Counted from the first letter of the stretch, positions 1 through 37,515 are shown. The stretch: DNA of 37,515 nucleotides from a virus (IMGVR_UViG_3300031951_000533:1-37515); one strand, 5' to 3'. Translations and numbers: made by a program. Notes: generated by a model from the sequence alone, not told the origin.

Positions 1-127
1 ATATCTCATTGCCAATGGTTCATCATCCTGAACATATTTGTCGTCATCAGGGTCATTGAACACAATCCATTCATTCAACATTTCATGGATTTGTCTTGAT
101 TCTACCCAATACATTTTGACGAAAAAA
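1..127. repeat. Direct terminal overlap of the contig, left copy
   Basis: Bases 1-127 are identical to bases 37389-37515, including the final run of six A. An exact overlap of 127 bases is the usual mark that a de Bruijn assembler using k=127 leaves on a circular sequence. I infer a circular or circularly permuted genome of about 37,388 unique bases. A true 127-bp terminal repeat is the less likely alternative. The overlap falls inside the two tail-chaperone genes, which are contiguous once the ends are joined. Confidence 0.95.
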
Positions 128-583
128 TTTGAGTTCCTCCAATATGGAATTCAAATCCTGTTCCTGCCAAAATTCAGAATCAGTTTCACTATCAATTGCA
201 TTCAACAATTCCTGATTTGTTATTGTCTTTTTGTCAATACAAATCTTTGCCATTTTGAAAATGATTCCAATGGTTGATTCATTCAATGAAATGTGTTCAA
301 AGATATTTTCACGAACCATCAGCAAAGTTTCTGCAATGACTTCTTGCAATCTGAAATCATCTTTCAATGCATCCCATGCATTTGCACCTTGAAGCAAATT
401 CAATTTGCCTGTGAAATAAGAATCACCTAACATCTTTTTTTGCAATTGCGATTCATATGCTTTTCTTGCACCCTCACTTGTTTCCAATTCCGAAAGTAGT
501 GGTGTTACTTCATTGTATAATTTCTGTGAAAGGATTTTGTGCAATTGCACTTTGTATTCTTTGCCATCCAAATAGATATTCAT
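83..583 (-). CDS. Tail assembly chaperone, upstream frame (lambda gpG-like position)
   Basis: A 166-residue acidic, mostly helical protein lying between the tail-tube gene and, across the contig junction, the tape measure gene. That is the standard place for the tail assembly chaperone that coats the tape measure protein. I recognise it by position, not by sequence. The open frame extends to 634, but the ATG at 583 has GAGG seven bases before it, and the longer version would run through a hairpin at 622-648. Its last 32 bases (83-114) overlap the next frame (start 37502 = 114). Two Phe codons on a run of six T (127-122), preceded by GGAGG, form a possible frameshift site near residue 154. Confidence 0.75.
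   Translation of the reverse strand: MNIYLDGKEYKVQLHKILSQKLYNEVTPLLSELETSEGARKAYESQLQKKMLGDSYFTGKLNLLQGANAWDALKDDFRLQEVIAETLLMVRENIFEHISLNESTIGIIFKMAKICIDKKTITNQELLNAIDSETDSEFWQEQDLNSILEELKFFRQNVLGRIKTNP
122..139 (-). promoter_or_regulatory. Candidate programmed frameshift site in the tail chaperone pair
   Basis: On the minus strand GGAGG is followed after 8 bases by TTTTTTC. The upstream frame reads AAA TTT TTT CGT. The downstream frame is +1 (equal to -2) relative to it. A -2 slip of the second TTT lands on TTT again, and a +1 slip lands on TTC, so either keeps good tRNA-Phe pairing. The fused product would be about 247 residues. The downstream ATG has no Shine-Dalgarno at normal distance, which favours frameshifting. 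No experiment supports it here. Confidence 0.5.
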
Positions 584-621
584 ATATGCCTCATAAATTG
601 ATTCTAAGCAATGAAAATAGT

Positions 622-648
622 GGGCAGGACACAATTTATGCCCTGCCC
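622..648 (-). terminator. Hairpin after the major tail protein gene
   Basis: GGGCAGG (622-628) and CCTGCCC (642-648) form a perfect 7-bp G/C-rich stem with a 13-base loop, between the tail-tube stop (658) and the chaperone start (583). On the minus strand it is followed only by ACTATTTTC, so it may be a weak terminator or an mRNA 3'-end stabiliser that raises tail-tube expression over the genes below it. Confidence 0.55.
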
Positions 649-657
649 TTGTTTTGT

Positions 658-1224
658 TTAATTACCGACGCCTGTGAGCCATAATTCTACATATCCCTTA
701 TCAGCAGGAATTGTGACATATGTTGCCAATGTTACAAGTGATGAACGGAATGCTGTAATAGGAACAGTCACAACAGAATCATTGTTGACAATTTCACCAC
801 CAACTTTTGGTTTGGTGTACTTGCCTGATTCCATGTCAAACGCTCCGACATCCTGTGCCAATTTACAAAGCATGATGACCACTTTTCTTTTGTTGGTGTG
901 ATCTGGATTTGTGCCCGCATATTTGGAACCATAGGTTATTTTTGCAATGGTTTGTGATGCTGCTGTTGCCGAATTGAATTTCACGCCGTCTTCATATTCA
1001 CCTGAATCTGATGCTGCCTGTGTTTGTGGTGCATAGAGTGTCAGGAAGTTTGTCAAATCAGGATCATCTTCATTCTGATCAATTGTGAAATTTGTTCTTG
1101 TCACTGATGTCTTGATTTTCTTTGTCAAAGAAATCAATGGTACTGTTGTTGTCGCGAACAATGGTACACCATTTGATTCAAATGCTGTAAAAAAGTCCGT
1201 GACGTTTGCGCCTCCAATTAGCAT
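658..1224 (-). CDS. Major tail (tube) protein, probable
   Basis: A 188-residue soluble, beta-rich protein with no transmembrane segment or signal peptide. It lies after the connector and terminator-type genes and before the chaperone/tape-measure genes, which is the normal place of the tail tube subunit. Its size suits a siphovirus tube protein. I do not recognise a motif, so the call rests on synteny. A glycosyltransferase gene ends 4 bases upstream of its start, and a stable hairpin (622-648) follows its stop, consistent with separate control of an abundant structural protein. Confidence 0.7.
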   Translation of the reverse strand: MLIGGANVTDFFTAFESNGVPLFATTTVPLISLTKKIKTSVTRTNFTIDQNEDDPDLTNFLTLYAPQTQAASDSGEYEDGVKFNSATAASQTIAKITYGSKYAGTNPDHTNKRKVVIMLCKLAQDVGAFDMESGKYTKPKVGGEIVNNDSVVTVPITAFRSSLVTLATYVTIPADKGYVELWLTGVGN

Positions 1225-1228
1225 AGTT

Positions 1229-1915
1229 TTATTCCTTTACTTTGAGTGTTGAAAAAGTCTTGATTAAATAATTCCAAGCCCGCTTGCTTGGTTTCCGTAT
1301 ATATTCTCGAATCAGCAATTTTCCATTTCTTGTGCCTTTGTCTTCAAAGCCATCGCTATCAATTTTGTATCCATCATGAATCAGGACAATATCAGTATCA
1401 ACAAATGCTGTTGTTTCATCATGTGATGTCAATGCCTCGTGACAGATGCCCTCCCAAAACAATCCTGAATTCTTTTTATGCAATCTTCCTGCATGAAGTG
1501 CATAGCGTTCTCTGACTCTGTCTTCATGACTTGTATCATACATCAATCCTGAAATTGTAATCCATCCACCAACCGCGCCCGCTTCATCTATTGCCTGAAT
1601 TTCTGCAATGGCATCTTCTGGGAATGTTCCCAAATATTCATCAGAATCAATATGCAAAGACCAATCACCTGATGCCAATTCATCCATCTTGTTTCTGATT
1701 TCGGCAAAGTTAAAGTCAATGCCATAATCTTTGTAATAGTAATGAATAGAAACAATGCTTTGTGTGTTCGCAATGACTTCAAATTGATTTTCATATTCAT
1801 CCCTTTGTTCAACTGCGCATGAAACAATTTGTGTTCCTTTTGGCAATCTTGAAATTAGTCTTGATAGGTTTGCTTTCTTTGGATGAATGATGCAAACTGA
1901 TAGTAAATTATTCAT
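1229..1915 (-). CDS. GT2-type (GT-A fold) glycosyltransferase in the tail module
   Basis: 228 residues. The N-terminus has the alternating strand pattern of family-2 glycosyltransferases (LLSVCIIHPKK), followed by NFAEIRNKMDELASGDW and then HIDSDEYL near residue 90, an acidic D-x-D type site that would bind metal and nucleotide-sugar. A WEGICHEAL segment further on resembles the acceptor region of TPR-linked GT2 enzymes. Its ATG overlaps the stop of the upstream tail gene by 4 bases (ATGA), and its stop lies 4 bases before the tail-tube ATG, so it is built into the virion operon. I infer that it may glycosylate a tail or capsid protein; host surface glycans are an alternative substrate. Confidence 0.8.
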   Translation of the reverse strand: MNNLLSVCIIHPKKANLSRLISRLPKGTQIVSCAVEQRDEYENQFEVIANTQSIVSIHYYYKDYGIDFNFAEIRNKMDELASGDWSLHIDSDEYLGTFPEDAIAEIQAIDEAGAVGGWITISGLMYDTSHEDRVRERYALHAGRLHKKNSGLFWEGICHEALTSHDETTAFVDTDIVLIHDGYKIDSDGFEDKGTRNGKLLIREYIRKPSKRAWNYLIKTFSTLKVKE

Positions 1916-2373
1916 GATATTCTTGTGTAAAAAATGCGAAAAGTCATCAATGTCAATCCCTTTGTTTCATCATCTGAATATGTAATTGGTTCACTTGAAA
2001 TATAGTGAACAGGTGAAAAGGTTGTTGTCTCATAATCTGATTTGTAGAATTCAATCCGCAAATCTTGCAATGCATATTCCACACGCTCTGCCAATTCTTG
2101 CATGGCATGTCGTAATTTTCCTGCACCTAGTGTTGGTGTCTTTTTCACTGAATTCCCTAACAGAATGAACAAATCAACTTTGCCCAAATCGGCAACTGCT
2201 GACATGTCTTCCATTGATTCAGTGAACCGTTCATCTGTTGAACCATATATGCCTACATAATCAAATTGGTATGTTTCGTATTTGTTCAGCAGTATTTGTT
2301 CATAAACTCGGACGCCTGACATCATGCCAAGTTTTTCAATGATTGCATCTGTGATATGTTTTTCTCTTGACAT
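1912..2373 (-). CDS. Tail terminator / tail completion protein, probable
   Basis: 153 residues. The pattern of an N-terminal helix (REKHITDAIIEKL), central hydrophobic strands (KVDLFILLG) and a closing strand set (TLMTFRIFYTR) fits the small tail-terminator fold, and its place between the gpG/gp10-like gene and the tail tube supports that role. It would stop tail-tube polymerisation and join head to tail. Recognition is mainly by position. It shares a 4-base ATGA overlap with the following glycosyltransferase gene. Confidence 0.55.
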   Translation of the reverse strand: MSREKHITDAIIEKLGMMSGVRVYEQILLNKYETYQFDYVGIYGSTDERFTESMEDMSAVADLGKVDLFILLGNSVKKTPTLGAGKLRHAMQELAERVEYALQDLRIEFYKSDYETTTFSPVHYISSEPITYSDDETKGLTLMTFRIFYTRIS

Positions 2374-2376
2374 AGA

Positions 2377-2982
2377 TCATTCCCGTGTTCTGTTTTGCAT
2401 GTCTTGTAATTGCTGAACAATTGCAATTCTCATTTGTTGTGTGAATCTTTCTTTGACATTTGAATTGAAATCATCAATTGCGTTTTGCCAATATGGTCTT
2501 GCTTTAATATCAACACCGCCTTTCTGTTCAACTGATAATGCAATCCTTTTGAAAAATGGTGCTTTTGTTTTGTAATATTTGAACCAAAAGAACTGTGCCA
2601 TTTTGGTTGTTTCCTTTTTCATCTTCCTGCCACTTTTGCTTTTGATAACAGTCAATGGTGTTCCTTTGATGAATCCACCAAATTCATGTATTGCAGCATA
2701 TTTGATTTTTGAACCATATTCCAATTCAAATTTGTTTCCGCTTTGTTTTGCCTTGTAAATATTTTTTGCATTGTTCTTGATGAATGATTGAAACAACTTT
2801 CCACTTGATTTGTACAAAACATCACCTGTATTGAAAACAGGTGCAGCGGATGATGCACCGCCTGTTGCACCTTGATCCTTCATAAACTTTGCAATTGATA
2901 TTTGCATGAAGACAGGAAATTGTTGCATCTGGTCTGCAATGACAGGTCTTATGACATTCATGACTTGTGTTGTTGAAAACAT
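2377..2982 (-). CDS. Virion morphogenesis / head-tail joining protein (HK97 gp10-like or Mu gpG-like)
   Basis: 201 residues. The conserved-looking core YAAIHEFGGFIKG followed by a basic stretch (KSKSGRKMKKET) and a late ARPYWQNAI motif is typical of the family of small head-tail completion proteins in which YA..HEFGG and RPFW/RPYW recur. It probably completes the connector. The gene directly abuts the connector gene (stop at 2983) and is followed by the tail terminator candidate 3 bases on. Confidence 0.7.
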   Translation of the reverse strand: MFSTTQVMNVIRPVIADQMQQFPVFMQISIAKFMKDQGATGGASSAAPVFNTGDVLYKSSGKLFQSFIKNNAKNIYKAKQSGNKFELEYGSKIKYAAIHEFGGFIKGTPLTVIKSKSGRKMKKETTKMAQFFWFKYYKTKAPFFKRIALSVEQKGGVDIKARPYWQNAIDDFNSNVKERFTQQMRIAIVQQLQDMQNRTRE

Positions 2983-3609
2983 TTACACCACCGCAATTCT
3001 ATATTTGTCAAAGAATCTTTGCCATTTCAAATCTTGCAAAATACTAGCATTCACATTTTGACCTGCGCCGCCTGTTGAAACAGAACCAAGTCCAAACCAA
3101 TTACCACCACTTGCGCTTTGCTTGTATATCCATGATGACATTTCAACAATGCCTTGAATAACTGTATTGGGTAAATTGGCATCGCTCCACCCTGTTGAAA
3201 GTGTTGCACGAAATTGTCCACTATTGATATTCCTGAATATGACAAAGTTCAATCCATTATCAACTGATGTTGTGAAATTTCCTGCACTCACATTTGCATA
3301 GCTTCCAAATTCATCAACACGCCATTGAAAAGCCGTCACAGACGTGTTTGCATTGAAAGGGATATATTTCCACCTGTGTTCACTTTCCAAGCCGTGACGG
3401 GCTTGTGAATAGTTAAAAACATAGTTTATAACAGATGCCCTGAGAGGCTGATTGCAATAGCCTTCAGCCTCATCAAAGCAAATATCAAATAAATCATCAA
3501 ACCATTCATATAAAACGGCATCCTCTGCAGATTGATCACCTGCCAATTCAAGATTGTTGAATTGAAAAAATGCCTGTTGAATGCGAGGGTATGCCGTTGT
3601 ATAACTCAT
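2983..3609 (-). CDS. Head-tail connector (adaptor) protein, gp6-like
   Basis: 208 residues. The N-terminal half is helical and acidic (DLFDICFDEAEGYCNQPLRA), as in phage gp6-like adaptors (HK97 gp6, SPP1 gp15) that dock under the portal ring. The C-terminal half (STGWSDANLPNTVIQGIVEM) holds the helix often ending such adaptors. Its position just after the capsid gene supports the call. Its start overlaps the stop of the small upstream gene by 4 bases (ATGA). Confidence 0.65.
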   Translation of the reverse strand: MSYTTAYPRIQQAFFQFNNLELAGDQSAEDAVLYEWFDDLFDICFDEAEGYCNQPLRASVINYVFNYSQARHGLESEHRWKYIPFNANTSVTAFQWRVDEFGSYANVSAGNFTTSVDNGLNFVIFRNINSGQFRATLSTGWSDANLPNTVIQGIVEMSSWIYKQSASGGNWFGLGSVSTGGAGQNVNASILQDLKWQRFFDKYRIAVV

Positions 3610-3788
3610 TTTTTGAATGCCTTTGGTTCTGATGATTTTTTAGAAATTACGGATGCAGGTTTTTCGCCTGCATCCTCTTTTGTTACATGTCCACTTGCAT
3701 GAAGTTTTTCAAATTCAAAATCTTTCAATTGTGTAATTCTTCCAACTTCCAAACCTGCAAATGATTTCAATACAATTGCATCAATCAT
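3606..3788 (-). CDS. Small protein between capsid and connector genes
   Basis: 60 residues, beginning IDAIVLKSFAGLEVGRI with a Lys-rich tail. Small proteins like this are common after HK97-type capsid genes, sometimes as head-stabilising or connector accessory factors. Nothing in the sequence gives a firm function. It starts 11 bases after the capsid stop and overlaps the connector start by 4 bases. Confidence 0.6.
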   Translation of the reverse strand: MIDAIVLKSFAGLEVGRITQLKDFEFEKLHASGHVTKEDAGEKPASVISKKSSEPKAFKK

Positions 3789-3799
3789 GATTCACCTAA

Positions 3800-5023
3800 T
3801 TAAGTAGTTGATGTTTTCAACACACCGATTGCAGATGGTGCAGGGAATGCAATTCCAATTGATTCACTTACCATGATTCCGCGTTGTGATGTTCCACCCA
3901 AACCTGTCGCTGCAAAATATTCCTTGTATTCATCAACCGCTACATCCTCACGAATGCCGAGAATTGAATATTGTGAAAAGTCTGCATAAACTGCCGATGC
4001 TGTGTTTGCTGCTGATGATGGGAAAAGAGAATCAGGAACAACATGCATTGGTCTGCCTGTTGGTGTGACATAGGTATTGTTTTCGAGTGCAGTCAATCCA
4101 ATTGAATTCACTTCCATTGGTCTGATCATGTCCCAAATTGGTCTGCCATTCACACCGTCTGTTTCTTTCAAGAGATGTCCAAATACAGATTGTGGAACAA
4201 CAAAAACACCATTTGCACCAACGGATGAATTTACACCCAAACGAAGATTGATAAGATCCTTCCATGAGATTTCTGCAAATGTATCTTTGCCTGAATTATT
4301 TGCACCGCCTTGTCTAATTACGGATGTTCCTGACAATACCAAGCACCCTGTGAATTCAGGCGCATTTCCTGTGCCTTTGAAGAATTGCTTGTCTTCTGCT
4401 TCGGCAACTGCCTGCGCTAGACCTTGGATTGTATAATCAAGAAAAGCAGGTGTTGCATCTCTCAATTGTTCATCAGTTACAATACATCCACCAACAATTT
4501 TCTTTGCTGTCAATGCTGTTCCTGTATAGAAACTTGTGCTGTCTGTCAATGTGAGGGATGAACCTTCTGCCACAACCGCTGCACTGAATGCACCTGATGA
4601 TGTGATGTTTTCGATTTTGCCACGCATTGGATAAATTTTTGCAAGTGCTCTTGCATATCCAAATCTATCAGCAAAAGACATAATGTCTTCCACCCAAAAT
4701 TGTGGAACTGCAAAACCACCTTGTGAATTTGTGCCTGTGTTGAAATCAGCTCTTGTGATATATCTTTCATTTGCACGATTTGCAATGTCTTCTGCCACAC
4801 CAATTTTACCTTTGGTGATTGCTGTAATATAATCAGCAACAATGCGAGCTTGATCGCGCTTGGAATCGTGCTCTGCTTTGACTTTCACAAAACCTGATTG
4901 TGGAATATTTGTAGGATTCATTCCACGCAATTTTTCTTGTGCTAATTCATTTGCTTTAGTTTCAACAACCTTTTGCAAATCTTCTTTTGTTGTTGTTATG
5001 ATGTTGTTATTCATCTTATTCAT
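3800..5023 (-). CDS. Major capsid protein, HK97 fold
   Basis: About 407 residues. An N-terminal helical, charged region (about 1-85: KEDLQKVVETKANELAQEKL) resembles a delta/scaffold-like segment removed by the prohead protease. It is followed by the capsid core with TGTNSQGGFAVPQFWVEDI, the usual G-G-x-x-V-P start of the HK97-fold domain, and a late VDEYKEYFAATG segment. Its place right after the protease gene is diagnostic. I chose the ATG at 5023 because it overlaps the protease TGA as ATGA; an ATG two codons upstream (5029) is also possible. Confidence 0.9.
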   Translation of the reverse strand: MNKMNNNIITTTKEDLQKVVETKANELAQEKLRGMNPTNIPQSGFVKVKAEHDSKRDQARIVADYITAITKGKIGVAEDIANRANERYITRADFNTGTNSQGGFAVPQFWVEDIMSFADRFGYARALAKIYPMRGKIENITSSGAFSAAVVAEGSSLTLTDSTSFYTGTALTAKKIVGGCIVTDEQLRDATPAFLDYTIQGLAQAVAEAEDKQFFKGTGNAPEFTGCLVLSGTSVIRQGGANNSGKDTFAEISWKDLINLRLGVNSSVGANGVFVVPQSVFGHLLKETDGVNGRPIWDMIRPMEVNSIGLTALENNTYVTPTGRPMHVVPDSLFPSSAANTASAVYADFSQYSILGIREDVAVDEYKEYFAATGLGGTSQRGIMVSESIGIAFPAPSAIGVLKTSTT

Positions 5024-6351
5024 TTCCATTCAATTGTGTTCAAAATAGTTTGTGCATCCATCTTCACTGGCAATTCAATTGAAAAGCCTCTTTCCGTGTC
5101 AATAGCTTTTTTGATTTTCTTGTTTCCTTCATTGATCATTCCAACGCCTTCCATAATCAATGACATTGTTGTTGCTGCAATTCTTCTGCCTGCTCTTGTT
5201 TCAAATGATGCCTCAACAGGTGCTGTTGCATCAGGTGATGGTTGTGCAGGTGCAGGCTCAACTTGTGGTTGTGGTTCAACTGTTGCATCAGGATTCAAAA
5301 TGGACATGACTTTTTCTGCCATTGCCATTGTGCCTTCCTCTGCTGCTTGTGTTGCCAATGTTTCTTCAATTCCCAATTCCTCTTTCAAGAATAGCAATGC
5401 AGCTTCCTTGATGACAGGCAGTAATTGTTCTTCGATGGCAACAACCTGTTCAGGTGTTAACATTCGTTTTTCCTCATATAATTTTTTCAATACATCGCGA
5501 AAACTTTTGGGTTGCTGATTCTCAAAATGTTTCTTGATAAGTGCATCACGATTTGCGGGGATCGTGACAACCGAAAATTCAACCAATTCTGATTTTGTGT
5601 ATGTGATTATTTTTTCGCCTTCAATCGTTTGTTCTGTTTGTTCAATTGGAATAATACCAACGGAAACTGCAGACACAAATCCATTTTTGATTTTGTCATT
5701 TACCTTGCATGCCTTTTCATCATTCATGTCCAATTGAATTGTGGCTTCCAAGTTTTCACCATTTAAGAAAAATCCAAGACATTTTCCTATTGGCAAATAA
5801 TCTGATTTGTGATTGATCAACACAACAGGGTTGTTCATGTATGCCATGTAATCAATTCCACTTGGAATGATGATGGTTCCGTATCTGTCAACATCAGGTG
5901 TGCTGATGGTGAAAGACCAAATGCCATCATCCTTTTCTTCATATTCACCTTCTCCATTTTCATAATCGCGTTTCACCAAAGTGAATTCACGATGGATAAC
6001 ATTTTGCATATTCATTCCTTTTGATTCTTGTTTTGCTTTTGCTGATTCAATTATGTTTCGTGACCATGTGAAGCCTGCATCACCACCCCAAAGACCCCAT
6101 GCAACACGCCCTTTGCTTGGATACCCTTTTTCATCAGGTTCAAAGCCTTCTGCTTTCTTGTCAACTTCATGCCTAGAAAAATATGAATACATCCTTTGCA
6201 CAATGTCAAATGATAATTCATCACCATTGACAATTTGCCGTGCTCTTATTCTTCCAACTCGCGTTCCACCTTCGTGACCATCTTCAATCCATTTGATTGC
6301 ACGGGCTGCTTCAATCTTCATGCCGTCTGTTGGTTTGTATTTTTCTGCCAT
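5020..6351 (-). CDS. Prohead protease with an extra N-terminal domain and C-terminal scaffold-like region
   Basis: 443 residues from the ATG at 6351; the frame extends upstream to 6390 but that part overlaps the portal gene. Residues about 11-97 form a domain with GGTRVGRIRARQIVNG, SRHEVDKKAEGF and GRVAWGLWGGDAG, a pattern I remember from phage head modules without a settled function. Residues about 120-280 are a U35/HK97-type serine protease: His181 in VLINHKS and Ser230 in SAVSVG, then ELVEFSVVTIPAN. The rest, with an acidic Pro/Gln/Ala-rich linker (VEPQPQVEPAPAQPSP) and a helical tail, probably acts as internal scaffold. It cleaves capsid and scaffold in the prohead. Confidence 0.88.
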   Translation of the reverse strand: MAEKYKPTDGMKIEAARAIKWIEDGHEGGTRVGRIRARQIVNGDELSFDIVQRMYSYFSRHEVDKKAEGFEPDEKGYPSKGRVAWGLWGGDAGFTWSRNIIESAKAKQESKGMNMQNVIHREFTLVKRDYENGEGEYEEKDDGIWSFTISTPDVDRYGTIIIPSGIDYMAYMNNPVVLINHKSDYLPIGKCLGFFLNGENLEATIQLDMNDEKACKVNDKIKNGFVSAVSVGIIPIEQTEQTIEGEKIITYTKSELVEFSVVTIPANRDALIKKHFENQQPKSFRDVLKKLYEEKRMLTPEQVVAIEEQLLPVIKEAALLFLKEELGIEETLATQAAEEGTMAMAEKVMSILNPDATVEPQPQVEPAPAQPSPDATAPVEASFETRAGRRIAATTMSLIMEGVGMINEGNKKIKKAIDTERGFSIELPVKMDAQTILNTIEWK

Positions 6352-6353
6352 GA

Positions 6354-8396
6354 CTATTTGTCCTGAACAGGAAACAAATAACAACGGCATCTTACAACAT
6401 TGGCTGCTTTCACTGTTGTGCCACCTTGTGATGATCCTGCAGGTCTATCAATCAATGAACCGTCACCAAATTTGAACCAACCAAGTTCATTTTCAATTTG
6501 TCCATCAATTGCTTTGTGTGCAGGTCTCACATTTCCATCTCTTTGTGTATTCCACATTGACTTGACTTTCATTGATTTGAAAACAGTCTTTTGTGTTCCT
6601 GTGGTCACTGATGTTGCCGTTGTTTGTGCAATCATTTGAACACGAATTGTTGAAAGTGTTTTGAATTCCCTTTGCAAGATTTCTTCCAACACTTCCTTTG
6701 ATTGTGTTGCATTCTGTGAAATGGTTTCAATAACATCCTGCTTTATCAAATCCATTGAATCATTGATTGAAGAAACAATCTGTGAATTCAAATCCCTTGA
6801 CATCTGTTGCAATTGTTGTCCGAGTTCGCCACTCAAATCCTCTTTGCCCAAACCAAAATCTTTCAATACTTTTTGTGTCACTTGGTTTGTTGCATCATCA
6901 ACAACCTTTGCAAGTTTTGCCGATTGTTCAGCATTCAATCCACTTGTTTCCTGAACCCCTGTTCCTGATTCCAATGCATCAAATGTTTCATTTTCAAATT
7001 CAGTGACAAAACCTTTGACAACCGTTCCCAATTTACCTGATATGCTATTTGCCATTTCATCATATTGTCTCCATGACTCCGCTTTTGCATCTGCTGTTTG
7101 CATAGGGAATGATCGTGGCACAATAGTATTTTTTGCCCCTATAAACGCCCGTGGTTGAACGGAAACACTATCAGGGGATGAAACTACTGTTGTAATAGGA
7201 ACAACACCATTGACAAGCATTGCAACATCACCACCTTGAATTGTGTCATACCCTCTTTCCCGTCTTGCATCATTGATTGTTTTGATGCCATATTTCAATT
7301 CAAATTCTTCCTGCTTGATTTGGGAATCAACATCCGCAAATTCATATGGTTGTGCCTGAATCAATATGTCATCTTCATAGCGTCTGAAATGTCTTGTGAA
7401 TTCTTCTGCCATGTAAATTGCAACAGGATCAATTGTCTGTTGTCTGAACACGGCATATTGCACTTCTGCTGTTGCACGATTTTGGAATTCACCTGTTAGC
7501 ATTCCTGTTGGAACACCAAACACCTGTGCAATTTGTGATCTCACATCTTTTGAAATTGAATCATAAGACATTCCAATTTGTGATTCAGGTGGCATTGTCA
7601 ATTGCAATCCACCATCAAGCAATGCACGCAATCTGTAATTTGGCAGGGCTTCATTCCATTGCTCTTTCAATGTGTTCCATAAGTCACCATCAACATTATC
7701 TGCCGATGTTGCAATGAGTGGTGGAACGGCATCATTTGCAAAGAATCTTGAAAGATAGTCACTCACTTCTTTGTCAATGCTTGCATATGGCAATACGGCA
7801 GAAACAAGTCCTTTGCCGAATATATTCATGCCAATCATTTCATCAGGTTTTGATGATGCAGGAAACAAATTCGCAATGTGCATGACTTCATCTTCTGGCA
7901 ATGTGAATGCACCATCATTTGCGGATTGATACACATAACCTTTAATGAAATTGTCACCACCCCTGATGACTCTCATTCTTGTTGGATTCAAAACCCACAT
8001 TTGCAATGGAACATCATGTCCAAGTTTTGGTGTCCACACAAATGCATTGCCATTGATATCAAACCAATTCTGAATGCTCTTAAATATTTGTGAATATGTG
8101 AAATATGGATTTGGATTTTTCATCAGGCGATTTACCCAATGACTGTTTGATACTTCTTCCTTTTCCCAATTCAATTCACGATATGGCTTCATGTCAACAG
8201 ACATCAATCCATTGGCACGCAATTGCAAACATGCAAAGACAGTGCCTGTTGCCGATGCAATCAATTCTTGTCCTGATGTGACTGATGTCATTCCCCTGCC
8301 ATCATTCAAATATCCAATTGGAGGTCTCTTGCGTTTTTCCTGAACACCGCCTGCAATGAATTTCACACGCTCTAATATGTTTGCATAAAGTGACAT
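6354..8396 (-). CDS. Portal protein fused to a Mu gpF-like (MuF) C-terminal domain
   Basis: About 680 residues. Residues 1-400 read as an HK97-type portal: an early RANGLMSVDMKPYRE, HWVNRLMKNPNPYFT, IQNWFDINGNAFVW, and VFGVPTGMLTGEF followed by VQYAVFRQQTIDP. A long helical region follows. The last 90 residues contain WNTQRDGNVRPAHKAIDGQ and end with VRCRCYLFPV, the signature of the MuF minor head domain. Portal and MuF are usually separate genes. The portal forms the DNA-entry ring; the MuF part is probably internal to the head. I chose the ATG at 8396; a TTG at 8402 is possible. TerL ends 9 bases upstream, and the protease starts 2 bases after the stop. Confidence 0.88.
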   Translation of the reverse strand: MSLYANILERVKFIAGGVQEKRKRPPIGYLNDGRGMTSVTSGQELIASATGTVFACLQLRANGLMSVDMKPYRELNWEKEEVSNSHWVNRLMKNPNPYFTYSQIFKSIQNWFDINGNAFVWTPKLGHDVPLQMWVLNPTRMRVIRGGDNFIKGYVYQSANDGAFTLPEDEVMHIANLFPASSKPDEMIGMNIFGKGLVSAVLPYASIDKEVSDYLSRFFANDAVPPLIATSADNVDGDLWNTLKEQWNEALPNYRLRALLDGGLQLTMPPESQIGMSYDSISKDVRSQIAQVFGVPTGMLTGEFQNRATAEVQYAVFRQQTIDPVAIYMAEEFTRHFRRYEDDILIQAQPYEFADVDSQIKQEEFELKYGIKTINDARRERGYDTIQGGDVAMLVNGVVPITTVVSSPDSVSVQPRAFIGAKNTIVPRSFPMQTADAKAESWRQYDEMANSISGKLGTVVKGFVTEFENETFDALESGTGVQETSGLNAEQSAKLAKVVDDATNQVTQKVLKDFGLGKEDLSGELGQQLQQMSRDLNSQIVSSINDSMDLIKQDVIETISQNATQSKEVLEEILQREFKTLSTIRVQMIAQTTATSVTTGTQKTVFKSMKVKSMWNTQRDGNVRPAHKAIDGQIENELGWFKFGDGSLIDRPAGSSQGGTTVKAANVVRCRCYLFPVQDK

Positions 8397-8405
8397 TTTC
8401 AATTC

Positions 8406-9560
8406 CTATACATGAATACTCGGTGTTTTTCTTATGGCATTAAAAGCCATTGACAATGCATCAATCATGTCATCATGCCTATCTTGTTTCGTGCCTGTGA
8501 ATGATAACAATTCATCAGTGAATTCAGGAAGCAAGTGAGGCACATGGTACACAAGCCCTCTTTCATATTTTGCTTCAATCGGTTGAAATCTTATCATCTT
8601 GTCTTTTGTTGATGGAATGCCAATCACATTCATTCTGGTGTTTCTTTTCAATTCCTGAACCAACCATGCCTGTGCCTGATTCGATTCAATGGCAACAACT
8701 TTTGGTTTCCATTTGTCTTCCATTGCAATAATCCTTTCACCAATTTCAACAAATGTCCAACGCCCTCTCATCATCTCACAAACAACAACTTCATTCTTTG
8801 CAGTTATGCCAATTACACAAATTGCCGTATAGTCTGCAGTTTCTTTTTCAGATATTGCCAAATCCACACCAATATAGAATGATTTGCATTCCATTTGATT
8901 TGAAATGCGTATCCATTCCCTTTTGATTTTCGCTGCATCCCTATCAACATATTCTGCCAAATATTCCTGTGCAAAAACAAGTGATGGCATTGAATCTCTT
9001 TGTTGATTCACCTCACTAGCATCAATCAATGGATTATCATATGTAGTGAAATGAAATGACTGCCAATCATCAAATTTGTTTTGCATTGAATCAAGTTCTG
9101 AAAAATGATTCTTTCCTTTTGGTGTTGAAAAGAAAAATGAATCACCTTTGTAATCTGTTAGCATAGGGCGCAAAACAAAATTCCAATCATCCTCTGCATT
9201 GTCACAATATGCCCATTCATCACCAATCATTCTATGATATTTAGAGCCTCTCAATGCATCAGCACGCCAAATGCCTTTCAAATGCAAGAATGATTCACCA
9301 AGTCTGATTTCACCTTCTTTGCATTCTGCACCAACGGCAGTGAACATGTTCTTGGCTTCCTGATACCTACCTTTCAATTCTTCATTTGATGGTGCAGTGT
9401 ACAAAACCTTTGTTCCTTGCATTCCAACCATTGTTTCGAGTGCCAATGCAAAAGCAAGTGTTGATTTACCCCAGCGCCTTCCACATCTCACAACATTGAA
9501 TCTTTTGCGCTGTTGCATCACTTCCATTTGTGTCTTATGTAGAGTGACATCAATTTGCAT
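8406..9560 (-). CDS. terL: Terminase large subunit
   Basis: 384 residues. The ATPase half has Walker A CGRRWGKST at residues 26-34, Walker B MIGDEWAY at 111-118 and a motif III STPKG at 145-149. The nuclease half has the RNase-H-like acidic residues Asp233 (IGVDLAIS), Glu292 (VAIESN) and Asp363-Asp367 (RHDDMIDA). All catalytic features are present. At 384 residues it is short for the family, with little N-terminal extension. It packages DNA into the prohead through the portal. Its start overlaps the TerS gene by 11 bases. Confidence 0.95.
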   Translation of the reverse strand: MQIDVTLHKTQMEVMQQRKRFNVVRCGRRWGKSTLAFALALETMVGMQGTKVLYTAPSNEELKGRYQEAKNMFTAVGAECKEGEIRLGESFLHLKGIWRADALRGSKYHRMIGDEWAYCDNAEDDWNFVLRPMLTDYKGDSFFFSTPKGKNHFSELDSMQNKFDDWQSFHFTTYDNPLIDASEVNQQRDSMPSLVFAQEYLAEYVDRDAAKIKREWIRISNQMECKSFYIGVDLAISEKETADYTAICVIGITAKNEVVVCEMMRGRWTFVEIGERIIAMEDKWKPKVVAIESNQAQAWLVQELKRNTRMNVIGIPSTKDKMIRFQPIEAKYERGLVYHVPHLLPEFTDELLSFTGTKQDRHDDMIDALSMAFNAIRKTPSIHV

Positions 9561-9912
9561 CCATCTGATTCCATTTGATTGTCAATGCATCTTCCTTTTG
9601 CTTTGTTTCCTTTGGCACGCCTGATAATCTTGCGGCTTCATCATCTGTTGCAATCAATTTCATCAATGCCACTTGCAATGTTGCATTCTCTGATTGATAC
9701 CACTTTTTACGCATGTTTGCTTTCATGCTGATTCTGTTCTTTGCCAGTCTTGCTTTTATGTCGTTAAGTTCATTAGATTCAGGCGGGAAAAAAGAATAGA
9801 ATGTTGGTGCTGAACATGGCAACAATCCAATGATGTCATCAATGAAAATCAAGTGATGTTTTTCAATCAGTTCCAATGATTCTTTCAATATGTTTTCTTT
9901 TTTATATGCCAT
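9550..9912 (-). CDS. terS: Terminase small subunit, probable
   Basis: 120 residues directly upstream of TerL and overlapping it by 11 bases. The N-terminal 45 residues (LKESLELIEKHHLIFIDDIIG then CSAPTFYSFFP) look like a helix-turn-helix DNA-recognition region that would bind the packaging site, followed by a helical, basic part. This arrangement matches small terminases of Bacteroidota phages, but the call is mainly by position. Its start overlaps the stop of the glycosyltransferase gene by 11 bases, so the cassette upstream is translationally joined to the packaging genes. Confidence 0.7.
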   Translation of the reverse strand: MAYKKENILKESLELIEKHHLIFIDDIIGLLPCSAPTFYSFFPPESNELNDIKARLAKNRISMKANMRKKWYQSENATLQVALMKLIATDDEAARLSGVPKETKQKEDALTIKWNQMDAN

Positions 9913-10768
9913 TGTTATTTTTACAATGCAATTGACTAATTATTTTTGGCACAGCATATGCCCAACTTATCTTATGATGTATCCGCCTTTCTTTACTTCC
10001 CATTGTAGACACTTTGCAGCAATTAGGGGCAACCATTACAGAATAAAATGATTTCACGTATGTTCCATAATTTTTGTATGCTTCTGTATTGCCACCTATA
10101 TTTTTTTGTGTTTGTGATTGATTCACCTGCATGCTGCCAACTTGGAGAAATATTTGCCCTGTTTTCCCATAATTAAGATATGTATTGACATCATCATTCA
10201 TTCTGCCTAAAAATTGCAAATCGTTTTTTTTTGCATTTACAGCGAAGAAAAACGTATTCATTGCCTTGCGTTTATAATTTTGCAATATATCCAAATTCCC
10301 ACCTATGTAGTCACCTCCTTGGGCGAACGCAATAGATCTTATTTTTGTTTTTGATAAACACTGCAAAAAAATATCGAATATTTTGTCAAGGTTTTTTACA
10401 TTTTTTTGGGCAAGATACTTGCCATCCTGATACCTCATTTGAAAATTATTGTAGTCATCTTCAAATTCAAGAAAATATTTTAGGTTCAATTTCCTTGCAA
10501 TATCCCAACATGCATTTCTTGCATATACAATAACTTTATTGCCTTCAAAATTATCCATAATATCAAAAGTATTTTCATATTCTTTTTTACTAAAGATAAT
10601 TACTTCGTTGCCATAATTTTCTAAATATTCATGTTTGGTTTTGTCCTCATCGTCAATGATGATGTATATTTTTCCAGTGTAGCCATGCCTTCTCAATGTG
10701 TTGTATGTTATGACATTGTTCGGTCTGCCGTTAGTAAGAATAAAAACAGCGTATTTATTTTGTTGCAT
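9902..10768 (-). CDS. TAGT-like glycosyltransferase (TET-associated glycosyltransferase family)
   Basis: 288 residues. Motifs I associate with the TAGT family are present: NGRPNN (13-18), YIIIDDEDKT (35-44), VIVYARNACWDIA (79-91), YFLEFEDDYNNFQ (98-110, a D-x-D type site), GRMNDDVNTY (188-197) and RRIHHKISW (261-269). Known members lie in phage base-modification clusters and are proposed to add sugars to 5-hydroxymethylcytosine made by TET/JBP oxygenases. No such oxygenase or hydroxymethylase is visible in this genome, so the acceptor is open: a base made by the host, a virion or host surface component, or an unrecognised base. The gene is more A/T-rich, with more homopolymers, than the head genes. 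It overlaps both neighbours (14 and 11 bases). Confidence 0.75.
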   Translation of the reverse strand: MQQNKYAVFILTNGRPNNVITYNTLRRHGYTGKIYIIIDDEDKTKHEYLENYGNEVIIFSKKEYENTFDIMDNFEGNKVIVYARNACWDIARKLNLKYFLEFEDDYNNFQMRYQDGKYLAQKNVKNLDKIFDIFLQCLSKTKIRSIAFAQGGDYIGGNLDILQNYKRKAMNTFFFAVNAKKNDLQFLGRMNDDVNTYLNYGKTGQIFLQVGSMQVNQSQTQKNIGGNTEAYKNYGTYVKSFYSVMVAPNCCKVSTMGSKERRIHHKISWAYAVPKIISQLHCKNNNGI

Positions 10769-11714
10769 ATAAATTACTCTCTTTTTTTATTCTTGTGCTA
10801 GAATAGTTATGATTTCGATTGATATAAATTATCTGTTTATTGAGATTTTCAATTGTATCCTTCAATTCCCAATTATTTTGCATATGATCGGCACCAAGAA
10901 AATATATATCATAGTCAAGGCTTTTGAACATGTCTATATCTTTTTCTATGTTTTCATATGGAATTATTTCATCAACCCACTTCACAGCTCGAAGTTGCAT
11001 ATATCTCTGATATATTGATTGCTGTGGGTTTTTATAGTTAGGAGCGCAATGTAAGCCAACAATAAGATAATCGCATTTCTTTTTTGCTTCCTCGAGTGCA
11101 ACAATGTGACCGGCATGCAATATATCGGCAACCATAGGGAAAAATCCAATTTTCATATTTATACCTTTTTTTTCAAATTTATATGCCTTACAATTTGATA
11201 TATGAATTTTGTAGTATGCGATGTGCAATGGTTGCTTAGGTTTTTCAAATACAAATTTGCACATTTTTATTGTGCCACTGTGCGCTACAATCAAAATTTT
11301 TTTGTTATCGTATTTATTTTCAATTTCTTGAATAAAGTTTTCAACTCTTTGGTAAAATTGTTGTTTACTTTCAATTGAATATTTTTCTAAAAATCTTGGA
11401 TTTTCATCTCTTAATAGTTTTTCACTATTGAAGTGCCTGCCTTCTAGTAAACCCTTTGACAATTCTTTTAATCTTGAATCATAATATATTGGAACAGCTC
11501 TATGATGTTCTAATATCTTAATTGCTGTTTTTCTTGCTCTTTCAAGTGGAGAAGAAAAACAAATATCAAAGTTTTCGTTTTTCAATTCGTCCGATATTCT
11601 TTTTGCTTGTTTTCTTCCTTCGTCACTTAATGGGATGTCATATTGACCGTGCATGATCCCATTTTTATTCCAATATGTTTGTCCGTGCCGAACAAAGACA
11701 TAATTATTCTTCAT
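10755..11714 (-). CDS. Fusion: histidine phosphatase + TagD/RfaE-type cytidylyltransferase
   Basis: 319 residues. Residues 1-180 are a histidine-phosphatase domain: VRHGQT (8-13) with catalytic His10, LERARKTA (57-64), ELSKGLLEGR (84-93) and the second catalytic His in IVAHSGT (142-148). Residues 187-319 are a nucleotidyltransferase: LHAGH (199-203, the HxGH motif), KKCDYLIVGLH, YQRYMQLRAVKWVDEIIPY, and SSTRI (305-309), closest to glycerol-3-phosphate cytidylyltransferases. It would dephosphorylate one intermediate and activate another as a CDP derivative. The joint holds an A8 tract and an internal ATG at 11156 with AAAGG before it, so a separate cytidylyltransferase could also be made. A/T-rich; overlaps both neighbours. 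Confidence 0.85.
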   Translation of the reverse strand: MKNNYVFVRHGQTYWNKNGIMHGQYDIPLSDEGRKQAKRISDELKNENFDICFSSPLERARKTAIKILEHHRAVPIYYDSRLKELSKGLLEGRHFNSEKLLRDENPRFLEKYSIESKQQFYQRVENFIQEIENKYDNKKILIVAHSGTIKMCKFVFEKPKQPLHIAYYKIHISNCKAYKFEKKGINMKIGFFPMVADILHAGHIVALEEAKKKCDYLIVGLHCAPNYKNPQQSIYQRYMQLRAVKWVDEIIPYENIEKDIDMFKSLDYDIYFLGADHMQNNWELKDTIENLNKQIIYINRNHNYSSTRIKKESNLYATK

Positions 11715-12465
11715 TGTTTAGAATGCCCTGAATATCTTTCGATAATTGTACAAAGCCATTTTCAATTGCCTTTTCGAAATCAATTATGACAAGTGCAGAT
11801 TTTTCCATTAACGATTGCATTTCATCCGACGAATGTGCATACAAATCAGCAATTTTTGCATAATTAAACACAATGTGTCTTGTTGCTGCATATTTCAAAA
11901 AATCTTTTTCTTTTTGATTCAAATTTGATTTTTGTATTTCAGATAACAATTCTTGATATTTACTTACGTCAAATACATCTATGATTTCTGGTTTTTCATT
12001 ACTCGGTTCATATATTGGCGTTGCAACTTTATTTGTATATTTCTCATCATATTCTTCAATATCATTCTTTTCTATAATATCTTCATCAATATCCAAATTT
12101 ACAGGCAAATCCAATCCCCATTCTTGCAATTGAATTGCATCCCATTCATTTGCCAATTCTTCATGATTCCATTCACCAAAGTTCACATTGTCTTTGATAA
12201 GAAATTGTGCCTTTTGTTCCTCTGTCCATTCATCAGCAACAATAACCGGCAATTCTTTGATGCCAAGTTCCTTTGCTGCTTTCAATCTCATGTTGCCACC
12301 CAATACAACAAACTTTCCATCTTTGTCAGTGAACACAACTAATGGTCTCTTTTCAAGCATATCAGGGAATTCTTCAATACTCTTTTTTAGTTTGTTGAAT
12401 TTTTCATCACGAATCACACGCGGGTTTTTCGGATTGTTCTTTAGTTTTGTCAATGCCACTTTCAT
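11704..12465 (-). CDS. ParB-like nuclease-domain protein
   Basis: 253 residues from the ATG at 12465, which overlaps the upstream TGA as ATGA. Residues 1-115 are a ParB/Srx-type domain: KLKNNPKNPRVIRDEKFNKL, then VVLGGNMRLKAAKELG and LPVIVADEWTEEQK, followed by FGEWNHEELANEWD. Phages often carry this form alone or fused to DNA methyltransferases. The remaining region has an acidic linker and a helical end (RHIVFNYAKIADLYAHSSDE); no methyltransferase motif is present. From about 12080 downward its DNA is more A/T-rich, like the next two genes. It overlaps the fusion gene by 11 bases. Confidence 0.8.
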   Translation of the reverse strand: MKVALTKLKNNPKNPRVIRDEKFNKLKKSIEEFPDMLEKRPLVVFTDKDGKFVVLGGNMRLKAAKELGIKELPVIVADEWTEEQKAQFLIKDNVNFGEWNHEELANEWDAIQLQEWGLDLPVNLDIDEDIIEKNDIEEYDEKYTNKVATPIYEPSNEKPEIIDVFDVSKYQELLSEIQKSNLNQKEKDFLKYAATRHIVFNYAKIADLYAHSSDEMQSLMEKSALVIIDFEKAIENGFVQLSKDIQGILNNEE

Positions 12466-12944
12466 CTTGATGCTCCCAATATGCCAATGCCCAAACCAAT
12501 GGCAAATGCTGAAATAATCCAACCAAATTCTGTCGTTTTGCTTTCCTGAATAACAGGAATCTCGATTGTCTTTGTCAATATGGAATCAGGTCTTGGTTTT
12601 ACTACCATACTGAAAAATGATTTGTCAAAAGGAACATGTGAGAATGCAACCTGAATTGTATCACCTGTTGTTGTGATAACTGAATCAGCCTGTGCAATGA
12701 ATGCCGAATCACATGGCAATTGCTCTTTGACATACATTGTATCACGATAGGGTACCAATATTTGCTTTACACGCACTTCAGGTTTAACGAAAACAGGTCT
12801 TGCAATAGTTTGTATTGTTTTTACAGTATCGTGCCTTAGAATCGATTTATACCCCTTTCCTTGACATCCTTTGCCAAATAAGAATCCTGCAATCAATGCC
12901 ATTGCAATCATTGCCCAAATAATCCTGTTCATGTTGTCCATCAT
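12462..12944 (-). CDS. Two-TM membrane protein of unknown function
   Basis: 160 residues. A hydrophobic segment near the N-terminus (IIWAMIAMALIAGFLFG, about 8-24), a long charged/polar middle region with repeated DT/DS turns, and a second hydrophobic segment at the C-terminus (WIISAFAIGLGIGILG). The middle part probably lies in the periplasm. A spanin-like or scaffold role in lysis is conceivable but not shown: no lipobox or matching o-spanin is visible. It starts with ATGA overlap on the metallophosphoesterase stop and ends with ATGA overlap on the ParB-like gene. Confidence 0.7.
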   Translation of the reverse strand: MMDNMNRIIWAMIAMALIAGFLFGKGCQGKGYKSILRHDTVKTIQTIARPVFVKPEVRVKQILVPYRDTMYVKEQLPCDSAFIAQADSVITTTGDTIQVAFSHVPFDKSFFSMVVKPRPDSILTKTIEIPVIQESKTTEFGWIISAFAIGLGIGILGASR

Positions 12945-13807
12945 TTCATCACCTTTCCATGTTCAATAATCATGTTCTGCATCTGTCCATCTTCATGAAT
13001 GATTGCAAAACCATGATTGCTTTGTGAATGCATCATATATCCCCTTTTAAGCTTCGACAATGTGCCAATTGAATCACACCTGATGAATTCACCATCTAAT
13101 GTTTTCCGCCTTGCTGTGGATGTTTTATGCAAATGCCCAATTGCACAATTAGATGATACTTTGTTCATCAGTGCCTGCGCTGGTGTCATTCCACTAACTT
13201 TCAATTCATGTCCATGTGCAAGCCATATTGAATTCACCATCATCAATTGCATTGAATCAACAAATTGAATCCCTTTTTGCTTTAATTCCAAAAGTGAAAT
13301 CCAATCAACAATTCCTGCAAATTGTTCTGCCTTTTCCATGATGTATCTTTCCAAGCGGTCTTCATGATTTCCAACTTTGAAAAACAATTTGGCATTTGGG
13401 AATTGTGCCTGCAAATTGTCCATGAAGTTTCTTGCAAGTTTCAATTCCATCACAAATTCAATATCATCTTTTCTTTTTGCCCATCTTGATAACTTATGTG
13501 CATCAATCAGGTCACCATTCAAAATGATGTTATCAGGTTTTTCTTTTGCCAAATACATGATGCATGCTGTGATTGCATCAATGTCATGGAATCCCAAATG
13601 AATATCACATAAAACTGCTGTTTTTCCTGTGATGATTATTTCATCAGGAATTTCATTTTTTCCATCTTCCATCTGCATCAACCAAGCAGGAACAATATCT
13701 GATTCATCAATCATTCCATGCCTGCGTTGCATCAGCATTTCAATTTCCTGTTCGGACAATCGGAATCTGTTTGCACCATCAGATGTTTTTGTTTTATTGA
13801 TTTTCAT
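12941..13807 (-). CDS. Calcineurin-like metallophosphoesterase
   Basis: 288 residues. The metal-binding motifs are in order: LCDIHLG (D-x-H), ILNGDLID (GD), KVGNHEDR (GNHE), LAHGHE (GH) and AIGHLHKTST (GHxH). All expected ligands are present, so it should be active as a phosphatase, phosphodiesterase or DNase. An N-terminal helical stretch of about 60 residues precedes the catalytic domain (LSEQEIEMLMQRRHGMID). It overlaps the small gene upstream by 14 bases. Such proteins are common in phages; the substrate is unknown. Confidence 0.88.
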   Translation of the reverse strand: MKINKTKTSDGANRFRLSEQEIEMLMQRRHGMIDESDIVPAWLMQMEDGKNEIPDEIIITGKTAVLCDIHLGFHDIDAITACIMYLAKEKPDNIILNGDLIDAHKLSRWAKRKDDIEFVMELKLARNFMDNLQAQFPNAKLFFKVGNHEDRLERYIMEKAEQFAGIVDWISLLELKQKGIQFVDSMQLMMVNSIWLAHGHELKVSGMTPAQALMNKVSSNCAIGHLHKTSTARRKTLDGEFIRCDSIGTLSKLKRGYMMHSQSNHGFAIIHEDGQMQNMIIEHGKVMK

Positions 13808-13970
13808 TTGCTATGCTTTGCAAAATGATTTGTTTTGCTTCATCTTCAGTACCATCAATTGCCGTTTCTGTATTCCATAGATTGCCGTCTTGGTCTTTGA
13901 ATTTCCAAAGCAAAACAGGTTCACCGTTTTCATTTATTGCTTCAGTAGTTTTGTAATGAGTTATTGTCAT
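13794..13970 (-). CDS. Small acidic protein after the tail fibre gene
   Basis: 58 residues from the ATG at 13970, which overlaps the fibre gene stop as ATGA; the frame is open to 14000 but the coupled start is preferred. The sequence (EPVLLWKFKDQDGNLWNTE then an acidic helix) has no motif I know. It could be a fibre-assembly helper, judging only from its place. Confidence 0.6.
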   Translation of the reverse strand: MTITHYKTTEAINENGEPVLLWKFKDQDGNLWNTETAIDGTEDEAKQIILQSIANENQ

Positions 13971-14815
13971 ACGGTCGCCCTCTTCCATATTTTCATACAA
14001 CTTCCTTTCATAACTGTTACGCCTGTTGCATTTGAGACATTTTGCGCAAATCGTAATGTCAATTGTTCTGTGCTTGTGCTAGTTTTAACTGCAAAAATTA
14101 TTCTTTCCAATACTGGGATTTGAGGTAAGAATGAACCTGATGCAGGTATCGGGCCCGATGTTGCTTGGCCATTCATGACAATAAATAGTGTGCTGGTCCA
14201 ATCTACCTTAAACGCTCCCCTTTCATTACATTGCATTGCGAATTTGAAAGAGGGGGTCGCACTGGCGTTTGCTCTTGTTAACAATAAATCTATTTCACCA
14301 AAATAATAGGAGTTAGCATCTAATGTCGTTGTCAAATGGTCATCATCTTGGAAAGTTGTTGAATTAGTTACGGTTTCATCTGCACTTTTTACAATCAATA
14401 CTGTTGGCTCATTAGCACCACCTGATGCACTCAATGTAGTTCCTGTCAATGACAAACCTGAACCAATAGTAATTTCTTCAATATCACCTGCACCTGCTGA
14501 TGCCCTTCCAAGCAATCGTGATGTTGTTGATACATTCTGAATCTTTGCATAGGTCACAGCATCATTGTCAATTGTCCATGTTGCACCTGATGATGATACT
14601 GTAATATCACCTTTGTCTCCATCACTGACACCACCACCACCGCCTGCTGTTGTCCATGACAAATTACTTGCGCCGTCTGTACTCAATACTTGACCATTCG
14701 ACCCGCCCGAAATTTTCAAGCGGGTTGTCGTGGTATTGATATCATTCGTATTGTCTATCGTTTTGCTCGATAGAGTCGTAGGTAATTGGCCGTTGTTTAG
14801 TTTTGTTGTTGGCAT
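13967..14815 (-). CDS. Tail fibre / receptor-binding protein candidate
   Basis: 282 residues. Residues 35-135 contain the repeat-like fibre pattern GDITVSSSGATWTIDNDAVT, YAKIQNVSTTSRLLGR and GLSLTGTTLSASG, found in many phage fibres. A Gly-rich stretch (TTAGGGGGVSDGD) comes before it. Residues 140-282 are a separate beta-rich C-terminal domain, a likely receptor-binding tip. Both ends of the gene (about 14020-14330 and 14690-14815) use more G/C and CpG than their neighbours, suggesting exchange of the host-range part. It lies 2 bases after the previous fibre gene. Confidence 0.75.
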   Translation of the reverse strand: MPTTKLNNGQLPTTLSSKTIDNTNDINTTTTRLKISGGSNGQVLSTDGASNLSWTTAGGGGGVSDGDKGDITVSSSGATWTIDNDAVTYAKIQNVSTTSRLLGRASAGAGDIEEITIGSGLSLTGTTLSASGGANEPTVLIVKSADETVTNSTTFQDDDHLTTTLDANSYYFGEIDLLLTRANASATPSFKFAMQCNERGAFKVDWTSTLFIVMNGQATSGPIPASGSFLPQIPVLERIIFAVKTSTSTEQLTLRFAQNVSNATGVTVMKGSCMKIWKRATV

Positions 14816-14817
14816 AA

Positions 14818-15642
14818 TTACTTCATGAAGTCAGCTAGTAAAACATCCCCACTTATCGGAGCCGTGGTCATTGTGATTGTATTCGTTGAAAGAGTGTAAT
14901 CATTTCCCGCTCCGCTCTTTTGTCGGACACCATTCAAATACAATTTCAATGTGCCTGCCGTTGGTGTAACTGCCAATGTGAATGTTGTATTAGAACCATT
15001 GATTGTTCCTGATGGCGTTTCTTCTGTCACGAAATTTGTTGGTGATAATGTGCCCGCCGTATCCTGAACATAAGTGACTGCTGTTGATCCTAATGTGCCA
15101 CCTGTATTTGATGTGCAATAGAATCTTTTGTCTGCATACAATGTCCCCGCATCAACATATACCAATGTTCCTGTCAATTCATCCCATGCATCTGAATCCG
15201 TTGCCCGTGTCAATGCTGATGATGAACCATTGAAAACATAGATGCCATTTTGACTTTGTGTTGATTGTTGCCAAACCAAAAGGCGTTGCCCGCTTGTCAA
15301 TGTGTGTCCATCAAAAACCGCTGTTGCTGGATTTGACAGATTGATGTCACCTGTTGTTGCTGCATGCACATTTCGATATTTGTAAGCTGATGGCAACCCT
15401 GAAATCAAAGTGTCAACATAGGCTTTGTTTGCTGCATCACCATTTGATGTCGGTGTTGCAATGTTGATTCCTTTGTTGTTTCCAAAATCCAAATTGCCTG
15501 TCATGGCAACTGTTCCATCTTTCTTCACAAAGTTTGCACCGTCAGCCAATTTTGATGATGCAATGTTTGCACCTGATGCAACTTTTGAATCAGTTATTGC
15601 ACCATCTCTTATCTGCCTACCTGCTATTGTTGTCTCTGCCAT
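14818..15642 (-). CDS. Tail fibre / tail collar-like structural protein
   Basis: 274 residues. The start (IAGRQIRDGAITDSKVASG) followed by KKDGTVAMTGNLDFGNN and NGDAANKAYVDTLI is a classic phage fibre beginning. A middle domain (GQRLLVWQQSTQSQNGIYVF) is also common in fibres. The last 65 residues hold GTINGSNTTFTLAVTP, LYLNGVRQ and ISGDVLLADF, a beta domain that recurs in the next gene. It probably forms part of the adhesion apparatus at the tail tip. Confidence 0.78.
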   Translation of the reverse strand: MAETTIAGRQIRDGAITDSKVASGANIASSKLADGANFVKKDGTVAMTGNLDFGNNKGINIATPTSNGDAANKAYVDTLISGLPSAYKYRNVHAATTGDINLSNPATAVFDGHTLTSGQRLLVWQQSTQSQNGIYVFNGSSSALTRATDSDAWDELTGTLVYVDAGTLYADKRFYCTSNTGGTLGSTAVTYVQDTAGTLSPTNFVTEETPSGTINGSNTTFTLAVTPTAGTLKLYLNGVRQKSGAGNDYTLSTNTITMTTAPISGDVLLADFMK

Positions 15643-15646
15643 TGTA

Positions 15647-16012
15647 TTATCCTAATTTGTAATTCACACGAATGATATCGCCAACAACAGGAGAAACATT
15701 CATGATGATTGTGTTCACACCCGTTGTATAATAATCAATGCCATATGTCTGTATTGTTGAATTCAAAACAAGTTCAACAGACAATGGCACAAAATTGTTT
15801 TGCGTTGTGAATGTTGCATTGCTTCCATTGATTGCACCATTTGGAATTTCACCAACAACATAAACATCAGTTCCTGATGATGTCAACAATTCATTTGTCT
15901 GAACAATGATTGATTCACCTGTGACTTGAATCACCTGTGAATCTTCATTCAATTCAATTGCAATCTTTTCTTGATTGACAACAATTGAAACATTGTCATT
16001 TGAAATACTCAT
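15647..16012 (-). CDS. Baseplate/fibre accessory protein with a duplicated beta domain
   Basis: 121 residues. The C-terminal 70 residues (GAINGSNATFTTQNNF, VELVLNSTIQTYGIDY, GDIIRVNYKLG) match the C-terminal domain of the fibre protein 14818-15642 in order and spacing, so one arose by duplication or they share a modular fibre domain. The N-terminal half is polar with beta strands. It starts with ATGA overlap on the BppU-like gene. Confidence 0.7.
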   Translation of the reverse strand: MSISNDNVSIVVNQEKIAIELNEDSQVIQVTGESIIVQTNELLTSSGTDVYVVGEIPNGAINGSNATFTTQNNFVPLSVELVLNSTIQTYGIDYYTTGVNTIIMNVSPVVGDIIRVNYKLG

Positions 16013-16350
16013 GGCGTAATTGTGTCCACAATTTGAACATCACCACCCAAATATTTTTTCACTGTTCCATTTGTCCATGAAATCTTCACATCATATGCCA
16101 ATGCTTTTTGTGGTGTCAATGATGCTGATGTTGATGCACCCAATGACAAAGTGAATTGTCCTGATGTTGTTGGATTTGAAATAGTGCATACAAATGAAAA
16201 CAAAATTGCATTTGATGATTTGTCACGACATTGTGAAGTCAATGTTGCATTTGTCAAATCAATTGCAGTTCCTGTTGAATCTTTCAATGCAACTGCCAAT
16301 GCAAATGATTCACCCTTGTGAATTGTGATATTGTATTTTTCTCTTTTCAT
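16009..16350 (-). CDS. Baseplate protein with BppU-type Ig-like N-terminal fold
   Basis: 113 residues from the ATG at 16350, which shares one base with the upstream TGA. The pattern YNITIHKGESFALAVALKDS, AIDLTNATLTSQCRDK and then TLSLGASTSASLTPQ followed by ALAYDVKISWTNG and YLGGDVQIVD matches small Ig-like proteins at phage baseplates, where 'DLTGAT' and a closing strand with 'G.V.I' are usual. It probably anchors the fibres coded next. Confidence 0.72.
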   Translation of the reverse strand: MKREKYNITIHKGESFALAVALKDSTGTAIDLTNATLTSQCRDKSSNAILFSFVCTISNPTTSGQFTLSLGASTSASLTPQKALAYDVKISWTNGTVKKYLGGDVQIVDTITP

Positions 16351-16886
16351 CAATTTTCTATCAAGATATATTGAATGTCTTTTCCTGATGGAAAGAATGC
16401 TTTGACAAGATGCATGAATTCATCCCATTGTGTTGGATGAATAGTTTGGCATCCCTCTGATGATGTCGAATTGAATCCACCCTTGTGAATATTGATGCCA
16501 AAAAACCCTGTTTCCTCTTTGTTTGTCACATCTCTTTGAACTGTCACTTTTTCTTCCTGCACCAATGCTTCATATTGCTTTGATTTTTCTTTTGACACAC
16601 CATGAATTCCAACCTTGTATTCATAAGTTCCTGCCTTTAATGATGCAAGCCCTTTGCCAATTTTATTGTTCATTCCGTGTCTCGATGGATCAGTGTTCGC
16701 ATTGAATGAATACATCAAATTTGGTTCAATGATGAAAATTGCATCATCATATATTCCGCGATCATTCACGCCCTTTCTTCCCATTTCATCTTTGAAATAT
16801 CCACGGACACCTACGATGCAAGGCACCTTGTATCCTGATGGCAATTTTGCAACCACTTGGCTTCTTGTCAATCTTGGTCTTGTCAT
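16350..16886 (-). CDS. L,D-transpeptidase/YkuD-like catalytic protein in the lysis cassette
   Basis: 178 residues. The end of the protein has FGINIHKGGFNSTSSEGCQT, with a His, then S-x-G-C, as in the HxG...S-x-G-C active site of L,D-transpeptidases. Phages carry such proteins near holins, where they probably act on peptidoglycan cross-links, though direct lysis activity is uncertain. There is no signal peptide or TM segment. It starts with ATGA overlap on the holin-like gene. A second wall enzyme, the GH19 protein at 19176-19775, belongs to the early region. Confidence 0.7.
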   Translation of the reverse strand: MTRPRLTRSQVVAKLPSGYKVPCIVGVRGYFKDEMGRKGVNDRGIYDDAIFIIEPNLMYSFNANTDPSRHGMNNKIGKGLASLKAGTYEYKVGIHGVSKEKSKQYEALVQEEKVTVQRDVTNKEETGFFGINIHKGGFNSTSSEGCQTIHPTQWDEFMHLVKAFFPSGKDIQYILIEN

Positions 16887-17119
16887 TCTGATTCACCAAA
16901 CATTTGTGAAATAAAAGTCCCTGTGACAGTCATCACCAAACAAAGCAATGCAATGCGTTCATATTCCATTATGTAGCAAATTCCTGCACCTGCTGTTCCT
17001 GATGCTGCAATGGCAATTCCAAGCCTTTTCATTGCCTGTGGTGTTGTCAGTTTCAATCCCTTGAATCCAAACAACACTTTCTTTGATTCCCTTTTCTTTC
17101 TTGTCTTGACATCAGTCAT
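16883..17119 (-). CDS. Holin-like membrane protein
   Basis: 78 residues from the ATG at 17119 (8-base overlap with the preceding gene); a longer frame starts at 17149. A strongly basic N-terminus (KTRKKRESKK) comes first, then two hydrophobic segments (GIAIAASGTAGAGICYIM and IALLCLVMTVTGTFISQMF) near the C-terminus. Small size, two TM segments and its place between a coiled-coil membrane protein and a wall enzyme fit a holin. Confidence 0.7.
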   Translation of the reverse strand: MTDVKTRKKRESKKVLFGFKGLKLTTPQAMKRLGIAIAASGTAGAGICYIMEYERIALLCLVMTVTGTFISQMFGESE

Positions 17120-17414
17120 GGCGATTGCTTTGAATGTTTGCAATGGCAATAAACAATTGATCTAGTCTTGCATTTAATGTTGAACCAAGTTCATGAATTG
17201 CTTTTGTGTTTTCCGCTTGGATTTCTTCAATTTCTCGGACTCTTGATTCAATGTGAGAAAGTTCAAATGCTCTTTGTGTTGCATCTTTAATTGTGTCTGC
17301 AATCAACTTTGCATTTGTGACATCGCGTTTGTGCAAATATTTGAAAAGCATCCACATCAATGTTGCTGCCGAAACAATCGATGCCAATATATTTTTGAGG
17401 ATTTCGAATTCCAT
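17112..17414 (-). CDS. XhlA-like / hemolysin-type coiled-coil membrane protein
   Basis: 100 residues. One N-terminal TM segment (LASIVSAATLMWMLFKYL), then a charged helical region with heptad-like spacing (HIESRVREIEEIQAEN, then STLNARLDQLFIAIANIQ). Phage lysis cassettes often carry this type next to the holin (XhlA with XhlB in PBSX-like phages), though the topology here is reversed. It is the first gene of the late operon, after an intergenic region with two hairpins and a palindrome. Confidence 0.65.
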   Translation of the reverse strand: MEFEILKNILASIVSAATLMWMLFKYLHKRDVTNAKLIADTIKDATQRAFELSHIESRVREIEEIQAENTKAIHELGSTLNARLDQLFIAIANIQSNRHD

Positions 17415-17439
17415 TGCAATTTCATTTCAGGTAAGAAAA

Positions 17440-17469
17440 CAGGGCATCCAATCAAATTGAAATGCCCTG
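17440..17469 (-). terminator. Leader hairpin before the lysis genes
   Basis: CAGGGCAT (17440-17447) pairs with ATGCCCTG (17462-17469). On the minus strand the stem is followed by TTTTCTTACC, then by the first late gene 25 bases further. The T-run is short, so attenuation or an antitermination site fits better than full termination. Confidence 0.6.
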
Positions 17470-17500
17470 CTGGGCATAGGGATGATGAAAATGGATGACC

Positions 17501-17515
17501 ATTCACAATGTGAAT
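17501..17515. promoter_or_regulatory. Perfect palindrome, operator candidate
   Basis: ATTCACA-A-TGTGAAT is a perfect 15-base palindrome in the 236-base gap between early and late operons, 32 bases from the leader hairpin. Its form (7-base arms around a single base) is typical of a dimeric repressor or activator site. No strong promoter is visible beside it; TCTATTTGC on the minus strand near 17540 is only a weak -7 candidate. Confidence 0.45.
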
Positions 17516-17570
17516 TTCGCAAAAAAATCAACGCAAATAGAATTTGTGGAAAAATTCATTTGCATAAAAT

Positions 17571-17606
17571 AAAAAAGAGCATACCAACACGCCCGTTGAT
17601 ATGCTC
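17571..17606 (-). terminator. Rho-independent terminator of the early operon
   Basis: Arms at 17577-17588 and 17595-17606 pair over 12 bp with one G-U wobble, around a 6-base loop. On the minus strand the stem is followed by TTTTTTATTTT. It lies 45 bases after the last early gene (stop at 17651), separating early from late genes. The apparent 61-codon frame across it (17503-17688) is not counted as a gene. Confidence 0.88.
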
Positions 17607-17650
17607 CAAATGATTGCAAGTTCCCCAATGCCATTTCAACTGCCGTCACG

Positions 17651-17818
17651 CTATGATTGTTCAGATGTTTGCCTTCTAATTTGGGCATGAATCATCCTTA
17701 GTGCTGTTTCTTCAGCCTGTTTCCGTGTCATCCTTGCATCATGTTCCAATATGCCTGCATATTCTTCAAACAAGTCTTTCAATTCATCGGGAATTGCAAA
17801 ATAAGGAATCATTTTCAT
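17651..17818 (-). CDS. Small helical protein, last gene of the early operon
   Basis: 55 residues beginning MKMIPYFAIPDELKDLF, with a second helix (ARMTRKQAEETALRMI) and a polar tail (RRQTSEQS). Codon use is like the neighbouring genes, and its ATG overlaps the stop of the previous gene as ATGA, which supports a real gene. No known family recognised. A strong terminator follows. Confidence 0.6.
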   Translation of the reverse strand: MKMIPYFAIPDELKDLFEEYAGILEHDARMTRKQAEETALRMIHAQIRRQTSEQS

Positions 17819-18021
17819 TTCCAATTTGCCCTTTCAAATCTGCACCAATATTTTCCACGCTTTACTTTGTCACAATAAACACACCTGAAAACCTCCACAC
17901 GCTTTGAAAACTCAAATGTGCATAGTTCATTCAATTGTGGTCTATTTGAACCAATAGCAAGCCCTTCAATGGCATCAAATGTAATTTTGCGAGCTTCAAT
18001 ATAGTCAATAATGGGAATCAC
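17815..18021 (-). CDS. Small Cys-containing (zinc-knuckle-like) protein with GTG start
   Basis: 68 residues. I choose the GTG at 18021, which overlaps the previous stop (GTGA), rather than the ATG further upstream at 18114, because the TM protein gene occupies that stretch in another frame. The C-terminal part has CVYCDKVKRGKYWC, a C-x2-C-x9-C cluster with basic residues, possibly metal-binding. The N-terminal half (IEARKITFDAIEGLAIG) looks helical. Function unknown. Confidence 0.55.
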   Translation of the reverse strand: MIPIIDYIEARKITFDAIEGLAIGSNRPQLNELCTFEFSKRVEVFRCVYCDKVKRGKYWCRFERANWK

Positions 18022-18194
18022 TGATTTAATACACCGAATGTATTGATGAATTCCCCTGCCACGCGATAAAGTGCAACCGCCATTCCTGCACAAATAACAG
18101 AAATAATGCACCAAATGATTTCAACTGAATTTTCTGCAATCCAAAGTCCTAATGACTTTGTCCACGATGTTATTTTTCTAATGAATTTCAACAT
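18018..18194 (-). CDS. Small single-TM protein
   Basis: 58 residues. An amphipathic basic N-terminus (MLKFIRKITSWTKSLG) precedes one hydrophobic segment (VEIIWCIISVICAGMAVAL, about 24-42). It overlaps the next gene by 4 bases (GTGA). Function unknown; one of four very small membrane proteins in the early region or late leader. Confidence 0.55.
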   Translation of the reverse strand: MLKFIRKITSWTKSLGLWIAENSVEIIWCIISVICAGMAVALYRVAGEFINTFGVLNQ

Positions 18195-18291
18195 GATTCA
18201 TCTCCATAATGTTTCAAAATAAAACAAGCAGAATTCCCATGATATTCTGCCTGTTCCTTCGGAGCAATAAACGGGAAGCCATTGCCATCAT

Positions 18292-18456
18292 CTATGCCTG
18301 TTCATCTTTCAAGTCTTCCCAATTCAAAGCAAAATAGTATGCTAATTGAGTCACTTCCAATGGTGTCAATTCTTCACCATTGATGACAAACATTTGTGCA
18401 TCCTGCAATTCATCAACATGCAATTTGCCATCTTTTTCAATACAGTTCAAATTCAT
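18292..18456 (-). CDS. Small acidic protein
   Basis: 54 residues beginning MNLNCIEKDGKLHVDELQ and ending NWEDLKDEQA. It starts inside the end of the preceding gene (20-base overlap, different frame). Codon use matches its neighbours. No family recognised. Between its stop and the next gene (18195-18291) I see a 30-codon open stretch without a normal start codon. Confidence 0.5.
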   Translation of the reverse strand: MNLNCIEKDGKLHVDELQDAQMFVINGEELTPLEVTQLAYYFALNWEDLKDEQA

Positions 18457-18745
18457 CTTCATTGCCGTTGATTGCGTTGATTGATTCCAAATAACTATCA
18501 GCCATCGCCATTGCTTTCTTTTCAGATTTTGTTTTCAGTTCAATGTTGACAACATTGCCTGATTCCAAACCAAAAACACGCAATGCCAATTTGCCTGATG
18601 CATCTGTTTTTATTTGTGCTTTGAAATAACAGTCAAGAACACCACCTGTTTTTACCAATCCATTGTTTTCATGAATCCAATCATGTGATGTCTTTTTCAT
18701 GGTCAAATCAAAATGGTGACATGAGATCGGAAATTGAATTTTCAT
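18437..18745 (-). CDS. Hypothetical early protein
   Basis: 102 residues from the ATG at 18745 (KIQFPISCHHFDLTMKK). It contains a beta-rich middle (GGVLDCYFKAQIKTD, KLALRVFGLES) and a helical acidic end. It overlaps the DUF3127-like gene by 38 bases and follows it, so it may act with that protein in DNA metabolism. No motif identified. Confidence 0.65.
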   Translation of the reverse strand: MKIQFPISCHHFDLTMKKTSHDWIHENNGLVKTGGVLDCYFKAQIKTDASGKLALRVFGLESGNVVNIELKTKSEKKAMAMADSYLESINAINGNEDEFELY

Positions 18746-19043
18746 TGTATTCCCTTTGCTGTGTTTTAATTTCCCATGCAACCAAACTGTTCATCTGTCC
18801 TTTGGTTCCATCTTTCTTTTGATATATTCTGCCACGCAAATCACACTTTGCAAACACTTGACTTCCAATGCGAACGCCATCTAATTTTTCACATGTATTG
18901 CCTGTTGCTTCGCATTTGATATGCTGCAAGTAGTTTCCGTTTGGAATCTCCAATATGAAATCACGCTTTTTGAATTTGTCTGTGATTTGCTGTGTTGGAT
19001 AAACTTCATGCAATGTTCCGTTCAACTCTACTGATAACGACAT
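18708..19043 (-). CDS. DUF3127-like OB-fold protein
   Basis: 111 residues from the ATG at 19043. The order VYPTQQITDKFKKRDFILEI, IKCEATGNTCEKLDGVRIG, VFAKCDLRGRIYQ, then LVAWEI matches the DUF3127 pattern (a beta strand ending in KRE, a G-x-x-V turn, LRGRE-like strand, W-x-I end). DUF3127 proteins occur mainly in Bacteroidota and their phages and are thought to act in place of a single-stranded DNA-binding protein. No standard SSB is visible elsewhere in this genome. Confidence 0.75.
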   Translation of the reverse strand: MSLSVELNGTLHEVYPTQQITDKFKKRDFILEIPNGNYLQHIKCEATGNTCEKLDGVRIGSQVFAKCDLRGRIYQKKDGTKGQMNSLVAWEIKTQQREYNENSISDLMSPF

Positions 19044-19047
19044 TTTT

Positions 19048-19179
19048 TTACATCCTGAAATATTCATATAAAAACAACAATTCCTTCACTGCATGAATGC
19101 AAATTGCAATACATGCCATAAGCAAAGTGAAGCCAAGAAATGCATCAATCCATTTTGGTCTTTTGTCCATGTTCATCAT
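19048..19179 (-). CDS. Small single-TM protein next to the endolysin
   Basis: 43 residues (MMNMDKRPKWIDAFLGF...) with one hydrophobic segment (FLGFTLLMACIAICIHAV) and a short C-terminal tail. Its first ATG overlaps the endolysin TGA as ATGA. With the GH19 enzyme just upstream, a holin or pinholin-like role is possible, but only position supports it. Confidence 0.55.
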   Translation of the reverse strand: MMNMDKRPKWIDAFLGFTLLMACIAICIHAVKELLFLYEYFRM

Positions 19180-19775
19180 CCTTTCAATAATTGATAGTAA
19201 TATACGAAATGTTTATATCGTGCATGCAATCCAAGTTTTCCACCATTCACTTTTTTTGTGACTTGCTCACAAATTTCCAATGATGCGCCTTTGTCTGCAA
19301 TTTGATTTAATTTGGCTGAATCCCAAAACCATGCTGCGCTAAATAATGGATATTTGGTTGCAATCCAATCAGGATTGTTCAAAATGTCTTCAGGCAATAG
19401 TTTATCAAGAATCACATATTTGTTGCGCCCTGTGACTTGTATGAACCCCCTGCCACGATATTTGAATCCATCGCCTGATGATTCATCACGATTGCCAAGT
19501 CTGTTTGCATAAACTTTATTGCCTATTCGTTCAGGATGCATTGCATATCCCCTCGTCGATTCAGACGAAGGGAAATGCCTTGGAAATACTTGCATCAATC
19601 TTTTTTCAGAATACTTCATGTTTTCAGAAACAGATTTGAACCCGCCTGATTCATGATGACATTGACTCAAAAAATGAGACAATCGCAATGGTGTGTTGAT
19701 TTGATATTTGTCAATGATTTCAGGCAATTCATCAGTCACTTTTTTGGGAAGTTTTGTCAATAATGCAATGTTCAT
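19176..19775 (-). CDS. Endolysin, glycoside hydrolase family 19 (chitinase-like)
   Basis: 199 residues. GH19 features: the first catalytic Glu in FLSQCHHESGGFKSVSENMKY, then ANRLGNRDESSGDGFKYRGR followed by GFIQVTGRNKY, and YPLFSAAWFWDS. Phages use this family to cut peptidoglycan. No signal peptide or TM segment, so export needs a holin. I chose the ATG at 19775 (2 bases past the previous gene's stop) over a TTG at 19787. It lies in the early region, far from the lysis-like cassette at 16350-17414. Confidence 0.9.
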   Translation of the reverse strand: MNIALLTKLPKKVTDELPEIIDKYQINTPLRLSHFLSQCHHESGGFKSVSENMKYSEKRLMQVFPRHFPSSESTRGYAMHPERIGNKVYANRLGNRDESSGDGFKYRGRGFIQVTGRNKYVILDKLLPEDILNNPDWIATKYPLFSAAWFWDSAKLNQIADKGASLEICEQVTKKVNGGKLGLHARYKHFVYYYQLLKG

Positions 19776-19776
19776 T

Positions 19777-20160
19777 TTAGAATCCAATATAGTCTTTTGA
19801 TCTTTGTTTTTTCGCTTTTACTTTTTCAGCATATGGCAATGTTTCAATCAACAAATCATTCAATTGCTCTTCATAAATTGCAGAACCATAATCCTGTTGA
19901 CCATCCGACCATAACCCCATCAATGACTCATGATCAATATTGAATTGAACCATGCCTTTTTTGAACCATGCCTTTCTGATTCCATCTTCCCATTCTTTGA
20001 CAATATACATCCTGAATCCATTGTCCAAAAACCAATCAATCAAATATTCTCTGTCTTTCAAATTCCACATTGAATATTTCCTGCCCAAATCTTCATGCGT
20101 TCCTGATGACAAGTCTAATTTGTGCAAATATATTCCATAATCATTTTTTCTTTTTACCAT
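19777..20160 (-). CDS. Hypothetical early protein
   Basis: 127 residues, basic N-terminus (MVKRKNDYGIYLHKLDL), aromatic-rich middle (KDREYLIDWFLDNGFRMYIV, WFKKGMVQFNID) and a Lys-rich end (EKVKAKKQRSKDY). No domain recognised. It lies 1 base before the endolysin start and after a 16-base gap from the preceding gene. Confidence 0.65.
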   Translation of the reverse strand: MVKRKNDYGIYLHKLDLSSGTHEDLGRKYSMWNLKDREYLIDWFLDNGFRMYIVKEWEDGIRKAWFKKGMVQFNIDHESLMGLWSDGQQDYGSAIYEEQLNDLLIETLPYAEKVKAKKQRSKDYIGF

Positions 20161-20176
20161 TTTATTTTTCCTTTGT

Positions 20177-20422
20177 TTAATCTTTTACAATGTAATTTTT
20201 CCCATCAAATGAAATTGCATCATCCCAAATGTTGAACGCAATCGCATCAACTTCATAATTCCATGAATTCAAATCGCTATCATAATTTGCCATGTTTGTT
20301 TTGATAACATTTTGTGCATCATCCAATGCATAAAATCCGTTTGAATATTCAATTACATTTTCGGCAAATTTGCGGACATCATCTCTGTTTATCGTTATGC
20401 ATTCATTTATCTTCTTCATCAT
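20177..20422 (-). CDS. Hypothetical early protein
   Basis: 81 acidic residues (INRDDVRKFAENVIEYSNGF, ALDDAQNVIKTNM). Mixed helix/strand prediction by eye, no motif. It starts with ATGA overlap on the previous gene. Confidence 0.6.
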   Translation of the reverse strand: MMKKINECITINRDDVRKFAENVIEYSNGFYALDDAQNVIKTNMANYDSDLNSWNYEVDAIAFNIWDDAISFDGKNYIVKD

Positions 20423-20733
20423 TCTTCATCCTCTCCTGATTTGTTTTCATCAATAAATTTCTTCAATGCTTTTGCGTATCCATACTTATCAGCATATGTG
20501 AACATTTCAACAAGTCTATTTGTATTTTCCATTGCCTCTTTTGATTCATAGAATTCATAATAGAATTCATCAAATGTTTTTCCATAGGAATCTTGGCCAT
20601 ATAAAAATGCCCTTCTGATGTGATGCCTTTCCAATGTTTTTGCTGTTGTGAAAATGTAATCAGGAATGAATCCAAATTCCTGATGCATATCTTCGAGCCA
20701 TCCAACCGTTGTCAATGTGTTTTTCTCTTTCAT
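20419..20733 (-). CDS. Hypothetical early protein
   Basis: 104 residues from the ATG at 20733, which overlaps the nuclease stop as ATGA. The frame is open further upstream to 20817 but that part shadows the nuclease gene. Rich in aromatic and charged residues (DEFYYEFYESKEAMENTN) with an acidic end (ENKSGEDEE). No family recognised. Confidence 0.6.
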   Translation of the reverse strand: MKEKNTLTTVGWLEDMHQEFGFIPDYIFTTAKTLERHHIRRAFLYGQDSYGKTFDEFYYEFYESKEAMENTNRLVEMFTYADKYGYAKALKKFIDENKSGEDEE

Positions 20734-21071
20734 GCCTTCTGCTCCAAACATTTTTTGATTTGTGAATATGTTTCTGCTTTCTTGATTTGATCTGTTGTGA
20801 ACCTCAAAACCCGCCATCCTTCAGATGTTGCAATGTTGTATTTTTCCATGTCTGATTTGTAGCCAACGCCTCTTGTATGCCTGCCTTGAATCCAAATACC
20901 GCCTTCAATTTCAACTGCCAATTTCTCATTCATCCATGCAAAGTCAAATCTGAATCTTCGCTTGTCTGTCACTTTGACTTCCTGCATCGGTTCCTGAATT
21001 CCGTATGTCTTGCATAACTGCAAAAATACAATTGCATTCTTTTTCTCCTTTGACTTTCCATCTGTCACCAT
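20730..21071 (-). CDS. Vsr/DUF559-type endonuclease
   Basis: 113 residues. FRFDFAWMNEKLAVEIEGG gives a PD-(D/E)xK-like D...E-x-E site, followed by WIQGRHTRGVGY, MEKYNIATSEGWRVLRFT and a C-terminal helix, the usual shape of Vsr/DUF559 restriction-fold nucleases in phages. It may act as a nicking or branch-cutting enzyme in replication. It overlaps the primase-helicase stop by 7 bases. Confidence 0.8.
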   Translation of the reverse strand: MVTDGKSKEKKNAIVFLQLCKTYGIQEPMQEVKVTDKRRFRFDFAWMNEKLAVEIEGGIWIQGRHTRGVGYKSDMEKYNIATSEGWRVLRFTTDQIKKAETYSQIKKCLEQKA

Positions 21072-22783
21072 GTTTGCCCCTCAAATGTTTGTAATTCAGA
21101 ATAAGATTGTGTTGGAACATCATATTGAAAATGAATTCCCATTTTGTTGACTTTGCCAATGTATTTATTCTTGACTTTAGCAATCATGATTCTTGCAAGT
21201 GATTTGCCATCCATTTCAAAGTCTCTATGAACAATCATGATATTGTGTGGAATGTTGTAAAAATTTGATGAACCTGAAATTGAATAAGGTGTTGGGACTT
21301 CATAATTTCCAAAATTGTCCAATGACTGCATCTTTCTAGGATGTGCAATTAAGACAATATGAATTCCTGTCTTTGATGCAAACATTCTCATTTTCGCGAG
21401 CATCCTTCCAACATACAAATTTTCAGTTTCGCCTTTTGCCATTTGCATTTCTAAATTATTCCACGGATCAATAACAAGCATATTGATTCCAAACCTACGC
21501 AATAGCAAACGGGCTGTTGCCAAGACATCATCAAGGGCAAATGTATCTGAATCAGGCATGATATAAAACAAATGTTTTCCAATCCATGACAAAGCCTTTG
21601 CCATTGTTTCCTTTGTCATCCTGTTTCTATTTCCATTTTCAAAAGGTTGCTTGGTGAATATCTCACATAATCGCATCAACCAAATTTCAGGCGATGGATT
21701 TTCAGGTGAAAATACTGCTGTCTTCCATCCTGCATGTTCAGCCAATGCAATAGTGATATGGTCAATGAAATTTGATTTCCCAAATGACGGCACGCCTGAT
21801 ACAACAGTCAATTGTCCTGCATGCCATGTGAAGTGATTATCAAATCTTGGAAAAATTCCTGTCACTGCGCCATCTTGGAATCCATGTTCATAGATATCCA
21901 TCATTGATTGCATGAAATCTGTTGCCAATTTCACGCCTTCAATTGGGTATTGCTCTGATTCTGCAATCAATTTGTATAGGTATTCAGAACCATGTTTCAT
22001 CAAGACATCATTGGCATCTTTGCAACCATCAGGAAACCTAACAATGCGACATCTTTCTTTTCCAAAACGCCTTGCCAATTCTTCGCATAATCGTCTTCCA
22101 ACTGCATCAGCATCCACGGCAATATGAATTTCATCAATGCCATCAAAATAGTCAATGCAATTGTCAACATAGGACATTTTTGCAATGATGTTTTTTGCAT
22201 CAGGATTAACACCGCCTTCTGGTACGGAAACTACATTCTGAATCCCTGCCTGAACAAATGATAATGCATCAATTTCACCTTCGCAAATGATTGCATATGA
22301 CTTGTCCTTGATTGAATCCAAACGGTAAAAACATTTATATCCATCTTTTGTTTGTCTGAATTCCTTTTGTTCTATTCCCCTATATTTAACATTGACAACT
22401 TCATCATTCATGATGTACGGAAATGCAATCCAATCTTTTCCATATGCTGAATATGTCACTACCTTTTCTGATTCCAACACATCTTTGCTGATGCCACGCG
22501 ATTTGAAATATTCAATCATCGCGTCTGATTTATTATCATTGTGGAATTTCACTGGTTTGGGTTGTGGTGGTGCTTGCCATGTTTGTTTTGCTTCTTTTGT
22601 TGTGATTCCACCGCTCCAACCACAATGATGACAAAGCCATGTTTTTTCATCAACATTTACAGACAAACATCTTTCATTTGGATGGTTCTGCCTAGTGTGT
22701 GAACATTCAGGGCATAATGTTCTTTGCTGTCCTTTGAATTTTGCATCAATTCCTTTGATGCCATAATCAAGAAAACTATTCAT
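21065..22783 (-). CDS. DNA primase-helicase (T7 gp4-like)
   Basis: 572 residues. A zinc-binding domain has Cys24, Cys27, Cys51 and Cys54 (CPEC and CHHC). TOPRIM motifs are ICEGEIDAL (166-174) and VDADAVG (223-229). The helicase half has Walker A GVPSFGKSN (330-338), Walker B MLVIDPWNN (435-443) and an IVLIAHPRK segment. It would prime and unwind at the fork. No DNA polymerase is found, so host polymerase is probably recruited. Confidence 0.93.
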   Translation of the reverse strand: MNSFLDYGIKGIDAKFKGQQRTLCPECSHTRQNHPNERCLSVNVDEKTWLCHHCGWSGGITTKEAKQTWQAPPQPKPVKFHNDNKSDAMIEYFKSRGISKDVLESEKVVTYSAYGKDWIAFPYIMNDEVVNVKYRGIEQKEFRQTKDGYKCFYRLDSIKDKSYAIICEGEIDALSFVQAGIQNVVSVPEGGVNPDAKNIIAKMSYVDNCIDYFDGIDEIHIAVDADAVGRRLCEELARRFGKERCRIVRFPDGCKDANDVLMKHGSEYLYKLIAESEQYPIEGVKLATDFMQSMMDIYEHGFQDGAVTGIFPRFDNHFTWHAGQLTVVSGVPSFGKSNFIDHITIALAEHAGWKTAVFSPENPSPEIWLMRLCEIFTKQPFENGNRNRMTKETMAKALSWIGKHLFYIMPDSDTFALDDVLATARLLLRRFGINMLVIDPWNNLEMQMAKGETENLYVGRMLAKMRMFASKTGIHIVLIAHPRKMQSLDNFGNYEVPTPYSISGSSNFYNIPHNIMIVHRDFEMDGKSLARIMIAKVKNKYIGKVNKMGIHFQYDVPTQSYSELQTFEGQTW

Positions 22784-23058
22784 GGCATTTGCTCTCCAAT
22801 ATCTTCAAAGTATGTTGCCAATGCTGATTCAAGAATTGTACGCTGTGACTGGTTGTACTTTATAGATAATACTCGGACATGATTCACAATGTCTTCTTTC
22901 AACCTTACACCAAAAGGAACATATTTGATTGCATTTGGATTTGGTTTTGGACCTCTCTTTTTTGGCTGTGCATCTTCCTTTAATTTTTTTGATTTTGGTG
23001 CAATTGCAGATTTTTCAATTCGCTGTTTTTCAAATTTCAATTGTTCTGATAGTTTCAT
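22780..23058 (-). CDS. Small basic DNA-binding protein, ribbon-helix-helix/AT-hook-like
   Basis: 92 residues from the ATG at 23058. A Lys-rich N-terminal half with PKKRGPKPNPN (AT-hook-like), then PFGVRLKEDIVNHVRVLSIK and SQRTILESALATYFEDI, which fit a ribbon-helix-helix fold. It may regulate early genes or assist at the origin. It overlaps its neighbours by 4 bases at each end. Confidence 0.6.
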   Translation of the reverse strand: MKLSEQLKFEKQRIEKSAIAPKSKKLKEDAQPKKRGPKPNPNAIKYVPFGVRLKEDIVNHVRVLSIKYNQSQRTILESALATYFEDIGEQMP

Positions 23059-23183
23059 TGTTTGTTCCTTTGATTCGTAATCCATTCTAAAAATAATAAT
23101 GTCACTGTAATTAAAGCGCCTGATGCAAATATTGCAAATGCTGTGATAAATAAAAATACCAATGTTTCAAATACTATGTCCAT
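23055..23183 (-). CDS. Very small TM protein
   Basis: 42 residues, mostly hydrophobic (FETLVFLFITAFAIFAS, then ALITVTLLFLEW) with a short polar end. It starts 2 bases after the glycosyltransferase stop and overlaps the next ATG (ATGA). Function unknown. Confidence 0.5.
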   Translation of the reverse strand: MDIVFETLVFLFITAFAIFASGALITVTLLFLEWITNQRNKQ

Positions 23184-23185
23184 GA

Positions 23186-23893
23186 TCAAGCCGTAATATA
23201 GTGAAAATACTTCAAATGATTTTTGCGCAAAAATTGCAATGTTTCTGCATATTCATCATGGTTGATTCCAACAGTTTGTGATCCGACATGATGAACATAG
23301 GAACGGCCTACAAAATGCTTCAACCCTTTGTCTGCCATCATTAGGCATTGCACATCATCTGAATATTGGTTGATTGATAAAAAATCAATCCATGATTCCC
23401 TTCTGATGACTGCACAAATTGGAGCAATGATGTCTGTTTCAACAATCCTGTTTTCATGATTAAATTTCAAATTGACAATCTGTGTTTCCCTATCATGCCA
23501 CCTGATATTTTGCATGCCTCTTGCAAAATTAGAACGGCATGCCAAATATCCAACATTCTCTGAATCATAATTCATGAGAGCTTTCCAATCAGATTGCAAC
23601 AATGAAAATGTCGTTGGATCAAAAACAATATCATCATTAGCCACAATGATTGTGTCATGCTTTTCAAATGCCCTTTGACATATGAAATTATAGGCATCAC
23701 CAAAATTGTTTGCTGTGGACTTTACAAGGTGCATTGAATGCCATCTTGAATGATAATCAATTGAATCAATTCCAGAATGCGCAATGTATATTTCAACTGA
23801 TGATGGCACATATTTCTCAATTGATTTCAGCATGACAGGAAGATTCTTTGCATGAACAGTGCTGATGCAAATTGCCGTGATTTTATTTTGCAT
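23186..23893 (-). CDS. GT2-like glycosyltransferase in the replication region
   Basis: 235 residues. An N-terminal ITAICISTVHAKNLPVMLKS strand/helix, a middle DTIIVANDDIVFDPT with an acidic D-D site, and a later IIAPICAVIRRESW segment with DKGLKHFVGRSYVHH resemble GT-A fold enzymes that use nucleotide-sugars. It differs from the tail-module glycosyltransferase in motif spacing. Its early position points to action on the host cell or on DNA rather than the virion. It overlaps the upstream gene by 11 bases. Confidence 0.7.
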   Translation of the reverse strand: MQNKITAICISTVHAKNLPVMLKSIEKYVPSSVEIYIAHSGIDSIDYHSRWHSMHLVKSTANNFGDAYNFICQRAFEKHDTIIVANDDIVFDPTTFSLLQSDWKALMNYDSENVGYLACRSNFARGMQNIRWHDRETQIVNLKFNHENRIVETDIIAPICAVIRRESWIDFLSINQYSDDVQCLMMADKGLKHFVGRSYVHHVGSQTVGINHDEYAETLQFLRKNHLKYFHYITA

Positions 23894-24329
23894 CTTTATG
23901 ATTCCTTATGAATTCCAAAACATATTCTGCCTGTCTATCTTTGTCAACTGCCATCATATTGATTTTGTTTACAATCCTAATAGGCAAATTGTATATTGCT
24001 GATGCATGTCTATCTGCACAAAATCTTCCATCATCATCAGAACACCATTCTTGATATTCCGCTGTGTCATAGGTGAATTCAGTATCATAGTCATTGATTG
24101 CATAGGATCTTAATCCATTGTATTTGATATAATCATCCGAGCGTAGCCATGCCAACGCCTCAAAGAAATTCAATTTGATATTGCTTCCTGATTCCCAACC
24201 CTTTCCAAGATATGTTTCCAATCTTTCAGGATCTTCAAAGAGCGTTCCTAATCCAAAGATATCATAGTTTTCTTTAGGGAAATGATCACGAAAGTAGATG
24301 GTGTCCTGTTCTAAAAAATCAAAGCGCAT
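23883..24329 (-). CDS. Hypothetical early protein next to the glycosyltransferase
   Basis: 148 acidic, aromatic-rich residues (YFRDHFPKENYDIFGLGTLF, LNFFEALAWLRSDDYIKYNG). It overlaps the DnaA-domain gene (11 bases) and the glycosyltransferase (11 bases), so it could be a partner of the latter. No domain recognised. Confidence 0.6.
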   Translation of the reverse strand: MRFDFLEQDTIYFRDHFPKENYDIFGLGTLFEDPERLETYLGKGWESGSNIKLNFFEALAWLRSDDYIKYNGLRSYAINDYDTEFTYDTAEYQEWCSDDDGRFCADRHASAIYNLPIRIVNKINMMAVDKDRQAEYVLEFIRNHKDAK

Positions 24330-24888
24330 TGTGCTTTCTCCTGTTGGATATTTGATGAATAAACTTGTCTATTTTATGGCAAATTACACGCTCTCTTTCA
24401 TAGGCTTCAATCATGTCAATTGCATCCGCAATATGTGTAACAATTGTACTATGGTCTTTGCCTAATGTTTTACCGATTTGAACCATTGTCAATTGAAAAT
24501 AATAATATGCAAAAAATGAAATGTATTTGCGGACAATTGGCAATGGCAACTTTCTTGATTTGGACATCAAATCTTCCATACTCACTTGAAATAAATTGCA
24601 AATGAAAACCATAGTCAAATTGACATCCATGTGCAGTTTGTGACTTATGATGTATTTGTTCCTGAACATTTCAGCAGACTTTGAAAAATATGATGCTGAT
24701 GGCGTTGTTGACTTTATTTCATCGGGTGCTCTCTGCATGTATTGTGTTGACTTTCCAAAGTACCTTTCTCTTTCCTCTCTCAATATATCGGAATCCCTGC
24801 CATGCTTTACTCTTTTGTCTTTTGGTTTGGTATCTTCTGCAATATCACAAAGACCGCCAATTGATACGAATCTTTCCATGTGGATCAT
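24319..24888 (-). CDS. DnaA domain IV-like replication initiator fragment
   Basis: 189 residues. The C-terminal 100 residues have MEDLMSKSRKLPLPIVRKYI and then GKTLGKDHSTIVTHIADAID, the DnaA box-binding signature (R-x2-V-R...DHSTV) of DnaA domain IV. No AAA+ ATPase domain is present. The N-terminal part is basic and low in motifs. It may bind DnaA-box-like sites at the phage origin. It starts with ATGA overlap on the initiator-like gene. Confidence 0.8.
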   Translation of the reverse strand: MIHMERFVSIGGLCDIAEDTKPKDKRVKHGRDSDILREERERYFGKSTQYMQRAPDEIKSTTPSASYFSKSAEMFRNKYIISHKLHMDVNLTMVFICNLFQVSMEDLMSKSRKLPLPIVRKYISFFAYYYFQLTMVQIGKTLGKDHSTIVTHIADAIDMIEAYERERVICHKIDKFIHQISNRRKHNAL

Positions 24889-25535
24889 CCTCTAAATTGT
24901 GCATGAACAGGTGCATTTATTTTTGTTTGTGCCTGATTCTTTTTCAGCAAATTCATGATGACAAGTTCACCATTTTTCATTGTGTTTGCCAATGCCTTCA
25001 AATGCCTGATTTTGTCATTCCAAAATTCATCACGAAATGCACTGAACAAAGCCTGTTCAATCATGGCATGCGAATAACCTAATTTGTACAATTTGCGAAG
25101 TGCTTTCAATGCATGAATTTTTTGTTGACGTGTGGAAAGATAGTCAATTTGCAATTCATCTTTCAAATGCCCAAACAATTTTTGATTCAATTTTTCAAGT
25201 GATGCAAGTTCATTTGAATTGAAATCGGACAAACTTGCTTCACTTCGCTTTGGTTTTGGGGTTCCTGAATCATCACTGAATTCCCCCCCTTTATTCCCCC
25301 CCTTTTCTTTCCCCCTTAAACCCCCTATCTTATCCCCCCCTATATTCCCCCCCAAATTTGAGAAAGAATATATTTCTTTTTGTGCCACTTTTTCTTTGCC
25401 TGATTCATGCATCAAATCCAACTTGGTGCTGATGTCTGCCAAATGGCTTTCAATTCCTTGCAGAATTGCGGCAATTGTCTGAATTATGTTCTGATTTTCC
25501 ATTTTGTATGCTCTCGAATGTTTGTGAATAGTCAT
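24885..25535 (-). CDS. Initiator-like protein with an internal G-run linker
   Basis: 216 residues (an ATG 11 codons further in, at 25502, has a better GAGAG leader). The N-terminal 40 residues are helical (QTIAAILQGIESHLADISTK). A Gly-rich linker (NLGGNIGGDKIGGLRGKEKG) is coded by six runs of G. The C-terminal 110 residues are helical and basic (STRQQKIHALKALRKLYK, HAMIEQALFSAFRDEFWN). The arrangement resembles the lambda O gene, where the origin lies in the linker. No winged-helix domain is clear. An inverted repeat precedes the gene; the DnaA domain IV gene follows. Confidence 0.6.
   Translation of the reverse strand: MTIHKHSRAYKMENQNIIQTIAAILQGIESHLADISTKLDLMHESGKEKVAQKEIYSFSNLGGNIGGDKIGGLRGKEKGGNKGGEFSDDSGTPKPKRSEASLSDFNSNELASLEKLNQKLFGHLKDELQIDYLSTRQQKIHALKALRKLYKLGYSHAMIEQALFSAFRDEFWNDKIRHLKALANTMKNGELVIMNLLKKNQAQTKINAPVHAQFRG
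25283..25353 (-). repeat. Six-run G array, candidate origin or G-quadruplex
   Basis: On the minus strand, six runs of G of lengths 7, 7, 5, 5, 7 and 7 are spaced by 5-8 A/T-rich bases (plus-strand C-runs at 25283-25289, 25296-25302, 25311-25315, 25321-25325, 25334-25340, 25347-25353). It is the only such array in this A/T-rich genome. It lies inside the initiator-like gene and codes for Gly-Gly repeats. It meets the usual criteria for G-quadruplex formation and resembles iterons. Confidence 0.7.
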
Positions 25536-25565
25536 TTTTGCTCGTTTTAAGGCTCACCATTGAAT

Positions 25566-25609
25566 GAAAGGGTATGAATACATATATTCTTATGGGTTCA
25601 CACCCTTTC
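25566..25609. repeat. 13-bp inverted repeat before the initiator-like gene
   Basis: GAAAGGGTATGAA (25566-25578) and TTCACACCCTTTC (25597-25609) pair at 12 of 13 positions, with an 18-base A/T-rich loop. It fills much of the only non-coding gap (25536-25634) in this part of the early operon. It is not followed by a T-run on either strand, so operator, origin or RNA structure fits better than terminator. Confidence 0.6.
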
Positions 25610-25634
25610 GCGTCTCATATTCGATTTATGGCGT

Positions 25635-26108
25635 TTATGACAAACCATGAATGAAGTCAACAGGTTCATGCAATTTGCCGTGCTTTTGCTCAAATTTGTG
25701 GAATCTTGATAAAAGCCATTTGTTTTGCAGCATGTCCGAAACATTGCCTTGTCTGAATTCATTTCCCTGTGGTGTCTTGAATCCGTATTCATTCAATTTG
25801 TCTGCAATCTCTCTTTGAACAAATTTGTCTTGCATTTCCATGGCAATTTGAAAAGGTCTGTCATAGTAAGTTTGGGCAAATGTTCCTGAATACCTTTTGA
25901 CTTTCATTCGCTTTGATAGTGATGGGTGTTTTTCATGTGCCTTTTCCACTACCTTTGCTGCTTGGATTTGTTTTGCAACTTCATTCTGAATCACTCTGAC
26001 AAGATCATTGATTCTTGCATCTAACAAAGCAATTTTTGTTTCTAATTCATTCAATTTGTCTTGCAACCCAAAACCTGTGAATTCTTGTCTGTTAAAAAAT
26101 AGTCCCAT
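25635..26108 (-). CDS. Coiled-coil protein with recombinase-type HTH end
   Basis: 157 residues. A coiled coil (DKLNELETKIALLDARIN, DLVRVIQNEVAKQIQAAK) precedes a basic region and a C-terminal motif EIADKLNEYGFKTPQGNEFR followed by NVSDML. That order resembles the DNA-binding region of large serine recombinases (IA..LN..G..T..G..W....V..ML), but no catalytic domain is present. A DNA-binding or replication accessory role is likely. The start has GGAG 9 bases before the ATG. Confidence 0.6.
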   Translation of the reverse strand: MGLFFNRQEFTGFGLQDKLNELETKIALLDARINDLVRVIQNEVAKQIQAAKVVEKAHEKHPSLSKRMKVKRYSGTFAQTYYDRPFQIAMEMQDKFVQREIADKLNEYGFKTPQGNEFRQGNVSDMLQNKWLLSRFHKFEQKHGKLHEPVDFIHGLS

Positions 26109-26125
26109 TTTTACGCTCCAAATAA

Positions 26126-26776
26126 TTAGAATAATTCAAATAGTGAAATGTCATCTGTCAATTGCATAGAATCTTCCAAGCCCGAAACAATTATGAATCT
26201 ATGCAATTCATCAATTGTTGTTTTGATATGCTGTTCATCCATTTGGGATGCTCGCAATGTGAATGAATGAAATGATTTGTATTGCAGTTCAGAATCAATG
26301 TCACTGATTGTTTTCCATTTTGTTGATGGCGCAGGGAATTCAAAAACAACATATTCAATTTCATCCGCTTCAAATAACCAACAATACATTTGCCATTGAA
26401 TTGAATCCAAATATTTGTCAATAGAGAATGCACCCCATGTTGTCTTTGCTTCCATCACACGCCTGCCAATCAAATAATCAGCAACCCCAGTGATTGCAAT
26501 TTCACCATGCTTTGATTGATGTCTTTTCCGTGTCTTTGCTTCATGCATACCACCTTGGAATAGTGTTCTTGCATGATTGATTTGTTCTGCATTGAATATC
26601 ATTGGAACATCAGCATCTTGATTTTCAATCAGTGAATGAAAGAGCGTTCCTAATTCCATTTTGATTGATGGCATGCCCTGTTTCAACAATGTTTGTTTCA
26701 ACTGATTTTCATCAATGATGTCATTGCAATACTTTAACCATGCATCACATTGTGTTGCCGATACCTTAACCATCAT
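26126..26776 (-). CDS. RecB/Cas4-like PD-(D/E)xK exonuclease
   Basis: 216 residues from the ATG at 26776 (ATGA overlap with the upstream gene). Motifs: LGTLFHSLIE (His-containing motif I), TGVADYLIGRRVMEAKTTWG (Asp, Glu, Lys of the active site) and DKYLDSIQWQMYCWLFE (the Q-x3-Y motif of RecB-type nucleases). It would make single-stranded ends for recombination. The Sak4-like gene directly upstream supports a phage recombination pair. Confidence 0.85.
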   Translation of the reverse strand: MMVKVSATQCDAWLKYCNDIIDENQLKQTLLKQGMPSIKMELGTLFHSLIENQDADVPMIFNAEQINHARTLFQGGMHEAKTRKRHQSKHGEIAITGVADYLIGRRVMEAKTTWGAFSIDKYLDSIQWQMYCWLFEADEIEYVVFEFPAPSTKWKTISDIDSELQYKSFHSFTLRASQMDEQHIKTTIDELHRFIIVSGLEDSMQLTDDISLFELF

Positions 26777-27669
26777 GCACCTGTAAATTGTTTTGATTTG
26801 ACATCGTAATTGAACCCAAGTGATTCTGCCTTTGTCTTGATTGAATTCCAAATCTGCATTTTCTCACCTTTCGTGAATGATGATTCTGTCAATGTGTTCA
26901 TGATGGCATTGATTGATTCAACTGATTCACATTTGTTTGCTGTTTCAATTATGTTGTTGATTGCACGCAATGATTCAGTGTGGTTTAACCTAGTGTAATT
27001 GAATGCAGTCTTGGTTTGTTCAAATATGTTTGCCATGAATGATTCAAGTTCAGAATAATGTGGAATGATGATTGCAGTAAGTTCAGCCGAATTCTTACCA
27101 ACTTTCCAATCTCTTGCATCAAAATCCAATACTGTATTCCCTTTGTCATCTTTGAACATATATCCAACCATGTCTGCCTTCTGAATTATCAAATCATATG
27201 ATGAACCCTGTGCCAATGGCTTTACCTTCAATTGTTCTGATTCTGTCACCTGTTTGGAATGCATGATGAAAATGATGTCTTTGTTCAATGATCGAATCAA
27301 TTTCAGGAATTTATGAAATGTGTTTTTTAACTCACCAAACAATTGCATTTTCATGCGTTCCAATTTAGGGTTTGTTTCAATATGCCATTCCATGATTGAA
27401 TCCAACATTGTGCCCGCTGTGTCAATTACAATGGTTTCATAATCTTTTATGATATCAACAAGCATTGAATCATTCGCAATGTCTCTCCAATGTACATGCT
27501 CATAACAGTCCTTTGATAATTTACTACGCTGGTACCCTTCATCAAAGTCAAGAACCAATGGTTTGTTTGCCGTGTTTGCCAATGTAGATTTTCCAACACC
27601 CGCTTCACCATAGATGACAAAGATTGTTGATGTCAATGCCAGTGCCTGATCCTGTGTTTTGAATTTCAT
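26773..27669 (-). CDS. RecA-fold ATPase, Sak4-like recombination protein
   Basis: 298 residues. Walker A YGEAGVGKSTLAN (20-32), a KPLVLDFDEGYQRS strand, Walker B ETIVIDTAGTMLD and DIIFIMHSKQVTE. This is the AAA_24/Sak4 pattern in phages, where the protein promotes single-strand annealing with an SSB partner. A C-terminal helical region of 90 residues follows. It lies just before the RecB-like nuclease (4-base overlap). Confidence 0.85.
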   Translation of the reverse strand: MKFKTQDQALALTSTIFVIYGEAGVGKSTLANTANKPLVLDFDEGYQRSKLSKDCYEHVHWRDIANDSMLVDIIKDYETIVIDTAGTMLDSIMEWHIETNPKLERMKMQLFGELKNTFHKFLKLIRSLNKDIIFIMHSKQVTESEQLKVKPLAQGSSYDLIIQKADMVGYMFKDDKGNTVLDFDARDWKVGKNSAELTAIIIPHYSELESFMANIFEQTKTAFNYTRLNHTESLRAINNIIETANKCESVESINAIMNTLTESSFTKGEKMQIWNSIKTKAESLGFNYDVKSKQFTGA

Positions 27670-27905
27670 CCTGTTTGCTCCAATTGTTTTGTGAAAAGTT
27701 CATCCAATTCTTTTCTGAATATCAGCACCATTGGTTTGTTCTTTGCTGACATTATGTATTTGATGTTTTTGACTTTCGGCAATACATGCCAAATTGCTTT
27801 TCCCTTGCGCCTTCGCCTGCCTTTGCAAATCATCTGAATATACCTTTGACTCTTCCCATAGATTTGCGACGCCTCTTCCGTTGTGATCCATTCAATTTCA
27901 TCCAT
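27666..27905 (-). CDS. Excisionase/MerR-like helix-turn-helix protein
   Basis: 79 residues from the ATG at 27905, which has AAGGA six bases before it. EWITTEEASQIYGKSQRYIQ is a winged-HTH pattern, with a basic wing (CKGRRRRKGKAIW). It is probably a DNA-binding regulator of early genes. No integrase is present, so excision is unlikely. It overlaps the Sak4 ATG by 4 bases. Confidence 0.7.
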   Translation of the reverse strand: MDEIEWITTEEASQIYGKSQRYIQMICKGRRRRKGKAIWHVLPKVKNIKYIMSAKNKPMVLIFRKELDELFTKQLEQTG

Positions 27906-27919
27906 ACGCATTCCTTTTG

Positions 27920-28081
27920 TTAGTGTAATGGCATAGGCCAATATCTATTGATAATAAGTTCCACACAAATTGTCATGATGACAAGCATAGTAACTGTCAC
28001 AAACAACTTCATATCCTCTTTCATGTCGTGACATCTTTGCTTCCAATAGTCACGATCCTCTTGCAATTCATTCTGATTCAT
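27920..28081 (-). CDS. Small single-TM protein
   Basis: 53 residues. A polar, helical start (NQNELQEDRDYWKQRCHD), then one TM segment (LFVTVTMLVIMTICVELII). I chose the ATG at 28081 because GGAG is 7 bases before it; it overlaps the previous gene by 14 bases. Function unknown. Confidence 0.55.
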   Translation of the reverse strand: MNQNELQEDRDYWKQRCHDMKEDMKLFVTVTMLVIMTICVELIINRYWPMPLH

Positions 28082-28328
28082 TTTCATTCTCCATAATAAT
28101 TTCAATTTCATCAGTCGTGTATTGTTCTGCAATCTTCAATGCTTCATTCATCATAGGCATTGCAAGTTCAATTGCAATCTGAATCCATGCCTTTTGCATC
28201 CCTTCAAATGATTGATTGCATTCACTGCCCGCAACCGCAACCGCCTTTGCTAATTTTTCATCGTTCATTGCAATACGGAATGCAACTACAAATGCTGTGA
28301 ATTTTTCTGATTCAGGAATTGTTCTCAT
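28068..28328 (-). CDS. Hypothetical early protein
   Basis: 86 mostly helical residues (FTAFVVAFRIAMNDEKLAKA, MPMMNEALKIAEQY) with an acidic end. No family recognised. It starts with ATGA overlap on the gene before it. Confidence 0.6.
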   Translation of the reverse strand: MRTIPESEKFTAFVVAFRIAMNDEKLAKAVAVAGSECNQSFEGMQKAWIQIAIELAMPMMNEALKIAEQYTTDEIEIIMENENESE

Positions 28329-28567
28329 AATGCCATGTCCTTAATTTGTCTGTTGATTGATTGCCGTGCTTGTGTGTAGTGATTCAAATTACACAATTCC
28401 CATCCTAACTTCCTGAATGCTTTTGTCTTGGTTCCATATTGCTGCAATGAATAACCATTGATTGATTTGACTACCTTTGCAACAATTGCACTTGCCTTTA
28501 CTTTGTTATGCGTGCCTGTCCATTTGACAAGCATTCCATTTGTTGTTGTGATTACTTTGAATTTCAT
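28325..28567 (-). CDS. Hypothetical early protein
   Basis: 80 basic residues (KVKASAIVAKVVKSINGYSL, RQSINRQIKDMAL). Its leader TTGGAGAAAAGAAATG is almost identical to that of the next gene upstream (28793), with a clear GGAG. No domain recognised; the basic charge suggests nucleic acid binding. Confidence 0.62.
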   Translation of the reverse strand: MKFKVITTTNGMLVKWTGTHNKVKASAIVAKVVKSINGYSLQQYGTKTKAFRKLGWELCNLNHYTQARQSINRQIKDMAL

Positions 28568-28580
28568 TTCTTTTCTCCAA

Positions 28581-28793
28581 TTAAATTTGATTGTTCAAAA
28601 CCATTTGGCGCAAAATAGATTTTGTTTTCTTGTGTTCAATGTGAGTCTGGTAAACATCATTCAAAGTGAAGTCATTCAAAAGTTGCATATGCATATTAAA
28701 TATTTCTCTTTGTTCCCTTCTCATAATAAGAGCCGAAAAAGATTCACTCGGAAGAGCTGTTTCAATCATTTCAAGTTTTTGTTCTGTTGTCAT
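28581..28793 (-). CDS. Hypothetical early protein
   Basis: 70 helical residues (TTEQKLEMIETALPSESF then REQREIFNMHMQLLND). It lies right behind one copy of the promoter repeat, with the leader TTTGGAGAAAAGAAATG. Its first residues (MTTE) match those of the next early gene. Unknown, but its promoter marks it as expressed very early. Confidence 0.6.
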   Translation of the reverse strand: MTTEQKLEMIETALPSESFSALIMRREQREIFNMHMQLLNDFTLNDVYQTHIEHKKTKSILRQMVLNNQI

Positions 28794-28821
28794 TTCTTTT
28801 CTCCAAATATTGTTTGTTTTT

Positions 28822-28870
28822 AATTACAGATGCAATCTATACTATTTTATGCGAACCGCCAAATAAAAAA
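28822..28870 (-). promoter_or_regulatory. Early promoter repeat, copy 1
   Basis: 49 bases, 42 identical to copy 2 at 29281-29329. On the minus strand it has TTTG (28863-28860), 20 bases, then TAGATTGC (28839-28832), close to the Bacteroidota promoter pattern TTTG-N19-21-TAnnTTTG. It serves the gene starting at 28793. Confidence 0.7.
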
Positions 28871-28876
28871 AATAAT

Positions 28877-29248
28877 TTATGCTATCTTTTCAAAATATTT
28901 ATCCCATCTTCCAACACCAATTGATACATAAAAACTTGGCTGTGTTCCATAGTCACTTGTTTCAAAGTAGGTAACATCCTTTGATGCTATTGCAAAAATT
29001 GCCTTGAAAACTTCGCCTGCTTTTCCCCAATACCATTCATTCAATCTGAATTCATTTACATCATAATACCCCTCATTTCTTGTGTCAAACTTTTCAAAGT
29101 TATATGATGCAGGTGCCTTCATGATTTTTATCATCACGCCATTGTAGTTGTCTTTGCTGATGCTGAATTTGATTTCAGGGAACATTGCCTTGATTTCGCT
29201 TCTGATAATTGCTACTTTCTGTGCTTGTGTTTTGAATTCTGTTGTCAT
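28877..29248 (-). CDS. LPD29-like protein, first early gene
   Basis: 123 residues. IIRSEIKAMFPEIKFSISKD, GVMIKIMKAPAS and SDYGTQPSFYVSIGVGRWDK match the LPD29 domain (large polyvalent protein-associated domain 29), found in phage polyvalent proteins and as a free protein. Its role is unknown; a place in counter-defence has been proposed for polyvalent proteins in general. It lies behind copy 2 of the promoter repeat with a GGAG leader. Confidence 0.75.
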   Translation of the reverse strand: MTTEFKTQAQKVAIIRSEIKAMFPEIKFSISKDNYNGVMIKIMKAPASYNFEKFDTRNEGYYDVNEFRLNEWYWGKAGEVFKAIFAIASKDVTYFETSDYGTQPSFYVSIGVGRWDKYFEKIA

Positions 29249-29280
29249 TGTCCTGCTCCGAATAATATTGTGTGTGTTTC

Positions 29281-29329
29281 AATTACAAATGCAATATATG
29301 GTATTATGTGCGAACCACCAAATAAAAAA
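29281..29329 (-). promoter_or_regulatory. Early promoter repeat, copy 2
   Basis: On the minus strand TTTG (29322-29319), 20 bases, then TATATTGC (29298-29291). The predicted start near 29284 gives a leader of about 36 bases before the ATG at 29248, which has GGAG nearby. It follows the late terminator directly, so it is the likely main early promoter. Confidence 0.72.
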
Positions 29330-29341
29330 TAAAATAATTTC

Positions 29342-29383
29342 AAAAAAAAATTGGCTTTATCGCTTAAGTGCAATAAAACCAAT
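29342..29383 (-). terminator. Rho-independent terminator of the late operon
   Basis: Arms at 29350-29363 and 29370-29383 form a 14-bp stem with two G-U wobbles around a 6-base loop, followed on the minus strand by nine T. It lies 20 bases after the last late gene (stop at 29404) and before the early promoter, so it separates the two units. Confidence 0.92.
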
Positions 29384-29403
29384 GATTTATAGATGCAAAA
29401 AAA

Positions 29404-29586
29404 TTATGCATTTCCGCTGCCAATATCACCAACAAGCGTTGAATATGATTCAGAAACATCATATATAGTGCCATTGCTCATATTGATTCTTCTGAATAGT
29501 TCATCAATATCATAGAATGATATAACATCCGCTTTGTTTATTACAATTGTATTTCCTGTGTTGACATCTGTCAAAGATAATGCCAT
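29404..29586 (-). CDS. Small hypothetical protein, last late gene
   Basis: 60 residues (SLTDVNTGNTIVINKADVIS, FYDIDELFRRINMSNG). Mixed strand and helix, acidic. No family recognised. Its place after virion genes suggests a minor structural or late accessory protein. Confidence 0.6.
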   Translation of the reverse strand: MALSLTDVNTGNTIVINKADVISFYDIDELFRRINMSNGTIYDVSESYSTLVGDIGSGNA

Positions 29587-29600
29587 AAGTCTTGATTCCT

Positions 29601-30098
29601 TTAATCAATTGCAATGATTGCTGTGCCTGTGATTTTCGCTGTTGATGCAAATGTGAATGCACCCCTGATTTCAGGCACAATGTAAAGTGATGTTGATGTT
29701 GGTTGCAATCCGTATGGCAATTCAACTGTTGCATCAACATACGCTGCACCTGTTCCACCATTCAACCATGATGCATTTGCAATGTCAATATAACCAACTG
29801 CAATATCAAATTGTGCTTTGGTGAATGCCTGCGCTGAATTCCGTGCTGCTGGTGTTAATGAACCGCCAAAAAACCACAAACGCAATGCAGGTTTTTGCAA
29901 TGTTCCTGATGTTGATTCAGCCAAAATGATTTTCAGCAATGTTCCTGAATCACCTGCAAATCTTGATGCATTTGGAATTGCAATTGCACTGCTTGTCAAT
30001 ATGTCACCTGATGCATAGGCAACTGTGTCTAATGTTCCAAAGTCAAAAATTGATTTGACCTTTTCCTGTCCTGTTTGTCCTGAATAAAAAATTGGCAT
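29601..30098 (-). CDS. Tail tip/fibre accessory structural protein
   Basis: 165 residues, beta-rich, with short helices. An ALRLWFFGGSLTPAARNSAQ segment and FTKAQFDIAVGYIDI are of the kind seen in Bacteroidota phage virion proteins, but I cannot name the family. Gly/Ser/Ala-rich with no TM. It follows the C1q-like protein by 10 bases and is probably a virion protein. Confidence 0.6.
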   Translation of the reverse strand: MPIFYSGQTGQEKVKSIFDFGTLDTVAYASGDILTSSAIAIPNASRFAGDSGTLLKIILAESTSGTLQKPALRLWFFGGSLTPAARNSAQAFTKAQFDIAVGYIDIANASWLNGGTGAAYVDATVELPYGLQPTSTSLYIVPEIRGAFTFASTAKITGTAIIAID

Positions 30099-30108
30099 TG
30101 TATTTCCT

Positions 30109-30831
30109 TTATGTTGCTATTGTGAATCTTCTATCAGCTTCAAATATTTCAGACAATTTAAAAACATGCAATGATGCTCTGGTGTTCGCTGTTCCAAAGG
30201 AAACAAATGATGCATCTGTGTACAATCGGATTTGAAAACCGTATCTACCTGATCTGTTCATCACTTCATTTTGATTTGGCAAATTGATAATTGTTGATCC
30301 TGATAATGTTGGGTGTTTGTTTGCATTCTGATATGCAAAAAACTGTTCATAAGTTTCCGTGTAAATTCCTGATGATACATTTGTTGCAATTTGCAATCCC
30401 CAATCCAATGAACCTTGTATTGCTGTTGAATAGAAAAAAGCCTGCACCCAATACCAACCTGCTTCATTCACATAAATTGTTTGGTCTCTTGAATCATAGA
30501 AAAAATTCGGATTGATGACATTGACAATTGAAAAGGGAATAGGAACAGAAAATGCACCTGCACCCGATTTTGCAAATGATGTTACACCTTGCATTCCAAA
30601 CGGATAGTTCTGTGCCCGCTTGTGCGCTGATGATGCTGCAGCCGTTGCTGATGATCTTGCAAGTCCAATTGCCTGTGATGTCACTTCCTGCGCAATGTGC
30701 AATGTGGAATCCTGTGCAATCAAATTGAATTCATCTTCATCATTCAACAGTTCTGAATATTTGCTCCCTGTTGGAAATGCCAATTGGTTTCTGCCAATTC
30801 CCTTTGCTCTTATTGGTTCATTGAATTTCAT
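30109..30831 (-). CDS. Tail protein with C1q/TNF-like jelly-roll domain
   Basis: 240 residues. After an N-terminal helical part with an Ala/Ser-rich segment (LARSSATAAASSAHKRAQ), the last 150 residues read as a jelly roll: YVNEAGWYWVQAFFYSTA, YGFQIRLYTDASFVSFG, ASLHVFKLSEI. Phages use such domains for trimeric receptor binding. It starts with ATGA overlap on the large minor tail gene. Confidence 0.68.
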   Translation of the reverse strand: MKFNEPIRAKGIGRNQLAFPTGSKYSELLNDEDEFNLIAQDSTLHIAQEVTSQAIGLARSSATAAASSAHKRAQNYPFGMQGVTSFAKSGAGAFSVPIPFSIVNVINPNFFYDSRDQTIYVNEAGWYWVQAFFYSTAIQGSLDWGLQIATNVSSGIYTETYEQFFAYQNANKHPTLSGSTIINLPNQNEVMNRSGRYGFQIRLYTDASFVSFGTANTRASLHVFKLSEIFEADRRFTIAT

Positions 30832-32642
30832 TGGTACATCCTCACTGATATATCAACACTACCTGAATACACATCTAATTTGTGTTTTGTTATTACACCC
30901 GTTCCTGTGTTCGCATTGTAGATTTGCGTCACCAATGGGTTCAAATCATTCAAATTGATTGTGCAATTTGCACCAACATCTTCAAAGCCACAAATGAAAT
31001 GCTTTGTCTTGAATTCCAAATCAACTTGCTTTGAATCACCAAGGGCTTTGACAAGTGCATAAGCAATTGTATATGGAATGCCTGCCTGTTGCTGTTCCAA
31101 AATCATTTGAACATTCACATTCCCGTCATCTTGCAATTTTGCATAATCAAGTGAAATTGCATCTGTGTTGGAATATTTGAATTGACATTGCGTATCTGGC
31201 TTTTTAATTGTTCCCGAATCATTCCAAACAATCATTCCTGCATTGATTGAATTTTTCCTTGCAATTGCTCTGCCCTCTGCACTTAGTGAACCTGTGATTG
31301 ATCTTCCTGTTGGTGATGGCAAATTGTGGAAAATCAATTCAACATCCTTTCCATTGTCTGATGACACGCCCTCTTGGTATTGAAAAGTTTTTGTGTCCTT
31401 TTCACCTTGCAATGTAGAAACTGATGTTTGTGCTGATTTGACGGATTCTTGAAATAACTTCATCTTAATATCAGAATAAACATTACTTTGATTGAATGCG
31501 ATTCCTGAACCTGTCATTGGTCGAATAAAGTCTGCCGTGTATGAAATGCCAAATGCACCTGTTACGCTTGAATATGATAGGTTTATGCGATAAATTTCTA
31601 ATGTATTTTCAACCAATGATTGAAACACCTCATAGAAATTTTGATATTTTCCAAATGCTGTTCCATCAATCAATGCACCACCTTTCAACGATGTAATGCC
31701 ATCTTCATCTTTGTAAATTTCAGAAACAAATGCAGGTCTTGCAATTGCACCACCAACAGAATCATTGACTGTTAATCTTGGTGCATAGAATGTCCATGCT
31801 CTTGCAAAAGGAACAGGAACGGAAACAGATGCCGATGCATTCCAAGTGATTGACCTCATGTATTCCGACAACATAGAATCAATCAATGTTTTCAAATTAT
31901 TGAAAGTGTTGACTATGAAACTGAACTTGTCAATTGCTGTGTCATTTGCTTGGTATGCATTTGTGGCATCAGGGCTGAAATAATATGCTGAACCAACAAA
32001 GATGTCATTGTATCTTGTGTTTCTTGCAATTGAATACCCGTTCCCATAATCAAGAACATTTGTATTTGTTGTGCCATTTGACAAAAAATAGTTTGCCCAA
32101 AAATCACCAACAATATTTTCGCAAATGAATCTCATGACATCAAAGCATTCAATCTTGAAATTTATCACTGAATCCAATTTTGTCAAAGTCAATTCATTTT
32201 CCGCTGCAAATTTTTGGCACCCAATAAATACAGGTCTGTCACCACTTCCATCATTCACCATGAGAATGAAAGTGTTGAATCTGTAAAAAGTCAAAAGTGT
32301 TTCCGCGCTTCCATCAGCATTGTATGGAAAACCTGTTTGTGTTGTGCCACGCAATAATGCAGACCGCAAATCATTCAAATCATTTGTGCCTTGCAATGAT
32401 GCCAAGTTCGCATTCAATGTCATCACTTGTGAAACAAGCCCCGCGGGAAGTTCACCAAGTTCAGTTTCAATTGACATTGAACGCATCAAAAAATCATCAG
32501 GCAATTCCACCAAATCAAATGATGAAAGTGAATTCAAGTTTGTTGAACCTGAACCCGTGTTTGCATTGCTTGGCAAAATGTACAGTGTATATTGCCATGC
32601 ATTTTCATCTTCAAATTGTGTATAGTATCTTTTATATGGCAT
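30828..32642 (-). CDS. Large minor tail protein (tail tip / baseplate hub)
   Basis: 604 residues from the ATG at 32642, 1 base after the preceding stop. It has the size and place of the baseplate hub or tail-tip protein that binds the tape measure end. Beta-rich, with segments FGISYTADFIRPMTGSGI and VDLEFKTKHFICGFEDVGAN. No peptidase or glycosidase motif seen. Probably the central tip protein. Confidence 0.7.
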   Translation of the reverse strand: MPYKRYYTQFEDENAWQYTLYILPSNANTGSGSTNLNSLSSFDLVELPDDFLMRSMSIETELGELPAGLVSQVMTLNANLASLQGTNDLNDLRSALLRGTTQTGFPYNADGSAETLLTFYRFNTFILMVNDGSGDRPVFIGCQKFAAENELTLTKLDSVINFKIECFDVMRFICENIVGDFWANYFLSNGTTNTNVLDYGNGYSIARNTRYNDIFVGSAYYFSPDATNAYQANDTAIDKFSFIVNTFNNLKTLIDSMLSEYMRSITWNASASVSVPVPFARAWTFYAPRLTVNDSVGGAIARPAFVSEIYKDEDGITSLKGGALIDGTAFGKYQNFYEVFQSLVENTLEIYRINLSYSSVTGAFGISYTADFIRPMTGSGIAFNQSNVYSDIKMKLFQESVKSAQTSVSTLQGEKDTKTFQYQEGVSSDNGKDVELIFHNLPSPTGRSITGSLSAEGRAIARKNSINAGMIVWNDSGTIKKPDTQCQFKYSNTDAISLDYAKLQDDGNVNVQMILEQQQAGIPYTIAYALVKALGDSKQVDLEFKTKHFICGFEDVGANCTINLNDLNPLVTQIYNANTGTGVITKHKLDVYSGSVDISVRMYQ

Positions 32643-32643
32643 G

Positions 32644-33126
32644 TCAAACCCTCGCTGCAAGATCGCGTTGATAGCAAGTCAATGTCAATCTTTCGTTTCC
32701 TGATGTCCATTGCTTTTCATTTGATATATCACACCTCACAAATACAAAAGGAATCAATGCTGATGTTCTTGGGAATGCTGTTGAATTACGGTATCTATCA
32801 GGCAAGACTTTTGGTGCATCAGGTGCATTCAATCGGACAAACTTTCTTTGCAATACAGAATCCAAAAGAAACATAATTGAATCAGTATTCAGGTATGTTG
32901 GTGGATTTGTCATCCATGTTGAATTTGGAAAACATTGCACCTCCAATGCACGTCTCAATTTCCTTTGTCCAATTTCCCGCCCTTGCATTGAAACATCGGA
33001 ATCAGACTCTATTTCAAATGTTGGAAACATTCCAACAATTGGAATTTGAATTGCAGTGTAGGATGCATTCCCTGTTGAAAATGTGTCAACATCACAACCT
33101 TCAATCTTAACCCAAAATCTTGACAT
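32644..33126 (-). CDS. Distal tail protein, probable
   Basis: 160 residues from the ATG at 33126, which shares one base with the tape measure stop and has a perfect AGGAGG 5 bases before it, inside the tape measure's last codons. Beta-rich (RFWVKIEGCDVDTFS, IPFVFVRCDISNEKQW). Position after the tape measure and before the hub fits the distal tail protein that forms the tip ring. Confidence 0.65.
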   Translation of the reverse strand: MSRFWVKIEGCDVDTFSTGNASYTAIQIPIVGMFPTFEIESDSDVSMQGREIGQRKLRRALEVQCFPNSTWMTNPPTYLNTDSIMFLLDSVLQRKFVRLNAPDAPKVLPDRYRNSTAFPRTSALIPFVFVRCDISNEKQWTSGNERLTLTCYQRDLAARV

Positions 33127-36100
33127 CAAAACCTCCTTGAATTTCTTTTGCGATTTGATTCAATCATTGCTGTGATAGAATTTCCATCTGCTTGCAAAAC
33201 ACCATCAACCTGCACGCGAGTATTCCTATTGATTTGCACGCCTAAACTCTCTGTGGTGACTCGTAATTGTCTAAGCTCATGGATTATGTCACCTGATTCA
33301 TTTACGCTTGTCTGTGAGATTTGATGCCTATAAAATTCACGCAATGGAAGACCCGTTCTGTTCATCCATTCCAATTCATCTTTGTTTTGTTTTGTTGCCT
33401 TTGCTGTGATGACTGATTCACCCTTTGACAACCACGCTGGAATTGAGTCACTTGTTTCTGTTCCTTCGCCTTGTAATTCAACAACACCATCTTTGAACCC
33501 CGCTGCTGATTGTGCTGCTGCAAATAATCCATACAACGCTGCTGTCAAAATTGCTGTTGTTGCAATACCACCAATGCCTGTTGCAAATTCCTTTCCTGCA
33601 ATATTTGCAATGTAAATTGGAATCATTTTTTGCAATGCTTCAAATGCTAATTGAACTGTTGCTTTTCCAAAGTCTGCCAAGTTTGCTTTTCCTGATGCAG
33701 CTAATTGCGCAAATTGAATTGCTGCCTTTCCTGCAAAATCTTCCAATACAGATGTCCTGAATCCATATACCATTTCATCATTGTCTGCTGCATCCTTTTG
33801 CGCTTTGTTGTAATCCATTTGCGCCTTGGCAAATTCTTCCAATGTGCCTTTTCCTTTCAATTCTTCCAAGCGTTTTTTGGCATCCGCTTCCTTTGCATCC
33901 AATGCTGCTTGTTTTGCAATTCGATCCTGTGCCTGCGTGTTCAGTTTGTTCCCTTGGTCTGTCAATATTTGTGATATTGCTTTTTCACTACCAATCTTCA
34001 AATCTTTCAACAATTGATCACCAAGATTTTCCTGAATCAATCCTGCATCAATCCTTGCTTGGTTTAATTCAGACAATTTCTGTTGATATTCTTCAAATGT
34101 AATTGTTCTATCAGCCAATGATTTTTCAAGGTCTGATTCCTCGGCATCCAATGCTGCTTTCTTTTCCTCTCTCAATTGTCTATTGGCTTCCCTTTCTTCC
34201 ATCAATCTACTGATGTTGAATTGTTCCATCAGTGACATTTGGAATGCAGATTGAATTCCATAAAGAATGTTTGTTTGTCTGTCGTATTCTTCCTGTAATT
34301 TCACACGCTCTTGCAAATATGCAGTTTCCAATTCATCTAATTTTGTAAAGTTCCCTGCATTTGCCTCTCTTTCCTTTTCATATTGAATACGCAAATCAAG
34401 TAAAGACAAATCTAGTTTTCTTTTATTAGCATCTGTTTGTCTTTCAATTGAAACACGCTCGCGTATGTTCGCTGCATCTGTTTCCAATTGCTCTTGCTTT
34501 TTTAAGTTTTCTGCAATTGTCTTTTCAATATCCTCTCTTTGCTTTTCATCACCATTGACTTTGATTGCATTCAATTCATTATTTGCATTTGCAAAATCCG
34601 CTTTCAATTTTGCAATGGAATCACTGAACACTTTTTCATCAACAGAGAATGCGAACTTTGTTGTCAATGTTTCATCTGTTGTTTTTCGCAATGATTCAGA
34701 AGTTTCTTTCAAATTATCAAGAGTAGATTTGAAAACCTCTTTGTTTTCTGTTGCTGTTAATTTTGCAAGTGATGTATTCAGCTTATTGATTTGGTCATCA
34801 ATTTCATCATAGAATTTTGCAGCATCTTTTCTTACCTTTTCAATTTCACCTTTCTTTCCTTGCAATCCTGAAATGATTTTCCCATCAGCACTAATTGTGA
34901 TGTCTGCAATATCTTTGATTGATTTGAATTGTTTTCCATCATATTCTGCAATTCCACCTTTTGCATCTAATATCTTTTGAAGCCTTGCAAGTTCATCTTG
35001 GTATAAAAGTTTCTTTTGCTCGGCTGTCAATTCGCCTGCTGTGTTTGCATCTGCAATTTTCTGTTGTGTTTCCAATGCCTTTTCTTGGTATGCCTTTTCC
35101 GCTTGAATCAAATCTTGAATTGATTGCAATCTTGGATCATCTTGTTTTGGTGGCTTTGGCTTTGGTTTGCCTTTGTCTTTGTCAGGGTCAACAACAGGTT
35201 CAACAACAGGCTTGACTTTTGTTTCAATTGGAGCTTCTGCTTTTTTACGGAATGTTGCCAATGCTGCATTCACTGCCTGTGTTGCTGCTGTTGATGTTGC
35301 TGTGATATTATCAACGCCGCTTTTGTTTAATCTTTCAAGAAACGCCGCCTGTGCATCCTGCACTTCCTTTTCGTTCTTTGCATTGTAGAGTTTGTTTGCA
35401 AAATCTTGAACATCAATCTTTGCTTCGCTTGACAAAGTTTGGATTGCAAGATTTCGTTTTTCATATGCAATCAACCGCGCTGTTTTTGAGAATGCCTCTT
35501 CCAATTTGTCATTCTCATTTTTCAATCTTCCAAGTTCAGCCGTTGTTGCTTTTCCAACTTCTTCCACACCTTTCAAATTCTCTTTGTAGGATTTTGTCTG
35601 GTCAATCAACTTTGGATATTTCCTATCAAGTTCAGATTGAATTTCCTGCAATCGCTTTTGCTCCTTTGCACTCAATTCTGATTTGCTTGCAAGTTCCTTG
35701 AATTCATTCACAAGTTTTTGTGTTTGGAATTCCCCTTGTTGCTGTTCTTTGTTCAACTTCATTTGTTCTTCAATCACAACCTTTTGTGATTCTGCATTTT
35801 CCAAGTTTTCTTCTGTGCTTGTTGACATAGCATCAGCCAATGCAACAATACCAACCGCTGCTGCTGCCACGCCCGCTGCAATCAAGAAAACAGGGTTTAC
35901 CAACAGTGCTGCTGTCCATGCAATTGTTGCCGTTGTTGCTGAACCTATTCCAAGAGTTAATGCACCAAATGCAGGTGATGCAACATAAGCAGCAACACCA
36001 ACCGCTGCAAGTCCAATTGCAATTGGTGAAAGGTATGTTGCTATTGTTGCAAAATTATCAAATACAAATTTCACAACAGGTGTCAATGCTTGGAATGCTT

Positions 36101-37223
36101 TAATCAATCCGACTTCAATTGCTGCTTTCACTTTGTCAACTCTTTGTGCCAATGTGTCCTGATTAATTGCTGCTTGTGTTACCGCTTCTGTTGTGCCTGT
36201 TACCTGTTCAGTGAATGATTTGATTGTGTCAACTTGATCCAACAAAATGCCTGCTGCTGATGCATTTTCTGCACCAAACAATTTTCCCGCTGCTGCTGCC
36301 TTTTCCGCTGGGTTTGTAATCTTGTCCAATCCACCTTTCAACATTTCCAATGCTGATGCAAGACCGCCACCATCTTCTGCTGATGTTGTCAAAGTGTTTC
36401 CAAGTTTCTCATATGACAAACCAACTTTTGCCAATACGGCTTCCTGTTCTTTTCCACCATCAATCAATTTGCCAATCACATTACGCAATGCAACACCCGC
36501 TTCGCTTCCAACCTTTCCACCAACTGCCAATCCTTGGATTGCAGCGTTGGTTTCTTCGAATGAAAGTCCTGCACCTTTTGCAGCAACACCCGCTTGCAAA
36601 ATTGCTTCACTCACTTGTGGAATTTCCGCTGCACCTGCTTTTGCCGATGCTGCCAAAACATTGATGAATCTTCCTGATTCAGATGCTAATTTTGCGGGAT
36701 CACTTGCATCAACACCAAATTGCAACATGGATGCAGACAATGCATCAACAGAAGCCTTTGCATCCAATCCCGCTGCTTTTCCAAGAATGTTCACTGATTC
36801 AGCAACCGTTCCCAATGCCTCTGGCGTCTTTGCCAAGTCTGCACCAAACTTTGACAAAACCGTTCCAAACATCTCCACTTGTGTTGTTGCACTTCCACCA
36901 AATTTCAATGCCAAGTCCTGTGCCCTTGTCCCCAAATCATTCAACCCCTCACCTGTTGCACCTGTGATTGCGGATACCGCTTGCAATGCTGTTTCAAAAT
37001 TAGCGCCCGCTTCAACTGCTGCTGTTACACCCTGTTGCAAAACATTCTTGACATCCCCCGCAAAGTCCGCTGCAAATCCACCTGCAAATGAACCTTTGAA
37101 AACATCACTGAATTTTGATTGTGCCTGTTGCGCAGCATCAGTTGCTTTTTCAACAACTTCCTGAAAACCTTTTTCGGCATCAGTAGAATCAACACCAACT
37201 TTGAGTGTAACATCATTTGCCAT
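33126..37223 (-). CDS. Tape measure protein
   Basis: 1365 residues. An N-terminal PhageMin_Tail-type region (residues 1-350: ANFETALQAVSAITGATGEG, VEMFGTVLSKFGADLAKTP, ALRNVIGKLIDGG), hydrophobic segments at about 385-470 (LSPIAIGLAAVGVAAYVA, NPVFLIAAGVAAAAVGIV), a very long coiled-coil region with many Glu/Lys/Gln, another hydrophobic segment near 1225-1255 (TTAILTAALYGLFAAAQS) and a final VELQGEGTETSDSIPAWLSK segment. Tape measure length sets tail length: at 1.5 A per residue it gives about 200 nm. It starts 3 bases after the chaperone stop. Confidence 0.93.
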   Translation of the reverse strand: MANDVTLKVGVDSTDAEKGFQEVVEKATDAAQQAQSKFSDVFKGSFAGGFAADFAGDVKNVLQQGVTAAVEAGANFETALQAVSAITGATGEGLNDLGTRAQDLALKFGGSATTQVEMFGTVLSKFGADLAKTPEALGTVAESVNILGKAAGLDAKASVDALSASMLQFGVDASDPAKLASESGRFINVLAASAKAGAAEIPQVSEAILQAGVAAKGAGLSFEETNAAIQGLAVGGKVGSEAGVALRNVIGKLIDGGKEQEAVLAKVGLSYEKLGNTLTTSAEDGGGLASALEMLKGGLDKITNPAEKAAAAGKLFGAENASAAGILLDQVDTIKSFTEQVTGTTEAVTQAAINQDTLAQRVDKVKAAIEVGLIKAFQALTPVVKFVFDNFATIATYLSPIAIGLAAVGVAAYVASPAFGALTLGIGSATTATIAWTAALLVNPVFLIAAGVAAAAVGIVALADAMSTSTEENLENAESQKVVIEEQMKLNKEQQQGEFQTQKLVNEFKELASKSELSAKEQKRLQEIQSELDRKYPKLIDQTKSYKENLKGVEEVGKATTAELGRLKNENDKLEEAFSKTARLIAYEKRNLAIQTLSSEAKIDVQDFANKLYNAKNEKEVQDAQAAFLERLNKSGVDNITATSTAATQAVNAALATFRKKAEAPIETKVKPVVEPVVDPDKDKGKPKPKPPKQDDPRLQSIQDLIQAEKAYQEKALETQQKIADANTAGELTAEQKKLLYQDELARLQKILDAKGGIAEYDGKQFKSIKDIADITISADGKIISGLQGKKGEIEKVRKDAAKFYDEIDDQINKLNTSLAKLTATENKEVFKSTLDNLKETSESLRKTTDETLTTKFAFSVDEKVFSDSIAKLKADFANANNELNAIKVNGDEKQREDIEKTIAENLKKQEQLETDAANIRERVSIERQTDANKRKLDLSLLDLRIQYEKEREANAGNFTKLDELETAYLQERVKLQEEYDRQTNILYGIQSAFQMSLMEQFNISRLMEEREANRQLREEKKAALDAEESDLEKSLADRTITFEEYQQKLSELNQARIDAGLIQENLGDQLLKDLKIGSEKAISQILTDQGNKLNTQAQDRIAKQAALDAKEADAKKRLEELKGKGTLEEFAKAQMDYNKAQKDAADNDEMVYGFRTSVLEDFAGKAAIQFAQLAASGKANLADFGKATVQLAFEALQKMIPIYIANIAGKEFATGIGGIATTAILTAALYGLFAAAQSAAGFKDGVVELQGEGTETSDSIPAWLSKGESVITAKATKQNKDELEWMNRTGLPLREFYRHQISQTSVNESGDIIHELRQLRVTTESLGVQINRNTRVQVDGVLQADGNSITAMIESNRKRNSRRF

Positions 37224-37226
37224 TTT

Positions 37227-37502
37227 TTATCCTTTGTGATTGCGTTCTTTGTGGTAAGTCAAGTTCATTGCATAAACTTTGAACATTTCAAGTCTTGAAA
37301 TATTATTCCATAGGTGATAGAATTCAGATGCACTGCCATTTGCAATGTTTCGAAAAACAAAATATTCATCCATGATTGATTCATCCAAATATCTCATTGC
37401 CAATGGTTCATCATCCTGAACATATTTGTCGTCATCAGGGTCATTGAACACAATCCATTCATTCAACATTTCATGGATTTGTCTTGATTCTACCCAATAC
37501 AT
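37227..37502 (-). CDS. Tail assembly chaperone, downstream frame (gpT-like)
   Basis: 91 acidic residues (SRQIHEMLNEWIVFNDPDDD, NISRLEMFKVYAMNLTYH) in the frame after the upstream chaperone, overlapping it by 32 bases (83-114, equal to 37471-37502). It ends 3 bases before the tape measure ATG. Its own ATG has no close Shine-Dalgarno, so it is probably made as a fusion by frameshifting, as in lambda G-T. The frame spans the contig junction. Confidence 0.7.
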   Translation of the reverse strand: MYWVESRQIHEMLNEWIVFNDPDDDKYVQDDEPLAMRYLDESIMDEYFVFRNIANGSASEFYHLWNNISRLEMFKVYAMNLTYHKERNHKG

Positions 37503-37515
37503 TTTGACGAAAAAA
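37389..37515. repeat. Direct terminal overlap of the contig, right copy
   Basis: Exact second copy of bases 1-127. It holds the 5' end of the downstream tail-chaperone frame and the 3' end of the upstream one. Only one copy should be counted in the genome. Confidence 0.95.

Follow-up and report, generated by a model that had tools for sequence, protein, structure and literature searches.

A near-obligate partner domain of phage TAGT glycosyltransferases and a terminase-linked cassette with a putative CDP-donor arm

Results

A three-gene cassette runs into the terminase genes

The TAGT glycosyltransferase encoded by a 37.5 kb IMG/VR phage contig (the whole stretch analysed, termed the window) belongs to a near-obligate pair with the C-terminal domain of a ParB-like protein, which we designate TPD (TAGT-partner domain). 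In the window, the pair is accompanied by HPCT, a histidine-phosphatase/cytidylyltransferase fusion. We read this cassette as one version, supplied with a CDP-activated donor, of a widespread phage module whose TPD takes TAGT to DNA, a reading to which we give about an even chance.

The genes sit on the minus strand. The ParB-like ORF occupies 11704-12465 (−) with an ATG at 12465 (the mechanical ORF starts at a TTG, 12522), HPCT occupies 10755-11714 (−), and TAGT occupies 9902-10768 (−). Beyond TAGT lie a TerS-like gene (9550..9912, −), assigned by position and a weak phrog_141 match (E 0.015), and the gene of the terminase large subunit, TerL (8406..9560, −; Terminase_6C, 1e-16). The first-pass annotation of the window had described three overlapping genes, and the coordinates and both overlaps are as claimed: 11 bases between the ParB-like gene and HPCT (11704-11714) and 14 bases between HPCT and TAGT (10755-10768). 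Because 11-base overlaps continue between TAGT and the TerS-like ORF, and then between the TerS-like ORF and TerL, the unit order is ParB-HPCT-TAGT-TerS-TerL. Pfam and PHROGs agree with the assignments that had been made for the three products, and the active-site motifs are intact and conserved.

The GC content at 10-12 kb is 30.5%, the most AT-rich part of the window, with ~37% in the surroundings, as expected of a recent arrival. At the DNA level, relatives of the window amount to one short match. Elsewhere in the window, a weak GT2-like ORF (1229-1915, −; PF13704, E 0.005, HIDSDEY) lies among the head/neck genes, and a replication-region ORF (23186-23893, −) contains a GT-A-like VANDDIVFD stretch and has no family match.

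TPD is the constant partner of TAGT

The N-terminal part of the ParB-like protein, ParB_N plus a disordered linker (aa 1-142; 12040..12465, −), matches Pfam ParB_N with E=2e-8 (34.4 bits, cut-off 26.3). Structures were predicted with AlphaFold from alignments built without rows from annotated records. The model of the ParB-like protein (pLDDT 85, pTM 0.53, disordered linker at ~125-147) retrieves CTP-bound ParB/Noc structures in Foldseek (E 3e-6), and these matches are confined to ParB_N. Pfam gives ParB_N alone in the window protein, with no central HTH of ParB partition proteins, and no ParA was found among the scanned window proteins.

When the ParB-like protein is split, the constant part proves to be the C-terminal ~110 residues, namely TPD (window aa 143-253, with the stop codon 11704..12039, −; phrog_620). 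TPD is predicted to be helical and its model has no structural match of its own in Foldseek; it has no Pfam model and no sequence relatives among solved structures. TAGT lies downstream of all 128 distinct TPDs (two sets, 63/63 and 65/65). Conversely, TPD lies upstream of 50 of 54 TAGTs, and two of the four exceptions fall within a five-TAGT array on contig L084. Scans with TAGT profiles and with ParB profiles recover the same pair from either side. The pairing is near-obligate, and the partner that TAGT cannot do without is TPD rather than the ParB domain. Of the earlier proposal that the ParB-like protein provides DNA contact, ParB_N stands as a probable DNA-finding front end; it is not the universal partner, and is absent from a large sister group, in which a motif resembling sliding-clamp-binding peptides replaces it.

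TAGT matches PF20691 over the whole model length (E=6e-33, 114.9 bits, curated cut-off 27.5) and phrog_842 (E=1e-67). The acidic metal motif, D104/D105, is invariant in a 59-row alignment. TAGT has no sequence relatives among solved structures. Its model (pLDDT 90.8, pTM 0.89) matches the GT-A enzymes TarP, K4CP/chondroitin polymerase, GalNAc-T, and SunS in Foldseek, so the structure-prediction check suggested for TAGT supports the GT-A fold rather than rejecting it. Residue pairing with T6 TAGT was dropped, as T6 TAGT is not reliably alignable with the window TAGT clade. PGAP labels relatives of TAGT as GREB1-related.

Among 5426 complete E. coli genomes, 992 (~18%) have a TAGT match, 867 of which cover at least 80% of its length. 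In E. coli K-12, ynaK of the Rac prophage (L205, 3878-4141) is a truncated ParB_N of a prophage ParB-TPD (85/86 identical). Rac ydaY was considered as a TAGT remnant and rejected, having no match to TAGT.

The cassette is shared by mostly unrelated phages

HPCT is found in 52 viral contigs, 64-70% identical. Where the contig extends far enough, TAGT lies downstream of HPCT in 43/43 cases and ParB/TPD lies upstream in 33/33. The TerL, portal, and protease genes of the window are matched in just a few of the HPCT contigs, and the genes 3' of TAGT include three TerL sequence clusters. The same gene order in mostly unrelated phages thus indicates that the cassette is present in different phages at a fixed place before the terminase, and flanks that are invariant wherever present in the 52 contigs exclude chance. 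The cassette is real, mobile, and tightly linked; homologues of HPCT, TAGT, and ParB/TPD, which might have proved scattered, are found linked.

All 36 HPCT loci and 85 of 93 ParB-TPD loci have TerL no more than 2.5 kb away. ParB-TAGT pairs that lack HPCT occur in annotated phages from E. coli, Lactobacillus, Nocardia, Haloarcula, and Porphyromonas, and most of these pairs immediately precede the terminase; Vibrio is a further host of the module. Specifically, Lactobacillus c5/jlb1, HHTV-2, Nocardia NTR1, and E. coli prophages have the same ParB-TPD and TAGT order as the window but no HPCT, and are annotated only as ParB nuclease, beta-glucosyl-HMC-alpha-glucosyltransferase, or hypothetical. 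The ParB-TAGT pair is far more widespread than the three-gene version. Stenotrophomonas phage DLP3 has ParB near TerL, with a sugar epimerase, an aminotransferase, and an RfaB-type glycosyltransferase upstream (PMC7326821), perhaps an analogous arrangement with another glycosyltransferase family.

Free-standing TPDs carry a clamp-binding-like peptide

TPD stands alone, without ParB_N, in Vibrio phage SRILMA and on contigs L079, L084, L087, and L120. Scans with such free-standing TPDs recovered 94 further loci, and TAGT adjoins in all. A pentapeptide, Q-x-x-[LMI]-F (Qx[NDTSEK][LMI]F; QxNLF), is present in 67 of 74 distinct complete free-standing TPDs, and in 65 of the 67 its Q is the third residue, after MK. 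The Q and F are invariant and the neighbouring residues vary. With clusters defined on the TPD core alone at 70% identity, the motif occurs in 12/16 clusters compared with 6/1031 control ORFs, in a sample of mutually related bearers from loci ranked by similarity to one free-standing TPD, which favours motif bearers. At 60% identity, five clusters of free-standing TPDs are left, three of them with the motif. By comparison, the motif occurs in 1/187 ParB-TPD proteins and is absent from that of the window. The peptide agrees with QLxLF, the consensus for clamp binding in bacteria (PMC4549789), suggesting that it is clamp-binding-like.

The two forms differ in genomic setting: 121/129 ParB-type loci have TerL at a distance of 2.5 kb or less, compared with 17/77 free-standing loci (some contigs counted twice). 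The neighbours of free-standing TPD loci include DnaA-C, helicase, and primase families, and dnaN lies 2.3 kb upstream on L258. On L084, a 115 kb phage contig, positions 197-7846 hold PolA, then an ORF of 372 aa that matches the beta clamp weakly (E 0.003, below cut-off), and after it TPD, four TAGTs, a cytidylyltransferase, and the fifth TAGT.

That two unrelated and interchangeable DNA-finding front ends are attached to one partner suggests that the module acts at DNA, and DNA is the likeliest target judging from these sequence features. The earlier annotation had left the choice among DNA, a host glycan, and a virion part; the first is favoured, and the other two fit poorly with the front ends and the wide range of hosts. 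T6 TAGT adds glucose to DNA, and T4 alpha-glucosyltransferase, which is known to glycosylate DNA, copurifies with gp45, the clamp of T4 (PMC13216743).

HPCT resembles a donor-making enzyme

HPCT consists of a branch 1 histidine phosphatase domain (11160..11714, −; His_Phos_1, E=3e-41, aa 6-177) and a TagD/ECT-like cytidylyltransferase domain (10755..11159, −; CTP_transf_like, E=2e-16, aa 197-311). The RHG residues of the phosphatase (R9, H10, G11) and its second His (H145) are invariant in 11 sequences, and its nearest solved structure is phosphoserine phosphatase 1. The cytidylyltransferase has the HxGH and R-N4-SST motifs (HAGH, SST), whose positions vary little or not at all among relatives, and its nearest solved structures are ethanolamine-phosphate and glycerol-3-phosphate cytidylyltransferases (E 2e-12 and 6e-12). 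A scan of 84,980 genome species, which reaches close relatives only, found only a distantly related phosphatase, which makes the fusion appear specific to phages. On L194 (5977-7659), ParB-TPD continues in frame into an HPCT that lacks the RHG part, reflecting either a deletion or an assembly error.

A cytidylyltransferase without phosphatase is placed between TPD and TAGT on L079 and L083, and the one in the L084 array likewise has no phosphatase. TAGTs linked to HPCT form one supported set of 52 rows together with four labelled CT, some CT labels stemming from contigs cut inside HPCT. Given the relatives of the cytidylyltransferase, its occurrence near TAGT without phosphatase, and the supported TAGT set, a CDP-activated donor is likely, which is the natural reading of the enzyme and the one proposed at first. 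The group activated, X, may be a polyol or sugar. The role given to the phosphatase is conjectural and modelled on GmhB-type pathways, in which the phosphatase step precedes the nucleotidyltransferase step. In other branches of the module, the donor would probably be another nucleotide-activated group.

In Agathobaculum phage AB434P2 (L062, 769-5582), thymidylate-kinase-like, weak choline-kinase-like, cytidylyltransferase, weak GT-like, and dUMP hydroxymethylase genes stand in a row, the TagD-like gene 1 kb from the hydroxymethylase; this row is a possible case of CDP-dependent base modification.

Searches found almost no known base-preparing enzymes

Profile searches of the window agree with the earlier statement that it encodes no thymidylate synthase or hydroxymethylase (PF00303), no 2OG-Fe(II) oxygenase (PF13640), and no N6/N4 or C5 methylase. 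PF00303 gave matches in T6 and known genomes; it was absent from 25 HPCT records, 27 free-standing-TPD records, and 38 of 39 ParB/TPD phage records (the exception is a Vibrio phage), and PF13640 was absent from 27 records, many of the records in these hydroxylase searches possibly being fragments. Tet_JBP (PF12851) had no match in the window or in 50 records, and the control genomes were also silent, which makes this a weak test. The linked TET/JBP oxygenase or base hydroxymethylase expected of TAGT hypermodification systems was not found in the window with PF00303, PF13640, or PF12851, the last with its silent control. Without a known hydroxylase, the acceptor may be ordinary DNA, an unrecognised or host activity may prepare it, or the target may be protein. 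Radical SAM genes adjoin TPD-TAGT on L061 (7868-8827) and L290 (7506-8576), one with SPASM, and such enzymes might prepare acceptor or donor.

Discussion

The presence of this gene set across unrelated phages suggests a widespread form of DNA decoration that proceeds without known base-preparing enzymes. We infer that the cassette modifies DNA as follows. The HPCT phosphatase would take one phosphate off a bisphosphorylated precursor, and the cytidylyltransferase would couple CMP to the phosphate that is left, yielding CDP-X. TAGT would be bound by the TPD protein, as their near-obligate pairing suggests. The front end would find phage DNA, through the ParB domain in the late form next to the terminase and through the sliding-clamp-binding peptide in the sister form. 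TAGT would then move X from CDP-X onto phage DNA before or during packaging, a mark that would most likely serve nuclease evasion. Because known enzymes provide no hydroxylated base, the acceptor would be either a base without modification or a base changed beforehand by an enzyme of the host or an unrecognised one. Our more specific proposal, that a GT-A enzyme delivered by TPD via ParB or the clamp puts a CDP-activated group directly on a non-hydroxylated base or the backbone in widespread phages and prophages, is tentative and clearly short of an even chance.

The structures nearest to the GT-A model of TAGT, which are protein and polysaccharide transferases, speak against a DNA target. Protein glycosyltransferases (SunS, GalNAc-T3) are among them, relatives of TAGT bear the PGAP name GREB1-related, and the TAGT-like domain of animal GREB1 is reported to glycosylate protein. 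With TerS and TerL co-located and no base hydroxylase found, the module might instead glycosylate a protein involved in packaging or replication (terminase, portal, clamp, or TPD itself) and tune packaging or host takeover, the ParB domain or clamp peptide merely delivering the enzyme there. We consider this rather doubtful: the accompanying terminases form several sequence clusters, which indicates no single conserved protein target, the free-standing forms lie mostly away from terminase, and T6 TAGT acts on DNA.

T6 beta-glucosyl-HMC-alpha-glucosyltransferase is phage-encoded, has a GT-A fold, and belongs to the same families (PF20691, phrog_842), but it adjoins a dCMP hydroxymethylase and is accompanied by neither TPD nor ParB, whereas the window encodes a TPD partner and its own cytidylyltransferase and no hydroxymethylase. 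A T-even-like route, in which the host or an unrecognised phage enzyme would provide the hydroxymethylated base and TAGT would extend a sugar carried on it, is unlikely given the PF00303 results above; T6 TAGT is also too distant to be reached by the profile of the window clade.

It is quite improbable that the cassette serves superinfection exclusion by altering a glycan of the host surface and lies near the terminase only incidentally. The ParB or clamp motifs on the partner proteins, hosts from Gram-negatives to Lactobacillus, Nocardia, and haloarchaea, the absence of a membrane part from the three proteins in the Pfam and structure results, and the position in a late operon all argue against it, even though TagD-like enzymes, the nearest solved relatives, normally supply CDP-polyols to cell-wall polymers and phages do carry surface-modifying glycosyltransferases. 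Hardly credible is a ParB-TPD that acts as a partition or transcription factor with the glycosyltransferase a mere hitch-hiker, as ParB_N and its CTP-bound ParB matches would allow, since no ParA was found in the window, free-standing TPDs keep TAGT without ParB_N, and TAGT adjoins every TPD in both sets.

DNA modification by a TPD-delivered TAGT has partial parallels. T4 alpha-glucosyltransferase (GT63) binds the replication clamp gp45 (PMC13216743), but it is a GT-B enzyme of unrelated sequence, and the clamp peptide described here is on a separate partner and in the sister group only. TagD and PCYT2 share HxGH and R-N4-SST with the window cytidylyltransferase, which differs in being fused to a histidine phosphatase. 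The nucleotide-heptose pathway of GmhB and HldE/HddC follows the same logic, phosphatase then nucleotidyltransferase, while HPCT has a phosphatase of a different superfamily and a CTP-type domain in one polypeptide.

TAGT without TET was first put forward as a new cassette. The lack of a known base hydroxylase is upheld; the novelty is not, because solitary TAGTs were noted in 2026 in 288/753 phage genomes, function unassigned (PMC13216743). In the literature searched, no description of ParB-TAGT, TPD, or the clamp peptide was found, with an earlier mention in Iyer et al. 2013 (NAR) possible. TPD, its near-obligate pairing with TAGT, the exchange of ParB for the clamp peptide, and HPCT as a donor arm were likewise found in none of those papers and are apparently new.

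If our reading is right, solitary TAGTs would have both a partner and a targeting logic, and those of one branch a donor pathway as well. The label 'beta-glucosyl-HMC-alpha-glucosyltransferase' in hydroxymethylase-less phages would become a testable DNA-modification hypothesis, one that bears on restriction evasion and on type IV and glycosylase defences. The module is present in common E. coli prophages and is thereby accessible to laboratory work.
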